Origin: Acidobacteriota bacterium
GTDB lineage: Bacteria > Acidobacteriota > Aminicenantia > Aminicenantales > Saccharicenantaceae
DNA: 59,643 bases
Assembly: GCA_028749205.1 (NCBI GenBank)
Contig: JAQULR010000002.1
Span: 1-59,643 of the forward strand
Reading direction: 5' to 3'
Within the stretch, counting starts at the first letter, position 1. The number at the start of each line of letters is the position of its first letter. The position numbers and the translations under genes were made by a program. This document shows, one piece after another, positions 1 to 59,643 of the stretch. The notes under the pieces are model-generated. The model made no database searches, was not told the origin of the DNA, and worked only from the letters and a program-made list of their open reading frames with translations.

Positions 1-2
1 TT

Positions 3-272
3 TATGGTGGCCGCTTTCGGGACAAAAAACTATTAGCCTTTCAAACTGAATATCGTTTTTCTCTCTGGAAAAGACTGGGAGCAGTAGTCTTTGGAGGCCT
101 TGGAAATCTGGCCGAAAATTTCAACAGCCTTACCTGGGATAACCTTAAATTTGCGGCCGGCTTTGGCTTCAGGTTCAAAGTTATACCCAGAGAAAATGTT
201 AACGTCAGAGTGGATTTTGCCTTCGGCTCTGGAACCCACGGCATTTATCTCAGTGCTGGTGAGGCTTTTTAA
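3..272 (+). CDS. C-terminal end of an Omp85/BamA-type outer-membrane barrel protein (partial)
   Basis: The reading frame enters from the left edge and gives about 89 residues before TAA at 270-272; the start lies outside the window. It shows alternating hydrophobic beta-strands, including YRFSLWKRLGAVVFGG and FAAGFGFRFKVIP, and ends in a strand closing with phenylalanine (YLSAGEAF). That is the usual outer-membrane sorting signature and matches the last strands of the bacterial surface antigen (D15/Omp85) domain. The role, outer-membrane protein assembly or secretion, is inferred from the family. It could instead belong to a propeller- or peptidase-fused barrel like the one at 25447-28512, because only the barrel end is visible. 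Confidence 0.72.
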   Translation, partial: YGGRFRDKKLLAFQTEYRFSLWKRLGAVVFGGLGNLAENFNSLTWDNLKFAAGFGFRFKVIPRENVNVRVDFAFGSGTHGIYLSAGEAF

Positions 273-313
273 GCTAACTTATCCGGACTTTTTCTTTAGG
301 TTGGCTTTTTATT
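271..313 (+). terminator. Putative Rho-independent terminator after the Omp85-type gene
   Basis: AAGCTAAC at 271-278 pairs with GTTGGCTT at 300-307 (8 bp, one G-U) around a loop of about 21 nt. TTTATT follows directly. The stem overlaps the stop codon. The long loop makes this moderate evidence. Confidence 0.45.
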
Positions 314-434
314 CTACCAAATAGATGGATCCCGCCGAAAAATTAGGTCACAAAAAAATATGCATATCTGTTAATTCTTATAACCTGTTCTCCCAACTTT
401 TCTTTATGGCAAAAGGCAGAACCCCATAGCGAAA

Positions 435-497
435 GACTATCAGAATTTAGCATTCATGCTAAGCGAGATTTTGATAAGTTCTTAAGCTTAGATAGTC
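435..497. repeat. Nested inverted repeats at the 3' end of the ferredoxin-domain gene
   Basis: GACTATC (435-441) is repeated inverted as GATAGTC (491-497). Inside lies a perfect TTAGCAT-TC-ATGCTAA hairpin at 447-462. The outer right arm overlaps the last codons of the minus-strand gene ending at 488. No strong T-run follows, so it may be a 3' mRNA structure rather than a classical terminator. Confidence 0.4.
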
Positions 498-1384
498 TCA
501 GGCTGATCTGATTCTCTTTCTTTAATCCACCAACCATGAGCCACGCAGGAAGTAGGACAAACCGTTTCACATTTTAGACATCTTATACACTGAGAACTAT
601 CAGGATTTTTATAGATTTTAATATTGACTGGACAGGTTCTCTGGCAGGCATCACAGAGAATGCAGTTATTAAGATTGACTGTCATTCTGAAAACACTAAC
701 CCGATTAAAAAATCCCAATATAGTTCCTAAAGGACAAATTGTTCGACAAAAAGGTCTTTCCGAAACTGCCATCCACAGCAAAAAAATGATTAAAATAGAT
801 AGCTTCCAGGCAAACAGAAAGCCCAGTTGGGATCTGATCCCAGGATTTAGCAAGGCCAGTAGAACTCCGGCTTCCAGGGTGCCTGCCGGACACAACCATT
901 TACAAAACCATGGAGCTCCAAATCCCAGAGCATCAACCAGCAATAATGGAAGTAGTATAACCAGAGAAAGGAGAACCAGATATCTGAGATAGGTGGCTTT
1001 TTGCGGAATTTGAATTTTGGGAAGAGGAATTTTGTAAATTAGCTCTTGCAGTAAACCAAAAGGGCATAACCAGCTGCAGGGCAGCCTTCCTGCAGCTAAT
1101 CCTATTAAACCAAGACTGCCAATAACGTAAAATCCAAGCTTTTTCTGACCCGCCTCCAGATTAAATCTCAGAGAGCTCAAGGCATTCTGGAGGGCCCCAA
1201 TTGGACAGGCTCCGATAGCCGCCGGACAGGAATAACAATTAAGAACTGGAACACATATTCCTTTTGACTTGGCTTGACTGATCTCACCTCTGGCCAGAGA
1301 AGGAAAATCCAGATTAAATCCAAAAGCCGCCAGTATTTGGAAAAGCCTTCTTTTTCTTTCGGTTTTCCTCATGTCTGCTTTCAT
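488..1384 (-). CDS. Membrane-bound 4Fe-4S ferredoxin-type protein (NapH/NosR-like)
   Basis: This 298-residue integral membrane protein carries many cysteine motifs. They include C-x2-C-x6-C-P near residues 50-61, CSWLCP (103-108) and CKWLCP (161-166), both next to hydrophobic helices, CRTICP (213-218), and a C-terminal pair of 4Fe-4S motifs at residues 241-276 (C-x2-C-x2-C-x3-CP twice). This is the NapH/NosR/YccM-like membrane ferredoxin pattern, which passes electrons between a membrane quinol or flavin site and a soluble or periplasmic partner. The partner here is unknown. It starts 9 bp after the small CXXC gene and is almost certainly co-transcribed with it. An alternative start is M5. 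No FMN-binding domain gene is adjacent. Confidence 0.85.
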   Translation of the reverse strand: MKADMRKTERKRRLFQILAAFGFNLDFPSLARGEISQAKSKGICVPVLNCYSCPAAIGACPIGALQNALSSLRFNLEAGQKKLGFYVIGSLGLIGLAAGRLPCSWLCPFGLLQELIYKIPLPKIQIPQKATYLRYLVLLSLVILLPLLLVDALGFGAPWFCKWLCPAGTLEAGVLLALLNPGIRSQLGFLFAWKLSILIIFLLWMAVSERPFCRTICPLGTILGFFNRVSVFRMTVNLNNCILCDACQRTCPVNIKIYKNPDSSQCIRCLKCETVCPTSCVAHGWWIKERESDQPETI

Positions 1385-1393
1385 GGCACCCAG

Positions 1394-1534
1394 TCACCCT
1401 ATACCTATACATTCCAGGCAGATGGTACTGGCCTTTTGCCAGACGGTCTTAAACTCACCATCAAATAAACCCAAGACGATTAAAGAAACCGCTATAATCA
1501 GCAAGCAGAAAAACCAGAACTTTCTTTTTTTCAT
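1394..1534 (-). CDS. 46-residue membrane protein with C-terminal CXXC motif (CD1871A-like)
   Basis: This small gene begins with MKKRKFWFF, has one hydrophobic helix (about residues 6-24), and ends ICLECIGIG with the CXXC at residues 39-42. The ending and layout match, from memory, the short CD1871A-type CXXC family, which often lies beside membrane 4Fe-4S proteins. It is immediately upstream of such a protein (9-bp gap). The pair probably forms one electron-transfer or metal-binding unit; this is inference. The short length is offset by the family-like ending and the tight operon spacing. Confidence 0.75.
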   Translation of the reverse strand: MKKRKFWFFCLLIIAVSLIVLGLFDGEFKTVWQKASTICLECIGIG

Positions 1535-1871
1535 CTCTGTCCTCTATCTGGAAATTTCACAACCTGTCATTAAAGCTATCATCATAAAGCTTTACCTTTG
1601 ATACCAGTCTGCTATCGGGTCCCTGAATACCCAAATTTTTTAGCAAAAAAACCAATTGAACCTGAGCGAAATGTAAGCACTATGAAAATTAGTATTATTT
1701 TACTCCTGTCAGGCTTCGGCGTTTTTTTGTTTCATATAAGCTCATTCTTTTTTTTCCTTAAATTGTCATTTTCGCTTTATTAATTGTCCCATACTATGAG
1801 CAATAAAGTTTAGGTCGTTTTTACCATCAAATTGAAAATCTTTCAAGATAATCTCTGGAGAATTCTAAAAG
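1535..1871. other. Intergenic region
   Basis: This 337-bp AT-rich stretch separates two minus-strand genes. I see no convincing coding sequence and no clear promoter for the CXXC gene. Bases 1821-1845 read on the minus strand contain GATTTTCAATT, resembling the core of the intergenic repeat at 11833, 41649 and 50249, but the match is too short to call. Confidence 0.5.
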
Positions 1872-2948
1872 TCAAATCTGAACCTCATAAATACTTTTAA
1901 TTCGGCTAAAAAACAATTCTGGATTAAAGACCCAGGCATAGAGATTAACATAACGGAAATAAGGGAAAAAGCGACTTCGGTAAAGACAACTCTGTGGATA
2001 ATATCCCTTATTCCACTCGATAACTCCAATGATTCCCTGCTCAGAAAGATATTTCAAAAAACCATTGATGATTCTGGCTTTTTCTTTGACTTTTAGAGAA
2101 TCAAGATAGAGGTGATTTAGCCAGGCCCAGCGTTCAGATGTCCGACCGAGGTGCTCATGCTCCAAATAATTCAATATTCCGACAAGCTGACCATCCCTTT
2201 TTACAGACAGAGTATTGGAAACTCCAGGATAGTTTAATTCTTTATCGACTTCTGACTGGTTAACCCAAAATCGAGCTAAGTCTATTTTCTCACTATAGCT
2301 ATTTAGCAAATTCATAGCTTGGTTTATCTCAGCCGGGTTTAAGGTTTCTAAATAGAATTCACCGCCTAACCTAACAGACGGGACTTTATGACTGCCCCAT
2401 AATTTTATAACTGCTTTTTCCCAAATTTTTAAGCCCTCCGAATAGGCTACTTTGTCGAGATTTAGAATCCGGCCCAAGACATGCATCTTCTTGAGAAATA
2501 CCAGATGATTCCCTTCTTTTTTTAATTTTTCTACAAGCTGAAAGGATCGGTGCCCCTGTTCCAGGTATAGTAGGGCAAAATCATAATGGGTTATCTCTTG
2601 ATTTATCCTCAAAGCTTCTCTGATGATGGCTTGAGCTAAACCTTGCCTAGCATATTCCCTCTTACTGACCAATAAACAGCTCAGAATCGCCCGATAAAAC
2701 TTCCCCTGATAGTAAAAACTCCTGGGGAGGTTGGCCAGGAAAGCTACTATTGCCTTCCCCTTGTAAGCAGCCACGAAATGCTTGGGGTCAGCGGCAATTC
2801 TCATAAGATAACGGACAAAATCAGGGCGGTAGAGATTGGGAAAAGAGGCCTGTCCATATTCTTCTCTCCAGGCCTGATGAGCCATTTTTTCCAGAGCTTC
2901 CAGGTCCCCTCTAAAAGGTTCAATAGAGATTTCAGTTAAGCCTGCCAT
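1872..2948 (-). CDS. GNAT-family N-acetyltransferase-like protein
   Basis: This 358-residue protein has an N-terminal GNAT fold (about residues 5-150). The acetyl-CoA-binding region is REYARQGLAQAI, the usual R/Q-x-x-G-x-A/G segment after the beta-4 strand. The C-terminal half (about 190-358) looks like a second, degenerate GNAT-like domain with no clear motif. No substrate can be read from the sequence. It starts 11 bp after the S9 peptidase stop, so the two are probably co-transcribed. The ribosome-binding site is weak. Confidence 0.72.
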   Translation of the reverse strand: MAGLTEISIEPFRGDLEALEKMAHQAWREEYGQASFPNLYRPDFVRYLMRIAADPKHFVAAYKGKAIVAFLANLPRSFYYQGKFYRAILSCLLVSKREYARQGLAQAIIREALRINQEITHYDFALLYLEQGHRSFQLVEKLKKEGNHLVFLKKMHVLGRILNLDKVAYSEGLKIWEKAVIKLWGSHKVPSVRLGGEFYLETLNPAEINQAMNLLNSYSEKIDLARFWVNQSEVDKELNYPGVSNTLSVKRDGQLVGILNYLEHEHLGRTSERWAWLNHLYLDSLKVKEKARIINGFLKYLSEQGIIGVIEWNKGYYPQSCLYRSRFFPYFRYVNLYAWVFNPELFFSRIKSIYEVQI

Positions 2949-2959
2949 ATTTGGCGGTT

Positions 2960-5002
2960 CTATTTTTTTATCCGGTATTTTTCAAACCAGGCCTGGAGGT
3001 AAAGCTGTTGTAAGAGCTGATGAGAGGGTCGTCGCCAGCCATGATATTCCTCCGGCATTCTAACCAGCAGAGTTTCTTTCTTCAACATCTTTAAGGCCCG
3101 ATAGAATTCTTCGCTTTGACTAATTGGAGTACGCAGGTCAGCCTCTCCGGTCATGACCATAGTCGGAGTTTTAACCTTAGCTACATAGTGCAGTGGCGAC
3201 CTTTCAGCATATTCTAAAGGATCTTCCCAGGGATATTTCTTAAATTGTCGGTACCAGGTTGGCATGTCAGTTGTCCCGACAAAAGAATGCCAGTTGATTA
3301 CCGGTCTCATAGAAACTGCAGCTCGAAAACGGTCGGTATATCCGACTATCCAGGCAGTCAAAACTCCCCCTCCGCTACCACCGCAAACAAACAGATTGTC
3401 CTCGTCAATGAAGCCTTTTGCTACCGCGGCTTCGACTCCGGCCATTAAATCATCATAATCTTTCCCGGGGTAACTATATTGGATGCCATTAACAAAGTCC
3501 TGTCCGTATCCGGTACTGCCTCGGGGATTGGTATAGAGAACAGCATAACCTGATGCAGCAAAATTCTGCCAGGCCCAGTTAAAGGAAATTGAATACATAG
3601 ACCAGGGACCACCATGAATCCAAAGCAAAAGCGGGTATTTTCTACCCTGTTCAAATTCAGCCGGCTTAATCAACCAACCCTGAATATCCAGTCCGTCAGG
3701 AGATTTATACCAGATCTCTTCTGCTTGACCAAGTTTAACCCCGTCTAAAATATCGGCGTTGACATCGACCAGTTCTTTCCATCTTGACGGTTGTTTTAAA
3801 TTAAAAACAACCAGAAAGGCTGGCCGGTAAAAATTGGAGGCCAGAGCAGCCACCATCTGATTTTTGGAAATAGAGTAACTACTGAGAAAATAGCCACCTG
3901 AAGTAATTTTCTTTATTTGACCGTTCAGAGAAACTGAATATAAATTAGCCTCTCCTTTTTCTTCCATCTGGTAATAAAGACAACTACTATCAGCAGCCCA
4001 GGATAGACCTCGGGGTGATGACGGCAGATTTCCGGCCAACAGTTTTTTCTTAGCTCCATCGGTATCCATTAAATAGATACTGGAAAGGTGACTGGTGAAA
4101 TTCTGCTCATCATATCCAGTATAAGCAATCCAGTTTCCATCTGGCGAAGGGAGAGGATTTCGATCCAGTCCTTTTCGGTCTGTTAGAGCTCTTATTCTAT
4201 TAGTATTTAAGTCTATTTCATAAATCTCAGTGTCACCGAACTGGTATTCAGGCTCCGGTTTTCTAATGGCCGAAACATAAATTTTCTGGCTGTCAACTGA
4301 CCAGACTGGCTCATTATGAGAATAATCGCCTGAGGTTACCTGAACAGCAGTCCCGCCTACTACGGCATCCACCGTATAAACATGGCTGTTGCCCTTAGGC
4401 AGTGGGCCCCGCCCATCAAGTCTCCAGGATAACCTGTCTATGACGATAGCGGGAGCAGCCCATTTAGCTTTTTCAGGCTTTTTTAGCATTTTAACCGGCA
4501 GGATAGGTTTATCGTCGGCAACAAAAAGACTAAAAGCAATCCTTTCTCCATCAGGCGACCAGACTATGTTCTGAGGCGTTCTTTCCAGATTGGTAAGGCA
4601 AGCTACTTCTTTGGTATCAATAAACATAATATAGATCTGGTCACTCCCTCCTCTATCCGAAATAAAGGCCAGCTTTTTACCATCTGGTGACCAAACCGGG
4701 CTGGAGTCACGCCAATTCCCGGAGGTTAATTGTCTAAGCCGACTGCCATCGGTTTCGACCATCCAGATATTGGATCTGGTTAGATCATTAACCTTATCTA
4801 TCCAATTTCGAGTAAAAACAATACTTTTTCCATCAGGAGAAATAGCTGGATTCCTCAAGCTTTCAAATTCAAAAAAGGTTTCGGTAGTCAAAAGCTGATC
4901 GTTTTTTTCCTGACCAGCGATGGACCAGCTGTTAAAACCAGCTAAAAACAAAACTACTAATAGACTAATTATCAATTTAAATACTTTGTTTTTTGGGCCC
5001 AT
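2960..5002 (-). CDS. Secreted S9-family prolyl oligopeptidase-like peptidase
   Basis: The start used is ATG at 5002, because GGAGGAG lies 5 nt upstream; the longer 693-residue form from 5041 has a poorer site. The 680-residue protein begins with a signal peptide (MGPKNKVFKLIISLL...). It has TolB-like PD40 repeats (SPDGKSIVF, SPDGKKLAFISD, SPDGERIAFS) forming a propeller to about residue 400, then an alpha/beta-hydrolase domain. The catalytic triad is clear: Ser543 in GGSGGG, Asp622 in EADLRT, and His654 in EYHGW. The family cleaves short peptides, often as acylaminoacyl or dipeptidyl peptidases. The exact specificity is unknown. The likely location is the periplasm. Confidence 0.92.
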   Translation of the reverse strand: MGPKNKVFKLIISLLVVLFLAGFNSWSIAGQEKNDQLLTTETFFEFESLRNPAISPDGKSIVFTRNWIDKVNDLTRSNIWMVETDGSRLRQLTSGNWRDSSPVWSPDGKKLAFISDRGGSDQIYIMFIDTKEVACLTNLERTPQNIVWSPDGERIAFSLFVADDKPILPVKMLKKPEKAKWAAPAIVIDRLSWRLDGRGPLPKGNSHVYTVDAVVGGTAVQVTSGDYSHNEPVWSVDSQKIYVSAIRKPEPEYQFGDTEIYEIDLNTNRIRALTDRKGLDRNPLPSPDGNWIAYTGYDEQNFTSHLSSIYLMDTDGAKKKLLAGNLPSSPRGLSWAADSSCLYYQMEEKGEANLYSVSLNGQIKKITSGGYFLSSYSISKNQMVAALASNFYRPAFLVVFNLKQPSRWKELVDVNADILDGVKLGQAEEIWYKSPDGLDIQGWLIKPAEFEQGRKYPLLLWIHGGPWSMYSISFNWAWQNFAASGYAVLYTNPRGSTGYGQDFVNGIQYSYPGKDYDDLMAGVEAAVAKGFIDEDNLFVCGGSGGGVLTAWIVGYTDRFRAAVSMRPVINWHSFVGTTDMPTWYRQFKKYPWEDPLEYAERSPLHYVAKVKTPTMVMTGEADLRTPISQSEEFYRALKMLKKETLLVRMPEEYHGWRRPSHQLLQQLYLQAWFEKYRIKK

Positions 5003-5068
5003 AAACTCCTCCATGGTCAAACCAAGATTTTTTAGAGACATTATATTAAATTTTCACCTTTAGCTGAA

Positions 5069-5096
5069 TCAATATAAAAAAATCCTGATAGGTCAA
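5069..5096 (-). promoter_or_regulatory. Candidate sigma-70 promoter for the S9 peptidase gene
   Basis: On the minus strand, TTGACC (5091-5096) is followed after 16 bp by TATTGA (5069-5074). This sits about 65 bp upstream of the chosen ATG. The -35 is good and the -10 is weak. Confidence 0.35.
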
Positions 5097-5136
5097 TTGA
5101 AATTTCGTCTAAAATATTTTTTATAAAAATTCATTG

Positions 5137-5145
5137 TGTTATAAT
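5137..5145 (+). promoter_or_regulatory. Candidate extended -10 promoter for the dehydrogenase operon
   Basis: TGTTATAAT is a consensus -10 (TATAAT, 5140-5145) with the extended TGn element. No good -35 is present 17 bp upstream, which is tolerated for extended -10 promoters. Transcription would start near 5152, leaving a leader of about 57 nt before the TTG start. Confidence 0.5.
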
Positions 5146-5208
5146 TCATTTCTTAATTTTTAATCATCAGGCTTGGTTTTTATCTATTCCGAAGTAAAGG
5201 AGTTTCAT

Positions 5209-7323
5209 TTGACTGACAACCGCCTTTATAAACATCCAATTTTACCCGTAGAGGACAAACCGCAGTTTAACTTTTATTTTCAAGACCAGGAGCTTAAGGC
5301 CAGAGAGGGCGAGACTATTGCCTCAGCGCTTTTCGCCAATGGTATTAGAATCTTCAGTTATCACCACAAGGACGGAGCTCCCCAGGGAATCTTTTGTGCT
5401 AACGGGCAGTGCGCTCAGTGTCTGGTCCTAGCGGACGGTTTTCCGGTTAAATCATGTATGGAGCTGATTAAAGCAGGAATGAAAATAGAACCTATTACAG
5501 GTTTGCCGAAACTACCTGAAGTAAATCCCGAAGACAGTTTTAGCTTCGAATCAATAGAAGAGATTGAAGTCTCAGTTCTAATAATCGGTGGCGGCCCAGC
5601 CGGCTTGTCGGCAGCCATAGAGCTGGCTAACCATGAGGTCGATTGCCTTCTGGTTGATGATAAGCATCGTCTGGGTGGTAAACTGGTTCTTCAAACCCAC
5701 CGGTTTTTTGGCTCGGTCGAAGCAGTTTACGCGGGAACCAGAGGGATTGACATTGCTACCAAGCTGGAAAATGAACTTAGAAAATTCCCTAAGGTTCAGA
5801 TCTGGCTTCAGAGCACCGCTCTGGCTGTTTTCAGCGACCAAAGGGTTGGAATCTTAAAAGGTGGCCAAAAATACGCCCTGGTCAAACCTAAAGTGCTGCT
5901 GGTAGCCTCAGGAGCCCGAGAAAAATCCTTAGTATTCCCGGGTAATGATTTACCTGGGGTCTATGGAGCCGGAGCCTTTCAGACTCTGGTCAACCGCGAC
6001 CTGGTAAAACCTACAGAAAAATTATTTATTGTCGGTGGGGGCAACGTCGGGTTAATTGCTGGTTATCATGCCCTTCAGGCAGGAATTAAGGTCGTCGGAC
6101 TGGTAGAGGTTATGCCTGAGGTTGGCGGTTATAAAGTTCACAAGGACAAATTAGCCCGGCTTGGTGTCCCAATAATGACTTCTCATACTGTCCTAAGCGC
6201 TAATGGCCAGAATTCCGTAGAATCGGTTACCATTGCCCGGGTTGATGAACATTTCCAGCCAGTCAAAGGAACAGAAAAAACCTTTGCCTGTGATACGGTC
6301 TTGATTGCTGTTGGTTTGGACCCGGTTAATGAATTCTATCTAAAAGCTAAAGAATTTGGCCTTTTAGCTTATGCTGCCGGGGACGCTGAAGAGATTGCCG
6401 AGGCTTCAGCAGCTATTTTCTCAGGTAAAATCCGCGGTTTAGAAATAGCTCGTGACCTTGGGGTATATACCGGCCAGGTGCCGGCTGATTGGTATGAAAC
6501 CTCGGAAATACTAAAATCACGGCCGGGGCAGACATATCCTGAATATTTTCTTGAAAAAGAAAAAGGGGTATTCCCGGTTATCCATTGTCTTCAAGAAATT
6601 CCCTGTAACCCCTGCTCAGCAGTTTGCCCCAGAAAGCTGATTGAAGTGGACCCAGGTGATGTCCGTAAGCTACCAGTCTATTTTGAAGAAAAAGATGGCA
6701 AAGCTTGCACAGGATGCGAGAGATGCGTGGTCTTTTGCCCAGGCCTTGCTATCACCTTAGTCGATTTTAGAAAGAATTCTGAATTTCCTCAGGTTACTAT
6801 CCCCTTTGAATTTCCGAAAGAAATAATTAATCCAGGAGATGAAGTTTCTGTAGTTGATATTGAAGGACAGGTCCTGGCCAGGACTAAGGTTACTTCTGTT
6901 AAATCTATCAAGGGAAACGACCGGACTGTTTTGATAAAGGTCGAGGTGCCAGCCGAAATAGCTAAAAAGGTCAGTGGCCTGAGGGTTCAGCCAGAAATTT
7001 CTGAAATTGAAGAAAAATACGTAGAAAGAATGCCTGATGAAGCCATCATCTGTCGTTGTGAAAGAGTTACGGCTGGAGAAATCAGAAAGCTGATCAAAGA
7101 AGGGCTCCGGGACATTAACGAAATCAAAACCATAACCAGGGCTGGAATGGGGCCATGCGGAGCTAAAACCTGTACCCCATTAGTTCACAAACTTTTCAGG
7201 GAAGAAGGTGTTCCAGAAAGCCAAATTGTGGACCAGCCCAAAAGGCCTCTGTTTATAGAAGTTCCCTTTGGTATTTTTGCTGGTCTGGATCACAGAAAGG
7301 AGCTCGAGGATGAGCAGAAATGA
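5209..7323 (+). CDS. Multi-domain flavin/iron-sulfur dehydrogenase, large subunit (sarcosine oxidase alpha / proline dehydrogenase-like)
   Basis: The start is TTG at 5209, six bases after AAAGGAG; an in-frame TTG at 5173 has no such site. The 704-residue protein reads in order: an N-terminal 2Fe-2S domain with Cys63, 68, 71 and 83; an FAD fold with GGGPAG at about 127-132; a second dinucleotide fold with VGGGNVG near 275; a ferredoxin-like part with CNPCSAVCP and CTGCERCVVFCP (about 465-530); and a C-terminal BFD-like 2Fe-2S domain with CRCE and CGAKTC (about 605-665). This is the architecture of the electron-handling subunit of sarcosine, proline or opine dehydrogenases. The stop overlaps the next gene by 14 bp, so the two form a complex. 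The substrate is unknown. Confidence 0.88.
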   Translation: MTDNRLYKHPILPVEDKPQFNFYFQDQELKAREGETIASALFANGIRIFSYHHKDGAPQGIFCANGQCAQCLVLADGFPVKSCMELIKAGMKIEPITGLPKLPEVNPEDSFSFESIEEIEVSVLIIGGGPAGLSAAIELANHEVDCLLVDDKHRLGGKLVLQTHRFFGSVEAVYAGTRGIDIATKLENELRKFPKVQIWLQSTALAVFSDQRVGILKGGQKYALVKPKVLLVASGAREKSLVFPGNDLPGVYGAGAFQTLVNRDLVKPTEKLFIVGGGNVGLIAGYHALQAGIKVVGLVEVMPEVGGYKVHKDKLARLGVPIMTSHTVLSANGQNSVESVTIARVDEHFQPVKGTEKTFACDTVLIAVGLDPVNEFYLKAKEFGLLAYAAGDAEEIAEASAAIFSGKIRGLEIARDLGVYTGQVPADWYETSEILKSRPGQTYPEYFLEKEKGVFPVIHCLQEIPCNPCSAVCPRKLIEVDPGDVRKLPVYFEEKDGKACTGCERCVVFCPGLAITLVDFRKNSEFPQVTIPFEFPKEIINPGDEVSVVDIEGQVLARTKVTSVKSIKGNDRTVLIKVEVPAEIAKKVSGLRVQPEISEIEEKYVERMPDEAIICRCERVTAGEIRKLIKEGLRDINEIKTITRAGMGPCGAKTCTPLVHKLFREEGVPESQIVDQPKRPLFIEVPFGIFAGLDHRKELEDEQK

Positions 7324-8467
7324 TTATGATGTAATCATAATAGGAGCCGGTAGTGTTGGTACCCCAACGGCTCTTTTCCTGGCCCAACAGGGCTTTAAGG
7401 TGCTGGTTTTAGACCGCAATCCTAGTCCAGGTCAGAGTTCCAACAAAAGAGCCATTGGCGGGCTTAGAGCGACTCATTCTGACCCGGCTAAGATCAAACT
7501 CTGCCTCAGAAGTTTGAAGATTTTTTCTACCTGGCAGGAGACCTACGGTGATGATATTGAATGGTATCAAGGGGGCTATTGTTTTGTAGCTTACCGAGAA
7601 GAGGAAGAAAAAACTCTGAGAGAAGTCTTGCCTCTCCAGAAAAGATACGGTCTTAAAATAGACTGGCTTGATTCGGATGAGCTGCGAAAACTTCTGCCTG
7701 ACCTCAATCCAAAAGGCTTATTAGGCGGAACTTTATCTCCAGAGGACGGTCACGCCTCTCCCCTTCTGGCAGTGGAAGCTTTTTATAGACAGGCCAAAAG
7801 AGCTGGGGCCGAATTCAAATTCAGTTCAAAGGTTGAAAAGCTGGTAATAGAAAATGGAAAGGTAGCAGGAGTAGTCACCGATAAAGGGACTCATGGGGCC
7901 GGAGTCGTAGTCAATGCGGCCGGAGCCTGGGCGGCAGACATCGCCAGGTTAGCCGGAATGGAAATTCCAGTTAAGCCTGATTCTCACGAAGCTGCAGTTA
8001 CCGAGCCTGTCCAGCGGTTTTTTGACCCGATGATCGTGGACCTCAGACCGGTCCAGGGCTCAGCCAATTATTATTTCTACCAGCATGCTACCGGACAGGT
8101 CATTTTTTGTATTACTCCTAATCCCAGCATTTGGGGTTTTGATGACCGGGAAACCAGTGACTTTTTGCCTATGGTCTCCAGAAGAATGATTGGCTTGATG
8201 CCGAGGCTTAAAAATATCCGAGTTCGCCGGACCTGGCGGGGTCTTTACCCCATGACCCCTGACGGTTTCCCTATTGTCGGCTGGTCCAGGGAAGTAGAGG
8301 GATTTCTGCTGGCAGTCGGGATGTGCGGGCAGGGTTTTATGCTTGGGCCAGGGGTAGCTGAGCTTTTGACCAGACTAATTTCAAGAAATCCTGGGCCTGA
8401 TGATGAAGAAATTTTATCCTACCTGTCTCCTTATAGAAGCTTCATCAGCGAAGAAAAATTAAAATAG
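7310..8467 (+). CDS. FAD-dependent oxidoreductase, DAO family (catalytic beta subunit)
   Basis: This 385-residue protein opens with the dinucleotide-binding motif DVIIIGAGSVG, followed by the acidic strand VLVLDRNP. It ends with the typical DAO-family region TPDGFPIVGWS and GMCGQGFMLGPGVAELL. ATG at 7310 has AAGGAG 7 nt upstream, so the longer in-frame extension was rejected. The family oxidises amines or amino acids (sarcosine, glycine, proline, opines). Pairing with the iron-sulfur flavoprotein points to a dehydrogenase that passes electrons to ferredoxin, NAD(P) or quinone rather than oxygen. A transposase remnant begins at the stop codon, so downstream operon partners may have been lost. 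Confidence 0.88.
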   Translation: MSRNDYDVIIIGAGSVGTPTALFLAQQGFKVLVLDRNPSPGQSSNKRAIGGLRATHSDPAKIKLCLRSLKIFSTWQETYGDDIEWYQGGYCFVAYREEEEKTLREVLPLQKRYGLKIDWLDSDELRKLLPDLNPKGLLGGTLSPEDGHASPLLAVEAFYRQAKRAGAEFKFSSKVEKLVIENGKVAGVVTDKGTHGAGVVVNAAGAWAADIARLAGMEIPVKPDSHEAAVTEPVQRFFDPMIVDLRPVQGSANYYFYQHATGQVIFCITPNPSIWGFDDRETSDFLPMVSRRMIGLMPRLKNIRVRRTWRGLYPMTPDGFPIVGWSREVEGFLLAVGMCGQGFMLGPGVAELLTRLISRNPGPDDEEILSYLSPYRSFISEEKLK

Positions 8468-8469
8468 TC

Positions 8470-9051
8470 GCAGTTAGGTTTTACAGGGAGGTCGTCGAGC
8501 GCTATCTTGACTGCGGCAATCCCTGTTGCGGATTTGCCAGCATCAGGTGTCCCAACTGTGGGGAGGAGCACCTCGTCATGTTCTCCTGTCCAAGCCGCGG
8601 GTTTTGCCCCTCCTGCCACGCCAGGCGGCTGAAGGAGTGGGGCGAGTTGATGGACTACCTGGAATTCATTGCCCGGGCGACTTCCCATATCCCGGATAAG
8701 GGGCAGGTCATGGTGCGGTATCACGGTCTCTACGCCAATGCCCACCGAGGAAAGGTCAAGAAGACAACCCATCAAGCTTTCCCTCTCCAGATGGTGGAGA
8801 AGGAGCTCCAGCTCATTCTCTCTAAGGGCTGGGCCGAGATGATCTTTAAGGTTTATGAGGTTCGCCCGATGCTCTGCCCTCGTTGCGGCGGAAAGATGCG
8901 CATCATCGCTTTCCTCACAGACTAGGCCGTGGTCGACCGCATCATCAACCACCTCAACCTGACCTTTGTCGCCAAAAGACCTCCTCCGCCCCATATCACC
9001 TATCAGGAGCATCTGGTAGCTGCCGAGGCTCCTGTTGAATATTTTTCATGA
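8470..9051 (+). pseudogene. Degenerate IS91-type (Y2/HUH) transposase remnant with internal deletion and premature stop
   Basis: One plus-strand frame with no start codon gives a zinc-binding N-terminus (FYREVVERYLDCGNPCCGFA, then CPNCGEEH, CPSRGFCPSCHARR) of the IS91/IS801 type. It then jumps directly to the far C-terminal region (YLEFIARATSHIPDKG, VMVRYHGLYANAHRGK, YEVRPMLCPRCGGKMRIIAF). The central part with the HUH metal site and catalytic tyrosines is missing. The frame is broken by TAG at 8923-8925, yet homology-like sequence (VVDRIINHLNL) continues to TGA at 9049. The segment is visibly GC-richer than its neighbours, suggesting foreign origin. The element's ends could not be placed. 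Confidence 0.82.
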
Positions 9052-9429
9052 TTCTCTTCTTCCCCAGCAGGAGAAGTTTCTGTGATTTTCGGCGCCGTCG
9101 AGCGTCTTAGTAGCTTCTTGAGCTGCCAGAGATAGTTTCTGCTTGCCCTTGACATCTTTTTTCCCATGATTTATATTTTCTTACGATGGTTGGATGGGTA
9201 AATGGGGATAAACATAAGTCGTCAGCTAGCTCAATTGAAAACTAAATTCCTATTCCTGTTTTATCGAAGGCTCAGGCTTCAACCCAACATAACCTGTATC
9301 ATTCTCCTCTCCGGAAAATCTTAACCTTTTTAGCCTCCCGTCAAAGGAATAACTCATTTAGGTTAAGAGATAACTGCCCATAGTGACTACGACATTTCCC
9401 CTATTTACTTATCTCAATTTGCCGGCAGA
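9052..9429. other. Intergenic region downstream of the transposase remnant
   Basis: This 378-bp region lies between the transposase remnant and the convergent hexosaminidase gene. The first 80 or so bases remain GC-rich and may still be IS-derived (for example CGGCGCCGTCGAGCG near 9089). The rest is AT-rich. I see no gene, tRNA or clear terminator. Confidence 0.45.
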
Positions 9430-11589
9430 TTACTTCCCGCCTGGACTGGACAGAGATTCTAACAGCAATTCTACAGCCGGGGTAATTGCCAGCAGGCATT
9501 CAGCTTTCGGCTTTTTTATTTCCTGGATCATGACTTTCTGGGTTTCTATCCAGGAATTGGAAATTTTTTCTCCTCCCTCAGCCAGCTGGAGAGTATAAAG
9601 GGCGATAAAGGATAAGTGGATTAAATCATCAGCCAGGGGTCTGATTTCTTTTAGCGATGGGATTTGTTCTGAAACAGTTTCTATCCGGGGAACAATGATA
9701 TAAAGACCGGCTAAATAGTTTATGATTTTTCTGGCCGTCTCGGGCTGTCTTGCCTCAATATAGTTTTTAACTATCTTCCTGAACTCTCTGGCTTCCAGTG
9801 ATTCAGGGAAACAAGCATCAACAAATCTGGTAAGAGGAGCCAGAGAGGTGTAAGTCCTCCCCTGATTATGCCGGGCATAACCTTTTACCGGCTCGCAAAT
9901 TGCGGCCAGCCTCTGAAGGGCTTCGAGTTTGTCAATGGTGAAGGGAGCCTTCAGAGTCCCGATTTTTAGAAGGTCGCTTCCAGCTGGACTGATCAATCGC
10001 CGCAGCAGCATCTGCTGATTTTTAAGATGTTGAACCCCGGTTTCTTCAAGCTGGACACTTATAACCTTAAGCCTTTCATACATATCGTCAACATCCCTGA
10101 CTTCTTGAGGTGACCAGAGTCTCTCGGCGATGGCTGCTGTCCTGGGCCAGATTCTAGAATCCACTGTCTCGGGAGATACCAACTCAGCCCACATGGTAGC
10201 TTCTCCCCCCAAAATTAATTTTTTTTCTTCAGGAGTCAGCAGAGACCCGGGAGGGATCGGGTCGTTCAGGTAATGCCTTTCAGCCGTCTCGCAGAGGTCT
10301 ATATAATAACCATTAGATAGAATACCCTGATAGCCCTTTCTGGCTCCGTCCACCAGGGCCTGGGGTCCACGCCAGGAGTGAATCACTATGTCTTTTGGTA
10401 AACCTGGTTGGTAGATCTCATCCCAGCCGACCATTTTCTTTCTGTATCTGGTAAGAATTTTCAAAATCTCCTGGTTAAAATAAGCCTGGAGAGCCTGGTA
10501 ATCTGACAGGTGGTGCTTTTTCATAAAAGCTTGAACCTGGGGATTTTCTTTCCAGTGAACTGCTTCTACTTCATCTCCTCCAATGTGTAAATAGGGGTCT
10601 GGAAAAAGAGAAGCCATCTCCCTGAAAAACTTGTCAAAGAAATCATAGACTTTTGGATTAGCCGGGTTAAAAGCAGGATGGAAAACCCCGAATTTTCTTT
10701 CAATACGGTAGGGACCGGGAGCGCTGGCATATTCAGGATAGCCTACCAACCAGCTGGTAGAATGACCAGGGATATCAAACTCTGGCATAACTCTAATGCC
10801 CAGGTCGGAAGCGAATTGAATGATCTCTTTAATTTGCTCCTGGGAGTAATACATCCCGTCTGAACCAAGTTGATGAAGCCGGGGGAAAGTCTTGCTTTCC
10901 ACTCTAAAACCCTGGTCTTCTGAAAGATGCCAGTGGAGAACATTGAGTTTGACTGAAGCCATAGCCAGAAGGTTTCTTTTGATAACTTCCAGCGGCATAA
11001 AATGACGGCAGGAATCTATCAGCAATCCTCTCCAGGTAAACCTGGGCTGGTCCTGGATAATCAAGCAGGGGAAATAATAGCCTTGGCTATCAACGGATAG
11101 TAATTGAAGAAGGGTTTCCAAACCTCTCAGTAGACCCAGGTCTGTCTTTGACTGAAGCTTGACCTTTTCGGGGGTAATTTCTAAATGGTAAGATTCATCC
11201 TCGTCGGGCTCCAGTTGGCCGACTCTTTCAAATTTGTAAATAAACTTAGTTGAGGTCTTAAGACTCTGGTCAGCTAAGAAATCCTGTTCCAGAAAAATCC
11301 CAGCGTGACCGGCCAGCCTGGACATAAATCTGCCGACAGCCTTAAAAGCCCTGCTGGTGGGTTTGGCCTGACCCCCAACAGAAAACTTTTCATCAAGTCT
11401 GAAGCTGCCTTCTACTGGCTCTATCTTAGCTGGGACCGGCATCATAGGTGGAAGATTTGAAATCTGTTCGGTCGTCCCAGATGGTGATTCAGCCTGAAGG
11501 CTCCCGGCTGCTATCAGAAAAAGACAAATAAAGCCTGTTAATAGAACCGAAATGAATATTTTATATTTTTTAAAGCTATTAGCAGTCAT
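9430..11589 (-). CDS. Secreted GH20 beta-N-acetylhexosaminidase
   Basis: The start is ATG at 11589, six bases after AAGGAGG; an in-frame ATG seven codons earlier lacks this. The 719-residue protein has a signal peptide (KIFISVLLTGFICLFLIAAG), an N-terminal GH20b-like domain (about 50-180), and a GH20 TIM barrel (about 185-500). The barrel contains FTWRGLLIDSCRHFMP, NVLHWHLSEDQGFRVE and the catalytic pair Asp339-Glu340 in HIGGDEVEAVHW. It removes terminal GlcNAc or GalNAc from glycans, chitin oligomers or peptidoglycan fragments by substrate-assisted catalysis. About 200 helical residues at the C-terminus are unassigned. It probably acts in the periplasm. Confidence 0.94.
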   Translation of the reverse strand: MTANSFKKYKIFISVLLTGFICLFLIAAGSLQAESPSGTTEQISNLPPMMPVPAKIEPVEGSFRLDEKFSVGGQAKPTSRAFKAVGRFMSRLAGHAGIFLEQDFLADQSLKTSTKFIYKFERVGQLEPDEDESYHLEITPEKVKLQSKTDLGLLRGLETLLQLLSVDSQGYYFPCLIIQDQPRFTWRGLLIDSCRHFMPLEVIKRNLLAMASVKLNVLHWHLSEDQGFRVESKTFPRLHQLGSDGMYYSQEQIKEIIQFASDLGIRVMPEFDIPGHSTSWLVGYPEYASAPGPYRIERKFGVFHPAFNPANPKVYDFFDKFFREMASLFPDPYLHIGGDEVEAVHWKENPQVQAFMKKHHLSDYQALQAYFNQEILKILTRYRKKMVGWDEIYQPGLPKDIVIHSWRGPQALVDGARKGYQGILSNGYYIDLCETAERHYLNDPIPPGSLLTPEEKKLILGGEATMWAELVSPETVDSRIWPRTAAIAERLWSPQEVRDVDDMYERLKVISVQLEETGVQHLKNQQMLLRRLISPAGSDLLKIGTLKAPFTIDKLEALQRLAAICEPVKGYARHNQGRTYTSLAPLTRFVDACFPESLEAREFRKIVKNYIEARQPETARKIINYLAGLYIIVPRIETVSEQIPSLKEIRPLADDLIHLSFIALYTLQLAEGGEKISNSWIETQKVMIQEIKKPKAECLLAITPAVELLLESLSSPGGK

Positions 11590-11667
11590 CTCGGCCTCCT
11601 TGCCTTTCATTATTCACAAAACAGGATATATCTCAAGATAGGAAGCTGCCCCCATCTAAAACCAAAA

Positions 11668-11695
11668 ATCATAGCATCTTTTACGGAATTGTTAA
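11668..11695 (-). promoter_or_regulatory. Candidate sigma-70 promoter for the GH20 gene
   Basis: Minus strand: TTAACA (11690-11695), 16-bp spacer, TATGAT (11668-11673). Both boxes match consensus at five of six positions. The predicted start near 11660 gives a leader of about 70 nt. Confidence 0.5.
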
Positions 11696-11832
11696 AAACT
11701 CTTTCTTCTCTTATGGCAACAAGAGGTTTGCCCTATCCCGCCATCTACCACATCAGGAGATTACGGACTTCAGCCTATAGAAGCTCCACTTAAACCAGGC
11801 TAATGTCCCTGATTTTCCTATATCGCGATTTT

Positions 11833-11882
11833 CTTATCAATGATAATTGAAAATCTGGAGGTATATTCAGTTTTATGAATAA
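11833..11882 (-). repeat. Intergenic stem-loop repeat, copy 1
   Basis: Read on the minus strand, these 50 bases match 41651-41700 at 41 of 50 positions without gaps, by my count. The core is TCAAT-TATC-ATTGA, flanked by the perfect arms GATTTTC and GAAAATC (11827-11855 on the plus strand). It lies between the GH20 promoter and the end of the first BNR gene. The rest of this 394-bp gap (11590-11983) holds only the promoter and an 11-bp tandem repeat. Confidence 0.7.
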
Positions 11883-11939
11883 GGCATAATAATAATGCTT
11901 ACCTACTCCAAGCGAAAAACTTTTTGTCTGTCTACTGCG

Positions 11940-11972
11940 GCCTGATCAAAGCCTGATCAGAGCCTGATTTAA
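11940..11972. repeat. 11-bp tandem repeat, three units
   Basis: GCCTGATCAAA, GCCTGATCAGA and GCCTGATTTAA follow each other head to tail, just past the stop of the first BNR-propeller gene. Each of the first two units contains the palindrome TGATCA. No function is evident. Confidence 0.6.
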
Positions 11973-11983
11973 TAAATATTATT

Positions 11984-14900
11984 CTATTTATACATAGGAT
12001 CGGAGACGACTCTAATTGTCTGGCTGGATATTTCCTGGTCGTTAACCATTAAAGTGACTTTGTAAAGCCCGGGTTCTACCTGCCTCGAGGGCATTCTTCT
12101 AAAAGCAAACTGCTGTCCTGGAGTATCGGCCAGACGACGGTTAAGCCCCCAGAAAACCTTTTTAAGACCTGCAGAAACCGAACCATTTATTTCCTGAACT
12201 ATTTGATCCTCAAAATCCTTGATGACTATAGAAACCTTAGAAGCTTGGTTTTTTAGATGGTAATAGATATTAACACCAACAGGTGGATTAGGAGCGTTAG
12301 CAAATTCTCCATAAGACTGACCGCGACGGTCAAGCCTATTCCAGAGAATGCCCTCCGGAATTTCAAAAAGATAGGCCTCTTTTTTAAGGTTTTCTTCTTT
12401 TAGTTCTTTAAATGGATAAATATCAGCAATATATATACCACGTCCGTAGGTGGCAATTACCAGATCCCGCTCCCTTTTCTGCACCACCAGGTCATTTATA
12501 ATCACATCGGGCACTTCAGCTCCAGCCATTCTCATCCAGTTCTTTCCTCTATCTAAAGTCACGAATAGCCCATAATCAGTAGCCAGATAAAGAATATCTG
12601 GATTATCAGGGTCTTCTTCAATATCATTGACCGGATTATTCATTCCTCCTGAGATATCTTCCCAGGTTTTGCCCAGGTCTCTGGTGACATAAACGTAGGT
12701 TTTGTCCTCATTATGAGTGCGGTAACCAGAATAAAGAGCATAACAAGTATTGGCATCATGGAGGCTGGGTTGAACCCGCATCACCCATCGGTCATAGGGA
12801 ATTAAATCTCCTTTGATTCCCGGTTTCGGCCGGCCTTTGGAATCGTAAAAATTAGAAGTGATATTGGTCCAGGTCAGTCCATAATCTGTGCTCAATTGCA
12901 GATTGCCGTCGTCGGTTCCAGCCCAGTAAATACCAGGCTTTTTAGGTGACTCAGCAAAGGTATAGACGGTAGCGTATTGAAGATTGGTTTTTTTGGAAAG
13001 AGCAATCCTGTCCTGATCTTGTTTGCTAAGATCTGGAGAGATAGTTTCCCAAGTTCCTGGGTCACCATGTTGCAGAGACCGGTGCACAAACTGCGAACAA
13101 ACAAAAACTAGGCCGGGGTTATGGGGCGAAAGATAAATCGGCGAATCCCACTGGTACCTCTGAGCCGGGGCTCCCGAAGCTTCTTCTTCGGGAGTATTAC
13201 GCCGGGCTAAAGAAGTCATCTCTCCAGTCTTAAAATTCATTCTCCTAGAAGCACCAAACTGACTTTCCCAGTAAATGTATTCTGGATTCCACCAGTCCCG
13301 AACTACATAAAAGCCATCGCCTGAGGGCAGATAAAGCCAGTCCGCAGGATAAACTCCGTTCGGGTTGCGGTTCATTGAGGGACCAAACCAGCAGCCATTA
13401 TCCTGGGTTCCACCCATTACGTTATAAGGAAGTTCATTATCAACTGAAATATCGTAGAACTGCTGAGCCGGGATGGTTTCTTTTTGAGACCAGTGCAGAC
13501 CTCCGTCCCAGGATTCGCTCACTCCTCCGTCATTTCCATTTAAGATATGCTGGGAGTTTAAGGGGTCAATCCAGACTGCTCGAGAATCAACATGGCACTT
13601 TTTGTTTGCCTCCCATCTGGCAAATTTAAAAGTTTTGCCAGAATCCTTGGAAATAATTGTTCTGGTTTCTGGAGCAATTAAAACTTTATCATCATTTGGA
13701 TCAACCACCAGTCTTCCATAGTAGCCAGCTTCAACCTGATTAACTATATCGCTTCCACCGGTCATTTTATATTCGGTCATTCGTTTCCAGGTTTCACCCT
13801 GGTCATCGGAGCGGTAGATTACCCCTGATTTTTTAACTGGCTGCATCGTCTGAAGAGCTTCGGCATAGATAAGATCCAGAAGGCAACGATTCAAAGTCTG
13901 ATACCTTCCTTTTACCTGGTTGTATTCTTTGGCCAGGCTTTCACCCTCCTTAAATAAATCAATAAATTCTTGCTTGTCCTTATAAACCTTTTTAACCTCA
14001 CTAAAAACAGCCTCTGGGTCGATATTTAGCTTGACCATCAAAGCTGGGTCATCTGTCAGCTCTTTAAAATGATCCAGAAGATAAGCTTCGTCTCTAACAT
14101 ATTTTTCATCATATTTCAGTTTATCCTTAAACTCTTCTTTAATAGAGACCTGTTTTCTATCTGTTATTTTTAAGTTAGTCAGATCAAATCCAGGTGAATC
14201 CGCTAAAAAGGCGGCCAGGACTAGTTGATTAAGGCGAATCTGGTCCTGCTGACCTTGCTGAGCCTTTTTAACTATCTTTTCAGTCTCTTCAACTGCAGAT
14301 AAAGCCACCTCGTCTCGGCCATAGAGCCTTCTGGCTGTAGCTAACAGGTTTTCCCAATCAACCCCCACCCTCTTTTGAAAGTCCGGGTCTCTGACCAGGT
14401 CATTGAGTTGGCGGACTAGATCTTCTGTATTTTCCGCTTTAAGAGGTTCAAGCTTCAACTGTTTTAAGAATTCCGGCCGGATTTTATAACTCTTAAACCT
14501 ATTCAGGTAAAAGCCATCCCGGAAAAGTGCTCTTTGATTATAAAGCGCAGCCCCTTCTCTTTCGCTCAGGCCAAGATTGACCTCTTCATCAAGGCGAATA
14601 TAGACTATTGCTGGATTCTTAGGAAAAATAGCCAGTCCGTTCCGGCCGGTTTTCATCTTTCCCAAGTCGGGGAGCCCGGAGGTTAGCTTCGTCCAGGTTT
14701 TCCCACCATCAGTAGTTTTCCAGAGATAATTACCTTCCTGCCTGTCCAGAAAGGTCCAGGTTCTTCGATAAATTTTATAGGCAGCGGCGATGATAACATC
14801 AGAGTTGTTGGGATCCATAACAAAATCCCCAACGACTCGGTCTTTAAGGTCAAGGACATTCTGCCAGGTTTTACCCCCATCAATCGATTTGTAAAGGCCA

Positions 14901-15496
14901 CGCTGGCAATCCTGGTCAGTATCATCATAAAGTTTGCCTTCAGCAGCCACGTAGACTATATCGGGATTCTTGGGGTCGACCTCGATTTTATTTATGAAAT
15001 AACTTTTTTCCAGGCCCAGATGATTCCAGGTTTTTCCGCTATCGGTGGATTTCCAGACTCCATTGCCATGATAGGCAGCTCGGCTGTGAATAGGCTCTCC
15101 GGTTCCTAAATAAAGAATGTTGGCATCAGAAGGGGCAATAGCTAAGTAACCCATGCTCTGATTACCATATTTCTCAAATACAGGATCAAAGTGAATCCCG
15201 CCATCAACAGTCTTCCATAGCCCCCCAGAAGCTGTCAGGACATAATAAGTCTGGCTTTGTCCCGGAGGAACAGCAAAATTGGTTATCCTACCAGAAAAAG
15301 GCCAGGGCCCAATATGGCGCCAGGTAAACAATTCTAAATCCTTGGCCGTTATAGGAATTTTTTCAGAGAAAAATGCTGGCTTCTTGGCCTCTTCCTGCCG
15401 AGCAGCATTCAGATTCAGAACCGGGAAAAGAACAATAATTAGAAAAACCAGAAGACAGCATTTCTTCCTGATAATTCTCTTTAGATTGCTAAACAT
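11984..15496 (-). CDS. Large secreted BNR/sortilin-type beta-propeller protein with helical insertion
   Basis: This 1170-residue protein has a signal peptide (residues 1-31) and about eleven BNR/Asp-box repeats of the form S/T-x-D-x-G-x-T-W, for example WKSTDSGKTW (148-157), YKSIDGGKTW, WKTTDGGKTW, YRSDDQGETW and YVTRDLGKTW. These build the seven- or ten-bladed propeller seen in VPS10/sortilin and xyloglucanase-like proteins. Between residues about 305 and 553 the repeats are interrupted by a charged helical segment. The C-terminus (about 1070-1170) looks like a beta-sandwich. No catalytic acid is obvious, so binding is as likely as glycan hydrolysis. It follows the AlkD-like gene by 13 bp and resembles the protein at 16853-19249. 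Confidence 0.85.
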   Translation of the reverse strand: MFSNLKRIIRKKCCLLVFLIIVLFPVLNLNAARQEEAKKPAFFSEKIPITAKDLELFTWRHIGPWPFSGRITNFAVPPGQSQTYYVLTASGGLWKTVDGGIHFDPVFEKYGNQSMGYLAIAPSDANILYLGTGEPIHSRAAYHGNGVWKSTDSGKTWNHLGLEKSYFINKIEVDPKNPDIVYVAAEGKLYDDTDQDCQRGLYKSIDGGKTWQNVLDLKDRVVGDFVMDPNNSDVIIAAAYKIYRRTWTFLDRQEGNYLWKTTDGGKTWTKLTSGLPDLGKMKTGRNGLAIFPKNPAIVYIRLDEEVNLGLSEREGAALYNQRALFRDGFYLNRFKSYKIRPEFLKQLKLEPLKAENTEDLVRQLNDLVRDPDFQKRVGVDWENLLATARRLYGRDEVALSAVEETEKIVKKAQQGQQDQIRLNQLVLAAFLADSPGFDLTNLKITDRKQVSIKEEFKDKLKYDEKYVRDEAYLLDHFKELTDDPALMVKLNIDPEAVFSEVKKVYKDKQEFIDLFKEGESLAKEYNQVKGRYQTLNRCLLDLIYAEALQTMQPVKKSGVIYRSDDQGETWKRMTEYKMTGGSDIVNQVEAGYYGRLVVDPNDDKVLIAPETRTIISKDSGKTFKFARWEANKKCHVDSRAVWIDPLNSQHILNGNDGGVSESWDGGLHWSQKETIPAQQFYDISVDNELPYNVMGGTQDNGCWFGPSMNRNPNGVYPADWLYLPSGDGFYVVRDWWNPEYIYWESQFGASRRMNFKTGEMTSLARRNTPEEEASGAPAQRYQWDSPIYLSPHNPGLVFVCSQFVHRSLQHGDPGTWETISPDLSKQDQDRIALSKKTNLQYATVYTFAESPKKPGIYWAGTDDGNLQLSTDYGLTWTNITSNFYDSKGRPKPGIKGDLIPYDRWVMRVQPSLHDANTCYALYSGYRTHNEDKTYVYVTRDLGKTWEDISGGMNNPVNDIEEDPDNPDILYLATDYGLFVTLDRGKNWMRMAGAEVPDVIINDLVVQKRERDLVIATYGRGIYIADIYPFKELKEENLKKEAYLFEIPEGILWNRLDRRGQSYGEFANAPNPPVGVNIYYHLKNQASKVSIVIKDFEDQIVQEINGSVSAGLKKVFWGLNRRLADTPGQQFAFRRMPSRQVEPGLYKVTLMVNDQEISSQTIRVVSDPMYK

Positions 15497-15509
15497 AATT
15501 TCTCCTTTT

Positions 15510-16268
15510 TTATTGTTTTTTAGTTATATCTAAAAAGTATTTTCTTTTACTTTTAGGAAATCTTTCTATCGCATACCTAACAGAAACTCGTGGCAGTCGC
15601 CAGCCATGTTCTTCCAGGAATTTTTCCAAAAGATGCTGATCGGCTTTGCCAGCTTCTCGAAGCAGCCAGCCTGCAGCCTTGGCTACCAGATCATTAACCG
15701 GATAGGCAGAAGATGCTTCGAGTACCATTTTGTAAATAAGTTGAGTTTGTTGCCCTTTCTTAGCCAGCTCGATGAGTGAAACCAGACAGACTCTCTTCAC
15801 GAAGATATTATCCTCAGCTAGCCATTTTTCCAATAGTCTAATACCTTGAGATTCTCGGAGGATCACCGGAGAAACAACCTTCAGAGAGAAGGTGTCAATC
15901 AAGGCCCAGTTATTAAGATAGCCTTTTCTCAGCCAGGATAAAAAAAGACCTAAGTCCGCTGTAGTTAACTGGCGGTTAAATAAGGCCAGTATTAACAGGC
16001 CACAAGATCTGGCTTCCTGTTCTTTTTCTTGAAGAAGACTCTCTGTAAGTTCTAGAACTTCCACGATAGACCAGTGAGGCTTCACTTCATTTCCTATCTT
16101 CCGGGCTATAACCATTAGATCTGCTGCCTTAATACCATAACAATCAATTTCTTCTCGGAAAAACCTCTGAGCAGATTCAGCAGTTCTTCTATCAGATCGA
16201 GTTCTTAGCTGCTTTATGATTTTATTTCTTATGACAGTAACTGTGACAGATTCTTTTTCGTAGGACAT
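15510..16268 (-). CDS. AlkD-like DNA alkylation repair protein
   Basis: This 252-residue all-helical HEAT-like repeat protein resembles the AlkD family of DNA glycosylases. The key residues known from Bacillus cereus AlkD appear to be present: Trp121 and Asp125 in NNWALIDTF, and Trp201 in KAAGWLLREAGK. The family excises positively charged N3- and N7-alkylated bases without base flipping. It lies 13 bp upstream of the first BNR gene and probably shares its transcript, an odd pairing of cytoplasmic repair with a secreted protein. The start has a weak ribosome-binding site. Confidence 0.85.
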   Translation of the reverse strand: MSYEKESVTVTVIRNKIIKQLRTRSDRRTAESAQRFFREEIDCYGIKAADLMVIARKIGNEVKPHWSIVEVLELTESLLQEKEQEARSCGLLILALFNRQLTTADLGLFLSWLRKGYLNNWALIDTFSLKVVSPVILRESQGIRLLEKWLAEDNIFVKRVCLVSLIELAKKGQQTQLIYKMVLEASSAYPVNDLVAKAAGWLLREAGKADQHLLEKFLEEHGWRLPRVSVRYAIERFPKSKRKYFLDITKKQ

Positions 16269-16286
16269 CTTGTTTAAAGCTGTCTT

Positions 16287-16315
16287 ATTTTACTCATTTA
16301 ATACTGGGTCTACAA
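16287..16315 (-). promoter_or_regulatory. Candidate promoter for the AlkD-BNR operon
   Basis: Minus strand: TTGTAG (16310-16315), 17-bp spacer, TAAAAT (16287-16292), about 20 bp before the AlkD-like start codon. The -10 is good and the -35 mediocre. Confidence 0.35.
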
Positions 16316-16522
16316 TCAAAAAATTAGGGACTTATCAAAATTCTACTGTACTAACAGGTCAGCCGAACTCCCGAGCTTCACCGTTTTACCAAGAATTTAA
16401 GAAGCGGGCAGAAACAGATAATCAGGAAGGAAACCAAGCTTTACCAATCAGTCAAATCCTTAATTAAATCACTCCTTCTTAAAGAGCAAAATTAGTTTAA
16501 GTTGGTCCAGTCCGCCAGCCGA

Positions 16523-16735
16523 TCAGTCTTTAGGCTTTTTCAAGGTGGAAATTCCAAAAATAACATAAAGCGGACAGAAGCCTAAAAGACTGGTTATAAA
16601 AAAGATAACCGTTAGAATGACAAAAATATACGCCAGTGCTCCCTTAACTGCTCCAGTAAAAACCAGAACGGCCATGATAACGGCTAGTAAAGTTCTGATC
16701 GTCCGGTCAACGGCGCTCATATTTTTTCTCTTCAT
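16523..16735 (-). CDS. Small DUF2892 (YgaP-like) inner-membrane protein
   Basis: This 70-residue protein begins MKRKNMSAVDRTIRTLLA and has two hydrophobic helices (about 16-34 and 36-58) separated by a short turn, ending GFCPLYVIFGIST. That is the DUF2892 pattern, also found as the membrane anchor of YgaP rhodaneses, where a GxCPxY segment is conserved. No rhodanese domain is attached. GGAGGG lies 7 nt before the ATG. The function of free-standing members is unknown. Confidence 0.8.
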   Translation of the reverse strand: MKRKNMSAVDRTIRTLLAVIMAVLVFTGAVKGALAYIFVILTVIFFITSLLGFCPLYVIFGISTLKKPKD

Positions 16736-16852
16736 ATCTGCCCTCCCATTTTTATTAGCTCTGCCCAGTATATTAATAAAACTTTAAACTTCTTTCCAGA
16801 TAATTTTCAACGGGGAAAATTTAGGTTATCAGGCTCTTCAACTGTTTATTTT

Positions 16853-19249
16853 CTAATCATCGAAATAACGGCGGCGGGCCTTTTTTGGTTTCTCATTGAC
16901 CGGGTCAGCATCCAGAACCCACATTCCCCGGCCGTGAGTGGCTATAACAATCATGTTATCTCGGGGATGGATTATTAGGTCATGGACATAAGTCGAAGGA
17001 AGATTTCCACCAAGGACATTCCAGGTTTTTCCCCTGTCCTTAGAGACATAAACTCCAAGGTCAGTTCCAAGGTAAAGAATGTTCTTGTCAATTGGATCTT
17101 CTCTTATAACATTTACGGGACCCAGTGGAATACCTTTAGATATGTCAATCCAGGTTTTACCATAGTCCCGAGACATCCAAACATATGGAACAAAATCATC
17201 GTCAAACCTTCCCTGCTGAGTCAAATAAACGGTCCCTAATTCATGCTGACTGGCTACTAGTCTTGAAACCCATTTCTGATAAGGCAATCCTTCTGTTATC
17301 TCCTTCCAGTTTTTACCACCGTCCCTGGTAACTGAAGCTCGTCCACAATCAGTTCCTACATAAATTAACCCGTATTTAAGCGGCGACTCTGAAATTGAAG
17401 TGATGGTATGATATGGGATATCGCCAGTTTCAGCCGGATTAAAATAGGTCAAATCAGGACTGATTCTTTCCCAGGTATCTCCCCTGTCTAGTGATCTGAA
17501 AACATACTGCATGCCATGGTAAATGATATTTGGATTGTGAGGAGAGATTATAAAATGGGCCAGCCACTGGCCTCGTAATTTTGGCTCTTCAGGATAGACT
17601 CTGGGAACAATCAGTTTGCTGCGGTCAGGACCGCTTTTACTTAAATCTGTCCTGGTGAGATTGCCATAAAATCCACAGGAATAAACAATATTAGGATTGG
17701 TTGGGTCAATAGCATGATGGGATCCCTCTCCTCCTGGGGCTCTGTCGAATTCAACTGGTCGAATCTGGTTGCGTCCCCGGCTAAGGTCGACTACTGCTCT
17801 GTAGCTTCCATGATCCTGCATCGAGCCATATACATGAAAAGGTGTATCCAGATCGTAATTTATATTAAAAAACTGGCAGACTGGCAAAGTTTCCCGGGTG
17901 TTTTTCCAGTGCTGCCCGCCATCATAGGAAATTTCCAGACCGCCGTCGTTGACATTGACCAGATAGTTTGAATTGTCCGGATCAATCCACAGGCCATGAT
18001 GGTCAACATGGTAAAGGTTCGGAACCCGATTAAAGGTCTTCCCCCCGTCTCTGGAAACACTCATTGGCACTCCTAATATATAAACAGTCTCGGGGTCGCT
18101 GGGATCAACTTTAATCTGTCCAAAAACCCAACCATAAGTCCCAGAATGATTTTCTAAATATTTTTTCATGGCTTCAGTAGTTGGAGCGGTGAGTTTCCAG
18201 CTTTCGCCCCCATCATCAGACCGGTAAACCGTAGCCCCTTTAATGATTCCAGTTGCTGGTAAACCGTAGGCATCCATTCTTTCTTCTTCAGTTGGTTCTC
18301 TGGAAACTTCGTAGTTATCAACCAGAGCATATAAAACCTCCGGCTTCTTTAGACAGAGGTCAAGGCCTATCCGGCCACGGAATCTAGCTTCTGGTAATCC
18401 GTTATTGGCCGGTTTCCAATTTTTTCCCCCGTCGGTGGTTTTCCAAATACCGCTTCCGGTATAATCAGGCTCATTTCTGGGATCGTTCCATTTTTTTCTT
18501 ATTCTCTGCCAGGTAGCTGCATAAAGAGTTTCTGGATCTCTCGGATCCATGACCAAATCTATGGCTCCAGTTTGCTCATTTACATAAAGAATTTTTGACC
18601 AGCTATTACCACCATCAGTGGTCTTGAAGACACCTCTTTCCTGATTAAAAGTCCACTCATGTCCTGAAGCTGCTACATAGACCACCTCAGGATTTTTGGG
18701 ATGGATGATAATCCTGGCAATGGTGTTGGTATCAGTTAAGCCCAGATGCTCCCAGGTTTTACCACCGTCAATCGATTTGTAAATTCCACAGCCGGGGTGA
18801 GAACTTCTGAAAATATTAGCCTCGCCGGTTCCAACCCAGATTATATTATGGTCAGAAGGAGCAATAGCTATATCCCCTATCGAAGTGGACATTTCCTGAT
18901 CGAAAATTGGTTCCCAGATAGTACCTTCATTTTCTGTTTTCCAGATTCCTCCGGAAGCGGTAGCCACGTAAATGGTATAATTTTTTCCTTTGGGAGTAAC
19001 AACAGCCATATCAGTGCAGCGCCCGCTGACATTAGTCGGACCAAGAAACTGCCAGTTCAGGTTAGCAAATGTCGAGCTAGTCTGCATCTTTTTATGCAGC
19101 TCAAAGCCTTTCCACCTTACCTCGGGATGGGTATTCTGAATTCTGGACGGTTTTTTTTGGGCCAAAGAAAAATTTGAAAGTACTAAAAAGCCGAAACTAA
19201 AAATCAGAAAAAAGCCCAGAAAAGCAACAAGATGATTTTTACTTTTCAT
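16853..19249 (-). CDS. Secreted BNR/sortilin-type beta-propeller protein
   Basis: The start is ATG at 19249, five bases after AAGGAG; a GTG two codons earlier overlaps that site. The 798-residue protein has a signal peptide (about 1-31) and repeated Asp-box motifs such as YKSIDGGKTW, FKTTDGGNSW, WKTTDGGKNW, YRSDDGGESW and VSKDRGKTWN, filling the length as two propellers. It is a clear paralogue of the 1170-residue protein at 11984-15496, sharing the openings GGIWKT and PSDHNIIWVGTGE, but it lacks the helical insertion and the C-terminal sandwich. Likely a periplasmic or surface glycan- or protein-binding propeller, or a hydrolase; no catalytic residue can be assigned. Confidence 0.85.
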   Translation of the reverse strand: MKSKNHLVAFLGFFLIFSFGFLVLSNFSLAQKKPSRIQNTHPEVRWKGFELHKKMQTSSTFANLNWQFLGPTNVSGRCTDMAVVTPKGKNYTIYVATASGGIWKTENEGTIWEPIFDQEMSTSIGDIAIAPSDHNIIWVGTGEANIFRSSHPGCGIYKSIDGGKTWEHLGLTDTNTIARIIIHPKNPEVVYVAASGHEWTFNQERGVFKTTDGGNSWSKILYVNEQTGAIDLVMDPRDPETLYAATWQRIRKKWNDPRNEPDYTGSGIWKTTDGGKNWKPANNGLPEARFRGRIGLDLCLKKPEVLYALVDNYEVSREPTEEERMDAYGLPATGIIKGATVYRSDDGGESWKLTAPTTEAMKKYLENHSGTYGWVFGQIKVDPSDPETVYILGVPMSVSRDGGKTFNRVPNLYHVDHHGLWIDPDNSNYLVNVNDGGLEISYDGGQHWKNTRETLPVCQFFNINYDLDTPFHVYGSMQDHGSYRAVVDLSRGRNQIRPVEFDRAPGGEGSHHAIDPTNPNIVYSCGFYGNLTRTDLSKSGPDRSKLIVPRVYPEEPKLRGQWLAHFIISPHNPNIIYHGMQYVFRSLDRGDTWERISPDLTYFNPAETGDIPYHTITSISESPLKYGLIYVGTDCGRASVTRDGGKNWKEITEGLPYQKWVSRLVASQHELGTVYLTQQGRFDDDFVPYVWMSRDYGKTWIDISKGIPLGPVNVIREDPIDKNILYLGTDLGVYVSKDRGKTWNVLGGNLPSTYVHDLIIHPRDNMIVIATHGRGMWVLDADPVNEKPKKARRRYFDD

Positions 19250-19585
19250 AAGCACTCCTTTATAAAAAACTTAAATCTAAAACAAAAAACACTTTTTATC
19301 TCAGGATAATATCTATAGTTATAAAATCTGGTTTTTGTGTCAAGCAAATAACTCTAATTTATCAGGCTTATTATTCTGCTCTCCTACATCTTCCATTAAA
19401 CCAAACAACGTTTTAAACTTTTCAATAATGATTATTATGAAAAATCAGAGACAAGAATGGATTTAAGAAAAGCCCTTCATACCCCTGATTTCCCCTCAGG
19501 TCCTTGATTTCCTCCACTTATAATCTTACTGTTCTTACCGTGGAGATAAGGCAGGTTAACTAGAATCATCAGTTAATAAAGCAGC
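19250..19585. other. Intergenic region upstream of the second BNR gene
   Basis: This 336-bp region contains a minus-strand TTGACA (19336-19341) without a well-spaced -10. It also holds a divergent copy of the stem-loop repeat (19417-19456). AAGGCAGGTTAAC near 19547 is an exact 13-base match to sequence just before the hairpin at 41823, followed here by TTAACT/AGTTAA arms. No gene was found. Confidence 0.4.
19417..19456 (-). repeat. Intergenic stem-loop repeat, divergent copy
   Basis: On the minus strand GTCTCTGATTTTTCATAAT is followed by AATCATTATTGAAAAG, giving a TTTTCA...TGAAAA stem. It resembles the 41671-41707 copy (GTCTCGAGATTTTCAATTAA) but with insertions, so membership in the family is tentative. 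Confidence 0.4.
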
Positions 19586-19852
19586 CTATTTATCAGGCTC
19601 TTCCTTTTCTACCACAATGGTCAGTTTGGAAGCCAGGGCCGCTACCGCTCCAATGGCTGCCCAAACCGGAGCGATCAGCGTTCCAACTATCCCTACGGTT
19701 AGAGGTATTTCCATGAAAGTTTTGCCGTCTTCAGTTTTGAAAATTATCCGTCGGGCATTTCCTTCTTTGATAATCTCTTTGATTTTCTCGAGAATTTCTG
19801 AACCTGTGACCTTAAATTCCTCAAACCTGGTCTTTTTTTCTTTTTCTTCCAT
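19586..19852 (-). CDS. DUF4342 domain protein
   Basis: This 88-residue protein has a charged N-terminal helix and the DUF4342 hallmark: FKVTGSEILEKIKEIIKEGN, then RRIIFKTEDGKTFMEIPLTV, then a hydrophobic segment (about 51-76). AAAGGAG lies 5 nt before the ATG. Family members in other bacteria are small, sometimes fused to UBA-like helices, and have no established function. The hydrophobic tail suggests membrane association. Confidence 0.85.
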   Translation of the reverse strand: MEEKEKKTRFEEFKVTGSEILEKIKEIIKEGNARRIIFKTEDGKTFMEIPLTVGIVGTLIAPVWAAIGAVAALASKLTIVVEKEEPDK

Positions 19853-20053
19853 CTTTGCTCCTTTCTCTTCGCTGACTTAGTCGCTATTAACCTGGTATAA
19901 GAACCAATTGGCTGAAATCAGCCCTCACCTTTTTTGGTCTCTATTAAAATTAGACCACCTGTTAGTTAGATAGAAACGAACCGAAAAACTTATTCGGCCC
20001 ATAAATAGACAAACACCCACGCTCAGCCCTGGCCCGCCGAAGACGGAAGAGAT

Positions 20054-20401
20054 TCAGGTCGAAAGAACTTTTCGGTAGACATGCTCCAGCAGATATACCC
20101 GGCTCTGAGGGTCAAGCTCGATAAATTCCAGACCCATCTCAAACACTTCATCTTCAAAGAGGTTTTTGACCCACTTAACCTCAGCTATCCCGGAAATAAG
20201 CTTTTTGGAATCAGACAAAGCAATTTCCAGCTTGACTCTGGTTTTAACTGGTAAAGGTGAATCGGTCATGACTCGTAAACCACCAACCGAAATATCTCTG
20301 GAAATTGAGTAGAAAGACTCCTCAGCTTGTTCATTTGGGGTGATTACCTTAAGGACTACCTTGTTCTCTTCGCCGAGTCTCTTTTCTCTTCTTTTTTCCA
20401 T
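20054..20401 (-). CDS. PilZ-domain protein
   Basis: This single-domain protein of 115 residues has both c-di-GMP-binding signatures of PilZ: an N-terminal RxxxR (RREKR, residues 4-8) and a D-x-S-x-x-G (SRDISVGGLRV). The beta-barrel rest includes VKLEIALS and EMGLEFIELD. It probably acts as a c-di-GMP effector, but the target cannot be read from neighbours (DUF4342 downstream on the same strand, 201 bp away). Confidence 0.88.
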   Translation of the reverse strand: MEKRREKRLGEENKVVLKVITPNEQAEESFYSISRDISVGGLRVMTDSPLPVKTRVKLEIALSDSKKLISGIAEVKWVKNLFEDEVFEMGLEFIELDPQSRVYLLEHVYRKVLST

Positions 20402-20597
20402 TGCCTCTTTAATTGCCTGCCTCCTTGGCCTTCTTTTTTTCTAAGCCTAAATTGCTTATTGTTAATTTAGGCTAACATACCCTAAAGATAATAGCAACAA
20501 GAATTTTGGCCGCTGGGCCGAATCATATTAAGCACCCCAAATATTGATTTGGCTGCAGCCAGCTACTATTGGCTTATATGCCTCGCGCTTATTTATG

Positions 20598-20623
20598 GAT
20601 TATTTACACATAATTCAAGTTAA
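20598..20623 (+). repeat. Type-2 intergenic hairpin motif, copy A
   Basis: GATTATTTACACATAATTC followed by AAGTTAA. The inner arms ATTAT/ATAAT pair around TTACAC; the outer stem is shorter than in copies B and C. It lies upstream of the predicted promoter of the permease gene, so here it cannot act in that gene's mRNA. Confidence 0.5.
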
Positions 20624-20767
20624 TCTAACTTATCCTCGTCAGAGGCTGACAGACTCTGCTTCTTTTAACTTGGTTGATGCCATCCGCTATCCTTAATAAT
20701 AATCGTTGAAAAAATCGAGAGAAGCTAAGTTCTATATATATATATAAAATCATAATCAGAAAAGAAT

Positions 20768-20796
20768 TTGACAAAAAAACAGGAAAAAAATATTCT
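20768..20796 (+). promoter_or_regulatory. Sigma-70-type promoter for the sugar cluster
   Basis: Perfect TTGACA (20768-20773), 17-bp spacer, TATTCT (20791-20796). Transcription would start near 20803, about 30 nt before the ATG, with AAAGGAGAGG in between. This is the cleanest promoter in the window. Confidence 0.65.
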
Positions 20797-20834
20797 GCTT
20801 TCTATAAAAATGATTGTAGGAAAGGAGAGGCTAA

Positions 20835-22055
20835 ATGAATGTCAGGTTAAGATTAAGCGTCATGATGTTTCTCCAATACGCTATCTGGGGAGCCTGGGCC
20901 CCGGTTCTATCCGCCTATCTTCAGAACAACTTAGGTTTTAGCGGCAGTCAGCTCGGAATAATATTCAGCTTGCTACCCCTGGCTACCATAATTTCTCCTT
21001 TCCTGGGAGGACAGTTAGCCGACCGTTATTTTCCCAGTGAGAAAGTAATTGCAGTGCTACAGTTGGTTGGCGGGGTCCTTCTTTTACTCATTGCCGGTGT
21101 TACCTCTTTCAACACGATGATGTGGCTGATGCTACTTTATAGTTTAGTTTATGCTCCAACTCTGGCCTTGACCAACTCCATCGCCTTTATCAACCTCAAA
21201 GATTCAGAAAAGGAATTTGGGGGTATCAGGGTTTGGGGAACTATAGGCTGGATTGCAGCTGGTTGGGCATTAGCTGCCTGGCGGGTGCTGGCCAAGTCAC
21301 CGGAGGGTATTGCTATGAGGGGAGATACTCTTATTTTGGCCGGCATTTTCTCCCTGATAATGGGTATTTATTCCTTCAGCCTGCCTCATACTCCTCCCCA
21401 GAAAGAAGCTGCCAGGCCTTGGGCTTTTCTGGAAGCTTTAAAAATGCTCAAGGACAAAAATTTTTTGATCTTCGCCATAATATCTTTTGTTGTAGCCACC
21501 GAACTGCAGTTCTACTATGTCTTAACCTCTCCTTTTCTTACCCAAAGTGTCGGGGTTAAGCAGGAATCTGTCTCATTTGTCATGACCATAGCCCAATTTG
21601 CAGAAATTTTTGTGATGGCTTTCATGCTGAGCTGGGCTCTGCGGAAATTTGGCATGCGGATGACCTTGACTTTGGGTATCCTGGCCTGGCCCATCCGCTA
21701 CATTATTTTTGTTATTGGGAAGCCTTCTTGGCTGGTGATCGCTTCGCTGGCTCTGCATGGCTTTTGCTATGTCTTCTTTTTCACTGCTGCCTACATTTAC
21801 GTTGATAACATAGCCCCCAAGGATATCCGTAATTCGGCCCAGAGCCTGATTGCTACTATAATCCTGGGATTGGGAAATTTCGCCGGTAGTCTTTTCTGCG
21901 GCTGGATTCAGGATATTTTTACCAAGGACAACGTAGTTAACTGGACTGGAACTTTCATGGTTCCTACAGTCCTAACTTTCCTGTGCCTTATTATTTTTAT
22001 GGTCTTCTTCAGAGAAAGCCAGAAAAAGGCAGCGACCCAGGCGAGCCTGACTTAG
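20835..22055 (+). CDS. MFS permease of the nucleoside:H+ symporter type
   Basis: This 406-residue protein has about 12 membrane helices. It begins MNVRLRLSVMMFLQYAIWGA and has the loop GGQLADRYFPSEK after helix 2, as in the NHS family (NupG/XapB-like, PF03825). In environmental bacteria such permeases often sit beside Gfo/Idh/MocA dehydrogenases and sugar isomerase-like TIM barrels, so the cargo may be a sugar or glycoside rather than a nucleoside. AAAGGAG precedes the ATG. It is the first gene of the 20835-25440 cluster. Confidence 0.85.
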   Translation: MNVRLRLSVMMFLQYAIWGAWAPVLSAYLQNNLGFSGSQLGIIFSLLPLATIISPFLGGQLADRYFPSEKVIAVLQLVGGVLLLLIAGVTSFNTMMWLMLLYSLVYAPTLALTNSIAFINLKDSEKEFGGIRVWGTIGWIAAGWALAAWRVLAKSPEGIAMRGDTLILAGIFSLIMGIYSFSLPHTPPQKEAARPWAFLEALKMLKDKNFLIFAIISFVVATELQFYYVLTSPFLTQSVGVKQESVSFVMTIAQFAEIFVMAFMLSWALRKFGMRMTLTLGILAWPIRYIIFVIGKPSWLVIASLALHGFCYVFFFTAAYIYVDNIAPKDIRNSAQSLIATIILGLGNFAGSLFCGWIQDIFTKDNVVNWTGTFMVPTVLTFLCLIIFMVFFRESQKKAATQASLT

Positions 22056-22069
22056 TTTTTAATGGGATG

Positions 22070-22100
22070 AACCGACGGCTATTTTGGGCCGGTTTTATTT
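22070..22100 (+). terminator. Possible weak terminator after the permease gene
   Basis: AACCG (22070-22074) pairs with CGGTT (22090-22094), followed by TTATTT. The inner stem contains mismatches, so read-through into the dehydrogenase gene is likely. Confidence 0.28.
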
Positions 22101-22368
22101 ATAAAACTGAAGCTGCTCCCAGGTTTTTTGCCATGGATATCATAGATATGATAATCGAGACAGGGGAAAATGAGAGGTAGAGAAAATCGAAGATTTGATA
22201 TGGTTCTTCCTAAAAGGTTTATCTCCTGTAATTTTACTCGGCTATTGCCCCATTCGTTTTCAGGATCTTACCTAAGAAATATTTATTTACCAGGCCCTGG
22301 AACGGCTTGGTATGGAATAAAATAGGAATAAATAATAGTTAGATTGCCTTGATGAAAGGAGTAGGCTA

Positions 22369-23628
22369 ATGAAGACAAAAAAGAATTTTTTAGGTGTCGG
22401 GTTTATTGGGGCGGGTTTTATCACCCGTTTTCATATCAGAGCCTGGGTAGGTGTCCGGAAGGCGGATATTCTGGGAATTTATGACCCAGATATTAAAAGG
22501 GCAGAACAGACCGTGGCTTTAGCCCGTAAGCTTAAAGTTGGTGAGACACGGGTTTTCAAATCAATTACTGACATGGTAGCCGACCCGGCTATAGATGCCA
22601 TTTGGATTTGTTCACCTAACTATACCAGAGTTGAAGTCATGGAAGAGATTACTGAAGCAGTTCTTAAAGGTAAGGGCCAACTTATCGGGGTTACCTGCGA
22701 AAAGCCTCTTGGCCGAAACGTCAGAGAGGCCCGTAAGATGCTCCAACTAGTTAAAAAAGCCAGGCTTCTGGACGGTTATCTGGAAAATCAAGTGTTCGCC
22801 CCGGCGGTAGTTCGAGGTAAGGAAATTATCTGGAATCGTGGAGCCAAGCTCTGTGGCCCGCCTTATTTAGCCAGAGCAGCCGAGGAACACAGTGGGCCTC
22901 ATATGCCCTGGTTCTGGGAGGGCGAGCTTCAAGGAGGAGGTGTTCTTAACGATATGATGTGTCATTCAGTGGAAGAAGCCCGCTTCATGCTGACCCCTCC
23001 TGGAGCTAGCCGTGAGGTACTCACCCCGGTTAAAGTAACTGCTTATGCTTCTTGTCTGAAATGGCAAATATCTGAATATATAGACCATCTAAAGAAAATC
23101 AGTGGCGGCAAGCTTGATTACCAGAATCGCCCATCTGAAGACTTTGCCCGGGCCGTTATTGAATACCGGGACCAGCAGGGCCATATCCTGGTGGTGGAAA
23201 CCACTACTTCCTGGTGCTATGTCGGGGCCGGACTTCGACTTAGTATGGAGCTTCTCGGCCCAGAGTATTCCTTGCAGGTAAATACTCTGGATACAAGCCT
23301 TAAGGTTTTCTTCAGCCGTCGGGTCAAAGGTAAAGCTGGCGAAGACCTGGTAGAAAAACAGAATGCTGAAGTTGGACTGATGCCTGTTGTTTCCAACGAA
23401 GAACATGAGTACGGATATACTGCCGAGGATAGACATATGGTTGAATCTTTTCTGGATGGCCAAAGACCCCTTGAAAATTTCGACGATGGCCTTAACGTTA
23501 CTGAACTCCTGATGACTGCTTACCTCAGCCTTGAAAAAGACAAGACCATGCCCTTCCCTCCTCCTGGTCTGGATAAGTTCGTACCGGCAGTGGCTAAGGG
23601 TCAATGGAATCCCAGAAAGAAAAAGTGA
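22369..23628 (+). CDS. Gfo/Idh/MocA-family NAD(P)-dependent oxidoreductase
   Basis: This 419-residue protein has an N-terminal Rossmann fold (GVGFIGAGFITRFHIRAW, residues 9-26) and the family's EKP catalytic motif at residues 111-113 (CEKPLGRN). A C-terminal alpha/beta domain follows. AAAGGAG lies 7 nt before the ATG. It has no signal peptide and is therefore cytoplasmic. Members oxidise hydroxyl groups of sugars and inositols, and several act as glycoside 3-dehydrogenases. Next to a DUF1080 protein, a 3-keto-glycoside role is plausible (inference). Confidence 0.9.
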   Translation: MKTKKNFLGVGFIGAGFITRFHIRAWVGVRKADILGIYDPDIKRAEQTVALARKLKVGETRVFKSITDMVADPAIDAIWICSPNYTRVEVMEEITEAVLKGKGQLIGVTCEKPLGRNVREARKMLQLVKKARLLDGYLENQVFAPAVVRGKEIIWNRGAKLCGPPYLARAAEEHSGPHMPWFWEGELQGGGVLNDMMCHSVEEARFMLTPPGASREVLTPVKVTAYASCLKWQISEYIDHLKKISGGKLDYQNRPSEDFARAVIEYRDQQGHILVVETTTSWCYVGAGLRLSMELLGPEYSLQVNTLDTSLKVFFSRRVKGKAGEDLVEKQNAEVGLMPVVSNEEHEYGYTAEDRHMVESFLDGQRPLENFDDGLNVTELLMTAYLSLEKDKTMPFPPPGLDKFVPAVAKGQWNPRKKK

Positions 23629-23636
23629 TGCCTCTA

Positions 23637-23690
23637 TGGGCTAAAGCCCAGGACTTTCTTCTGGCGGAGGGAAAATTAATGGGCTTTTTT
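23637..23690 (+). terminator. Putative terminator with a competing hairpin
   Basis: Three segments can pair in two ways. TGGGCT (23637-23642) pairs with AGCCCA (23645-23650), or AGCCCA pairs with TGGGCT (23680-23685), which is followed by TTTTT. The second has a 29-nt loop and looks like a terminator. The first would block it. Confidence 0.35.
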
Positions 23691-23826
23691 GCTAAATGGG
23701 AATACATTTTTAAAGAACAATTTTCAGAAATGAGAACATCGTGATATTAAATAATAGAGCTTATTAAATTAGTTCAGGCCCCTAATTTTCACTGAGAATA
23801 CTTTATCGGGTAGGGAATAAAGTAGA

Positions 23827-23860
23827 TTGATTTTGATTATTTGTGAATAATTCAAATTAA
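23827..23860 (+). repeat. Type-2 intergenic hairpin motif, copy B
   Basis: TTGATTTTG (23827-23835) and ATTATT pair with AATAAT and TCAAATTAA (23852-23860) around loop TGTG. Fourteen of fifteen positions pair if G-U is allowed. It ends 89 nt before the start of the TIM barrel-DUF1080 gene. The 318-bp gap it sits in also has a TATAAT at 23878 without a good -35. Confidence 0.6.
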
Positions 23861-23949
23861 TATAGATATCTTGAGCCTATAATTTGTGCTATTAATAAAA
23901 GAAAACCGTCATTGGTTATAAATGGATAATAGCTTCTAAGGAGGCCATG

Positions 23950-25440
23950 ATGAAGAGAAAACAAGCAAGATTAGCTCTCATTATAGGAATCTGTCTAGTA
24001 ATACTGGGAGGAAGTTTATTAAGCCGGTCTGAAGCTACCCAGGAAAAAATTATTCCAGATGAAATAAAAAGACAGGTCAAGCAAACAGATTTCAATTCAA
24101 TCAGGATTAAAAAATTCCCCGTGGCTATGCAATGCTGGACCTATCGGGGCTATACTTTTTTTGAGTCCTTAACCAAAACCAAAGCCCTGGGTATTGATTA
24201 TGTTCAAGCCTTTCCTGGACAGAGGCTATCTGTAGATCTGCCGGCCGAGGTTCTGTTTAATCACCATCTTGGCGATGAACATATTGAATTGGTAAAGAAT
24301 AAACTCAATGAGCTTAAGATGACTGTCGTGGCTTACGGGGTGGTTGATACCGGTCGAACTGAAGAGGAGATGCGAAAGGTTTTTGACTTTGCCCGAAAGT
24401 TAGGCATCTGGATCATAGTCACCGAGCCGCAGGATGAAGATTACCCGATGCTAAATAAATTGGTCAAAGAATATAACCTCCGGGTAGCCATTCATAACCA
24501 TCCAGAGCCCAGTAAATATGCCCATCCAGCTACCGCTTTAAATTACCTAAAAAATTTGGACAAAAGAATTGGAGTTTGTGCTGACACCGGTCACTGGATG
24601 AGGGCTAACCTTAAACCTATAGAATGCCTAAGGCTTCTTCAGGGAAGAATAGTAGATGTTCACCTTAAGGACAGAAGCAACTTCGGGATCAGAAAAGCCG
24701 AGGACGTAGCTTTTGGAACTGGCCAGGCTGACCTCAAAAAGGTTCTGGCTGAGCTGACCCTGCAGGATTATGATGGCTATCTAACCATAGAATATGAAAA
24801 CGAAAAAGAAGTTATGACCCCTGAACCAGCCATAAGAAAAGGTCTGGAATTTATAAAAGAGGTCACTTATTATTATGATTATGAGCAGCTGCTCAGCTGC
24901 TATCGCGGTCTTTATGAAAAGCATGGCTGGAACCACTATGGGCCCGGCCATTTTGAACTTGATCCGGAGACAGGGGTCTTGAAATCTCAGGGAGGAATGG
25001 GGCTTCTCTGGTACAGCCGAAAAAAATTTAGAGATTTTGTGGTGGAATTGGAGTTTAAATGTTCTCAGAAAAACACCAATTCAGGTGTATTTTTAAGGGT
25101 TCCAGAGATTCCTACCAGCGATGATTATATTTACCATTCCTTCGAAATTCAGATCTACGATGCTGGTGATGGTGCTTACCAGACTGGGGCAATTTATGAT
25201 GCCCAGGCTCCCTCAGCTAAGGCTTTCAAGCCAACGGGAGAATGGAATCATTTAAGAATTACCTTTATAGAAGACCAACTCCAAGTCGAACTAAATGGGA
25301 AAAAAGCTATAGACTGGAAGGTGGAGCCAAGGGGCAAAGTCAGCGACTTTGCCAGAGAGGGCTATTTGGGACTTCAGAATCATGACAGCCTGTCGCCTGT
25401 ATATTTCAGGAATATCTATGTCAAAGAGCTCCAGCCTTGA
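23950..25440 (+). CDS. Exported fusion of sugar isomerase/epimerase-like TIM barrel and DUF1080 domain
   Basis: AAGGAGG at 23938-23944 favours the second of two adjacent ATGs (23950), giving 496 residues. A signal peptide (about 1-31) is followed by a xylose isomerase-like TIM barrel (about 45-290). Probable metal ligands lie in IHNHPEPSK, CADTGHWM, VDVHLKD and LTIEYENE. A C-terminal DUF1080 domain (about 325-495) has NSGVFLRVPEIP, HSFEIQIYDAG and GEWNHLRITF. DUF1080 proteins are reported as 3-keto-glycoside hydrolases or lyases; TIM barrels of this type epimerise or eliminate 3-keto sugars. The fusion suggests both steps on one periplasmic protein. It ends 6 bp from the convergent gene. Confidence 0.88.
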   Translation: MKRKQARLALIIGICLVILGGSLLSRSEATQEKIIPDEIKRQVKQTDFNSIRIKKFPVAMQCWTYRGYTFFESLTKTKALGIDYVQAFPGQRLSVDLPAEVLFNHHLGDEHIELVKNKLNELKMTVVAYGVVDTGRTEEEMRKVFDFARKLGIWIIVTEPQDEDYPMLNKLVKEYNLRVAIHNHPEPSKYAHPATALNYLKNLDKRIGVCADTGHWMRANLKPIECLRLLQGRIVDVHLKDRSNFGIRKAEDVAFGTGQADLKKVLAELTLQDYDGYLTIEYENEKEVMTPEPAIRKGLEFIKEVTYYYDYEQLLSCYRGLYEKHGWNHYGPGHFELDPETGVLKSQGGMGLLWYSRKKFRDFVVELEFKCSQKNTNSGVFLRVPEIPTSDDYIYHSFEIQIYDAGDGAYQTGAIYDAQAPSAKAFKPTGEWNHLRITFIEDQLQVELNGKKAIDWKVEPRGKVSDFAREGYLGLQNHDSLSPVYFRNIYVKELQP

Positions 25441-25446
25441 AATTGC

Positions 25447-28400
25447 TTAGAATCCAGGCGAAATAGTAAACTGCCAGTGCCAGCCTTTGATTGGGCGATC
25501 AAATGGATAGACATAATCAAACCCTAAGACAATAACCCCAAACAGGTTAGTTCTCAGACCAACACCAGCACTGGAAACGGCCTTTTTATCACCTCCAAAC
25601 CAGTCAGGTTTTTCTCCTGAGTACCAGGCTGTCCCAATATCATAAAAAGCCAAAAATTCCAGTGGCCAGACTCCATAATAACCGCGCCCAATTCCCAGAA
25701 CTCCAAAGACCGGAAATCTCAATTCAACATTAGCCACTATCATCCGGCTTCCGAAAAGACGGTCAAAGTCAAAGGCCTCGGGGTTGGTCTCATCGAATTC
25801 GGCATAATCAAATGTATAGTAATCATACCCTCTAACCAGATTTTCATATCCAAGATACATGGGCCAGAGACGAGAGTCATCTGAACCTTTGCCATATCGG
25901 CCATAATGAAGCACCCTGAAGGCAAAGGTAAAAGGCCGCACAGGAACCAGATAGCGACGGTAATCAGCCATCAGGCTGATGAAATTCAGGTTGCCAAAGG
26001 TGGGTTGAACCTGGAGAACATAGCTTTGACCAAGAATGGGACTGCAGGCCCCAAACATAGAACTGTCATAAACCAGAGCCGCTGAAACATATCCGTACTT
26101 GATTGATTTTCCTGCTGGCAGATTTAATTGATAGTAATCGATAAGCTGATAGGTATATAGATCATAAGTCCAACGATAAAGTTTTTGGTTAAAGTCAATC
26201 AAGTTAAAGCCTGCAGCCATTTCTAACCTTCTGAAGGTATTAAATGGATAATAGGCAAAACCGTTGATTTGATAATTTATCTGACGGGTTAAATATTCTT
26301 CTTCGATATATACTGGATAGCCGCTGATTTCATCATAATAAGCCCCATAAGAACCATAAATATAAGGAACCCGCTGAGCAACTGCTCCCCAGTTTATCCT
26401 CTTTCTGGTATTCATATAGCCAACCAGAAAATAGCTGTCTACCAGCTCATAATTAGTCTGAGCCATGGTTACCAGCGTATGGTAACCAAGCATGTCACTC
26501 CAAAAAGCGGCCAATCCTCCTCCCATGTATGTTCCATACCTGTCAACACCTACAGCCACTGTAGGCTGAGAAATATAATCAAGAGAAAGTTTCGGCTTGT
26601 AATCAGTTATCGGAAAATCAGTGTCCTTGGGCAAACCAAAAAGAGGATTACGCAACAGGCCAAGCAAAGAGCCTTCAGGTTGAGTTCTAGGTGGCAGAAG
26701 GCCCAAAGGCCTTTCTCCTAGTTGAGACAGGGCTATCTGACCGGTGAGTTTTTCTCTTGAATCGATAATATAAATAGAATAATTTCCTCCTTCGTAAACT
26801 GACATGGCCAGCCTTCCATTTTCTGGCGAATATGAAATTGAAGGGCTAAGCTCAGTAATACCTCCAATACCTGTAAAAAGGTTGGTTATCTGATAAATCT
26901 TACCGTCGATCAAATTAATCCGATAAAGGTCAGTTTTCCCGAGATAGTCAGCCAGAAAATACAAGCTCTGACCGTCTTCTGACCACTGAGGATTGATGTT
27001 TTTCCCCGACGGGAATCCCAGAATACGGCTGATTTCACCGCTAGCCACATCTAACAGTGACAGTTCATAATGACCTGAGTCCAGCCACTCGAGATTGGCA
27101 CTGAATCTCTCAGTAACAAAGGCAATCTTCTGACCGTCAGGCGACCAAACCGGATGCAAATCTCCAAAGCTATCTCTGGTCATCTGTTTTATAGTGTCAT
27201 CCGCAAGGTTATAGATAAAAATGTCAGTTACTCCACCAGCCAGAGCTGAGAATACTATCTGTCTGCCATCAGGCGACCAACTGGGATTCAGAATTTCTCC
27301 CAGTTCAGGGAAAGGAATCTCTTTTTCAATCCGTCCATTCATCGGATTCATAATAGTTAGGTAAGGTTTACCCTTACTCACAGTACCCAGGACAAAACGC
27401 TGTCCATCTGGTGACCAAGAACCAGCCGACCTGATAAATTGAATGCTCTCAAAGTGTGGGTCAATAGCCGTGGAAGTCAGTTTTTTCTTAATTTTTCCAG
27501 TAGTTGAATCTGCCAGATATAGATCAATTGAAAACAGGTCTCTGGAAGAAAAGAAAATAAGATGTTTTCCGTCAGGACTGAGTACAGGAGAAACATTGTA
27601 GGGATTGTCTTCAGTTCCTTTAAGTAGCAAACGAGAAAAAGCTTCTGGCTTCTCAGTCAACGGGACAAGCGGTGAATAAGCCTCTTCCATCGACTTGTGC
27701 CAATCCTCTGATAGCTGTTTTAGAGGTATGCCCAATACTCCTTGCAGCACCGACTCGTAGTCACCGCTTCTGGCCAGCATCCTGAAGATTTTACCAATCA
27801 TCTCATCACCCCAACGGCCGCCGATATATGCCCAAAGGGCATGGCCATAGCGGTACGGGAAATATTTATAATAATCTTCTAACTTCCTGATTTGCGGCAG
27901 GTCTTTTCTCTCCCAACTGTCGCGCATCCACATAGAGGTTTCCGGGTGAACCGAACCAATTGATAGGTATTCAGCCAAACCTTCTATTAAAAACAGTGGT
28001 AATCGGAGGTCAGCTCCAGTATATCTGGCTTGGTCGGAGTGCCCTTGACCGGCAATATCATACTGAAAAGCATGGACAAGCTCGTGGCCGATGACATGGT
28101 CGGTTTCATCCATAGAAACGCCATAAGGGAGAACAATGCGTCGTTTGAAAGACTCGGTAACACCTCCGGTTCCCTCACCTAAAATGCTTGGGATGACGGT
28201 AGTTTGTTGGAATTCCGGTCCGCTGGAGTAAAGAACAAGCGGCTGTCGGCCCTTCAATTCATGGTTAAAAATCCGGCTGTATCTGGAATACCATCTCTCA
28301 GCCATCATGGCTGCCTGGCGAACTACTTCTATATCCTCCTGATAATAATAAATGTCAAAATGCTTGGTTTTCATGATCTTGAAATTAAAATTTTTATACT

Positions 28401-28512
28401 GCACTTTGTTCTGCCCGAAATACTGGGCCTGAATTGGAAGAGACAAAAAGAGAATAATAATAGTCAACAAGGAAATAACCAAATAGGCCGGTTTTTGCTT
28501 CAAGAAAATCAT
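25447..28512 (-). CDS. Peptidase (gluzincin)-TolB propeller-Omp85 barrel fusion protein
   Basis: The 1021-residue protein reads in order as follows. A signal peptide runs to residue 30. A gluzincin metallopeptidase domain (about 40-280) has HELVH (His143, Glu144, His147) and a third ligand, Glu177, in LIEGLAEY. PD40/TolB-like repeats (SPDGKHLIFFS, SPDGQRFVLG, SPDGRQIVFSA, SPDGQKIAFVTE) span about 310-610. A C-terminal Omp85/surface-antigen beta-barrel (about 655-1021) ends in phenylalanine. This predicts an outer-membrane-anchored zinc peptidase with a periplasmic propeller; the surface or periplasmic side of the peptidase is not certain. GGAGGAG precedes the ATG. TATAAT lies on the minus strand at 28557-28562 without a well-spaced -35. 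Confidence 0.88.
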   Translation of the reverse strand: MIFLKQKPAYLVISLLTIIILFLSLPIQAQYFGQNKVQYKNFNFKIMKTKHFDIYYYQEDIEVVRQAAMMAERWYSRYSRIFNHELKGRQPLVLYSSGPEFQQTTVIPSILGEGTGGVTESFKRRIVLPYGVSMDETDHVIGHELVHAFQYDIAGQGHSDQARYTGADLRLPLFLIEGLAEYLSIGSVHPETSMWMRDSWERKDLPQIRKLEDYYKYFPYRYGHALWAYIGGRWGDEMIGKIFRMLARSGDYESVLQGVLGIPLKQLSEDWHKSMEEAYSPLVPLTEKPEAFSRLLLKGTEDNPYNVSPVLSPDGKHLIFFSSRDLFSIDLYLADSTTGKIKKKLTSTAIDPHFESIQFIRSAGSWSPDGQRFVLGTVSKGKPYLTIMNPMNGRIEKEIPFPELGEILNPSWSPDGRQIVFSALAGGVTDIFIYNLADDTIKQMTRDSFGDLHPVWSPDGQKIAFVTERFSANLEWLDSGHYELSLLDVASGEISRILGFPSGKNINPQWSEDGQSLYFLADYLGKTDLYRINLIDGKIYQITNLFTGIGGITELSPSISYSPENGRLAMSVYEGGNYSIYIIDSREKLTGQIALSQLGERPLGLLPPRTQPEGSLLGLLRNPLFGLPKDTDFPITDYKPKLSLDYISQPTVAVGVDRYGTYMGGGLAAFWSDMLGYHTLVTMAQTNYELVDSYFLVGYMNTRKRINWGAVAQRVPYIYGSYGAYYDEISGYPVYIEEEYLTRQINYQINGFAYYPFNTFRRLEMAAGFNLIDFNQKLYRWTYDLYTYQLIDYYQLNLPAGKSIKYGYVSAALVYDSSMFGACSPILGQSYVLQVQPTFGNLNFISLMADYRRYLVPVRPFTFAFRVLHYGRYGKGSDDSRLWPMYLGYENLVRGYDYYTFDYAEFDETNPEAFDFDRLFGSRMIVANVELRFPVFGVLGIGRGYYGVWPLEFLAFYDIGTAWYSGEKPDWFGGDKKAVSSAGVGLRTNLFGVIVLGFDYVYPFDRPIKGWHWQFTISPGF

Positions 28513-28650
28513 AGTCTCCTCCTCCCGTTTCCAGGATCTTTCTCTTTTACCCTTATATTATAAACTAATTTTTAAAAAAAAGGATTCAATTGTTGGCTTA
28601 TTTTTTGCCCGGCTTTTTTCCTACTGGATAATTTGCGATAATAATAAGTT

Positions 28651-29406
28651 ATGGTTAGGATAGCTGAAATCCAAGCCAAGGGCATTCTGAACAAATCTAA
28701 GATATTTGAGTACTGTCTTAATCCATATACCGGTTGCCTCCATGGGTGCAAATACTGCTACGCCTCTCTTTTTATGAGAAAATATTCAGGTCATGCCGAG
28801 CCCTGGGGGCAATTTATTGACATCAAGGTCAATGCTCCTGAACTTCTGAGAAAACAACTGCCCCGAGCCAGAAAAGGGACCATCTGGATAGCTTCAGTCT
28901 GCGACCCTTATCAGCCCGTAGAAGCCAGCTACCAGCTGACTAGAAAATGTCTTCAAGAAATCAGCCGATACCAGTTTCCAGTTTTTGTTCAGACCAAATC
29001 AGACCTGGTAGTCAGAGATTTAGATATTCTTACCGGAATCCGGGATATAGAAATAGGCTTTTCTTTAGCCACAGATAGCGACAGAATAGCCCGTATTTTT
29101 GAACCAGGAGCACCATCTATCACCAGAAGACTAAAGGCCCTGGAAAAAATCAAAAGCCGCAACCTTAAGACTTTTGTTTTTGTTGGACCTATCCTTCCCC
29201 AGAAGCCAGGTAAATTAATATCTATGATCAAGGGTCTGGCCGACAAGGTCTTTATTGACCGTTTGAATTACTCAAACCAGTTTACTAATTTTTATCAGCA
29301 GCATAATTTAGAAGCCTTTGCCAGAGAAGAATTTTTTGAGCAGGTCAAACAAGTTCTGGTTGGAGAACTTGAAAAACAAAATATCAATTATGAACTAATT
29401 TTTTAG
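28651..29406 (+). CDS. Radical SAM protein of the SplB/Rv2578c-like group
   Basis: This 251-residue protein has the C-x3-C-x2-C cluster-binding motif at Cys29, Cys33 and Cys36 (GCLHGCKYCYASLF). It has the early NPYTGC and later VCDPYQPVE and QTKSDLVVRDLD segments typical of the spore photoproduct lyase-like group of radical SAM proteins. Most such proteins are uncharacterised, and a true DNA lyase role should not be assumed in a non-sporeformer. It is transcribed divergently from the barrel fusion gene. No strong ribosome-binding site is seen before ATG 28651. Confidence 0.85.
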   Translation: MVRIAEIQAKGILNKSKIFEYCLNPYTGCLHGCKYCYASLFMRKYSGHAEPWGQFIDIKVNAPELLRKQLPRARKGTIWIASVCDPYQPVEASYQLTRKCLQEISRYQFPVFVQTKSDLVVRDLDILTGIRDIEIGFSLATDSDRIARIFEPGAPSITRRLKALEKIKSRNLKTFVFVGPILPQKPGKLISMIKGLADKVFIDRLNYSNQFTNFYQQHNLEAFAREEFFEQVKQVLVGELEKQNINYELIF

Positions 29407-29534
29407 GATAAAAAACCTGGATTATTGAATAAAAGATTGGTTGAGAAATATCCAATTTCAGGAACAATATATGAATAATACAGTAAAAATAAAGTTTGCT
29501 TTGTTTCTGCTGATTAAGTAAGATTTTCTCTATC

Positions 29535-30839
29535 ATGCTCCTGCAAACTTTAATAATCTCAGCAGTAATCATATTAGGCTATGTTCTGGCCAAGTGGAAA
29601 AAGCTGTCAGTTGAGTTAAGCTTGCTGGTGGCTACTCTGGGTGGAGTTATAGCTGGCTCAGCTTTTAAAACTCCTCCCTTTTGGGAAATCCCCCGTCATT
29701 TAGTTGAGGGATCTTTCACCTACCTGGATGTAATTTTGGTTTTCTTTACCGCTACTCTCTTCATCACGATAATCCAAGAATCAGGCGGGGTTAACTTCGC
29801 AGTTCGATCGGCTGTAGTCCATTTCGCCAATTTCAGGTTCTTATCGTTATTCTTTTTAATGATAATAGTCCTGATTCCGGGAGCTTTAACTGGAGCTGGC
29901 AGCGTCTCTCTGCTTGTAGTTGGGGCCCCAGTAGCTTTGGCCTTAAAGGGATTGGGAGTTTCTGAAACAAAAATACCGGCCATTCTGTTTATCCTAGCCG
30001 GGTTGGCTGCGGCCGCTCCCCCAGTCAATATCTGGGCTATGATCTTATGCGCTGGAACCGCTATCCCCTACGTGGGTTTTGAGCTCCCCTTAGGTATCCC
30101 TGTTCTGATACTGGGAATGCTGACTGTCATCATTCTTGGGAGACGCCAGCCAGAGTCTGGCAACCTCCAAACCTTTCTGGAAACGATTGACTGCCACCCG
30201 AAAATGAACTGGATCCGGCTCCTTACCCCCTTTGTAGTTTTCTTTAGCCTGATTGTGGCTTATCGCTGGTTTCCTTTCAACTTTCCTATTCTTGGACTGC
30301 CTTTAGAATTCCTGATTGCTTCTTTGGTAGCCCTGGCTCTAAGTCCAGTCCGGATAAATCTAATCCGGGTGGCTTCTAACACAGTCAGCAAGCTCCTTCC
30401 ATTATTAGCCATCATGGTTATAGTGGGAATGCTGCAGCAAGTAATGGCCGCTACTGGAGTTAAAGGGCTTATATCTTATGGCACCCTGATAATTCCACTC
30501 TGGCTTTTATTCTTGCTTCTCCCAGCGATAATACCAATCTCAGAAGGAATATTAACCTATGGAGGAGCAGCCATAATCGGAATTCCTCTGGTCTGGTATC
30601 TAAATTCTCTCGGCTATCATGCAACAATAGTAATAGCCGGGCTCAGCTTGCTCTGGCCTTTAGGAGATGGTTTGCCACCAACCGCTTTAATTGGAAGGCT
30701 AAGTATTATGGTCTCAGGTTACCAGGACAGCTACTGGCGCTTCCTTAAACAAACCTGGATTCCCTGGCTGATAATCACCGTTACAGGAATGCTGATGATT
30801 ATTTTCAGCGCCAAACTCAGGTTTTTAGTAATCGGATGA
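29535..30839 (+). CDS. Ion-transporter-superfamily permease resembling TRAP large subunit (DctM-like)
   Basis: This 434-residue protein has about 12 membrane helices. It contains the paired glycine- and proline-rich re-entrant segments characteristic of the ion transporter superfamily: IPGALTGAGSVSLLVVGAP (about 118-136) and the later LLWPLGDGLPPTALIGR. It most resembles the large permease of TRAP C4-dicarboxylate carriers, but no DctP binding protein is adjacent, so it may work alone or with the 53-residue protein that follows. The start lacks a clear ribosome-binding site, and no earlier start codon exists before the upstream stop. It opens a run of six closely spaced genes. Confidence 0.72.
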   Translation: MLLQTLIISAVIILGYVLAKWKKLSVELSLLVATLGGVIAGSAFKTPPFWEIPRHLVEGSFTYLDVILVFFTATLFITIIQESGGVNFAVRSAVVHFANFRFLSLFFLMIIVLIPGALTGAGSVSLLVVGAPVALALKGLGVSETKIPAILFILAGLAAAAPPVNIWAMILCAGTAIPYVGFELPLGIPVLILGMLTVIILGRRQPESGNLQTFLETIDCHPKMNWIRLLTPFVVFFSLIVAYRWFPFNFPILGLPLEFLIASLVALALSPVRINLIRVASNTVSKLLPLLAIMVIVGMLQQVMAATGVKGLISYGTLIIPLWLLFLLLPAIIPISEGILTYGGAAIIGIPLVWYLNSLGYHATIVIAGLSLLWPLGDGLPPTALIGRLSIMVSGYQDSYWRFLKQTWIPWLIITVTGMLMIIFSAKLRFLVIG

Positions 30840-30867
30840 TTCAAATGGTTTGTAAGGATAGGTAAAA

Positions 30868-31029
30868 ATGATGCCTAAAATCATTATGATTTTATATTAT
30901 GGGATCTGTTTATTGTTCGTTTTTATCACTGTGAGAAATCTCATTCAAGAAAAGAACAGCCGGAATAATGTTATCCTTTATTTAGTCACTCTGATTCCAT
31001 TTATCTTAAGACTTCTCAGGATAAAGTGA
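30868..31029 (+). CDS. Small 53-residue membrane protein
   Basis: MMPKIIMILYYGICLLFVFI is followed by a charged loop (VRNLIQEKNSRNN) and a second hydrophobic helix ending in RLLRIK. It fits exactly between the permease (28 bp upstream) and the M14-like gene (10 bp downstream), with AGGT about 5 nt before the ATG. Two helices beside a DctM-like permease recall a minimal small subunit, but there is no sequence similarity I can claim to DctQ. I do not recognise the family. Confidence 0.6.
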   Translation: MMPKIIMILYYGICLLFVFITVRNLIQEKNSRNNVILYLVTLIPFILRLLRIK

Positions 31030-31039
31030 GAATAAAACC

Positions 31040-32206
31040 ATGAAAAAACCAACCGCCGGTTTCAAAATAATAGCTTCTCTGATCTTGGCCTTTATTTTAA
31101 TAGCTGGAGGCCAGCCTCTTTTGAACCACCGCAATTTTAAGGTGGAAATAGTCTGTGGCCCGGGAGTAACAGAAATCAAGAAATTGAGTGATTTCTGCCA
31201 ATCCTTAAAAGGAACAGAGGCTGATACCCCTGTCTTTATCCTGGAGGGCCAGCAGCCAGGAGGACAAGTCCTGATCATGGCCAACACCCACGCTAATGAA
31301 CCTGAAGGTATGATCTCTACTTTAATCATCATTGAGAATGCGGTGGTGGAAAAAGGGACTCTTTATATAATTCCTTTCTTCAACCGAAGTGCCAGATTAA
31401 ATACCAGGCCCGGAGAAGGTTACCCCCTATATTTTTCCATAACTACACCTTGGGGAATGAAAAAATTTCCGATGGGCAACAGGGATGCTTCTCCCCTTGA
31501 CCAGTGGCCTGACCCTGACGTTTATATCCATTACCCGGAAAAGCAGATGCTTTCCTATCTTGACATCAGGAACACTAACCGCACCTGGCCAGGGAGGAAA
31601 AATGGGCTGCCGATGGAGCAGGTCACCTGGGCAGCTATGGAACTCCTGAAACATAAAAAAGTAGACCTGGCTATCGACCTTCATGGGGCCGAAACCATGT
31701 ATCCTGTTACCAACTGTATTGTGGCTCCAGAAAAGGCCATGCGGATAGCCACCTTAGCCTCACTGACAGTAAAATCTATGGAAGGCTTTGAAAATCATGT
31801 TGAACCTTCTCCTTCTTCTTTCCGGGGGCTCTCTCACCGAGAAATCGGAGATTATTCCGATACTCTTCCCTTCCTATTGGAAGCACCTATTCCTTTTCTT
31901 GACCAGCCCACTGGACCGAAAACTGAAAAATTGCTTCTTGATGGACGCGATGACTTCCTTTTGAATCTGGCAAAAAAGAAAAAACTGTTTGTTCCCTATG
32001 ATGAATCAGGCTGGTCTTTTGACAGGAGAGTTGGGCAGCATCTTTCGGTCAGTCTTGAAATTCTCAGACAGTATTCTAAAAAAAACGCTGATAAAGAAAT
32101 AGTGGTTAAAAATGTTCCCCGTCATGCCGATCTCCTTAAAAATGGAGCTGGATATTTTTTTAAGGATCCATCAGAGGCTGAAGAAAACAAGGTAATAAAA
32201 TTATGA
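31040..32206 (+). CDS. Succinylglutamate desuccinylase/aspartoacylase-like (M14-type) zinc hydrolase, membrane-anchored
   Basis: This 388-residue protein has an N-terminal hydrophobic anchor or signal (about 10-25). Zinc ligands are His84 and Glu87 in NTHANEPEGM and His215 in IDLHGAE. Glu281 in FLLEAPIP is the probable general base. Relatives remove acyl groups from amino acids (aspartoacylase, AstE) or act as carboxypeptidases. The anchor suggests periplasmic action, unlike cytoplasmic AstE. It lies in a tight gene run with a permease and two C69 peptidases, which suggests deacylation or trimming of imported peptides or N-acyl amino acids (inference). Confidence 0.82.
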   Translation: MKKPTAGFKIIASLILAFILIAGGQPLLNHRNFKVEIVCGPGVTEIKKLSDFCQSLKGTEADTPVFILEGQQPGGQVLIMANTHANEPEGMISTLIIIENAVVEKGTLYIIPFFNRSARLNTRPGEGYPLYFSITTPWGMKKFPMGNRDASPLDQWPDPDVYIHYPEKQMLSYLDIRNTNRTWPGRKNGLPMEQVTWAAMELLKHKKVDLAIDLHGAETMYPVTNCIVAPEKAMRIATLASLTVKSMEGFENHVEPSPSSFRGLSHREIGDYSDTLPFLLEAPIPFLDQPTGPKTEKLLLDGRDDFLLNLAKKKKLFVPYDESGWSFDRRVGQHLSVSLEILRQYSKKNADKEIVVKNVPRHADLLKNGAGYFFKDPSEAEENKVIKL

Positions 32207-32287
32207 ACCGCCGAGGATAATTTGACTGGCTTAACAAAGTTTTGCCTCCAGAAAAGATCTCCAGATAACCTTGGGAGTGATCAATAA

Positions 32288-34000
32288 ATGAAAAGAATTA
32301 TTTACGCTGTTGGTACCCTGATTTTATTTGTCTTAGGCTTAGTCTTAATTCTAAACCAAAGAACTAAGCCAGTGGCAGAAGACCGGGTTTTAATCCATGA
32401 AAATTGCACTGTCATAATGGTCGGGAAAAAGGCCTCAGTTGATGGCTCAACTATGACCACCCATACGGCCGATTGCGGGATGTGTGACTGGACTTGGCGC
32501 TATGTTCCAGCAGCTGATCACCGACCCGGTGAGACCAGGAAGATCTATAGAATTTCTCAGGTCAGAACCTGGCCTCCGGAAGAAGGTCTTAAATGGGATT
32601 TAATAAAAAGGGATTTTACTGGACTGGAAATTCCTGAAGTGCCCCATACTTTTGGTTATTTGCATGGGGTTTTCGGTTATATAAATGATCAACAATTGGC
32701 TATCGGGGAATCAACCATCGGCAACAGATCTAAGATGTCCAACCACACTCAAACCCCAGCTTTTAACATAACTATGTTAAGCTTGCTGGCTATGGAGAGA
32801 TGCCGGACGGCTAGGGAAGCTATTACTCTAATGGGTTCCTTAGCTGAAAAATATGGGTATGGCGGAGAAGATGGTGGAGAGATGCTAGCCGTAGCTGATC
32901 CTGAGGAAGTCTGGGTCTTTGAGATAATGCCAGTTGGACCTCTATGGACCCCAGATAGCGGCCAGCCCGGAGCTGTCTGGTGTGCTCAGAGAGTTCCCGA
33001 TGACCAGGTCAGTGTCTGTCCCAACGAATCGAGGATAGGCCAGATTGACCTGGATAACCCTGATTATTTTATGGCTTCATCCAATGTGATCTCCTATGCA
33101 GTTGAAAACAAATTCTGGAACCCTCAGGGTGGCCAGCCTTTTAGCTGGAAAAAGGCCTACAGTCCGGTTGAAGGCAGTGCTGATAAACAGCCCCGGAGAA
33201 GCAGGATGTGGCGCTTTTTTGATCTGGTCTGTCCTTCTGCCGGCTTCCCAGCCTCTCTTCCCAATATGGATTTTCCCTTCTCAGTTAAGCCAGATAAACT
33301 TCTCTCGGTTAAAGATGTTATGAATCTTACCAGAGATAAAGGCTACGGAACTTTCTTTGACCCGGTTCGTGGCCTCAGAGGTGGTCCATTTAAGAATCCC
33401 AACTATGATGATTCAGCCCGTTTGATCAGTTCAAGAACGGTAGAATACACCACCGTTACTCAAGGCCGGAGCTGGCTACCCTCTGAAATCGGTGGTCTGG
33501 TCTGGTTAGCCTGGGGAACACAAGACACCTCTTGCTTTATGCCTTTCTACGCAGGGATTAAGGCTTTCCCCTCTTCTTTTAGCCAGGGAGACCATTGGGT
33601 TCTGAATCGTCAATCAGCACGCTGGGCCTTTGATTATGTCGACTTTCACACTCAGGTGGCTTACTCGGTTGCTATAGAAGATATCAGAAAAGCTCAAGAA
33701 ACCTGGGAGGACGGGGCCATCAAGCAGATCCCAGAAATAGATCGGCAGGCGACAGAGTTTTATAAAAGGAATAAGAAAAAAGCTTCAGATTTTTTAACCG
33801 CTTTCTGCCTTAACAATGCTGACCAGGTAGTTAAAGCTTGGTGGCAGCTTGGGGATGAATTGCTAGTTAAGTTTAATCATCTTAACTATTACAATGTTGA
33901 AAGGCGTGCTATCGAAAGAAAGAAGATGGATTTTCCTGAAAATTGGAAAAAAGCCGTTAAATTTATAGACATAATCTATGAAGACGCTAAAACTTTTTAA
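32288..34000 (+). CDS. C69-family (PepD/U34) dipeptidase, membrane-anchored, copy 1
   Basis: This 570-residue Ntn-hydrolase has an N-terminal hydrophobic helix (about 5-22). The conserved Cys40 starts the mature chain (NCTVIMVGKKASVDGSTM). Family marks follow: GESTIGNRSK, GEDGGEMLAVADPEEVWVFE, PNESRIGQIDLDNPDYF and SCFMPFYAG. C69 enzymes become active when N-terminal processing exposes the nucleophilic cysteine, and they cleave dipeptides. The anchor and upstream residues must therefore be removed. It is 26 bp upstream of a close paralogue, indicating tandem duplication. Confidence 0.92.
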   Translation: MKRIIYAVGTLILFVLGLVLILNQRTKPVAEDRVLIHENCTVIMVGKKASVDGSTMTTHTADCGMCDWTWRYVPAADHRPGETRKIYRISQVRTWPPEEGLKWDLIKRDFTGLEIPEVPHTFGYLHGVFGYINDQQLAIGESTIGNRSKMSNHTQTPAFNITMLSLLAMERCRTAREAITLMGSLAEKYGYGGEDGGEMLAVADPEEVWVFEIMPVGPLWTPDSGQPGAVWCAQRVPDDQVSVCPNESRIGQIDLDNPDYFMASSNVISYAVENKFWNPQGGQPFSWKKAYSPVEGSADKQPRRSRMWRFFDLVCPSAGFPASLPNMDFPFSVKPDKLLSVKDVMNLTRDKGYGTFFDPVRGLRGGPFKNPNYDDSARLISSRTVEYTTVTQGRSWLPSEIGGLVWLAWGTQDTSCFMPFYAGIKAFPSSFSQGDHWVLNRQSARWAFDYVDFHTQVAYSVAIEDIRKAQETWEDGAIKQIPEIDRQATEFYKRNKKKASDFLTAFCLNNADQVVKAWWQLGDELLVKFNHLNYYNVERRAIERKKMDFPENWKKAVKFIDIIYEDAKTF

Positions 34001-34026
34001 ATTACTGATTAATATAGGGAGGAAAA

Positions 34027-35769
34027 ATGACAAAAGACTTGAGAAGAACCAAATTTGTCAGGTTCTTTTTTCCAGCCTTGACTGCGGTCATAGCTATTCT
34101 GGCTGTATTTCTTATCACCGGCTCCCCGATTCCACCTGATCCCAACCTGGAGATTAGCCGACCTTCAGATAATTGTACTTCAATTTTGGTTGGAAAACTG
34201 GCTTCTACGGATGGTTCAACCATGACTACCCACACCTGTGACTGTGGACTGTGCGATTGGACCTGGCGCCATGTTCCAGGAGCTAAACACCAGCCCGGAG
34301 AAACGAGAAAAATCTATCATATTTCCCAATTTAAGACCTGGCCTCCGGAAGAAGGCCTTAAATGGGATTTAATAAAAAGAGATTTTACCGGTCTGGAGAT
34401 TCCTGAAGTCCCCTATACCTATGCTTATCACCACGGAATGTTCGGCTACCTGAATGAAAAGCAGGTGGCTATTGGGGAATCAACCATCGGCAATGTCCGC
34501 AAGCTGGACAATCCGACTCCGACTCCAGCTTTTGATATAACCATGTTAACAATTATCGCTATGGAAAGAGCTAGCACTGCTCGGGAAGCCATAAAAATCA
34601 TGGGCGAGCTGGCTGAAAAATATGGCTATGGTTTTCACGATAATGGGGAAATGCTAGCCGTGGCCGATCCTCAGGAAGTCTGGATTTTTGAGATTATCCC
34701 CGTTGGTCCTCTCTGGACTCCAGAGAGTGGAAAACCCGGAGCCGTCTGGTGTGCTCAGAGAGTGCCTGACGACCACGTCAGTGTCTGTCCCAATGAATCT
34801 AGAATTGGCGAAATAGACCTGAATAATCCAGATTATTTTATGGCTTCTTCTAATGTTATTTCTTGCGCTATTGACAACGGTCTTTACGACCAAAATAGCG
34901 GAAAACCATTCAACTGGAAGAAAGCTTATTCACCTATAAACGAAAGTGCTGTTAGCTCCAACGGACGATATCAGAGGCTTTGGAGATTCTTTGACCTGGT
35001 AGCCCCATCGCTCAAACTATCGCCCAGCACTCCGAACATGGATCTCCCCTTCTCAGTTAAACCCGACCGAAAAATCTCAGTTGAAGATGTGATCAATCTA
35101 ACTCGCGATAGAAGCTATGGAACCCAATTTGATCCTACCAGTGGTATCCGCGGCGGACCATTTAAGAATCCAAATTATTATCGTCAAACCAGAACCATAT
35201 CTGATAGCCGGGCTGAATACTCTACGGTCACCCAATGCCGAGATTGGTTGCCCGACCCGATTGGGGGAATTGTCTGGATTTCTTTTGGTGCTCAGGATAC
35301 CTCTTGCTATATGCCTTTTTACGCTGGGGTTACTGAACTACCGAAATCCTTTTCCATCGGTGACCACTGGGTTTTGAACCGGGAATCAGCTCGTTGGGCT
35401 TTTGACTACGTTGATTTTCATGTCCAGGTAATTTATTCTGAAGCTATCAAGGATGTCCAGCAGGCCTTGTTGAAATATGAAAAACCTATTATTGACCAAA
35501 TACCGGAGATTGACAAAAAAGCTGCTGAGTTATATGGCAAAAACCAGAAAGAAGCCATTAAATTCCTGACCGGTTTCTGTCTGAATAACGCCCAAAATGT
35601 GGTAAAAGCCTGGTGGAACCTTGGTGACCAGCTTCTGGTAAAATATAATCACCTTTACTATTATGACGTCGAAAAACGAACCTATCAGAGACGGTTTCCC
35701 ACTTATCCTGATACCTGGCAGAAAGCGGTTAAAGCTTTTGATATACTAATAGAGTCGGAAGGAAAATAA
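34027..35769 (+). CDS. C69-family (PepD/U34) dipeptidase, membrane-anchored, copy 2
   Basis: This 580-residue paralogue of the preceding gene shares long identical blocks such as TWPPEEGLKWDLIKRDFTGL and DYFMASSNVIS. The nucleophile is Cys50 (DNCTSILVGKLASTDGSTM), downstream of a hydrophobic anchor (about 12-32). GGGAGG lies just before the ATG. Both copies keep the nucleophile and the metal- and acid-rich DPEE/DPQE segments, so both are probably active, perhaps with different specificity. The next gene begins 17 bp downstream. Confidence 0.92.
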   Translation: MTKDLRRTKFVRFFFPALTAVIAILAVFLITGSPIPPDPNLEISRPSDNCTSILVGKLASTDGSTMTTHTCDCGLCDWTWRHVPGAKHQPGETRKIYHISQFKTWPPEEGLKWDLIKRDFTGLEIPEVPYTYAYHHGMFGYLNEKQVAIGESTIGNVRKLDNPTPTPAFDITMLTIIAMERASTAREAIKIMGELAEKYGYGFHDNGEMLAVADPQEVWIFEIIPVGPLWTPESGKPGAVWCAQRVPDDHVSVCPNESRIGEIDLNNPDYFMASSNVISCAIDNGLYDQNSGKPFNWKKAYSPINESAVSSNGRYQRLWRFFDLVAPSLKLSPSTPNMDLPFSVKPDRKISVEDVINLTRDRSYGTQFDPTSGIRGGPFKNPNYYRQTRTISDSRAEYSTVTQCRDWLPDPIGGIVWISFGAQDTSCYMPFYAGVTELPKSFSIGDHWVLNRESARWAFDYVDFHVQVIYSEAIKDVQQALLKYEKPIIDQIPEIDKKAAELYGKNQKEAIKFLTGFCLNNAQNVVKAWWNLGDQLLVKYNHLYYYDVEKRTYQRRFPTYPDTWQKAVKAFDILIESEGK

Positions 35770-35786
35770 TAAGGCGAGGGTTAAAC

Positions 35787-36449
35787 ATGAGCAAGAAGAC
35801 TTATTTGAGTTTATTAATCGGGCTGTTAGCTTTGGGTTCTGGGGTTTGGCTATTAAGTCAGACCATCCCCAAAGCCAGTTTGCCCGTTTTGACCACCTCA
35901 GCCGGTCAAAGCTCCGATGTGACCACGGTAAACATAATTCTGGAAGAAGCCGGAATTGGCTATGATTACTGCGATGTTCCCACCCCGGAAATCCTGGCCG
36001 AAGGAGTTGGTCTGGGAGGTAGAGAATCAGGAACTGGCTTCCACGTTGAAGTTCATACTGACCTCAATCAATTTAAGAAGGGAACTCCATACAAAACTGT
36101 GATTATGGCCATCGGCGCCAGCCTTAAAGGAATGGGGGCTTCTGGCCTGACTGTGGAAGCAGAAGAGGCTAGGTTGAGAAAAGTTATAGATTACTGCCGC
36201 TCTAATGATATTTTTATTATCGCAGTTCATCTTGGAGGTGAATCAAAACGCGGTGCTCCGGGAAGCGATAATGAAAGAATGATTGACACTGTTGCTCCTA
36301 TGGCTGATTATTTGATAGTCACCAAAGATGGTAATAAGGACGGCCGGTTTAGCAAAATTGCTAGGGAGAAGAACATTCCTATGTCTGAGGTTGATTACGC
36401 TCTGGATGTTGTCGATTTGATCAAACAGGTTTTCGGACAAGAGCCATAA
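35787..36449 (+). CDS. Exported DUF6305-like protein of unknown function
   Basis: This 220-residue protein starts with a signal or anchor (YLSLLIGLLALGSGVWLL, about 6-23). It continues as an alpha/beta fold with LTTSAGQSSDVTTVNIILEE near the N-terminus and VIMAIGASLKGMGASG, FIIAVHLGGESKRG and DYLIVTKDGNKDGRFS later. From memory it matches the DUF6305 family; the family number needs a profile check. The flavodoxin-like strand-loop pattern suggests ligand binding. As last gene of the permease-peptidase run, it may be its binding or regulatory component (inference). Confidence 0.62.
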   Translation: MSKKTYLSLLIGLLALGSGVWLLSQTIPKASLPVLTTSAGQSSDVTTVNIILEEAGIGYDYCDVPTPEILAEGVGLGGRESGTGFHVEVHTDLNQFKKGTPYKTVIMAIGASLKGMGASGLTVEAEEARLRKVIDYCRSNDIFIIAVHLGGESKRGAPGSDNERMIDTVAPMADYLIVTKDGNKDGRFSKIAREKNIPMSEVDYALDVVDLIKQVFGQEP

Positions 36450-36471
36450 AAGCAGTTACTAGGCTTCGATT

Positions 36472-36993
36472 TTATACCAGAGACTTCTGAAGCTTCTGTT
36501 GAGCTTCTTTTAAGAGTTTTTCTCCTTTCTGGATAAGGTCATCAAGCCGGGCAATAGCCACCCGGCACTTCAGATTTTCCATCTTTCGTTGGCCTTTTTT
36601 CTGGTCTTCAAAATATTTCTTCAGATAATCCTCCAACTCCTCAGTTGAAAAAAGCCGCGGCAGGTAGGAATCAGTCAGGAGAAGCTTTTTTACCTCTTCA
36701 TAATCCGCCTCATCACCCAGAGCCAGCTTTATATCGCGGGCAGCCTCATCCCTCCACTGCGCGTATTCCGGGGTAGAATAAGGAGGAACAGGCCCGAGAA
36801 GTTTCCTGGCCTCTGTCATGACCTCTTGAAAAAACAACTTCCCTTCTTTTAAAAGGCTTTTGGCTCGATAATATTCTGAGCTGGTAGCTGGGGTGTTTTC
36901 TTCAAGATATATCTTGAACAAATCAACTGCCTGGGAAAGAGCTTCATAAGCAGACTTAACTTTGACCTCAAAATTAAAATCCATCCTCATCAT
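36472..36993 (-). CDS. Helical protein of unknown function
   Basis: I do not recognise this 173-residue protein. It is strongly helical and charged, with possible coiled coil at the C-terminus (RLDDLIQKGEKLLKEAQQKL) and a short proline-rich break in the middle (GPVPPYSTPEYAQWRDE). It has no signal peptide or membrane helix and is probably cytoplasmic. GGAGGG precedes the start. It lies 67 bp downstream of the serine hydrolase start... reading direction places it last in the minus-strand run 39956-36472 only if the hydrolase at 37061 were upstream, which it is (67-bp gap between that gene's stop and this start). Confidence 0.7.
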   Translation of the reverse strand: MMRMDFNFEVKVKSAYEALSQAVDLFKIYLEENTPATSSEYYRAKSLLKEGKLFFQEVMTEARKLLGPVPPYSTPEYAQWRDEAARDIKLALGDEADYEEVKKLLLTDSYLPRLFSTEELEDYLKKYFEDQKKGQRKMENLKCRVAIARLDDLIQKGEKLLKEAQQKLQKSLV

Positions 36994-37060
36994 TTATCCC
37001 TCCATCCTGAGGTCAGATTGGCTTCAGCATAACAATATTTTAAGAAATATTCAAAAACTT

Positions 37061-38269
37061 CTATTTTTTGACGATAGACGCCGCTACCACGTTGGCCACC
37101 TTACTCCGTATGGAAACTATCTCACCCCTATCATTAGGATGAACCCGATTGGTCAAAAAGATAACGGTAGTTTCAGTTTCTGGGTCAATCCAGATAGAAG
37201 TTCCGGTATAGCCAGAATGCCCGTATGACCTATAGCCAAAAAAGTCACCTCTTACTGTAGCGTAATCAGATTCGAGATCCCAACCGAAACCTCGACCGGC
37301 AGATTTCAAACGGGGAAAGATTTCTGTCATCCTGTCTACAGCTAACGGGCTCAAAATTCTAATCCCGTCAAATTCACCCCGGTTTAGCATCATCTGGGCA
37401 AAGATAGCCAGGTCGTCAGCAGTTGAAAATAGACCGGCATTCCCTGATACTCCACCTTGAAGCCTGGCTAAGGGATCATGGACTACTCCTCTTAGAGGCT
37501 GGCCACCTATAACTTCAGTTGGGACACAGCGCGACCTTAAGGCTTCAGGCGGATTGAAGAAAGTGGAGTCTAAACCAAGCGGCTGAAAAATGTTCTTTTG
37601 AGAAAATTCTCCCAGATCTTCTCCAGAAACAATTTTTACTATTTGAGCCAGCACTATGTAATTAAGACAGCTATAAACAAATTTTTCTCCCGGCCTGGAG
37701 TCTTTAGTCATTTCGGCAATGTGCCTGACCAAAAGTTCAGTAGTACAAGGGGTTCCGTATTTTTTGACTACCTCTTCTGGCTCAACATAAGGAGGAAGTC
37801 CGGAGGTGTGTGTAAGTAGATGAAACAACCTGGCCTCTTCACCAGGGATTCCTTTTTCCTCAAGGTAAGGAACAAATTCTGGAATATAGGTCTTAACTTT
37901 ATCCCAGAGCCTGATTTGCCCCCGTTCAGCCAGAATTATTATAGAGGTGGCCGTAGCTATCGGTTTGGTTATTGAAGCCAAGTCAAAGATCATATCGGCT
38001 TTCATTAAAGACTTTTTAGGTACCACCTGGCTGTAACCATAGGCTTTTCGCCAGACGATCTTCCCGTGCCGGGACACCAAAAGAACAGCTCCAGGAAAAT
38101 CCTGGTCTTCAATAGCCTGGTTTATGACTTTATCTACCTCAGCCAACCTTTTAGAATCCATCCCGACCTCTTCTGGACGTCTTAAAGGTAGCTTTCCGCC
38201 AGCCAGGAGTGTCTGCCAGGACATCAAAAATAAAAGCAGCCCGACCAGTCTGAAAGTTTTCCTTGTCAT
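37061..38269 (-). CDS. Exported serine hydrolase of the class C beta-lactamase/PBP-like family
   Basis: This 402-residue protein has a signal peptide (about 1-24). The nucleophile motif is S-x-x-K at Ser99-Ile-Thr-Lys102 (LASITKPIAT). Tyr199 of the YxN-like motif lies in FVYSCLNY (cysteine where Asn is usual), and a third motif, HSG, lies in YGHSGYTGTS. The family includes esterases, D-aminopeptidases, DD-peptidases and true lactamases; nothing here singles out antibiotic resistance. It lies 11 bp after the CBM9-like gene and is probably co-transcribed with it. Confidence 0.9.
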   Translation of the reverse strand: MTRKTFRLVGLLLFLMSWQTLLAGGKLPLRRPEEVGMDSKRLAEVDKVINQAIEDQDFPGAVLLVSRHGKIVWRKAYGYSQVVPKKSLMKADMIFDLASITKPIATATSIIILAERGQIRLWDKVKTYIPEFVPYLEEKGIPGEEARLFHLLTHTSGLPPYVEPEEVVKKYGTPCTTELLVRHIAEMTKDSRPGEKFVYSCLNYIVLAQIVKIVSGEDLGEFSQKNIFQPLGLDSTFFNPPEALRSRCVPTEVIGGQPLRGVVHDPLARLQGGVSGNAGLFSTADDLAIFAQMMLNRGEFDGIRILSPLAVDRMTEIFPRLKSAGRGFGWDLESDYATVRGDFFGYRSYGHSGYTGTSIWIDPETETTVIFLTNRVHPNDRGEIVSIRSKVANVVAASIVKK

Positions 38270-38280
38270 CTTCCTCTCCT

Positions 38281-39408
38281 CTAATTAGCTTCGGTCTTCC
38301 AGATGAGACCATCCTGACGGATATGCCATCTTTCAGCCTTTTTGTTGGTATAAATAACTTCAAATAAGTTAGAGGTAGCCTGAATCATAGGAGGATAATC
38401 CCAATTCTTAACTTTTAATTTTTTCTCTTTATTCAGATCCAGTTCCTCGAGATTTAAGGCGAACCGCCCAGTTTGAGTGAAAAAATCTCTTTGCCGATAG
38501 TAAATAAGGCGGAGGGCCCATTTGACATCCGCGGCCGGGTCTTCATCACAATATTCTTTCGCCTGGCCAGCCACAGTAGAGCTAAACTGAACATAGCCCC
38601 ACATTTCAGGATAATGAATGTTAATCAGTCCCTGAGGAGCCCAGGTCCAGTTATACTCCGGAAGAGGCCGGCCGGTTCTTTTGTCTTTCATCTTGGCATA
38701 GACTCCGTTTTCTACTACAGTTTGGTACTCTACTCTGGAAAAATTAACCCGCCATTGGTCACCTGGCCCTGGCTTTTTCTTATAGGGAGCAGCTTCAATC
38801 AAAGCTTCCCAGGGTATGGCAATTTCCACTGACCAGCCTTTGTCCTGGTCAGCCGGGTTGTTTAAGGTTCCATCCACATAAACAGCAGTTTTTAAGCCTT
38901 TGATGTCCCAGCCATGGATAGCCGGTCCACCGTCGCGGTAAGGTTTCACTAAAAATAAATCCCAGACTGTATTCAGGGCATTTATTTCCAGTTCGTAATA
39001 ATTATGAGAATCGCCGTCAGGATCAATAAAGATTTCAAAATCATTATCTTGATATATTATAGAATCTCTAGCTGTTAAAGTAGCCCAGACATGGGGTTCT
39101 TCTAGCTCGGCACCAAAATAAAAATATTGGTCGTCCCAAAGCATCTTAGCCCTGGTCTTAAACCTCGGCTTTGGTCGGCGTTTTCCATCAATATTGACAA
39201 AATCTTCAGACCAGTAGACTTTTTTCCAGGAGGGCTCATCAAGTCTGCCGTCTATAATAATGGGTTCGGCAGGACGATGACACATATAATAGCGTAAGGC
39301 AGGGTTAATAGCCGGCTCCTCTACCCTTTGGAGAGAGGAGAAAAGGGGGACTATTAACAGGACTACCAGCCAAAGGCTTAGAATCAAAAATAGCCATTTT
39401 TTCTTCAT
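38281..39408 (-). CDS. Exported carbohydrate-binding family 9-like protein
   Basis: This 375-residue protein has a signal or anchor (about 3-24). A CBM9-like beta-sandwich spans about 45-250: IIIDGRLDEPSWKKVYWSED, MLWDDQYFYFGAELEEP, DNDFEIFIDPDGDSHNYYE and VEIAIPWEAL. CBM9-like domains without an attached hydrolase are common in bacteria that use glycans. They bind sugars or act as surface or periplasmic adaptors. AAGGAG precedes the ATG. The adjacent serine hydrolase suggests deacetylation or ester removal from a bound glycan, but that is speculative. Confidence 0.85.
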   Translation of the reverse strand: MKKKWLFLILSLWLVVLLIVPLFSSLQRVEEPAINPALRYYMCHRPAEPIIIDGRLDEPSWKKVYWSEDFVNIDGKRRPKPRFKTRAKMLWDDQYFYFGAELEEPHVWATLTARDSIIYQDNDFEIFIDPDGDSHNYYELEINALNTVWDLFLVKPYRDGGPAIHGWDIKGLKTAVYVDGTLNNPADQDKGWSVEIAIPWEALIEAAPYKKKPGPGDQWRVNFSRVEYQTVVENGVYAKMKDKRTGRPLPEYNWTWAPQGLINIHYPEMWGYVQFSSTVAGQAKEYCDEDPAADVKWALRLIYYRQRDFFTQTGRFALNLEELDLNKEKKLKVKNWDYPPMIQATSNLFEVIYTNKKAERWHIRQDGLIWKTEAN

Positions 39409-39425
39409 ACTCTATTCTCCTTAAT

Positions 39426-39956
39426 TTAAGTACTTTGATGTGTTTTTTTCATTTCTAAATAAATAATTTTTTGTCCAGACCATTCCAAAAATCTTAAAAA
39501 ATCCTCTTTGGAAATTGCCAGAGTAGCCGTATTGACATTGGGATGAAAATTAAGCTCTACCTCTGTTAGCAGGTCTTTATCTACCACCACTCGGACTTCT
39601 TTGTTATGATCATGAATAAGGCCGAACGGCGAGACCGCTCCAGGCGTCAAACCAAGGAGACACTTCAATCGTTCTGGGGAAGCTAAGCTTAAGCAGTCTT
39701 CGCCAAGCCAGGAAGCTAGCCACTTAAGATCAACTTTTTTCCCACCATGGACAATAATCAGATAATGATGGTTACCTCGGTTGTTTCGGACAAAAAGATT
39801 TTTACAATGAGCTCCTCCCCCTTTTTCCCAGTAGCGACTTGCTTCCTCCAGAGTTGAAACTGGAGGGTGTTCAAACCTTCTATATTTAATTCTTAGCTTA
39901 TCCAGAGTTTTAAAAACCTCGGCTTCTTTATTGAAGTTATTCTTTGTTTCGGCCAT
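39426..39956 (-). CDS. YbaK/ProX-type aminoacyl-tRNA deacylase
   Basis: This 176-residue free-standing editing domain resembles PrdX/ProXp-ala. It has RFEHPPVSTLEEA, GGGAHCKNLFVRNNRG with the likely catalytic lysine, and GLTPGAVSPFGLI. Family members hydrolyse mischarged tRNAs, typically Ala-tRNA(Pro) or Cys-tRNA(Pro), in the cytoplasm. The length and motifs fit a complete single domain. It lies 17 bp upstream of the CBM9-like gene on the same strand. No obvious ribosome-binding site precedes the ATG. Confidence 0.88.
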   Translation of the reverse strand: MAETKNNFNKEAEVFKTLDKLRIKYRRFEHPPVSTLEEASRYWEKGGGAHCKNLFVRNNRGNHHYLIIVHGGKKVDLKWLASWLGEDCLSLASPERLKCLLGLTPGAVSPFGLIHDHNKEVRVVVDKDLLTEVELNFHPNVNTATLAISKEDFLRFLEWSGQKIIYLEMKKTHQST

Positions 39957-40257
39957 TATTCTGATATTTTACTTAATCACTAGAAACTTTAAAGCTTTTT
40001 GCTTCTTTCAGATATGATTTAAGATCTACTCAAATTCAAAAATGATATCATCAATTTTTTTCAGTCCCTTAAATGATGGCCGGCGGAAATGAATCACTGC
40101 CTTATTCGATCGGCCAGTCACGATTATCTGGCCAAAGATCAAACTGAATATATTCAACCGCCACAGCCTGGACTTTACCGCCTGTTGGCGAAAAGGCAAA
40201 TAGGCCTGATGATAACAGGCCAAGCCTATGTTCATATTTCAGGCAAGGCTAGTCCCC

Positions 40258-40288
40258 TAAAAAAATAGCTGCGAAATGATCAGCTATT
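40258..40288 (-). terminator. Orphan minus-strand terminator-like hairpin
   Basis: AATAGCTG (40264-40271) and CAGCTATT (40281-40288) form a perfect 8-bp stem with a 9-nt loop. On the minus strand it is followed by a run of seven Ts ending near 40259. No minus-strand gene lies upstream of it, so what it terminates is unclear. Confidence 0.45.
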
Positions 40289-40323
40289 GCCTCGGTTGAT
40301 TTACCAAATATTTTAAATTTTAA

Positions 40324-40352
40324 TTGAATTTTTTCCAGGAATTTTGTATTAA
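40324..40352 (+). promoter_or_regulatory. Candidate promoter for the class V aminotransferase gene
   Basis: TTGAAT (40324-40329), 17-bp spacer, TATTAA (40347-40352). The start site would fall near 40359, leaving only about 12 nt before the ATG. That is consistent with the absence of a ribosome-binding site (near-leaderless mRNA). Confidence 0.45.
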
Positions 40353-40370
40353 GTATCTCTTATATATATC

Positions 40371-41660
40371 ATGTCTGAACCAGATACTATCCTAAATCTG
40401 TTCACTAGAACCCGCAGAAGGTTTCCCGCTTTAAATGGGAGCTCGGTCGGAGAAAAATATCTATACTTAAATAGCGGGGCAGGTAGCCTCATGGTTGATA
40501 GCGCCCTTCAGGCTATCAACTCAGCCGCTTCCTCACTAAACCCGATGCCCGGAGAAGTAACTCCCGTCGAAAAACAGACCTTTCAATTTCATAATCAAGT
40601 CCGGAAGATGGTAGCTGAATTCATTGGAGCTAGCAGTCTTGAAGAAATTTCTTTTCATTTTTCGACTACCAACGCCCTGTTTAATCTGGCCTTCTCTCTG
40701 GGCTCAGTTTTTAAACCGGGCCAAAACTGCTTGGTAACTGATTTGGATCATTTTGCTAATATCAGTCCCTGGGAAACTGTAGCTGCCTCTTTGGGGGCAG
40801 AGATCCGAACTGTCAGACTAAACCCTGATCTCACTCTTAACCGGCTTGATTTACTTGACAAACTCGATGCTAACACGGTCATGGTGGCTGTAACGGCCGC
40901 CAGCAATGCTCTGGGAACAATCTTACCCTTAACCGACCTAATTTCTGAAATAAAGGAAAAATCCAGAGCTTTAGTTGTAGTAGACGCCGTACATTTAGCT
41001 CCCCATTCTCCTATCGATGTCAGGGAAATTGGTTGTGATTTCCTGGCATTTTCGGGATACAAGATATTCGGCCCGATGGTGGGAATTCTTTTTAGCCGGA
41101 AAGAGGTCCTAAGCCAGGTGACTCCCTATCGGGTGGAGACCAACCGAAATAGCCCTCCATATTTCTGGGAGCAGGGCATGCTGCCAAATATTAACCTGGC
41201 CGGGCTTAAGGGAGCCTTAGACTACCTTTTTGAACTGGGTCAGATTGTTGTTAAGAAAGATCCATCTGCAACCCCGCCAAAGGTTTTTCGGCGAGCTATG
41301 GAAGCTATAAAAAAATACGAACAGAGTCTTAGCCTTTATTTCCTAGAGCGGCTGAAAAAACTTAACTCTTCCCGGCTCAGGCTTTATGGTATCAATAATT
41401 CTTCCAAGGTAGTCTCTCGGACTCCGACATTTGCCATAGAAATTTCTGGGCTGAACCCGACTGAGCTCAAGAAACTTTTCTGGGAAACAGGACGGATAGT
41501 CATTGCCGATGGTAATCATTACTCAGCAGCAGTAGTCAGGCATTTAAAAAAGCAGGCTCTTAATCGGGTTAGCCTGGCCCATTATGACTCTCCGGAATCT
41601 ATTGACCTGTTTTTCGAATCTCTGGAGAAAATTATTTTTTTTAATAGGCATTATTCATGA
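40371..41660 (+). CDS. Class V PLP-dependent aminotransferase/cysteine desulfurase-like protein
   Basis: This 429-residue fold-type I PLP enzyme has the cofactor-binding aspartate Asp205 in VVVDAVHLAPH and the Schiff-base lysine Lys231 in FSGYKIFGP. The class V openers YLNSGAGSLMV and DHFANISPW are also present. Relatives include cysteine desulfurases, isopenicillin-N epimerase-like enzymes and selenocysteine lyases. The catalytic cysteine loop of true desulfurases is not evident, so the reaction is open. The last four codons overlap a copy of the intergenic repeat (41649-41707). Confidence 0.86.
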   Translation: MSEPDTILNLFTRTRRRFPALNGSSVGEKYLYLNSGAGSLMVDSALQAINSAASSLNPMPGEVTPVEKQTFQFHNQVRKMVAEFIGASSLEEISFHFSTTNALFNLAFSLGSVFKPGQNCLVTDLDHFANISPWETVAASLGAEIRTVRLNPDLTLNRLDLLDKLDANTVMVAVTAASNALGTILPLTDLISEIKEKSRALVVVDAVHLAPHSPIDVREIGCDFLAFSGYKIFGPMVGILFSRKEVLSQVTPYRVETNRNSPPYFWEQGMLPNINLAGLKGALDYLFELGQIVVKKDPSATPPKVFRRAMEAIKKYEQSLSLYFLERLKKLNSSRLRLYGINNSSKVVSRTPTFAIEISGLNPTELKKLFWETGRIVIADGNHYSAAVVRHLKKQALNRVSLAHYDSPESIDLFFESLEKIIFFNRHYS

Positions 41661-41707
41661 AACTGAACATGTCTCGAGATTTTCAATTAACATTAAAAAA
41701 ATCGAGA
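41649..41707 (+). repeat. Intergenic stem-loop repeat, copy 2
   Basis: Bases 41651-41700 match the minus strand at 11833-11882 at 41 of 50 positions and 50251-50300 at 35 of 50, without gaps by my count. GTCTCGA...TCGAGAC arms (41671-41708) extend the hairpin here. The 5' end supplies the last codons and stop of the aminotransferase gene. Confidence 0.72.
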
Positions 41708-41822
41708 CAAGTTAAAATCAGGAAGACCTAAGAGAAAGATGGGAGCCGATGAGATTTTCTTAAATCGGTTGGTATCCCACCTTATCCCTAAGAAATATTT
41801 AACAGGTCCAGACTAAGGCAGG

Positions 41823-41856
41823 TTAACCTGGATTATTTGCGAATAACCCAGGTTAA
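41823..41856 (+). repeat. Type-2 intergenic hairpin motif, copy C
   Basis: TTAACCTGG (41823-41831) pairs perfectly with CCAGGTTAA (41848-41856). Inner TTATT/AATAA extends the stem to 14 paired positions of 15 around loop TGCG. It ends 28 nt before the aminotransferase ATG, just ahead of AAGGAG. Confidence 0.65.
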
Positions 41857-41884
41857 AATAAAAAGTCATCATAAGGAGTATAAA

Positions 41885-42976
41885 ATGGCAAAATTTGAAA
41901 ATGTAAAATGGGCCCCTGGGCAAATGCGTTATTTTTTGTATCAAAAAAGCTTTGAAATGTTTGAACCAGAGGCCAAGACCTATGCAGCCACCAGGTCAGC
42001 CTATTATGCCAGTTTCCTTTGTTTCGAAGGTATCAGATATTTCTGTCGAAGAAATGCTAAGGGAAACCTGGAGCTGATTTTTGTTAACTGGGATCAGAAC
42101 CTGGAACGGTTCAGACGAAGTATGGCCTTTAATTTGAGCCGGGAACAGCAGAACATTGTTCCTTCTAAGGAAGAGCTGGAAGACCTGTTTATCCAGAAAT
42201 ACTTCTCTCACCCGGTGATGAAGCCATACTTAGAAGAAATGGCCGCCAAAGGAGTTCAGGGCTATCTTCGCCCTTTTACCTTGGATGAAGAACACTCTAT
42301 GGGAGTTACCTTCCCAGCTTTTCCTGCCATCAGGGCTGTGACCTGTATGTACGACCAATATCTGGGTGAACCTTTTGTTGGGGTAGTTATTCCTCATCTG
42401 GTGAGAGCTATAGGGATTAATGGCACTGGATGTATGAAACTTGGAATTAATTACTTAATAAGCATTAAAGCTATAGACGAAGCTAAAGCCTTGGTGCCCG
42501 AAGCGGCTTCGGCTCTTTTTCTCGATGACCGCCCATATCTTCCAATTGAGCAAAGAGAAATTACTGAATGGGACTCTTCTTGCTGCCTGTTTGCTATGTC
42601 TGATGGCACAGTTATTAAAATACCCGAAAGCAATCTCATCCTTCCCTCCGTCACCATAAAGGGTATGGCCATTATTCTCAAGTCTATGGGTCTAAAGGTC
42701 GAGGAGCGGCCCTTGCTTTATGGAGAACTACTCGAAAGGGTTAGAAAAAACGAATTGGTGGCTGTGGCCAGTGTGGGGACAGCCGGAATTCTCAACCGCT
42801 GCCATAAATTAGTCTTGGTAAATGGCGACTTGAAAATTATAGGCAACCATCTACCAAATAAAACTCACCCTATGTATCAGAAGCTTAAAGAGATCAAGGA
42901 TTATTACTGGAATGTCTATCTGGGAAAGGCTGAAGCATTGCCGGGACTTAAAATTTTCAGCTATGAAATCTCCTGA
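41885..42976 (+). CDS. Class IV PLP aminotransferase, branched-chain aminotransferase-like
   Basis: The start is ATG at 41885, six bases after AAGGAG, giving 363 residues; a longer in-frame form has no such site. It follows the IlvE layout: FEGIRYF near residue 48, the Schiff-base lysine Lys185 in GCMKLGINY (K-x-x-G-x-NY pattern), ILPSVTIKGM, and GTAGILNRC for the phosphate site. Several blocks diverge from typical IlvE, so the substrate may not be branched-chain amino acids. It sits between another aminotransferase and a peptide transporter, which fits amino-acid catabolism. Confidence 0.82.
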   Translation: MAKFENVKWAPGQMRYFLYQKSFEMFEPEAKTYAATRSAYYASFLCFEGIRYFCRRNAKGNLELIFVNWDQNLERFRRSMAFNLSREQQNIVPSKEELEDLFIQKYFSHPVMKPYLEEMAAKGVQGYLRPFTLDEEHSMGVTFPAFPAIRAVTCMYDQYLGEPFVGVVIPHLVRAIGINGTGCMKLGINYLISIKAIDEAKALVPEAASALFLDDRPYLPIEQREITEWDSSCCLFAMSDGTVIKIPESNLILPSVTIKGMAIILKSMGLKVEERPLLYGELLERVRKNELVAVASVGTAGILNRCHKLVLVNGDLKIIGNHLPNKTHPMYQKLKEIKDYYWNVYLGKAEALPGLKIFSYEIS

Positions 42977-42977
42977 T

Positions 42978-43006
42978 TAACCTGAATTATTCATAAATAA
43001 CTCATG
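42978..43006 (+). repeat. Type-2 intergenic hairpin motif, copy D
   Basis: TTAACCTGAATTATT, loop CATA, then AATAACTCA. The 5' arm is nearly identical to copy C (TTAACCTGGATTATT). The inner stem TTATT/AATAA pairs, with further TGA/TCA pairs beyond a mismatch. It begins right after the aminotransferase stop and ends about 70 nt before the POT transporter. Confidence 0.5.
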
Positions 43007-43075
43007 CCTTATAACTGGTAATAAGCAATGGCTTCTTTAATGCGGCTATAAATACAGGACAAGAAAGTTAAAGCT

Positions 43076-44404
43076 ATGCTCAAGAAACATCCTCGAGCCC
43101 TCAGTTATATCTTTTTTACCGAAATGTGGGAAAGGGTTGGCTTCTATACCCTGATGGCGATTCTGGTACTCTATATGGACCAGATCCTCGGCTGGTCAGA
43201 TGCTCGAAAAGGTGACTGGTACGGACTCTTTCTTGCTTTATGTTATTTCTTCCCTCTGGTAGGAGGCTGGCTGGGCGATCGGGTATTTGGCCGTTTAAAA
43301 ACTGTTCGAGCCGGAGCGGCTATGATGGCTGTTGGTTATGTCGGTTTAGCTTTATCCTCAGCTTCTCAAATCACTACCTTTATTCTGGGCCTGGTGTTAA
43401 TTGCTATCGGAACAGGAATTTTTAAGGTCAATATGTCAGTTCTGGTTGGAAATATTTATAAAGAAAAGCCAGAATTAAAGGATGCTGGTTTTAACATTTA
43501 CTATATGGGTGTAAACCTGGGGGCTATGGTCGCTCCCCTTATCGCCACTTTTAACAGTGTCGTTTTTAATAGCTACCATCTGTCATTCTGGGTAGCAGCA
43601 GCGGGCCTGGTTGTGGCCTTAGTGATTTTTCAAGCAGGCCGCCTCCATTTGAATAAAGCCGACGATTTAGTAAACATCGATACAACCAATCCCGACGATA
43701 AAAATCGGCCTGAAAAACCAATTAAAGCTGAACCTGGACAGCCCTCTGATTTTGCTTCTGAGTCCTCCAATAGTGATTTCAAGGATAGAATCCTGGCTCT
43801 TATTATTCTTTTTGCCATAGTAATTCTATTCTGGGTAGCTTTTTACCAGAATGGCTTTGCCCTAACCCTGTTTGCAGCCCGCTCAACTATTTCCCTAAAC
43901 TGGTTGCGGCCTGAGACCTACCAATTTTTTGAACCCTTCTTTATCCTGGTTCTAACCCCCCTGCTTTTGCTCATCCTGGATAAACTTCGCCAGAAAGGAA
44001 AAGAGCCGAGTACCCCCAGAAAAATTTTTCTGGGGATGTTGTTTATGACTGCAGCCATGTTCATAATGATAATTGCCTGTTTGAGGGGTGGCAACCAGGA
44101 CCGGAACATCATGTCTCCATTCTGGCTTATTGGGACCTATTTTGTGGTCACAATTGCCGAAATTTTAATCTCCCCCATGGGTTTGTCCTATGTTTCTAAA
44201 GTGGCCCCGGCTAAAATTAGTGGTCTAATGATGGGTGGTTGGTATCTGGCTATAGCTTTTGGCAGCTATGGCAGTGGCTTGCTAGGAAAATTTTACAGTA
44301 AATTTCCCCACCATCAGTACTTTTTAATTCTGGCAGCTCTGCTTGGTCTGGCTACAGTTCTGGTCAGCCTTAGCATAAAAAAGCTGGAGCAGTATGCGGG
44401 TTGA
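43076..44404 (+). CDS. POT-family proton-dependent di/tripeptide transporter (DtpT-like)
   Basis: This 442-residue protein has about 12-14 membrane helices. It has the family's ExxER proton-coupling motif at Glu16, Glu19 and Arg20 (FFTEMWERVGFY), then GWLGDRVFGR, GTGIFKVNMSVLVG and FNIYYMGVNLGA. POT carriers import di- and tripeptides with protons. A charged loop (about residues 200-235) between helix bundles is longer than elsewhere in the protein. It is next to an M24 peptidase (43-bp gap), a natural uptake-and-cleave pair. Confidence 0.93.
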   Translation: MLKKHPRALSYIFFTEMWERVGFYTLMAILVLYMDQILGWSDARKGDWYGLFLALCYFFPLVGGWLGDRVFGRLKTVRAGAAMMAVGYVGLALSSASQITTFILGLVLIAIGTGIFKVNMSVLVGNIYKEKPELKDAGFNIYYMGVNLGAMVAPLIATFNSVVFNSYHLSFWVAAAGLVVALVIFQAGRLHLNKADDLVNIDTTNPDDKNRPEKPIKAEPGQPSDFASESSNSDFKDRILALIILFAIVILFWVAFYQNGFALTLFAARSTISLNWLRPETYQFFEPFFILVLTPLLLLILDKLRQKGKEPSTPRKIFLGMLFMTAAMFIMIIACLRGGNQDRNIMSPFWLIGTYFVVTIAEILISPMGLSYVSKVAPAKISGLMMGGWYLAIAFGSYGSGLLGKFYSKFPHHQYFLILAALLGLATVLVSLSIKKLEQYAG

Positions 44405-44447
44405 GATTGTTTAATCTGGGAAATAACCGGCTAAAAGGAGAATAGAT

Positions 44448-45644
44448 ATGGCCATAACAGATATTTTAATTAGAGAAAAAACTAATCAGGCAGTTAAAAT
44501 ACTTCAAGAAACAGGGATTGATTGCTGGATAACTTTTACCAGAGAAACTGAAATCTGTGGAGACCCAAATTTGGTTTTCTTGGCTCCGGGTCATCTAACT
44601 TGGCACTCAGCTTTTATTATCAGTCGCAACGGTAGAAAAAAAGCCATCGTTGGCCTCTATGATAAGAAAGGCCTTGAAGATTTGGCTGCTTATGACCAGG
44701 TGGAGGGATATGTTACCGGGATAAAGGAGCCACTACAGACCTACCTGCAAGAACTCCAACCAGAGAAAATAGCTATCAATTATTCAAAAACTAGCGAAAT
44801 TTGCGACGGCCTGACCCACGGGATGTATTTGACCTTATATGAAATGCTTAAAGAAATTAATCTGGAAAATCACCTAATTTCAGCTGAAGAAATCGTTTCA
44901 GCCCTAAGAGAAAGAAAATCTCCTGTTGAGATTCAGGCTATAAAGAAAGCCATAGAAATAACCGAAGAAATATTTGAGCAGGTCCAGAAATTTATCGCCC
45001 CTGGAAAGACTGAAAAACAGATGGCTCAATTCATGCTGGATCAGGTTAAAAAACGTGGCTTGAGTACCGCCTGGGGGCAGAGTACCTGTCCGGCAGTTTT
45101 TACCGGACCTGATACTGCTCAGGCTCACTATTCTCCCACCGACAGGCAGGCAGAACGGGGCCACATTCTGAATATGGATTTTGGAGTTCGAGTAGAGGGC
45201 TACTGCTCTGATCTGCAAAGAACCTTTTACCTCTTGCAGGAAAATGAAAACCACCCCCCGGAAAAAGTGTTAAAAGGATTCCAGACTATTACCCGGGCCG
45301 TTGAAGAAGCCAGGCAGGCGATGAAACCTGGAATTAAGGGGATGGAGATAGATTCAATAGCCCGGAAAATTGTTACAGAAGCTGGCTATCAGGAATTTCC
45401 CCACGCCCTTGGTCATCAAGTTGGCCGTTTTGCTCATGACGGGACTGCTCTGCTGGGTCCGGCCTGGGAAAAATATGCTGATAAGCCCTATCGGCTTTTA
45501 GAACCCGGAATGGTCTTTACTATAGAGCCCAGGCTAACCGTGGAAAACCGGGGAGTAATCACTATAGAGGAGATGGTCCTGGTTACCGAAACTGGAGCCG
45601 AATTTCTCAGCCATCCCCAACGAGAACTTCTGTTAATAACTTAG
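44448..45644 (+). CDS. M24-family metallopeptidase (Xaa-Pro dipeptidase-like), cytoplasmic
   Basis: This 398-residue pita-bread peptidase has an N-terminal creatinase-like domain (about 1-155). The catalytic domain has metal ligands Asp244 (NMDFGVRVEG), Asp255 (CSDLQRTF), His323 (HALGHQVG), Glu360 (TIEPRLT) and Glu374 (ITIEEM). There is no signal peptide. AAGGAG lies 7 nt before the ATG. It probably releases N-terminal residues from proline-containing peptides brought in by the adjacent POT transporter (inference from order). Confidence 0.9.
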   Translation: MAITDILIREKTNQAVKILQETGIDCWITFTRETEICGDPNLVFLAPGHLTWHSAFIISRNGRKKAIVGLYDKKGLEDLAAYDQVEGYVTGIKEPLQTYLQELQPEKIAINYSKTSEICDGLTHGMYLTLYEMLKEINLENHLISAEEIVSALRERKSPVEIQAIKKAIEITEEIFEQVQKFIAPGKTEKQMAQFMLDQVKKRGLSTAWGQSTCPAVFTGPDTAQAHYSPTDRQAERGHILNMDFGVRVEGYCSDLQRTFYLLQENENHPPEKVLKGFQTITRAVEEARQAMKPGIKGMEIDSIARKIVTEAGYQEFPHALGHQVGRFAHDGTALLGPAWEKYADKPYRLLEPGMVFTIEPRLTVENRGVITIEEMVLVTETGAEFLSHPQRELLLIT

Positions 45645-45683
45645 CGCTTGCTCGGATTAACCTCTTGCTCCATGATCATCTAA

Positions 45684-46610
45684 TTACAGACTATAAATTC
45701 CAGGTTTTTTGGCAAACAGCCTGGTTTTGGTAATATCATTTAGGCCACAGACGAACTTGGTCAACCTTTCCAGCCCAAAGCCAAAGCCCGCTGATTGAAA
45801 AAGCCCCTGGCTAACGAATGTCAGGTAAAGATCATAGGCTTTAAGGTCTATCCCTTTTCTCAGCATCCTTTCTTTAATTCTTTCTGAATTATATTCTCTT
45901 TCACCACCTGATAGAGCCTCCCCAAATCCCTCAGGATATATTAAATCCATATCTACCAGAAAACCAGACTGATTATCATTCTGACGGTCATAAAATTCTC
46001 TTTCTTCTATGGGAAAATCTATTAGCCAAGCGGGCCCCTGAAGCTCTGAGGAAAGTTTCGCTTCAAAGTCAGGTCCAAAGCTGTCTAAGGCTTGCTGGTA
46101 ACTAACTCTCTTAAAAGGAGGCTTAAATTCAGGCAAATTTCTCTTTAGCAATTGAAGCTCTTCTAAAGCCTGCTTTTTTATTTTTTCGATTACCCAGGCA
46201 AAAAGCTTCTCCCCCAGTTCAATGATTTCCTCCCTTGTGGCCTCTCTTACTTCCAGATCCACCTGGACAAATTCAATCAAATGCTTGCCGCTGTTCTGCC
46301 TTTCTATGGTTTCTATTCTGACATTGGGAGAAAAGCAAAATATTTTGGGAAAGGTTCGTAAAGCCAGTTGTTTATGAAAGATCATGCTCTTGGTGATCTG
46401 ATACTTGAACCCATAACATTCCACCTCTCCCCTGACCCGGTAATCTGTAAGAGGATCTGTAACTGGAGAGATAATCACCGGCAATATTTCCTGGAAGCCC
46501 ACCTCAATCAGAAACTGGCGGATAAGAGAAATCAATTTTGTTTGAACCTTAATGGCCAGCCGGAGTTCAGGTGATTCCAGATAATCTATATACTTATCAA
46601 TCTCTATCAT
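45684..46610 (-). CDS. Asparagine synthetase A-like enzyme of AsnRS ancestry (archaeal AS-AR type)
   Basis: This 308-residue protein is the class II aminoacyl-tRNA synthetase catalytic core only. It has motif 2 (NVRIETIERQNSGKHLIEF) and motif 3 (GFGFGLERLTKFV), as in AsnRS and AspRS, but no N-terminal OB-fold for anticodon binding. It has the length and layout of the AsnRS-derived asparagine synthetase known from archaea such as Pyrococcus. It would make asparagine from aspartate, ATP and ammonia in the cytoplasm. AGGAG lies 7 nt before the ATG. The alternative is a truncated or regulatory AsnRS paralogue. Confidence 0.78.
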   Translation of the reverse strand: MIEIDKYIDYLESPELRLAIKVQTKLISLIRQFLIEVGFQEILPVIISPVTDPLTDYRVRGEVECYGFKYQITKSMIFHKQLALRTFPKIFCFSPNVRIETIERQNSGKHLIEFVQVDLEVREATREEIIELGEKLFAWVIEKIKKQALEELQLLKRNLPEFKPPFKRVSYQQALDSFGPDFEAKLSSELQGPAWLIDFPIEEREFYDRQNDNQSGFLVDMDLIYPEGFGEALSGGEREYNSERIKERMLRKGIDLKAYDLYLTFVSQGLFQSAGFGFGLERLTKFVCGLNDITKTRLFAKKPGIYSL

Positions 46611-46692
46611 TGTCTTACTCCTGTTAGTAGAATTTTACAGAAGATAAATAGGGGTTAAAAAAAATCTGGTGGTTTAATCAAGCAGGTATAGT

Positions 46693-46712
46693 TGTCCCCT
46701 TATAAGGGGACA
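46693..46712. promoter_or_regulatory. Perfect 20-bp palindrome, candidate operator
   Basis: TGTCCCCTTATAAGGGGACA reads the same on both strands. It lies about 83 bp upstream of the asparagine synthetase-like start. It lacks a following T-run on either strand, so a dimeric regulator site is more likely than a terminator. The regulator is unknown. Confidence 0.45.
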
Positions 46713-46753
46713 TTATTGCTGTAATTATTCAGGTTTATAAGGCGGCTAATTTC

Positions 46754-46799
46754 TGGCAGCAAAAAAAGAAGATCTAAAAAACTAACCCAACTGCTGCCA
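46754..46799. repeat. Inverted repeat TGGCAGCA / TGCTGCCA
   Basis: Perfect 8-bp arms at 46754-46761 and 46792-46799 are separated by 30 A-rich bases, between the 3' end of the M24 gene and the palindrome. It could be a 3' mRNA hairpin or a protein site; no T-run follows. Confidence 0.4.
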
Positions 46800-46964
46800 A
46801 ACTTTATTTTCATCTTCCTGTGTTGAGATAATATAACACGAAATTAAAACTTGTCAATTAATATCCCAAATAAAGCCTTCAAATAAATGAGGACAAACAA
46901 CAACCGTTGCCGGCTAATTCCAGCTTAAAGGACTAAACTTAGATATGACTGCAGTATGATTTAT

Positions 46965-48239
46965 CTATTCCTGACCAAAGGGTTCTTCTAGTGAAACTGC
47001 TTCTAAACCACCCATGATTCTGGCTCCATCTTCTGTAACTACCATACAATCTTCAATCCTGATGCCAAATTCACTAGTCAGGTAAATACCAGGTTCATTA
47101 GAGAAGGTCATGCCTGGCTGAATTTTCAACTTGTTTCCCTGAACCAGGTAAGGATACTCATGACCTTCGAGGCCAACTCCATGGCCCAGGCGATGGCTGA
47201 AATATTTATATCCTGGCCCAAACCCAGCATCTTCTATGACTTTTCGGGCAGCTCTGTCCACCTCTTCACAACTAATCCCGGGCCGACAGGCTTTAAGGCC
47301 GGCTATCTGGGCCTTTCGGACAATGTCCCAGACCCTTTTCTGTTTATCTGAGGCCTGGCCAAAGACCAGGCTTCTGGTAACGTCAGAGCTGTAACCCTCA
47401 ACTCGACAACCACCATCAACCAAAATTACATCGCCGGCTTCCAGGCTTTTTTTCTTCCTGGATCCGTGGGGATAGGAAGAAGCTGGGCCAAAGGAAGGCC
47501 CACCGCTGCCAGTTACTCCGAACCTGGCATGAGCCTCCCGGATATAACCAGCTAATTCTTGTTCAGTCATTCCACTTTTAATTTTACGGAAAGCTTCCTT
47601 ATAGGCCAATTTTGTAATTCTATTAGCTGCTTCTAAACAAGCAATTTCCTGTTCTGATTTTACCGCCCGGCAGCCTTCTGAGATACAACTGCCATCAGCC
47701 AGCTCGAGGCCACCAGCTGTCTCCTGGGCTAAACCATATATTATAAAAGCTCTGGTTGAAGGCTCCAGACCGAGCTTAGTGTTCTGCCCATAATCACTTA
47801 TGGTCTTACCTATCAAGACAAAAGGGCTTTCATTCTCTTCCCAGGTTCTAATTTCCTCACTGGCCGGGATAAGTTCCCTGGCTCTATCCAGTTCAAAAGC
47901 TGAACATATCCAGACCGGTTTTTTCTCATCAGGAAATAATAAAAAACCAAAGGTCCTTTCACTCTTCCACCAGTTAACCCCGGTAAAATACTGCATGGTC
48001 GGGCCAGGCTCAGAGAAAAAAGCCCCGATCTGGTTTTCTGACATCAATTGATGAGCTGTCTGTAGTCTACGTTCATAATCTTGTCGCCCAAAGGGTATGA
48101 CATTTTTTAAGAGTTGTTGGATTTTGTCTTCATTAATCCCAGTCAAAGGCAATTTTTCCGAAGCCTGAGGCTTGGCTACTCCGGCAGCGGCCAGAGCCAC
48201 TGTTCCCCCGATTCTTATAAAATCTCTTCTTTTTATCAT
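46965..48239 (-). CDS. Exported (Tat-type) M24-family metallopeptidase
   Basis: This 424-residue protein has a twin-arginine-like leader (MIKRRDFIRIGGTVALAAAG). An N-terminal creatinase-like domain (about 45-185) is followed by the M24 fold. Metal ligands are visible in VDGGCRVEG and YSSDVTRS (Asp, Asp), SHRLGHGVGLEGHE (His), SNEPGIYL (Glu) and IRIEDCMVV (Glu). Export through Tat after folding with metal is plausible for this family and separates it from the cytoplasmic M24 protein at 44448. It probably removes residues from proline-containing peptides in the periplasm. Confidence 0.9.
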   Translation of the reverse strand: MIKRRDFIRIGGTVALAAAGVAKPQASEKLPLTGINEDKIQQLLKNVIPFGRQDYERRLQTAHQLMSENQIGAFFSEPGPTMQYFTGVNWWKSERTFGFLLFPDEKKPVWICSAFELDRARELIPASEEIRTWEENESPFVLIGKTISDYGQNTKLGLEPSTRAFIIYGLAQETAGGLELADGSCISEGCRAVKSEQEIACLEAANRITKLAYKEAFRKIKSGMTEQELAGYIREAHARFGVTGSGGPSFGPASSYPHGSRKKKSLEAGDVILVDGGCRVEGYSSDVTRSLVFGQASDKQKRVWDIVRKAQIAGLKACRPGISCEEVDRAARKVIEDAGFGPGYKYFSHRLGHGVGLEGHEYPYLVQGNKLKIQPGMTFSNEPGIYLTSEFGIRIEDCMVVTEDGARIMGGLEAVSLEEPFGQE

Positions 48240-48516
48240 GAGGTCACCTTATTTTAAAATCCAGTAGAATCTTACAAAAATTATTTGGCCTACCTTAGTC
48301 AAGAGAATTTGTCACCATTTTTGAATAATCCTTTTGGTCCTCATAGTCAATCTATCGGAGACCTAACCGCAGAAGGGATCAGCAGCATGGTTGGGCCAGA
48401 CCTTAGCCTCCTGGGCTCTATAGCTTTTTGGTTTAATATATTTTTCTCGGTCCTATCATCGGCCATCTTTTCAGTGGCCGCTCGCAATTATTCCCAACTC
48501 AACGGTCTAGTTTTTT

Positions 48517-50145
48517 TTAAAAACCTCTGGAGTATTTGGTCCAGAAATACTGATAAAGCTCTCGGTATTTCTGGAGAGCTGCTCTGGCGAAATCACCGGT
48601 ATAATTATTAAGATATTCGGTGACAGTAAATGGTTCGTTAGCCAGGTCTTTACTTTTCATTATTTCCAGCACTTTCTTTTCCACCAGGGGTAACTCCGTC
48701 AAGGCTTTCTCTTCAAAAACTCTTATGGTCTCTTCCATTATTTCACGATTATCACCCCAGCGAAGGATGGCCAACCGGTTGGCTCTTCTGAAGATCCAGG
48801 CAGCAGAATCTTCTCGGTAGCCGTGCTGACCACAGATTTCAAAACCTGGTGGCAGCTCAGTAACCCCGGCAAAAATTGGGATGCGAGCACTTAAAGCCGG
48901 GTTGTCTAAAGAAAACCAGCAGACGGCTCCAACCGCTGGTGGCAGCCAGCTCTTGAGCTGAATTACAGTAGCATAGGCACAGGCATTGATGGCAATGGTC
49001 CTCTGTGAGCTGACGGTACCAGGCTTAAGGGTATTAATCATATTCATCCAGTCTCTGGACATCCAGTTACTGACCACCGGGCTTTTAACGAGTTCCTCGG
49101 AATTTCTTTTTTTGACCAGCAAATCTTTACTCATATCAAACTCAGTTCCTTCATAGGTTTCCCGATAGAGCCTAAGAACATCCTGGACTGAAACTTTTTT
49201 ATCCGGTTTTATCGAGAATGGTAGTTCTTCCGCATTTATATCTAATTTCAGAGAAGGAGCCAGCTGACTAAAAACAAAATATTCTCTTATCGAGAATGGT
49301 TTCCGGCCGCTGTAAGCTTTCCAGAATTTGAATGGTTCTCCTTTTTCAGGATCCCACCAGCCCATCTCTTCAGCTAACTCATAGACGTTTTCTGAAGCCA
49401 GATAGTGATCTGGATCTTTTAGGTTGATTTCAGAAATCCTGGGAATATTGGCAGAGATGCCAACCTGATCGTCCGGTATTCTGACAGCTGCCCAGACGGC
49501 TCCTTTTTCTAAGGGTCCGGCCCCAAAGATTTCAAAGTGCCAAACCTCTTGGCTGTCAGCTATGGTTAAACATTCGCCATAATCGCCGTAGCCATATTCC
49601 TTAACCAGCTGTCCGGCCAGCTTGATGGCTTCTCGGGCAGTTTTACATCTTTCAAGCATCAATCTTTCCAACTCTTCTATCATGAAGATGCCTTCTGGAT
49701 TGTAAAGTTCTTGCCTGCCACCTATGGTAGTCTCGCCGATAGCCAACCCCTGTTCATTTAGGGCAGGGTAAGCCGTGTTTAAAAAAGCAAAGGTCTCTGG
49801 AACTTCAGGAATTTCTCCTTTTAGGATGAGCCCTCTTATGTCAGCCGGGGTGGCCGTATGCATTTTCCTCTCATATATTTTATTGGTACTTCCAGGGCTA
49901 TTTTTACGGTGGGGAACTATGTTCACCCACTGTCGGTAATTTCCATCACAGGTGTGAGAAGTTATAACCGAACCATCAGTTGAAGCCAAGCGGCCCACCA
50001 TAATACTGGTACAACCAGAAAACTCCTCCAGGTCCAGCTTAGCCGAAGTCCTGGTTTGGGATTGGCTGGCAGGTAGCCAGAACAGCATTACTGCCAAAAA
50101 AACAAAGCCATAAAACGATTTTTTCCTCCAGAGGTTGAAGAACAT
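48517..50145 (-). CDS. Exported C69-family (PepD/U34) dipeptidase, copy 3
   Basis: The start is ATG at 50145, seven bases after AAGGAG; a TTG two codons earlier overlaps it. The 542-residue protein has a signal peptide (about 6-28). The nucleophile is Cys45 (SGCTSIMVGRLASTDGSVI), with GETTIGGRQE, YGDYGECLTIADSQEVWHFE and the C-terminal RIPIFAGV. It is clearly related to the tandem pair at 32288-35769 but more divergent and about 30-40 residues shorter. Removal of the leader and upstream residues would expose Cys45 as the N-terminal nucleophile. Confidence 0.92.
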   Translation of the reverse strand: MFFNLWRKKSFYGFVFLAVMLFWLPASQSQTRTSAKLDLEEFSGCTSIMVGRLASTDGSVITSHTCDGNYRQWVNIVPHRKNSPGSTNKIYERKMHTATPADIRGLILKGEIPEVPETFAFLNTAYPALNEQGLAIGETTIGGRQELYNPEGIFMIEELERLMLERCKTAREAIKLAGQLVKEYGYGDYGECLTIADSQEVWHFEIFGAGPLEKGAVWAAVRIPDDQVGISANIPRISEINLKDPDHYLASENVYELAEEMGWWDPEKGEPFKFWKAYSGRKPFSIREYFVFSQLAPSLKLDINAEELPFSIKPDKKVSVQDVLRLYRETYEGTEFDMSKDLLVKKRNSEELVKSPVVSNWMSRDWMNMINTLKPGTVSSQRTIAINACAYATVIQLKSWLPPAVGAVCWFSLDNPALSARIPIFAGVTELPPGFEICGQHGYREDSAAWIFRRANRLAILRWGDNREIMEETIRVFEEKALTELPLVEKKVLEIMKSKDLANEPFTVTEYLNNYTGDFARAALQKYRELYQYFWTKYSRGF

Positions 50146-50248
50146 GCTCAAGCTCCTTGGTTTTAAAATAATAAAATAACGATTTCCATTATCAGTAAGC
50201 CCAATGAGGCTGTCAATCTTTTTTTCTTTTCTCCCTTTTACTAATCGA

Positions 50249-50308
50249 CATTATTTATGAGATGAAACATGTCTTAGGATTTTCAACTATCGTTGATATG
50301 ACAAACGG
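50249..50308 (+). repeat. Intergenic stem-loop repeat, copy 3
   Basis: Bases 50251-50300 align without gaps to 41651-41700 (35 of 50 identical). The central stem reads TCAAC-TATC-GTTGA (50283-50296), a compensated T-A to C-G change relative to copy 1 (TCAAT-TATC-ATTGA). It lies between the divergent C69 and WbqC-like genes. Confidence 0.68.
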
Positions 50309-50402
50309 CAGCTGGTAAAATAATATAGCTCTTCTCCAAATTAGTTGATGAAAATTCATCGGGGAAGGAGAGAAAGATACGAAGTGGGGGAAATTTTAAA
50401 AA

Positions 50403-51107
50403 ATGAGAGTCAGTTTTAACCAGCCAGCCTTCATTCCGTGGGGAGGCTTTTTTGGCCGGCTGCTTAATTCAGACCTGATGATTCTTCTTGATAAAACCCA
50501 GTTTGCCCGGGGCTTTACCTTTGTTAACCGTAATCGGTTGAAAGGTCCTCTGGGAGAAATTTGGGTCACTGTGCCCATAAAAAAGAAAGGGCTAGGACTC
50601 CAGAAGATAAACCAGCTCCAAATTCATCAATCTGAAATACTGGCTAGGAGATTTTTAGCTATACTCAGGCATTATTATAGCAATTCTCTTTATCTTAAAC
50701 CGGCTTATAACAAGCTGGTCTCGCTCTTTACAGAGGCAGGCGATGATTTCCTGAAACTAGCTGAGGGAAGCATTGATTTACTGGCTAAAATTTTTGGTCT
50801 TAAGACCCCCGTTAAATTTCAACCAGAAGCAGAAATGGAGCTGCAAGGTACAGACCTTTTGGTTAACCTGGCTTTAGGTGTAGGAGCCCGAGAAGTATTA
50901 CTTCCCTATCTGGCGGACCGTCATCTTAATATAGCCACCTTCTCAAAAGCGGGTCTCAAGGTTGTTTTTTTGAAATATCATCAAAACCCCTACCCTCAGT
51001 TCTGGGGAAATTTCTTGGGAAATTTATCGGCTCTCGACCTCTGGCTTTGCTGTGGGCCCGAAGGAATCAGAGTAATAGAAAAAAGTTCAAAGTTAATAAC
51101 CGCCTAA
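50403..51107 (+). CDS. WbqC-family protein
   Basis: This 234-residue protein begins MRVSFNQPAFIPWGGFFGRL and has the family blocks LLDKTQFARGFTFVNRNRLK and IWVTVPIKKKG. Late in the chain are FLKYHQNPYPQF and LSALDLWLCCGPEG. WbqC-like proteins are linked to polysaccharide or modified-sugar biosynthesis and are thought to act as acyl- or amide-transferring enzymes; the reaction here is not known. It stands alone with no sugar-biosynthesis genes nearby and converges with the radical SAM gene. Ribosome-binding site weak. Confidence 0.88.
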   Translation: MRVSFNQPAFIPWGGFFGRLLNSDLMILLDKTQFARGFTFVNRNRLKGPLGEIWVTVPIKKKGLGLQKINQLQIHQSEILARRFLAILRHYYSNSLYLKPAYNKLVSLFTEAGDDFLKLAEGSIDLLAKIFGLKTPVKFQPEAEMELQGTDLLVNLALGVGAREVLLPYLADRHLNIATFSKAGLKVVFLKYHQNPYPQFWGNFLGNLSALDLWLCCGPEGIRVIEKSSKLITA

Positions 51108-51146
51108 TAAAAAATAAATAAGCTACCAGGAAGCTTGAGAAGATTT

Positions 51147-53681
51147 TTAAAGATTTCTAGAATCCTGGCCGTTTCTAAATATCAGGTATTCTCTGGTCAA
51201 GATATAAACTGAATTTTTAAGGCCCAGCAGCTCTTCTACTACATCCTGAATCCTGAGAGGTTTTTGCGGCTCGAAATCCAGGATAAACCACAGTTTCTGA
51301 GTAGCCGGTTCCAGTTGAATCTTAACCTTATTTTGATAATCTTGGGCTAATTCTAACAGTTTTTCTTTATCCAGCTTCTCCACAAATCTATCTATTTTTT
51401 TTATTGCAGGGTCAGATAGGTCTAACGAATAGGCCAGGTTAATAATATCCTGGAAAAGTGAAGGACAAAGGCCATCACAGGGTTTAAGATCTAAAAATTT
51501 TAGCCCTTCTGGCAAGCTAAAGTTCATTTTTTCAATAAAAGACTCCGCAGAAATTACTTCTAAGGCTTTGAATTCCATAACCTCAGCTCTGGCAGCCATT
51601 CCTAAGGGCAGAGCCGGCCCATAACTTATCAACATTTTAGGATGAAATCCTGAAGAAAAAGCCAGTTTAAGTCCAGAACGCCGGAAAGCTTTTTCCAGTT
51701 GATTTAAAAGGTCATTATGGGAGAGGAATCTGGCCAAACCAGTTTTCTGATAGGCTGCTCGATACCGGACAGGTTTTCCCAATCCCTCAGTTCTTAATTC
51801 AAGACTTTCGGGTCTCTGGATTACTACCGGCTTGGCCTGACCTATCTTATATTCCGGCCAGAAACACGACTGACAAGAGGCACAATTTTTTTCACCGCAA
51901 GAAGCAGTGTATCGGGCCTCTTCGGCTGCTTTGAGTTCTTCTCTTAAATATGATTTTTTTAAGCCGATCTTGACTATATCCCAAGGTAACTCCGCTTCGG
52001 GATCAATAGTTTTAAGGTAATTTTTATAATCAAGATTTTCTTTTTCAAAGGCCTTCTCCCAGAGGTCAAATCTGAATAGATCCCGCCAGCCATCAAATCT
52101 GGCTCCACCGGAGTAGGCTTCTTTAAGAACCCGGCCCAGCCTACGATCTCCCCGAGAAAAAACCGCCTCCAGAATAGAAGTTTTTATCGAATGCTCCTTA
52201 AGCTCTACCTTTTTCCAGCGCCTGACCTTGTTTTTTATATAATGCTGTTTTTCAATAAGAACCTGTTCCTCTTCCATGGGCAACCACTGAAATGGAGTAT
52301 GAGGTTTAGGAATAAATGGTGAAACACTCAAGTTAACCGCCGGTTGAACCCCGCTGATATTCTTACCAAGGTTTACCACCCGACCGATCAAACTGATGAT
52401 ACCTTCAAGGTCTTCAGCAGTTTCGGTGAGAAGACCAATCATGAAATAAAGCTTAATCAGTCGCCAACCATGTTCAAAAGCATAACTGGCCGCTTTCAAT
52501 ATTTCGTCATCAGATATTTTTTTGTTAATGACTTTCCTCAACCGTTCAGTGCCGGCTTCTGGTACCAGGGTAAAACCCGTCTTTCTGAGGCTGTGGATAT
52601 TCTCTACTATCTTTTTTGACAGCTTATTCGGTCTTAGCGAAGGTAGTGAGACGGCGATTTTCATCCGATCCAAATAGGGCATCAACAGATCAATCGACTC
52701 TTCAAGAAAGGGATAATCTCCTGCCGACAGAGCATTGAAAGACAGGTCGTCATAACCGGTAGTTTTAAGTCCATTCAGGACCGTCTGGACTGTTTGATCT
52801 AATGGCCGGTAACGGTAAGGGAAATAAAGATTTACTGCCTGGCAGAAACGGCAATTCTGAGGGCAACCTCGGGCTACCTCCACCTGGAGCCGGTCAAAAA
52901 CAGTTTGAACACCAGGGACGATGAACTTTTCTGGAGGCTGTTGTTTAGACATCGGAAAGATTATTCTTTTTTCTATAGCCTTAGGGAATCCAGTTTCGGC
53001 TCTGGGCACTAAAAGAAAACTTTTTTTCCCAGGCTCGGTCCGATAGAAGTAAGGGATATATAATCCGGGGATATTAGAAAAACTTCTGAGCAGTTCTTCC
53101 CGGCTATTAGCAGCTGGCTTAGCTTCAAGATACCGATCTATTATTTCAAAGAAGACTTCCTCACCATCTCCAAAGGCAAACAGATCTATAAACTCCGCCA
53201 GGGGTTCAGGGTTCAGGGCCGCCGGTCCACCAGCTACCACTAAGGGATGGTTTAGAGTTCTATCTTGACTCAAAAGTGGAATCTTGCCCAGTTCTAAAAT
53301 GTTCAATAGATTAGTGTTATTTAATTCATAAAGTAAAGAAATACCGACGATATCAAATTGAAAAAGTGGAATTCTGTTTTCCAGGGAAAATAAAGGGGTT
53401 TCTGATTTCCGTAGTTGCTCTTCAAAATCTGGCCAGGGGGCATAAACTCTTTCTGCCAGCACTTCAGACCTTTGGTTTAGCAGGTTGTAAAGAATTTTCT
53501 GGCCTAAGTAGGACATGCCTATTTCATAGGCTTCTGGAAAGGCCAGGGCAATCCTTAGCTTAACTGCTTCTGGATCTTTCTTGATTTGATTCCATTCGCC
53601 ACCAGTATAACGTCCTGGTTTCTGAACTTGCCTGAGGAGAAATTCTAAATCCTCAAATTCTATTCTCTGGATCTTATTCAT
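51147..53681 (-). CDS. TIGR03960-type B12-binding/radical SAM protein fused to a DUF2344 domain
   Basis: This 844-residue protein has an N-terminal cobalamin-binding-like region (about 45-190). A radical SAM domain follows with the C-x3-C-x2-C cluster at Cys273, Cys277 and Cys280 (GCPQNCRFCQAVN). A cysteine-rich stretch (CGEKNCASCQSC) and a C-terminal DUF2344/TIGR03936 domain (from about 637: RAAYQKTGLARFLSHNDLL, SGFHPKMLISYGPALPLG) complete it. In many bacteria this gene lies beside rodA, rng or ribosomal L21/L27 genes; here it follows rodA by 30 bp. It is inferred to modify RNA or protein, but the substrate is unknown. Confidence 0.9.
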   Translation of the reverse strand: MNKIQRIEFEDLEFLLRQVQKPGRYTGGEWNQIKKDPEAVKLRIALAFPEAYEIGMSYLGQKILYNLLNQRSEVLAERVYAPWPDFEEQLRKSETPLFSLENRIPLFQFDIVGISLLYELNNTNLLNILELGKIPLLSQDRTLNHPLVVAGGPAALNPEPLAEFIDLFAFGDGEEVFFEIIDRYLEAKPAANSREELLRSFSNIPGLYIPYFYRTEPGKKSFLLVPRAETGFPKAIEKRIIFPMSKQQPPEKFIVPGVQTVFDRLQVEVARGCPQNCRFCQAVNLYFPYRYRPLDQTVQTVLNGLKTTGYDDLSFNALSAGDYPFLEESIDLLMPYLDRMKIAVSLPSLRPNKLSKKIVENIHSLRKTGFTLVPEAGTERLRKVINKKISDDEILKAASYAFEHGWRLIKLYFMIGLLTETAEDLEGIISLIGRVVNLGKNISGVQPAVNLSVSPFIPKPHTPFQWLPMEEEQVLIEKQHYIKNKVRRWKKVELKEHSIKTSILEAVFSRGDRRLGRVLKEAYSGGARFDGWRDLFRFDLWEKAFEKENLDYKNYLKTIDPEAELPWDIVKIGLKKSYLREELKAAEEARYTASCGEKNCASCQSCFWPEYKIGQAKPVVIQRPESLELRTEGLGKPVRYRAAYQKTGLARFLSHNDLLNQLEKAFRRSGLKLAFSSGFHPKMLISYGPALPLGMAARAEVMEFKALEVISAESFIEKMNFSLPEGLKFLDLKPCDGLCPSLFQDIINLAYSLDLSDPAIKKIDRFVEKLDKEKLLELAQDYQNKVKIQLEPATQKLWFILDFEPQKPLRIQDVVEELLGLKNSVYILTREYLIFRNGQDSRNL

Positions 53682-53711
53682 ATAAACCTTTATATCTTGT
53701 TGCCAATATCT

Positions 53712-54803
53712 TCAAATGAAAGAAAACCGCCGCATTCTAACATTTATTGCCAGACTACAAGCCAGAAAACTGGTCAGCAAGGATGAGCCCCCATAACTTA
53801 TCAGGGGCACAGGAATCCCGGTGATTGGAAACAAACCAACCAACATCATAACGTTAATTAAAAATTGGCAGCCTATTAACATAGCGGCCAGAAAGGCCAG
53901 GTAAACTCCGGCTCGATCAGCTGAAACCCAGGCTGAAGAAAATAATCGGTATAGAAGTAAAAAATACAGGCTGAACACTATTATCAAACCGAGAAACCCA
54001 ACCTCCTCGGCCATAACTGCCATGATAAAATCAGTATGCCTGGCTGGCAGGAAACGAAGCTGACTCTGAGTTCCTTTCCGATAACCTTTTCCGGTCAGCC
54101 CACCAGAGCCTATAGCAATCTTGGATTGACGCAGTTGATAGCCGGCTCCTCGCGGGTCCTGATCCGGGGTCAGAAGAGTTTCGATTCTTTGTTTCTGATA
54201 ATCCTTCAGTCCGTAATTCCAGCCCACCAAGCCGATAACCAGCATGGCAATCAAAATAACGGCTAGATGCTTTTTCTTGATACCAGCCAGGATGTAAGTA
54301 CTCACAAGTATTGGCAGATAAGTCAGGGCAGTCCCCAGATCTGGTTGCAGAGCAGTCAGAGTCGCTGGAAGAGCTACTACCAAAGTGCTCAAGAGAAAAG
54401 CTTTTAGCGACATTAAGTCTTCTTTATATTCAGAAAATATCCTGGCCAGAACCAGGATAACCACCAGCTTAGTAAGTTCCGATGGCTGAACCTGGAATGG
54501 ACCTAAAACTATCCAGCTCCTGGTATTGGCTATCTTTTTACCAAAAATTAGAAGTCCCAACAATAACAGGTTCATAAAAATGTATAAGGGAAGAGAAATA
54601 GAAAGATATAATTTGTAATCAATCATCAGCGAAATAAGCAAAACTACCAGGCATAATAACAACCAGGTAATTTGTTTCCAGACATACTGGCTGCCCTGAT
54701 AATAGATAGCGCTGTAGACAAAAATAATTCCTGTGATGGAAATCGCCACCATTAACAAGATGGTGGTAACATCAATTTCCTTTAATATTTTCCGGTCTAA
54801 CAT
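53712..54803 (-). CDS. rodA: Rod shape-determining SEDS glycosyltransferase RodA
   Basis: The chosen start is ATG at 54803 (363 residues); a TTG at 54839 would add 12 residues without a better binding site. The protein has about ten membrane helices and the SEDS signature near the C-terminus (GIPVPLISYGGSS). The loop QPDLGTALTYLP carries the conserved QPDxG. RodA polymerises lipid II during elongation together with PBP2. The coding region overlaps the end of mrdA by 32 bp, typical of translational coupling in this operon. Confidence 0.95.
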   Translation of the reverse strand: MLDRKILKEIDVTTILLMVAISITGIIFVYSAIYYQGSQYVWKQITWLLLCLVVLLISLMIDYKLYLSISLPLYIFMNLLLLGLLIFGKKIANTRSWIVLGPFQVQPSELTKLVVILVLARIFSEYKEDLMSLKAFLLSTLVVALPATLTALQPDLGTALTYLPILVSTYILAGIKKKHLAVILIAMLVIGLVGWNYGLKDYQKQRIETLLTPDQDPRGAGYQLRQSKIAIGSGGLTGKGYRKGTQSQLRFLPARHTDFIMAVMAEEVGFLGLIIVFSLYFLLLYRLFSSAWVSADRAGVYLAFLAAMLIGCQFLINVMMLVGLFPITGIPVPLISYGGSSLLTSFLACSLAINVRMRRFSFI

Positions 54804-56577
54804 ATTTATCTCTATAGGCTTTAAAAATCTGGCCAGCAATAGGAGCGGCTGTTTGTCCGCCGAGACCTCCGTATTCTACTAAAACTGTAACTACTATTTC
54901 GGGGTTTTCCCTGGGAGCAAAACCGGTAAACCAGGAATGGGTTTTGGCCACCTGGCCTTCCTCCCCGGCTATTTTCTCAGCTGTTTTCCGGCTAATAAGC
55001 TGAGTGGAGCCAGTTTTGCCGCAGATGTCCAAGCCAGCCTGAAAAGCACCCTGGCCGGTTCCATGATTATTAACCGACTGCCACATTCCTTCAATAACCT
55101 TTTCAAAAGTTTCTCTTGGAAGTTGAATCCTTGATCCTATCAGTTCTCCCCGGTTTTCTTTAATCAGAGTTGGCCTAACACTTAGACCTCGGTTAGCAAG
55201 AGAGGCAGTAACACAGGCAATCTGAATGGGGGTCACTAACAAGGGTCCCTGCCCTATAGATACCGAGATGGTTTCTCCCGGATACCAGGGTTCTCCCATA
55301 GTTTTTCTTTTCCACTCTGAAGATGGGACCAAACCATCTTTTTCTCCAGGAATATCCAGGTTTGTTTTCTGCCCTAACCCCATCTTACGGGCATAGTTGG
55401 CGATAACATCTATGTCCATCTGGTATCCAAGTTGATAGAAATAGACATTGCAGGAATCCTTAATTGCCTCGGCCAGGTTGCGCCTACCATGACCTGCTTG
55501 ATACCAGCAAGAAAATACATTTCCATAAAGCTTAAGAGCTCCGCTGCAGAAGAAAGTTGAGTTTTCAGTAATCAATCCCTGATCAAGCCCGGCCAGAGCC
55601 ATAATAATCTTAAAAATTGAACCTGGAGAATACATCCCTCTGATAGCCCGGTTTTCTAAAGGCTTGCCCGGATCGTTCACTATAGATAACCATTCTTCCG
55701 TGGAAAACCTGGTAATAAAACGATTCGGATCAAAAGATGGGGAACTAACCAGGGCTAAACACTCGCCGGTCCTCGGCTCAAGGATTACGATCGCCCCTTC
55801 TCTTCCCTGCAATAATTCTTCAGCTTTTTTCTGCAGGTCAATATCAATAGACAGAACCAGACTTTTACCCGGGAGAGGCTCAGTCCGGCTTATTTCTGCT
55901 ATCGGGCGCCCGCGGCTATCAACCATTTCCACCAACTTACCTTCTATGCCAGTTAGATAATCGTTATATTGTTTTTCTAGCCCGGACTTCCCGACCATCT
56001 CTCCAAGCCGCCACTGTTTGTCAGGGTTGGCTTTAATTTCATCTGCAGAGGCTTCCTGAAGATATCCTAAAAGATGAGCCGCAGTTGAACCTAAGGGATA
56101 ATTTCTTTTTGGTTCGACTTCCAGTTTAAGCTCAGGGAATTCTTCTTTGCGGGCCTCGATTAGAGAAACTTCTTCCAGTTTCAGATTGTCCTTGATAACC
56201 ACCGGCTGGTAGAGTGAAACAAATTTATAGCGCTCAATTCTTTTCCTCAGCTCTTCCTCACCCAGTTCTAATAAAAGGCTCAGATTGTCAATAGTTTTCT
56301 CATAGTTATCGATAGCTTCTGGCACTAAAGAAAGCTTAAAACTGGGGATATTGTCGGCCAGAATTACTTGCTGGCGGTCCAGGATCAAGCCTCGAGGCGC
56401 TACCAGAGGCAGTTCCCTGGTCCGGTTAGCTTCAGCCATCTTCCAGTATTTTTGATGGTCCAGAACCTGAATTTTCCAGTAAGAAGCCAAAACAAGAAGA
56501 AAAATTGCCCCCAGAATATATAAGATTATCTTTGACCTTTTGATTAAGACAGTTAAATCTTCGTATATTCTGGACAT
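54772..56577 (-). CDS. mrdA: Penicillin-binding protein 2 (elongation transpeptidase)
   Basis: This 601-residue class B PBP has an N-terminal membrane helix (about 15-33) and a dimerisation domain with PRGLILDR (61-68). The transpeptidase motifs are Ser320-Ile-Phe-Lys323, Ser375-Cys-Asn377 and Lys521-Thr-Gly-Ser. It cross-links peptidoglycan as partner of RodA in the elongasome. The SxN motif with Cys in the middle is common in PBP2. It starts 1 bp after mreD ends. Confidence 0.95.
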   Translation of the reverse strand: MSRIYEDLTVLIKRSKIILYILGAIFLLVLASYWKIQVLDHQKYWKMAEANRTRELPLVAPRGLILDRQQVILADNIPSFKLSLVPEAIDNYEKTIDNLSLLLELGEEELRKRIERYKFVSLYQPVVIKDNLKLEEVSLIEARKEEFPELKLEVEPKRNYPLGSTAAHLLGYLQEASADEIKANPDKQWRLGEMVGKSGLEKQYNDYLTGIEGKLVEMVDSRGRPIAEISRTEPLPGKSLVLSIDIDLQKKAEELLQGREGAIVILEPRTGECLALVSSPSFDPNRFITRFSTEEWLSIVNDPGKPLENRAIRGMYSPGSIFKIIMALAGLDQGLITENSTFFCSGALKLYGNVFSCWYQAGHGRRNLAEAIKDSCNVYFYQLGYQMDIDVIANYARKMGLGQKTNLDIPGEKDGLVPSSEWKRKTMGEPWYPGETISVSIGQGPLLVTPIQIACVTASLANRGLSVRPTLIKENRGELIGSRIQLPRETFEKVIEGMWQSVNNHGTGQGAFQAGLDICGKTGSTQLISRKTAEKIAGEEGQVAKTHSWFTGFAPRENPEIVVTVLVEYGGLGGQTAAPIAGQIFKAYRDKYVRPENIKGN

Positions 56578-56578
56578 C

Positions 56579-57067
56579 TTATTTTATTCTGGCAGCCGGG
56601 CTCATCTTCTTAAAAAGACTTATTAGAGAACTGGTCAGAATAGCCGTAAAGACTGGTTGAAGATAAAAAGCTGGATGGCTATAAAGCAAGCTTTTTTTGA
56701 AAACTATAGAATAGAAAAACACCCATATGACCAACTGAAGCAAGCTTAAGAAAAACAAAAAGACCGACCTTCTATAAAAATTATTGATATCAAGCTTATG
56801 ACTTAGCCAGCCGGCCAAAAAGCCGGCCAGAGTCTGACTCAAGCCGGCCAAGCCGAAAACTCCATAAGACATGGCATCCTGAATCAAGCCAGCACAGGTA
56901 CCCATAATGGCTCCTTCGAGCTCTCCGTAAGCTACTGCCGCAAATAAAACCAGAATAGAAAAAGTATTTATTAGAATAATGAGAGTAGGTTCCAGCTGCC
57001 CCAGTAAGGCATATAAAACAACTGCCACGATTATTCCGAGACCCAGAACATAACCTTTTCTGACCAA
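56579..57067 (-). CDS. mreD: Rod shape-determining membrane protein MreD
   Basis: This 162-residue protein has five or six hydrophobic helices, the MreD size and layout. Segments such as AVAYGELEGAIMGTCAGLIQDAMS and FGLAGLSQTLAGFLAGWL carry the conserved G/D pattern. It starts with TTG, six bases after GAGG that overlaps the mreC stop (3-bp gap). The sequence is poorly conserved in this family, so position between mreC and mrdA supports the call. Confidence 0.92.
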   Translation of the reverse strand: MVRKGYVLGLGIIVAVVLYALLGQLEPTLIILINTFSILVLFAAVAYGELEGAIMGTCAGLIQDAMSYGVFGLAGLSQTLAGFLAGWLSHKLDINNFYRRSVFLFFLSLLQLVIWVFFYSIVFKKSLLYSHPAFYLQPVFTAILTSSLISLFKKMSPAARIK

Positions 57068-57070
57068 GTT

Positions 57071-57907
57071 TTACCTCAAAATCAAATTGGTGTTTTTTAA
57101 GACAGCCACCAGCTTTAGTTCGGCTATATTAAAATATGGCTGGACCACAATTTTCTTAAATATTCCCTCATCGAATGAAATTTCAACAATTCGCCCTATT
57201 CTAATTCCAGGAGGAAAAACTCTATCAACCCCCGAGGTTAGGATTTCTTCGCCCACTGTTCCTGCTGGAGAAGAAGCCATGACATATTTAACTAAACATC
57301 TGCCCTGTCCATTCCCAGAAAGTATCCCGGGCAATTTATCAATACTGGTAACCACCGCCAGTCCGCTTTCTTCAGAAGTAATTAGCACTACTCTGGCTTC
57401 ATGTGGAGTTATGGGATCTGCCGTCCGTCCAACCAGATTACCAAATCTATCGCAAATCGGGAGATTCTTGACCAATCCATCGGCTGATCCACGGTTAATG
57501 ATAGCTGAACGATAATAATTAGAACTGTCAAAGCTAATAACTCTGGCCGGAATAACTGAGTCAGATATTAATTGAAGATTGTTTTTTAACTCAAGCTGAC
57601 TCAAAGTCAGCCTTAGCTTTTCCTGAAGCAACTGATTTTCTTGCCTCAGGAAGAATACTTCCTTTTCTAACTCTTGGCTTTTTTTCTTAAGCTGGCTGAG
57701 ATTTCTCAAGTCCTGCCAGCCAGTAGTTACGAACTCGTAGGCTCCAACTACTACTTTTTGAACTGGAGTAAAAACCACCATTAGAAATTTTTCCAGCAGG
57801 GTTTGCTTACTTCCTAAAGGAACTTGATAAGAAATTAAGAGCAGGTGGAATATGATCAGAAGACCGATGATTAAAAATTGACGTTTTGAATCCTGGAAAG
57901 GTGACAT
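57071..57907 (-). CDS. mreC: Rod shape-determining protein MreC
   Basis: This 278-residue protein has an N-terminal membrane anchor (about 10-28). A coiled coil spans about residues 72-110 (SQLKKKSQELEKEVFFLRQE region). The periplasmic MreC beta domain contains ARVISFDSSNYYRSAIINRG, GNLVGRTADP and LTSGVDRVFPPGIRIG. It links cytoplasmic MreB to the periplasmic elongation machinery. It is 19 bp downstream of mreB. Confidence 0.95.
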   Translation of the reverse strand: MSPFQDSKRQFLIIGLLIIFHLLLISYQVPLGSKQTLLEKFLMVVFTPVQKVVVGAYEFVTTGWQDLRNLSQLKKKSQELEKEVFFLRQENQLLQEKLRLTLSQLELKNNLQLISDSVIPARVISFDSSNYYRSAIINRGSADGLVKNLPICDRFGNLVGRTADPITPHEARVVLITSEESGLAVVTSIDKLPGILSGNGQGRCLVKYVMASSPAGTVGEEILTSGVDRVFPPGIRIGRIVEISFDEGIFKKIVVQPYFNIAELKLVAVLKNTNLILR

Positions 57908-57926
57908 TAAAATTCAGTCTTTTATA

Positions 57927-58958
57927 TCACTCCAGAGAAATTTTTCTGAGCAGATCCAGATTGTTTAATAATTTGCCCGCGCCCATCACGACTGATGTTA
58001 AAGGGTCTTCAGTAATAAACACTGGAAGTTGAGTTTCTTCTCTAATTCGTTTGTCCAGATTTTTTAGCAAGGAACCACCCCCAGTCAAGATAATACCATG
58101 GTCAATGATATCCGCTGACAGCTCTGGGGGGGTTCTTTCCAGAGCTATCCTGATAGCGTTAATAATTGCCGTGATCACTTCTTCAATAGCTTCTCTAATT
58201 TCCTGGTCATCAATCACTATAGTTTTAGGAATTCCTTCTCTCAGATCGCGTCCCTTAATTTCCAGGGTCAGAGTTTCATCAAGTGGATAGGCTGAGCCTA
58301 ACTGCATCTTAATCTGCTCGGCAGTTCTTTCTCCAATCAGCAGATTATATTTTTTCTTTAGATACTGGATGATTGATTCATCCATTTCATTGCTGGCGAT
58401 TCTTATAGAATGATTAAAAACTACTCCGTTCAATGATATTACGGCTATATCTGTGGTCCCACCCCCAATGTCAACTATCATGTTTCCGGTCGGCTCGGAA
58501 ATGGGAAGATCAGCTCCTACCGCGGCTGCCATTGGTTGCTCAACTATAAAGACTTCCGAAGCCTTAGCCCTTATAGCCACGTCTTTTACCGCCCTCCTTT
58601 CAACCTGGGTTACCCCGGTGGGGATTCCTATCACTATTCGGGGGCGGAGAACAAAACCTCTATTGTTCATAGCTTGTCTGATGAAATAGTCAAGCATTTT
58701 TTCAGCAATTTCAAAATCAGCAATTACTCCATCTCTCATCGGTTTGAGGGCCACTACATTATTTGGCGTTTTCCCCAGCATCTCCTTGGCTCTGTTACCT
58801 ACGGCTTCAATTTTCCCTGTTTGTCTGTTAATTACCACAATCGAAGGCGCTTGAACCACGATACCTTTGCCCTTCAAAAAAACCAGGGTATTGGCAGTTC
58901 CCAAGTCTACAGCCAAATCGGATAGCAACCTATCTTTCATCCAGCTCCAGAGACTCAT
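57927..58958 (-). CDS. mreB: Rod shape-determining actin homologue MreB
   Basis: This 343-residue cytoplasmic actin-fold ATPase shows phosphate-1 VDLGTANTLVFLKG, phosphate-2 VDIGGGTTDIAVISL and the adenosine motif LTGGGSLLKNLD. A short amphipathic N-terminus (MSLWSWMKDRLLS) is the membrane-binding helix. AAAGGA lies 6 nt before the ATG. It heads the operon mreB-mreC-mreD-mrdA-rodA and directs lateral wall growth, indicating a rod-shaped cell. Confidence 0.97.
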   Translation of the reverse strand: MSLWSWMKDRLLSDLAVDLGTANTLVFLKGKGIVVQAPSIVVINRQTGKIEAVGNRAKEMLGKTPNNVVALKPMRDGVIADFEIAEKMLDYFIRQAMNNRGFVLRPRIVIGIPTGVTQVERRAVKDVAIRAKASEVFIVEQPMAAAVGADLPISEPTGNMIVDIGGGTTDIAVISLNGVVFNHSIRIASNEMDESIIQYLKKKYNLLIGERTAEQIKMQLGSAYPLDETLTLEIKGRDLREGIPKTIVIDDQEIREAIEEVITAIINAIRIALERTPPELSADIIDHGIILTGGGSLLKNLDKRIREETQLPVFITEDPLTSVVMGAGKLLNNLDLLRKISLE

Positions 58959-58997
58959 ATCTGTCCTTTCATCTTTCTGTATAAAAACTACTCACAA

Positions 58998-59026
58998 TAT
59001 TTAGCACAAAAAGGTCCAACTATCAA
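58998..59026 (-). promoter_or_regulatory. Candidate sigma-70 promoter for the mre operon
   Basis: Minus strand: TTGATA (59021-59026), 17-bp spacer, TAAATA (58998-59003). The start near 58991 leaves a leader of about 33 nt to the mreB ATG. Confidence 0.55.
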
Positions 59027-59059
59027 ATAATATGAACCTTTTAATCAAGAAAATTGGTC

Positions 59060-59089
59060 TTGACTTGTCAGTTACTTTTTTAATATACA
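59060..59089 (+). promoter_or_regulatory. Candidate sigma-70 promoter for the OPT transporter gene
   Basis: TTGACT (59060-59065), 18-bp spacer, TATACA (59084-59089), about 35 bp before the ATG. It lies back to back with the mreB promoter. Confidence 0.5.
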
Positions 59090-59124
59090 TAGTTAACAGA
59101 CGAATCACTGGAAAGGAGAGTTAA

Positions 59125-59643
59125 ATGGAGCACAAGCCTTATGTCCCTGAGAAAACAGATATGAAAGAATTTACTCTCCGGGCTATTATTCTCGGCTTAA
59201 TCATGACCGTTATCCTTGGAGCAGCCAACGCCTATCTAGGATTGCGAGCTGGAATGACCATTGCTGCCACTTATCCGGCAGCAGTCATAGGAATGGCCAT
59301 TTTAAAAATAATGCGGGGTTCGATCCTGGAAGAGAATATGGCCCGAACAATTGGCTCAATCGGAGAATCGGTAGCCGCCGGGGCTATTTTTACTATCCCG
59401 GCCTTTCTTATTACTGGAGTCTGGGCTAAATTCAACACTATTGATGCCTACCTGAAATCGACAGCCTTAATGTTCATCGGTGGATTACTGGGGATTCTTT
59501 TCGTGACCTTCCTCAGAAGAATTATGGTTACAGATCCGGAACTGCCCTTTCCTGAATCAGTAGCAGCAGCCGAAATACACAAAGCTGGCCAGAAAGGCAG
59601 TGCTGGGGCCAAATTCCTTTTCCAGGCTATGGGAATAGGGGCT
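59125..59643 (+). CDS. OPT-family oligopeptide transporter (N-terminal part, runs off the window)
   Basis: The visible 173 residues begin MEHKPYVPEKTDMKEFTLRA and contain the OPT opening: ILGLIMTVILGAANAYLGLR, AGMTIAATYPAAVIGMAI, ARTIGSIGESVAAGAIFTIP and the PELPFPESVAAAEIHKAG block. Bacterial OPT carriers import short peptides or metal-chelates with protons. AAAGGAG lies 6 nt before the ATG. A full gene would be around 600 residues, so most is outside the window. It is transcribed divergently from mreB. Confidence 0.9.
   Translation, partial: MEHKPYVPEKTDMKEFTLRAIILGLIMTVILGAANAYLGLRAGMTIAATYPAAVIGMAILKIMRGSILEENMARTIGSIGESVAAGAIFTIPAFLITGVWAKFNTIDAYLKSTALMFIGGLLGILFVTFLRRIMVTDPELPFPESVAAAEIHKAGQKGSAGAKFLFQAMGIGA

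What the first reader, a model, noticed from the sequence alone, without database searches (positions are those of the whole stretch)
29535..36449. Six-gene permease / mini-membrane protein / M14 deacylase / tandem C69 / DUF6305-like cluster: possible undescribed peptide or acyl-amino-acid uptake system
Seen directly: six plus-strand genes with gaps of 10 to 81 bp. They are a TRAP-large-subunit-like permease without a binding protein, a 53-residue two-helix protein, an anchored aspartoacylase-type zinc hydrolase, two anchored C69 dipeptidases in tandem, and an exported DUF6305-like protein. From family knowledge, all but the permease and mini-protein act on or near peptides and N-acyl amino acids and are predicted outside the cytoplasm. 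Inference: they trim or deacylate a substrate at the membrane and the permease imports the product, with the DUF6305-like protein as a possible binding component.
Basis: partly seen in the sequence, partly recalled or inferred. Interest (0 to 1): 0.68.

Follow-up and report, generated by a model that had tools for sequence, protein, structure and literature searches.

The report
Transporter-hydrolase module partnering poly-gamma-glutamate synthesis
Four of the six genes (a membrane transporter, a 53-residue membrane protein, a zinc hydrolase and an exported protein of unknown function) form a fixed unit that nearly always accompanies the genes for making poly-gamma-glutamate, a polymer of linked glutamates, so the cluster is probably a surface system that cuts up such a gamma-glutamyl polymer and takes up the pieces, not a general peptide uptake system.

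Summary
The six genes are real and as described (29535-36449, + strand, gaps 10-81 bp). The genome is a Candidatus Saccharicenans (Aminicenantes) assembly. Four genes, DUF6305, a DctM-like permease, a 47-53-residue mini membrane protein and an AstE/AspA-type zinc hydrolase, stayed together in all 40 module copies examined, from Aminicenantes to Fusobacteriota. Their trees show the same three clades. The C69 genes are optional: 0-3 copies here, GGT in another clade.

In Cetobacterium the same four genes sit between ggt and pgsB-pgsC-pgsW (poly-gamma-glutamate synthase). The second module copy in this genome lies beside pgsBCW, as do those of many relatives. Among 199 Acidobacteriota genomes, DUF6305 occurs in 14 and PgsW in 13, all within those 14. 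Within the class (142 genomes), 84 have both and 45 neither. Classical PgsA/CapA was not found in 10 of 13.

Best reading: a surface turnover and uptake module for a gamma-glutamyl polymer. Partnership with the synthase is well supported. Substrate, direction of transport and the role of the window's own C69-type copy are inferred. DUF6305 does not look like a TRAP binding protein. Held literature describes neither DUF6305 nor this module. A new variant of a known kind.

The parts
29535..30839 (+). DctM-like/IT-superfamily permease, 434 aa (core)
   Evidence: No Pfam hit itself; 10 of 19 family members hit DctM PF06808, best 2.8e-12; AlphaFold model matches TRAP SiaM 7qha_B with TM 0.66/0.67 and VcINDY
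30868..31029 (+). 53-aa two-helix mini membrane protein (core), C-terminal motif LRLLRxK-stop
   Evidence: Present in 40 of 40 modules; pN/pS 0.20-0.33 against congeners
31040..32206 (+). Anchored AstE/AspA-type (M14-like) zinc hydrolase, 388 aa (core); H84xxE87, R177-N178-N180-R181, H215, E281
   Evidence: PF24827 over cut-off; profile hits DoeB 1.7e-9 and PDB chain 4wcm (H. pylori Csd4 by my recollection) 2e-4; motif conserved in all clades
32288..34000 (+). Exported/anchored C69 Ntn hydrolase, 570 aa (optional partner)
   Evidence: PF03577 1.1e-56; Cys 40 at the position of the family's nucleophile (sequence)
34027..35769 (+). Second exported/anchored C69 Ntn hydrolase, 580 aa (optional partner)
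   Evidence: PF03577 4.1e-66; 'nCTSILVGK' aligns with the PDB dipeptidase 5iau 'sCTSILVGK'
35787..36449 (+). DUF6305 exported/anchored single alpha/beta-domain protein, 220 aa (core)
   Evidence: PF19823 1.3e-42; AlphaFold pLDDT 88; no close fold match

Best explanation
The core of the cluster is a four-gene envelope module (DUF6305, permease, mini-protein, M14) that works with the PgsB-PgsC-PgsW poly-gamma-glutamate (or related gamma-glutamyl polymer) synthase. Most likely the anchored zinc hydrolase and an exchangeable Ntn hydrolase (GGT in one clade, C69 in the window's clade) cut gamma-glutamyl chains at the cell surface. The ion-coupled permease, with the mini-protein as a small subunit, takes up the released glutamate or short gamma-glutamyl products. 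DUF6305 is an anchored accessory. Shown here: module integrity, shared history of its genes, linkage and co-occurrence with pgsBCW, intact catalytic motifs, permease fold. Inferred: substrate, direction of transport, role of DUF6305, and that the window's C69-type copy serves the same polymer as the pgs-linked copies.
For: Cetobacterium somerae plasmid: ggt - DUF6305 - TRAP-type permease - 47-aa protein - M14 - pgsB - pgsC - pgsW, all on one strand. This genome's second copy is convergent with pgsW-pgsC-pgsB, all three over their NCBIfam cut-offs; M14-pgsB-pgsC-pgsW also in L171. 199 Acidobacteriota genomes: DUF6305 14, permease the same 14, PgsW 13, all inside that set, PgsC 14 with 13 shared. 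Class: 84 both, 10 DUF6305 only, 3 PgsW only, 45 neither; 30 genomes have the two within 10 kb against about 1.2 expected. G060 and G093 carry only the window's clade plus pgsBCW. Permease, M14 and DUF6305 trees give the same three clades; distance correlations 0.92-0.97. Hydrolase types fit: GGT/CapD and zinc PghP cut gamma-PGA (established knowledge; PMC4497714). M14 and C69 motifs intact.
Against: The window's own copy is not next to pgs genes. C69 enzymes are not known to cut gamma-glutamyl bonds and C69 is common in genomes without the module (64 of 199). No gamma-PGA has been reported from Aminicenantes in the papers found. Sequence-profile homology of the permease to any solved transporter was not found; its assignment rests on Pfam hits of relatives and a medium-confidence model. 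Genome counts are not corrected for shared ancestry, though the pair also occurs together in a distant family (G062) and in one genus of family f6 (G292, G293).
Confidence: 0.6

Rival explanations
1. The module is part of polymer assembly or release: it replaces the PgsA/CapA-PgsE/CapE part of the synthase, with the mini-protein as CapE analogue, the permease in export or ion balance, and the hydrolases setting chain length or anchoring, as CapD does.
For: pgsBC-carrying genomes here mostly lack a detectable PgsA/CapA (absent in 10 of 13) yet keep the module; M14 is joined directly to pgsB in two phyla; a tiny membrane protein is also part of Bacillus synthase (PMC3815933).
Against: IT-superfamily permeases with known function are mostly importers or antiporters of small anions (general knowledge); the mini-protein has two hydrophobic segments and no family match; PgsW could itself stand in for PgsA; the module is often unlinked from pgsBCW and present in extra copies.
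Confidence: 0.2
2. General scavenging of peptides or N-acyl amino acids: the window's C69-type clade has drifted to protein-derived substrates although related clades serve the gamma-glutamyl polymer.
For: The window's clade carries C69 dipeptidases, separate from pgs genes; Aminicenantes genomes are peptidase-rich and thought to ferment amino acids (PMC4897734); the M14 profile is close to the N-acetyl-diaminobutyrate deacetylase DoeB.
Against: Genomes with only this clade still have pgsBCW (G060, G093); C69 genes are optional within the clade (0-3 copies) and also lie next to pgsBCW in L165, L168, L169.
Confidence: 0.18

Closest known systems
PgsBCAE/CapBCADE poly-gamma-glutamate systems (Bacillus, Staphylococcus; F. 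nucleatum)
   Same: PgsB and PgsC families present in the same genomes, often nearby; a gamma-glutamyl hydrolase (GGT/CapD type) and a tiny membrane protein in the neighbourhood
   Different: PgsA/CapA mostly not detected; PgsW (TIGR04332) instead; extra permease, DUF6305 and AstE/AspA-type hydrolase not described for PGA systems in the papers found
TRAP transporters (DctM/SiaM large subunit)
   Same: Permease fold; DctM Pfam hits in half of the family members scanned
   Different: No periplasmic solute-binding protein gene, no usual 4-helix small subunit; a 47-53 aa two-helix protein instead
AstE/AspA/DoeB zinc deacylases; Csd4-type M99; PghP zinc gamma-PGA hydrolase
   Same: HxxE...R/NR...H...E catalytic set; PF24827 match; weak M99 match (M99/Csd4 cuts the gamma-Glu-mDAP bond, from my own knowledge)
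   Different: Exported and membrane-anchored, about 390 aa; no sequence match to PghP seen
C69 dipeptidases (PepD type)
   Same: PF03577 and nucleophile Cys in the CTSILVGK motif
   Different: N-terminal signal/anchor; below the NCBIfam C69_fam_dipept equivalog cut-off

Membership tests
TRAP transporter | DctM-type large membrane subunit | tested here: inconclusive
   Window protein: no DctM hit; 10 of 19 relatives hit DctM, Cetobacterium over cut-off; model TM 0.66/0.67 to SiaM but pLDDT 73
TRAP transporter | Periplasmic solute-binding protein | tested here: not met
   No such gene in the window cluster; DUF6305 is one small alpha/beta domain with no binding-protein match
TRAP transporter | Four-helix DctQ small subunit | tested here: not met
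   Only a 53-aa protein with two hydrophobic segments, no family hit
AstE/AspA (M14-like) zinc hydrolase | HxxE, R/NR, H and catalytic E | tested here: met
   H84, E87, R177, N178, R181, H215, E281 invariant across clades; PF24827 in 18 of 18
Peptidase C69 | PF03577 match and N-terminal nucleophile Cys after processing | tested here: met
   processing itself not testable here
DUF6305 (PF19823) | Pfam match over cut-off | tested here: met
   145.5 bits against cut-off 25
PgsBCAE/CapBCA poly-gamma-glutamate synthase | PgsB and PgsC in the same genome | tested here: met
   PgsB 263.6 bits (cut-off 222.7), PgsC 122.1 (96.45) at G000:C9
PgsBCAE/CapBCA poly-gamma-glutamate synthase | PgsA/CapA (PF09587) | tested here: not met
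   No match in this genome (92% complete), found in 3 of 13 carriers
PgsBCAE/CapBCA poly-gamma-glutamate synthase | Makes gamma-PGA | not testable with these tools
   No chemistry available

The most novel reading that the evidence does not exclude
Permease plus mini-protein form a new kind of binding-protein-free TRAP-like carrier with a 50-residue subunit, which with DUF6305 and M14 makes an undescribed, PgsA-less type of poly-gamma-glutamate system, present in at least two phyla, that moves gamma-glutamyl oligomers across the inner membrane.
Probability: 0.35. Interest if true: 0.75.

Novelty: new variant of a known kind. Interest (0 to 1): 0.6.

Why it matters
It gives four uncharacterised or mis-named families (DUF6305, a DctM-like permease, an unannotated mini-protein, a 'succinylglutamate desuccinylase') one testable process. 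It also suggests that Aminicenantes, an uncultured lineage by the paper read here, make or recycle a gamma-glutamyl polymer. Gram-negative poly-gamma-glutamate systems are little known, and how they manage without PgsA, and how the polymer is released or reused, is open.

Tried and rejected
DUF6305 as TRAP binding protein: no support from fold or profile searches. Direct PDB match for the permease: none by sequence or profile. C69 as core component: rejected, optional and widespread. Mini-protein missing in some loci: rejected, found in all 40 after reading the gaps. No papers on DUF6305, PgsW with poly-gamma-glutamate, or PGA in Aminicenantes were found. CapE homology of the mini-protein was considered from memory only and not tested.

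Full report
Observation. Pfam gives AstE_AspA_cat for the M14-like protein, Peptidase_C69 for both tandem proteins and DUF6305 itself for the last; the permease and mini-protein match nothing in Pfam or NCBIfam. Close relatives come from Candidatus Saccharicenans and other Aminicenantes, and the window lies in a 2.1 Mb, 92%-complete assembly.

The conserved unit is four genes, not six. In the loci fetched with the permease, DUF6305, permease, mini-protein and M14 stay together wherever the contig is long enough, while C69 genes number 0 (L067, L117, L122) to 3 (L054) and DUF6305 may lie before or after the rest. Reading the gaps directly, the mini-protein was found in all 40 module copies checked. 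It is typically 47-53 aa long, with a conserved Tyr near the start and an 'LRL...K/Q-stop' end, and pN/pS of 0.20-0.33 between the window and congeners. C69 is present in 64 of 199 phylum genomes, so it is not specific to the module.

The partner is poly-gamma-glutamate synthase. A tblastn search of plasmids with the window's DUF6305 found one record, Cetobacterium somerae (Fusobacteriota). There the order is ggt, DUF6305, 'TRAP transporter large permease', 47-aa protein, 'succinylglutamate desuccinylase', pgsB, pgsC, pgsW on one strand. In the window's own genome a second module copy (G000:C9, locus L098) has DUF6305, an M28 peptidase, a 203-aa protein, permease, a 51-aa mini-protein and M14, converging on pgsW-pgsC-pgsB; PgsB, PgsC and TIGR04332 all pass their curated cut-offs. 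The same layout is in L099-L102; L171 has M14-pgsB-pgsC-pgsW; C69 genes lie beside pgsBCW in L165, L168 and L169.

Co-occurrence. In the same 199 Acidobacteriota genomes the permease is in 14, DUF6305 over cut-off in the same 14, PgsW in 13 (all within the 14) and PgsC in 14 (13 shared, plus a congener of the fourteenth); Fisher p about 2e-19, without correction for ancestry. In 142 genomes of the class, 84 have both DUF6305 and PgsW, 10 only DUF6305, 3 only PgsW (those 13 genomes are 67-92% complete), and 45 neither. In family f6 the only listed carriers, G292 and G293 of one genus, have both. Thirty genomes have DUF6305 within 10 kb of PgsW against about 1.2 expected (pairs were typed by hand from the two listings). 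G060 and G093 carry only the window's clade of module and still have pgsBCW elsewhere.

Shared history. Trees of permease, M14 and DUF6305 each separate the same clades: A (the window's type, with C69), B (pgs-adjacent), and a group of C (GGT-linked) plus Cetobacterium. Pairwise distances correlate at 0.92-0.97. The module has therefore duplicated and travelled as a unit while its Ntn-hydrolase partner changed.

What the proteins are. The permease model (pLDDT 73) matches IT-superfamily carriers, best by TM-score with TRAP SiaM (0.66/0.67), and 10 of 19 relatives hit the DctM profile; no profile hit to solved structures. M14 keeps HxxE, R/NR, H and E in all clades, and its profile reaches the deacetylase DoeB and, more weakly, chain 4wcm, which I recall as H. 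pylori Csd4, a gamma-D-Glu-mDAP carboxypeptidase. C69 proteins keep the nucleophile Cys. DUF6305 is predicted as one alpha/beta domain behind an N-terminal helix, with no specific relative.

Interpretation. PgsB is a gamma-glutamyl ligase of the Mur/FolC kind, and GGT/CapD and zinc PghP are known gamma-PGA cutters (established; PMC4497714, PMC3815933). A conserved zinc hydrolase plus Ntn hydrolase plus anion-type carrier next to pgsBC is best read as cutting a gamma-glutamyl polymer at the surface and taking up the pieces. Export or assembly in place of the mostly undetected PgsA is the main rival. General peptide scavenging by the C69-type clade remains possible, because this copy is not next to pgs genes.

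Limits. Phyla beyond Acidobacteriota were sampled through one plasmid only; no biochemistry exists here; no held paper describes DUF6305. In the one held paper that uses the phrase 'poly-gamma-glutamate system protein', it is attached to Francisella capA, so TIGR04332-type proteins may be filed as CapA in the literature.

Noticed in passing
window 48517-50151 (-): A third C69 gene (about 36% identical to C69b), outside the cluster; a fourth is at G000:C22.
   Followed up: partly
L098 9639-12747: Between DUF6305 and permease of the second module copy lie an M28 peptidase and a 203-aa membrane-type protein; both recur beside pgsBCW in other genomes (L101, L102, L167, L169).
   Followed up: partly
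window 28651-29406 and 36472-38269: A radical-SAM gene upstream and a 173-aa gene plus a beta-lactamase-like gene downstream are conserved around the cluster in the genus, but mostly not in more distant relatives.
   Followed up: partly
window 43076-44404: ORF that looks like a POT-family peptide transporter by its N-terminal sequence; not searched against families.
   Followed up: no
L097 1381-6062: Upstream of the Cetobacterium operon: a second ggt, a pair of chromate-transporter genes and a two-component system, possibly co-regulated.
   Followed up: no
G062:C161 9909-10751, G111:C15 and G162:C16: Single in-frame stops reported in PgsW (G062) and in M14 copies (G111, G162); sequencing errors or decaying copies.
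   Followed up: no

Follow-up and report, generated by a model that had tools for sequence, protein, structure and literature searches.

Short MITE-like elements at TTAA-like sites between genes are amplified in a single species from an uncultured genus of Acidobacteriota

According to PMC2229807, the RUP element is ~107 bp long, is present in 108 intergenic copies in one genome, carries terminal inverted repeats, has TA in its target and shares its ends with the resident IS630-Spn1. The same source presents the Correia elements (NEMIS) of Neisseria as AT-rich MITEs with a base-paired transcript and with size classes distinguished by an internal insert. The integration of piggyBac is specific to TTAA and leaves a 4-bp TTAA duplication, as set out in PMC7351741, and RAYT genes are, in the account given by PMC2817692, always flanked by two inverted REPs. 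The family of repeats reported here resembles RUP in being short, high-copy and intergenic, with terminal inverted repeats and TA in its target, but its length varies (85-321 bp), its right end is palindromic, and no resident partner was found. It can be likened to the Correia elements in general description (an AT-rich MITE, a base-paired transcript and insert-based size classes), whereas it lives in an unrelated host and has a TTAA-like target and a palindromic right end. A TTAA target is shared with the piggyBac superfamily and its distant prokaryotic relatives, the IS1380 elements, one site (site E, below) being variable; however, no IS1380 transposase is present in the genome, and a 4-bp duplication is likely rather than established. 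With REP, BIME and REPIN sequences the family has in common high-copy extragenic palindromes, mosaic arrangements and a Y1 transposase in the genome, but its elements do not flank the Y1 gene. As far as our searches go, the family is undescribed: the literature search returned neither a description of it nor a paper joining 'Candidatus Aminicenantes' with miniature inverted-repeat. The general picture of bacterial repeats is unchanged by it.

The stretch analysed (the window; 59,643 nt, 84.6% coding) comprises positions 1-59643 of contig C35 of a 2.12-Mb draft genome (101 contigs, 91.9% complete). A preliminary description of the window had noted three ~50-nt intergenic stem-loop repeats. These were found where it had placed them. 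In a gap-free alignment the other two match copy 1 at 41/50 and 35/50 positions, and the three exceed chance, since a 19-base core with up to three mismatches gave three matches against 0.07 expected from dinucleotide shuffles. A BLAST search with copy 1 as query returned 40 matches across the draft genome. A 67-nt sequence-only model of the left end (R1) detected at least 139 matches at E ≤ 1 and at least 107 at E ≤ 0.001, both being lower bounds because a limited number of candidates was scored; the genome-wide search that had been proposed yielded copies beyond chance-level matches. The ~50-mer originally noticed is the left part only of a longer element, and the features identified are given in Table 1. 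Among the weaker relatives that had been suggested, the stretch at 20697-20726 belongs to a real element, that at 19417-19456 is weak by sequence although the region is longer than in congeners, and that at 1821-1845 gave no R1 match at E ≤ 1. The 56 nt just downstream of copy 3 (50324-50379) match contig C100 at 91%; they may be a repeat of their own or else the distal end of copy 3.

Table 1. Features identified in the window, and the Y1 gene elsewhere in the same genome (G000). R1 and R2 are the left-end and right-end models.
Feature	Position	Strand	Match or remark	Length compared with congeners
Copy 1, complete element, ~208 bp between two TTAA	41641..41856	+	between two aminotransferase genes	
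Copy 1, left end (part first noticed)	41648..41699	+	R1 E = 3e-16	
Copy 1, right-end match	41806-41862	+	R2 E = 8.5e-12	
Copy 1, right-end palindrome	41823..41856	+	model R2 stem columns 18-51	
Copy 2, left-end type termini on both sides	11607..11887	-	R1 E = 4.7e-17 and E = 0.001	~290-300 nt longer; junctions not base-resolved
Copy 2, left end	11826-11887	-		
Copy 2, partial inverted left end	11607-11639	+		
Copy 3, left end; right border not delimited	50243..50307	+	R1 E = 9.8e-12	roughly 120-130 nt longer than in G002, G011 (HSP spacing, alignment)
Degenerate element (includes 20697-20726)	20587..20738	-	R1 E = 0.014, R2 E = 2e-4	~256 nt longer than in 8 congeners
Very degenerate left end (overlaps 19417-19456), weak by sequence	19385..19444	+	R1 E = 0.22	~259 nt longer than in G002, G009, G011
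Degenerate left end	22089..22157	+	R1 E = 8.5e-4	212-230 nt longer than in G011, G015
Right end without recognisable left end	23810..23866	+	R2 E = 2.7e-7	~266-275 nt longer than in G010, G011, G015
RAYT-like Y1 match	G000:C58 (L031) 104311-104637		flanked by GGGACAC...GTGTCCC palindromes	

Comparison with congeneric genomes revealed orthologous sites that are empty. At the site of copy 1, 13 of 18 congeners have both aminotransferase genes as neighbours across a short spacer, the entire element being absent, and the remaining five have unrelated sequence upstream of the second aminotransferase gene, also without the element. At site A (locus L167; C44:31747-31919) the element is absent in all ten aligned congeners, the length difference being exactly 167 nt in eight and 176-178 nt in two, and site E (also L167; C44:25276-25335 together with its right end) is empty in all three aligned congeners. 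At six other sites in the window (11.8, 19.4, 20.6, 22.1, 23.8 and 50.2 kb) the region is ~120-300 nt longer than in the congeners for which HSP spacing was read, which is weaker evidence because these junctions are not base-resolved. At the resolved loci each element was inserted whole, between genes and at a TTAA-like site, and congeners lack it. The family explains several enlarged intergenic regions of the window. Empty sites can be read in as many as 13 congeners. As had been described, all strong copies are intergenic and one overlaps the 3' end of a gene: the stop codon of the ORF at 40371-41660 lies inside copy 1. This insertion replaced the end of an aminotransferase gene, whose TGA stop is supplied by the element.

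The repeats are very probably a family of non-autonomous DNA transposons, that is, MITEs. The earlier suggestion of a dispersed, structured, MITE-like repeat agrees with the copy number, the inverted termini, the empty orthologous sites and the self-complementarity of whole elements. Complete elements measure 85-321 bp, have variable middles, carry no gene of their own and are mostly self-complementary as a unit. In 30 oriented and aligned copies the left border is sharp (TTAACCTGC); the element starts with TTAACCTGCATTATTCA and ends in a hairpin. Its termini are nearly inverted (TTAACCTGSATTATTCA), with TTAACCTGCATTATTCA corresponding to TTAACCTGGATTATTCA at the opposite end, and these terminal inverted repeats are imperfect in many copies; left and right ends are not equivalent. 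Conservation is high in the core TTATTCATAAAACTGAACATGTCTCGAGATTTTCAATTA. Middles fall into a short class (total ~105-160 nt), a medium class with an inner palindrome GGGACATGATACGATTTTC...AAATCGGTTCGTGTCCC (total ~180-215 nt) and a long class with an extra insert of ~100 nt (total ~300 nt). The middle is followed by GAATAAAGCAGG, the inverse of the left terminus, and then by a closing palindrome, TTRACCTGGATTATT-N4-AATAATCCAGGTYAA, and this palindromic right end looks like two terminal repeats placed head to head. Left ends are present at both sides of some elements (window 11607-11887, L014 and L205), and deletion derivatives with common ends were seen among the copies. The copy at L205 (G000:C1, ~2205-2308) is ~100 bp long, with two left ends facing each other in a nearly perfect palindrome.

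Left and right ends were paired using 120 of the 139 left-end hits (the 19 omitted all had E > 0.014) and 72 of the 84 right-end hits in the same genome (the 12 omitted matched the same palindromes on the opposite strand). Within 3 kb, 37 left-right pairs resulted: 33 are distinct elements measuring 85-321 bp, one (420 bp) draws on a right end already used, and three have ends 1460, 1746 and 1772 bp apart. Where a right end was found without a left end, the interior was degenerate, masked or absent.

For copy 1 and site A, one TTAA is present in the empty site, against a TTAA-like 4-mer on either side of the element in the filled one. At site E, congeners read TTAA, TTAT or TTGG, and the element in the filled site is bounded by TTAT on both sides. 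Among 59 left ends, TTAA was found in 14 and TTAG in 8; TTAA is thereby 17 times above its background in nearby flanks (1.4% of 4-mers), and the first T and last A are also conserved. The flanking 4-mers of the two ends agree at 49 of 88 positions, compared with 42.3 in shuffled pairs (p = 0.044; 22 of the 23 listed elements, one with incomplete sequence being left out), and no agreement between the flanks was observed in a control placed 4 nt further out. Many copies have unequal flanks. A duplication of TTAA is likely, because of the TTAA-like sequences at empty and filled sites and the agreement of the flanking 4-mers; a duplication of TA fits most of the data too. The termini of piggyBac start with CC next to TTAA. 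Position 2 of the TTAA-CC junction in the present family frequently carries G, with a corresponding C at the right end.

The stem TCAAT-TATC-ATTGA, which the preliminary description had assigned to copy 1, belongs to copy 2, copy 1 reading TCAAT-TAAC-ATTAA. A compensatory base change had been proposed for this stem, with pairing expected to be conserved in further copies. Over 31 copies the left-end covariation score appeared to be of weak significance, 22 of 500 shuffles reaching it; with 60 distinct copies it was no better than in shuffles (116 of 500 reached it), and the compensatory change does not hold. RNAalifold gave no consensus structure for the left end. The right-end palindrome covaries, with 84.8% of cells paired in 14 copies (score reached by 24 of 500 shuffles) and 87.0% in 35 distinct rows (3 of 500), the latter alignment leaning to the model and including some opposite-strand matches. 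Whole elements folded much more stably than shuffled sequence: z lay below -2 in 15 of 18 cases (range -9.0 to -0.6; z = -4.0 for copy 1), and none of 18 flank controls reached this level. Such folding needs no RNA function, because inverted ends give dyad symmetry.

R1 at E ≤ 0.001 was positive in six of 40 genomes (this genome and 39 relatives), with at least 107 copies here, 12 in G018, two each in G001, G007 and G017, and one in G016; no match at this threshold was found in 13 congeners or in 21 genomes outside the genus. A survey of the class, which from its gene content is probably Aminicenantia, placed the repeat under stricter filters in 6 of 142 genomes, all from the one genus, and a distant-mode search of plasmid and phage collections gave no match to it. 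When orthologues were compared for shared old insertions, none of 12 distinct congener copies lay beside a clear orthologue of a gene adjoining a copy examined in this genome, the sole match above 45% identity being a 50-residue stretch. Amplification is restricted to a single species in this uncultured genus of Acidobacteriota, and the family is nearly absent from that species' relatives. Judging from ~107 copies of ~180 bp, the burst probably amounts to ~1% of the genome.

The placement of the copies could also reflect selection near genes, on a regulatory RNA element, a terminator or a protein-binding site, and the preliminary description had considered a regulator target. In the 59 of 107 left-end matches at E ≤ 0.001 for which gene context was determined (ORFs called at ≥90 aa), 54 copies lie between ORFs, five touch a gene edge and none is inside a gene; together with the structured whole and the well-conserved core, this would suit such a role. 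The orientation of neighbours in the frame of the element (55 copies with both neighbours available) was ++ in 18, -+ in 18, -- in 13 and +- in 6, so that divergent gene pairs outnumber convergent ones by 18 to 6, though divergent regions may simply be longer. Codirectional and opposite copies are however mixed (18 and 13), and as no single direction prevails, the copies do not have a promoter, leader or terminator role in common. Element-sized insertions missing at orthologous loci, amplification in a single species, an Rfam scan of the window with nothing at the gathering threshold, and the lack of left-end covariation over 60 copies also argue against selection for a regulatory function, which we consider very improbable.

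Two other transposition enzymes were weighed; these readings overlap with the MITE reading, and their probabilities and its own do not sum to one. The search for a RAYT-type transposase, which the preliminary description had proposed, identified a single Y1 transposase gene in the genome. The repeats could be REP/REPIN sequences or another IS200/IS605-type element moved single-stranded by this Y1 (RAYT-like) enzyme, which would insert them 3' of TTAA without duplication, the TTAA of the left flank acting as cleavage site and the right-end hairpin as recognition signal. A palindromic and covarying right end is consistent with this, as are the outer arms of the inner palindrome, which in 8 of 30 copies and in none of 30 controls resemble those of the palindromes flanking the Y1 gene. 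But the Y1 gene of this genome has GGGACAC...GTGTCCC palindromes around it and no copy of the repeat within ~1.4 kb, so the Y1 palindrome and the repeat look like different systems. Y1 genes are moreover present in 18 of 19 genomes of the genus, including all 13 that lack the repeat, and none was found in G016, one of the six that carry it. Near-inverted ends, and elements with two left ends, also sit poorly with single-stranded movement by Y1, and both this origin and a REP-like status in the RAYT sense appear unlikely to us. An IS630/Tc1-mariner-type enzyme with TA duplication, such as has been proposed for RUP, the outer T and A being a mere target preference, would alter the enzyme in our preferred explanation and leave its MITE part intact. 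TA is contained in TTAA, so the empty sites fit; the G at the junction and the C at the right end read as if part of the element; and, according to PMC2229807, a terminal TA is shared by most of the bacterial MITEs so far described. Against it stand the conservation of the first T and last A and the TTAT on both sides of site E, and we hold an IS630-type enzyme to be possible, if rather doubtful.

The Y1 gene and its palindromes may constitute a RAYT/REP system typical of the genus, a palindrome of this class being near the gene at 7 of 12 congener Y1 loci examined. At L031, L236, L237, L238, L240, L241, L242 and L244, GGGACAC-loop-GTGTCCC stands on both sides of the Y1 gene or nearby, with a loop that varies among congeners and constant arms. 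At L199 (G000:C70, ~222-356) the inner palindrome comes after a partial left end, and a Y1-type palindrome, GGGACACGAGAGTGTGTCCC, adjoins it on the far side.

For the MITE family, we lean moderately towards a TTAA-duplicating DDE mechanism. A cut-and-paste DDE transposase acting in trans would have bound the terminal repeats and joined the repeat ends to TTAA targets with a 4-bp duplication, like piggyBac. Set against this are the level of support for the duplication (p = 0.04, with many unequal flanks and TA fitting most data), the imperfect and non-equivalent termini, and the outcome of the search for an enzyme. The IS1380 profile (PF13701) is absent from the genome, of which ~92% was covered, and gave one split weak match in one of 18 congeners; no recurring ORF was found in 372 stop-to-stop frames near copies, and no autonomous partner with the same ends either there or among the PF13701 matches. 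Downstream of partial left ends, no transposase-like recurrence was seen in any of the 17 usable regions among 18 (L209 starts at a contig end). The left-right pairs of 1.4-1.8 kb were considered as autonomous copies; because a GFO/IDH/MocA oxidoreductase gene (22369-23628) lies within the one pair found in the window, that pair was read as two separate copies, and the two other pairs, included in the ORF recurrence test, gave no recurring ORF. The mobilising transposase may have been lost, may be unassembled or may belong to a family other than those searched, and the sharp ends and target sequence provide a handle for finding it. The present copies would then be passengers able to change a stop codon and to add hairpins to operon transcripts. 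It is also conceivable, although improbable, that this is a bacterial TTAA-targeting MITE family in which the termini are piggyBac-like, the right end represents the terminal repeat dimerised as a palindrome, and a RAYT-type palindrome has been captured in the interior; if so, two unrelated transposition systems could act on one element.

Two further observations concern repeats of other kinds in the window. Positions 9000-9258 have two matches on contig C74, with 83% and 89% identity, and represent a repeat outside the MITE family. At 32288-35769, adjacent ORFs of 570 and 580 aa share DNA stretches that are 72-76% identical and in register, a tandem gene duplication.
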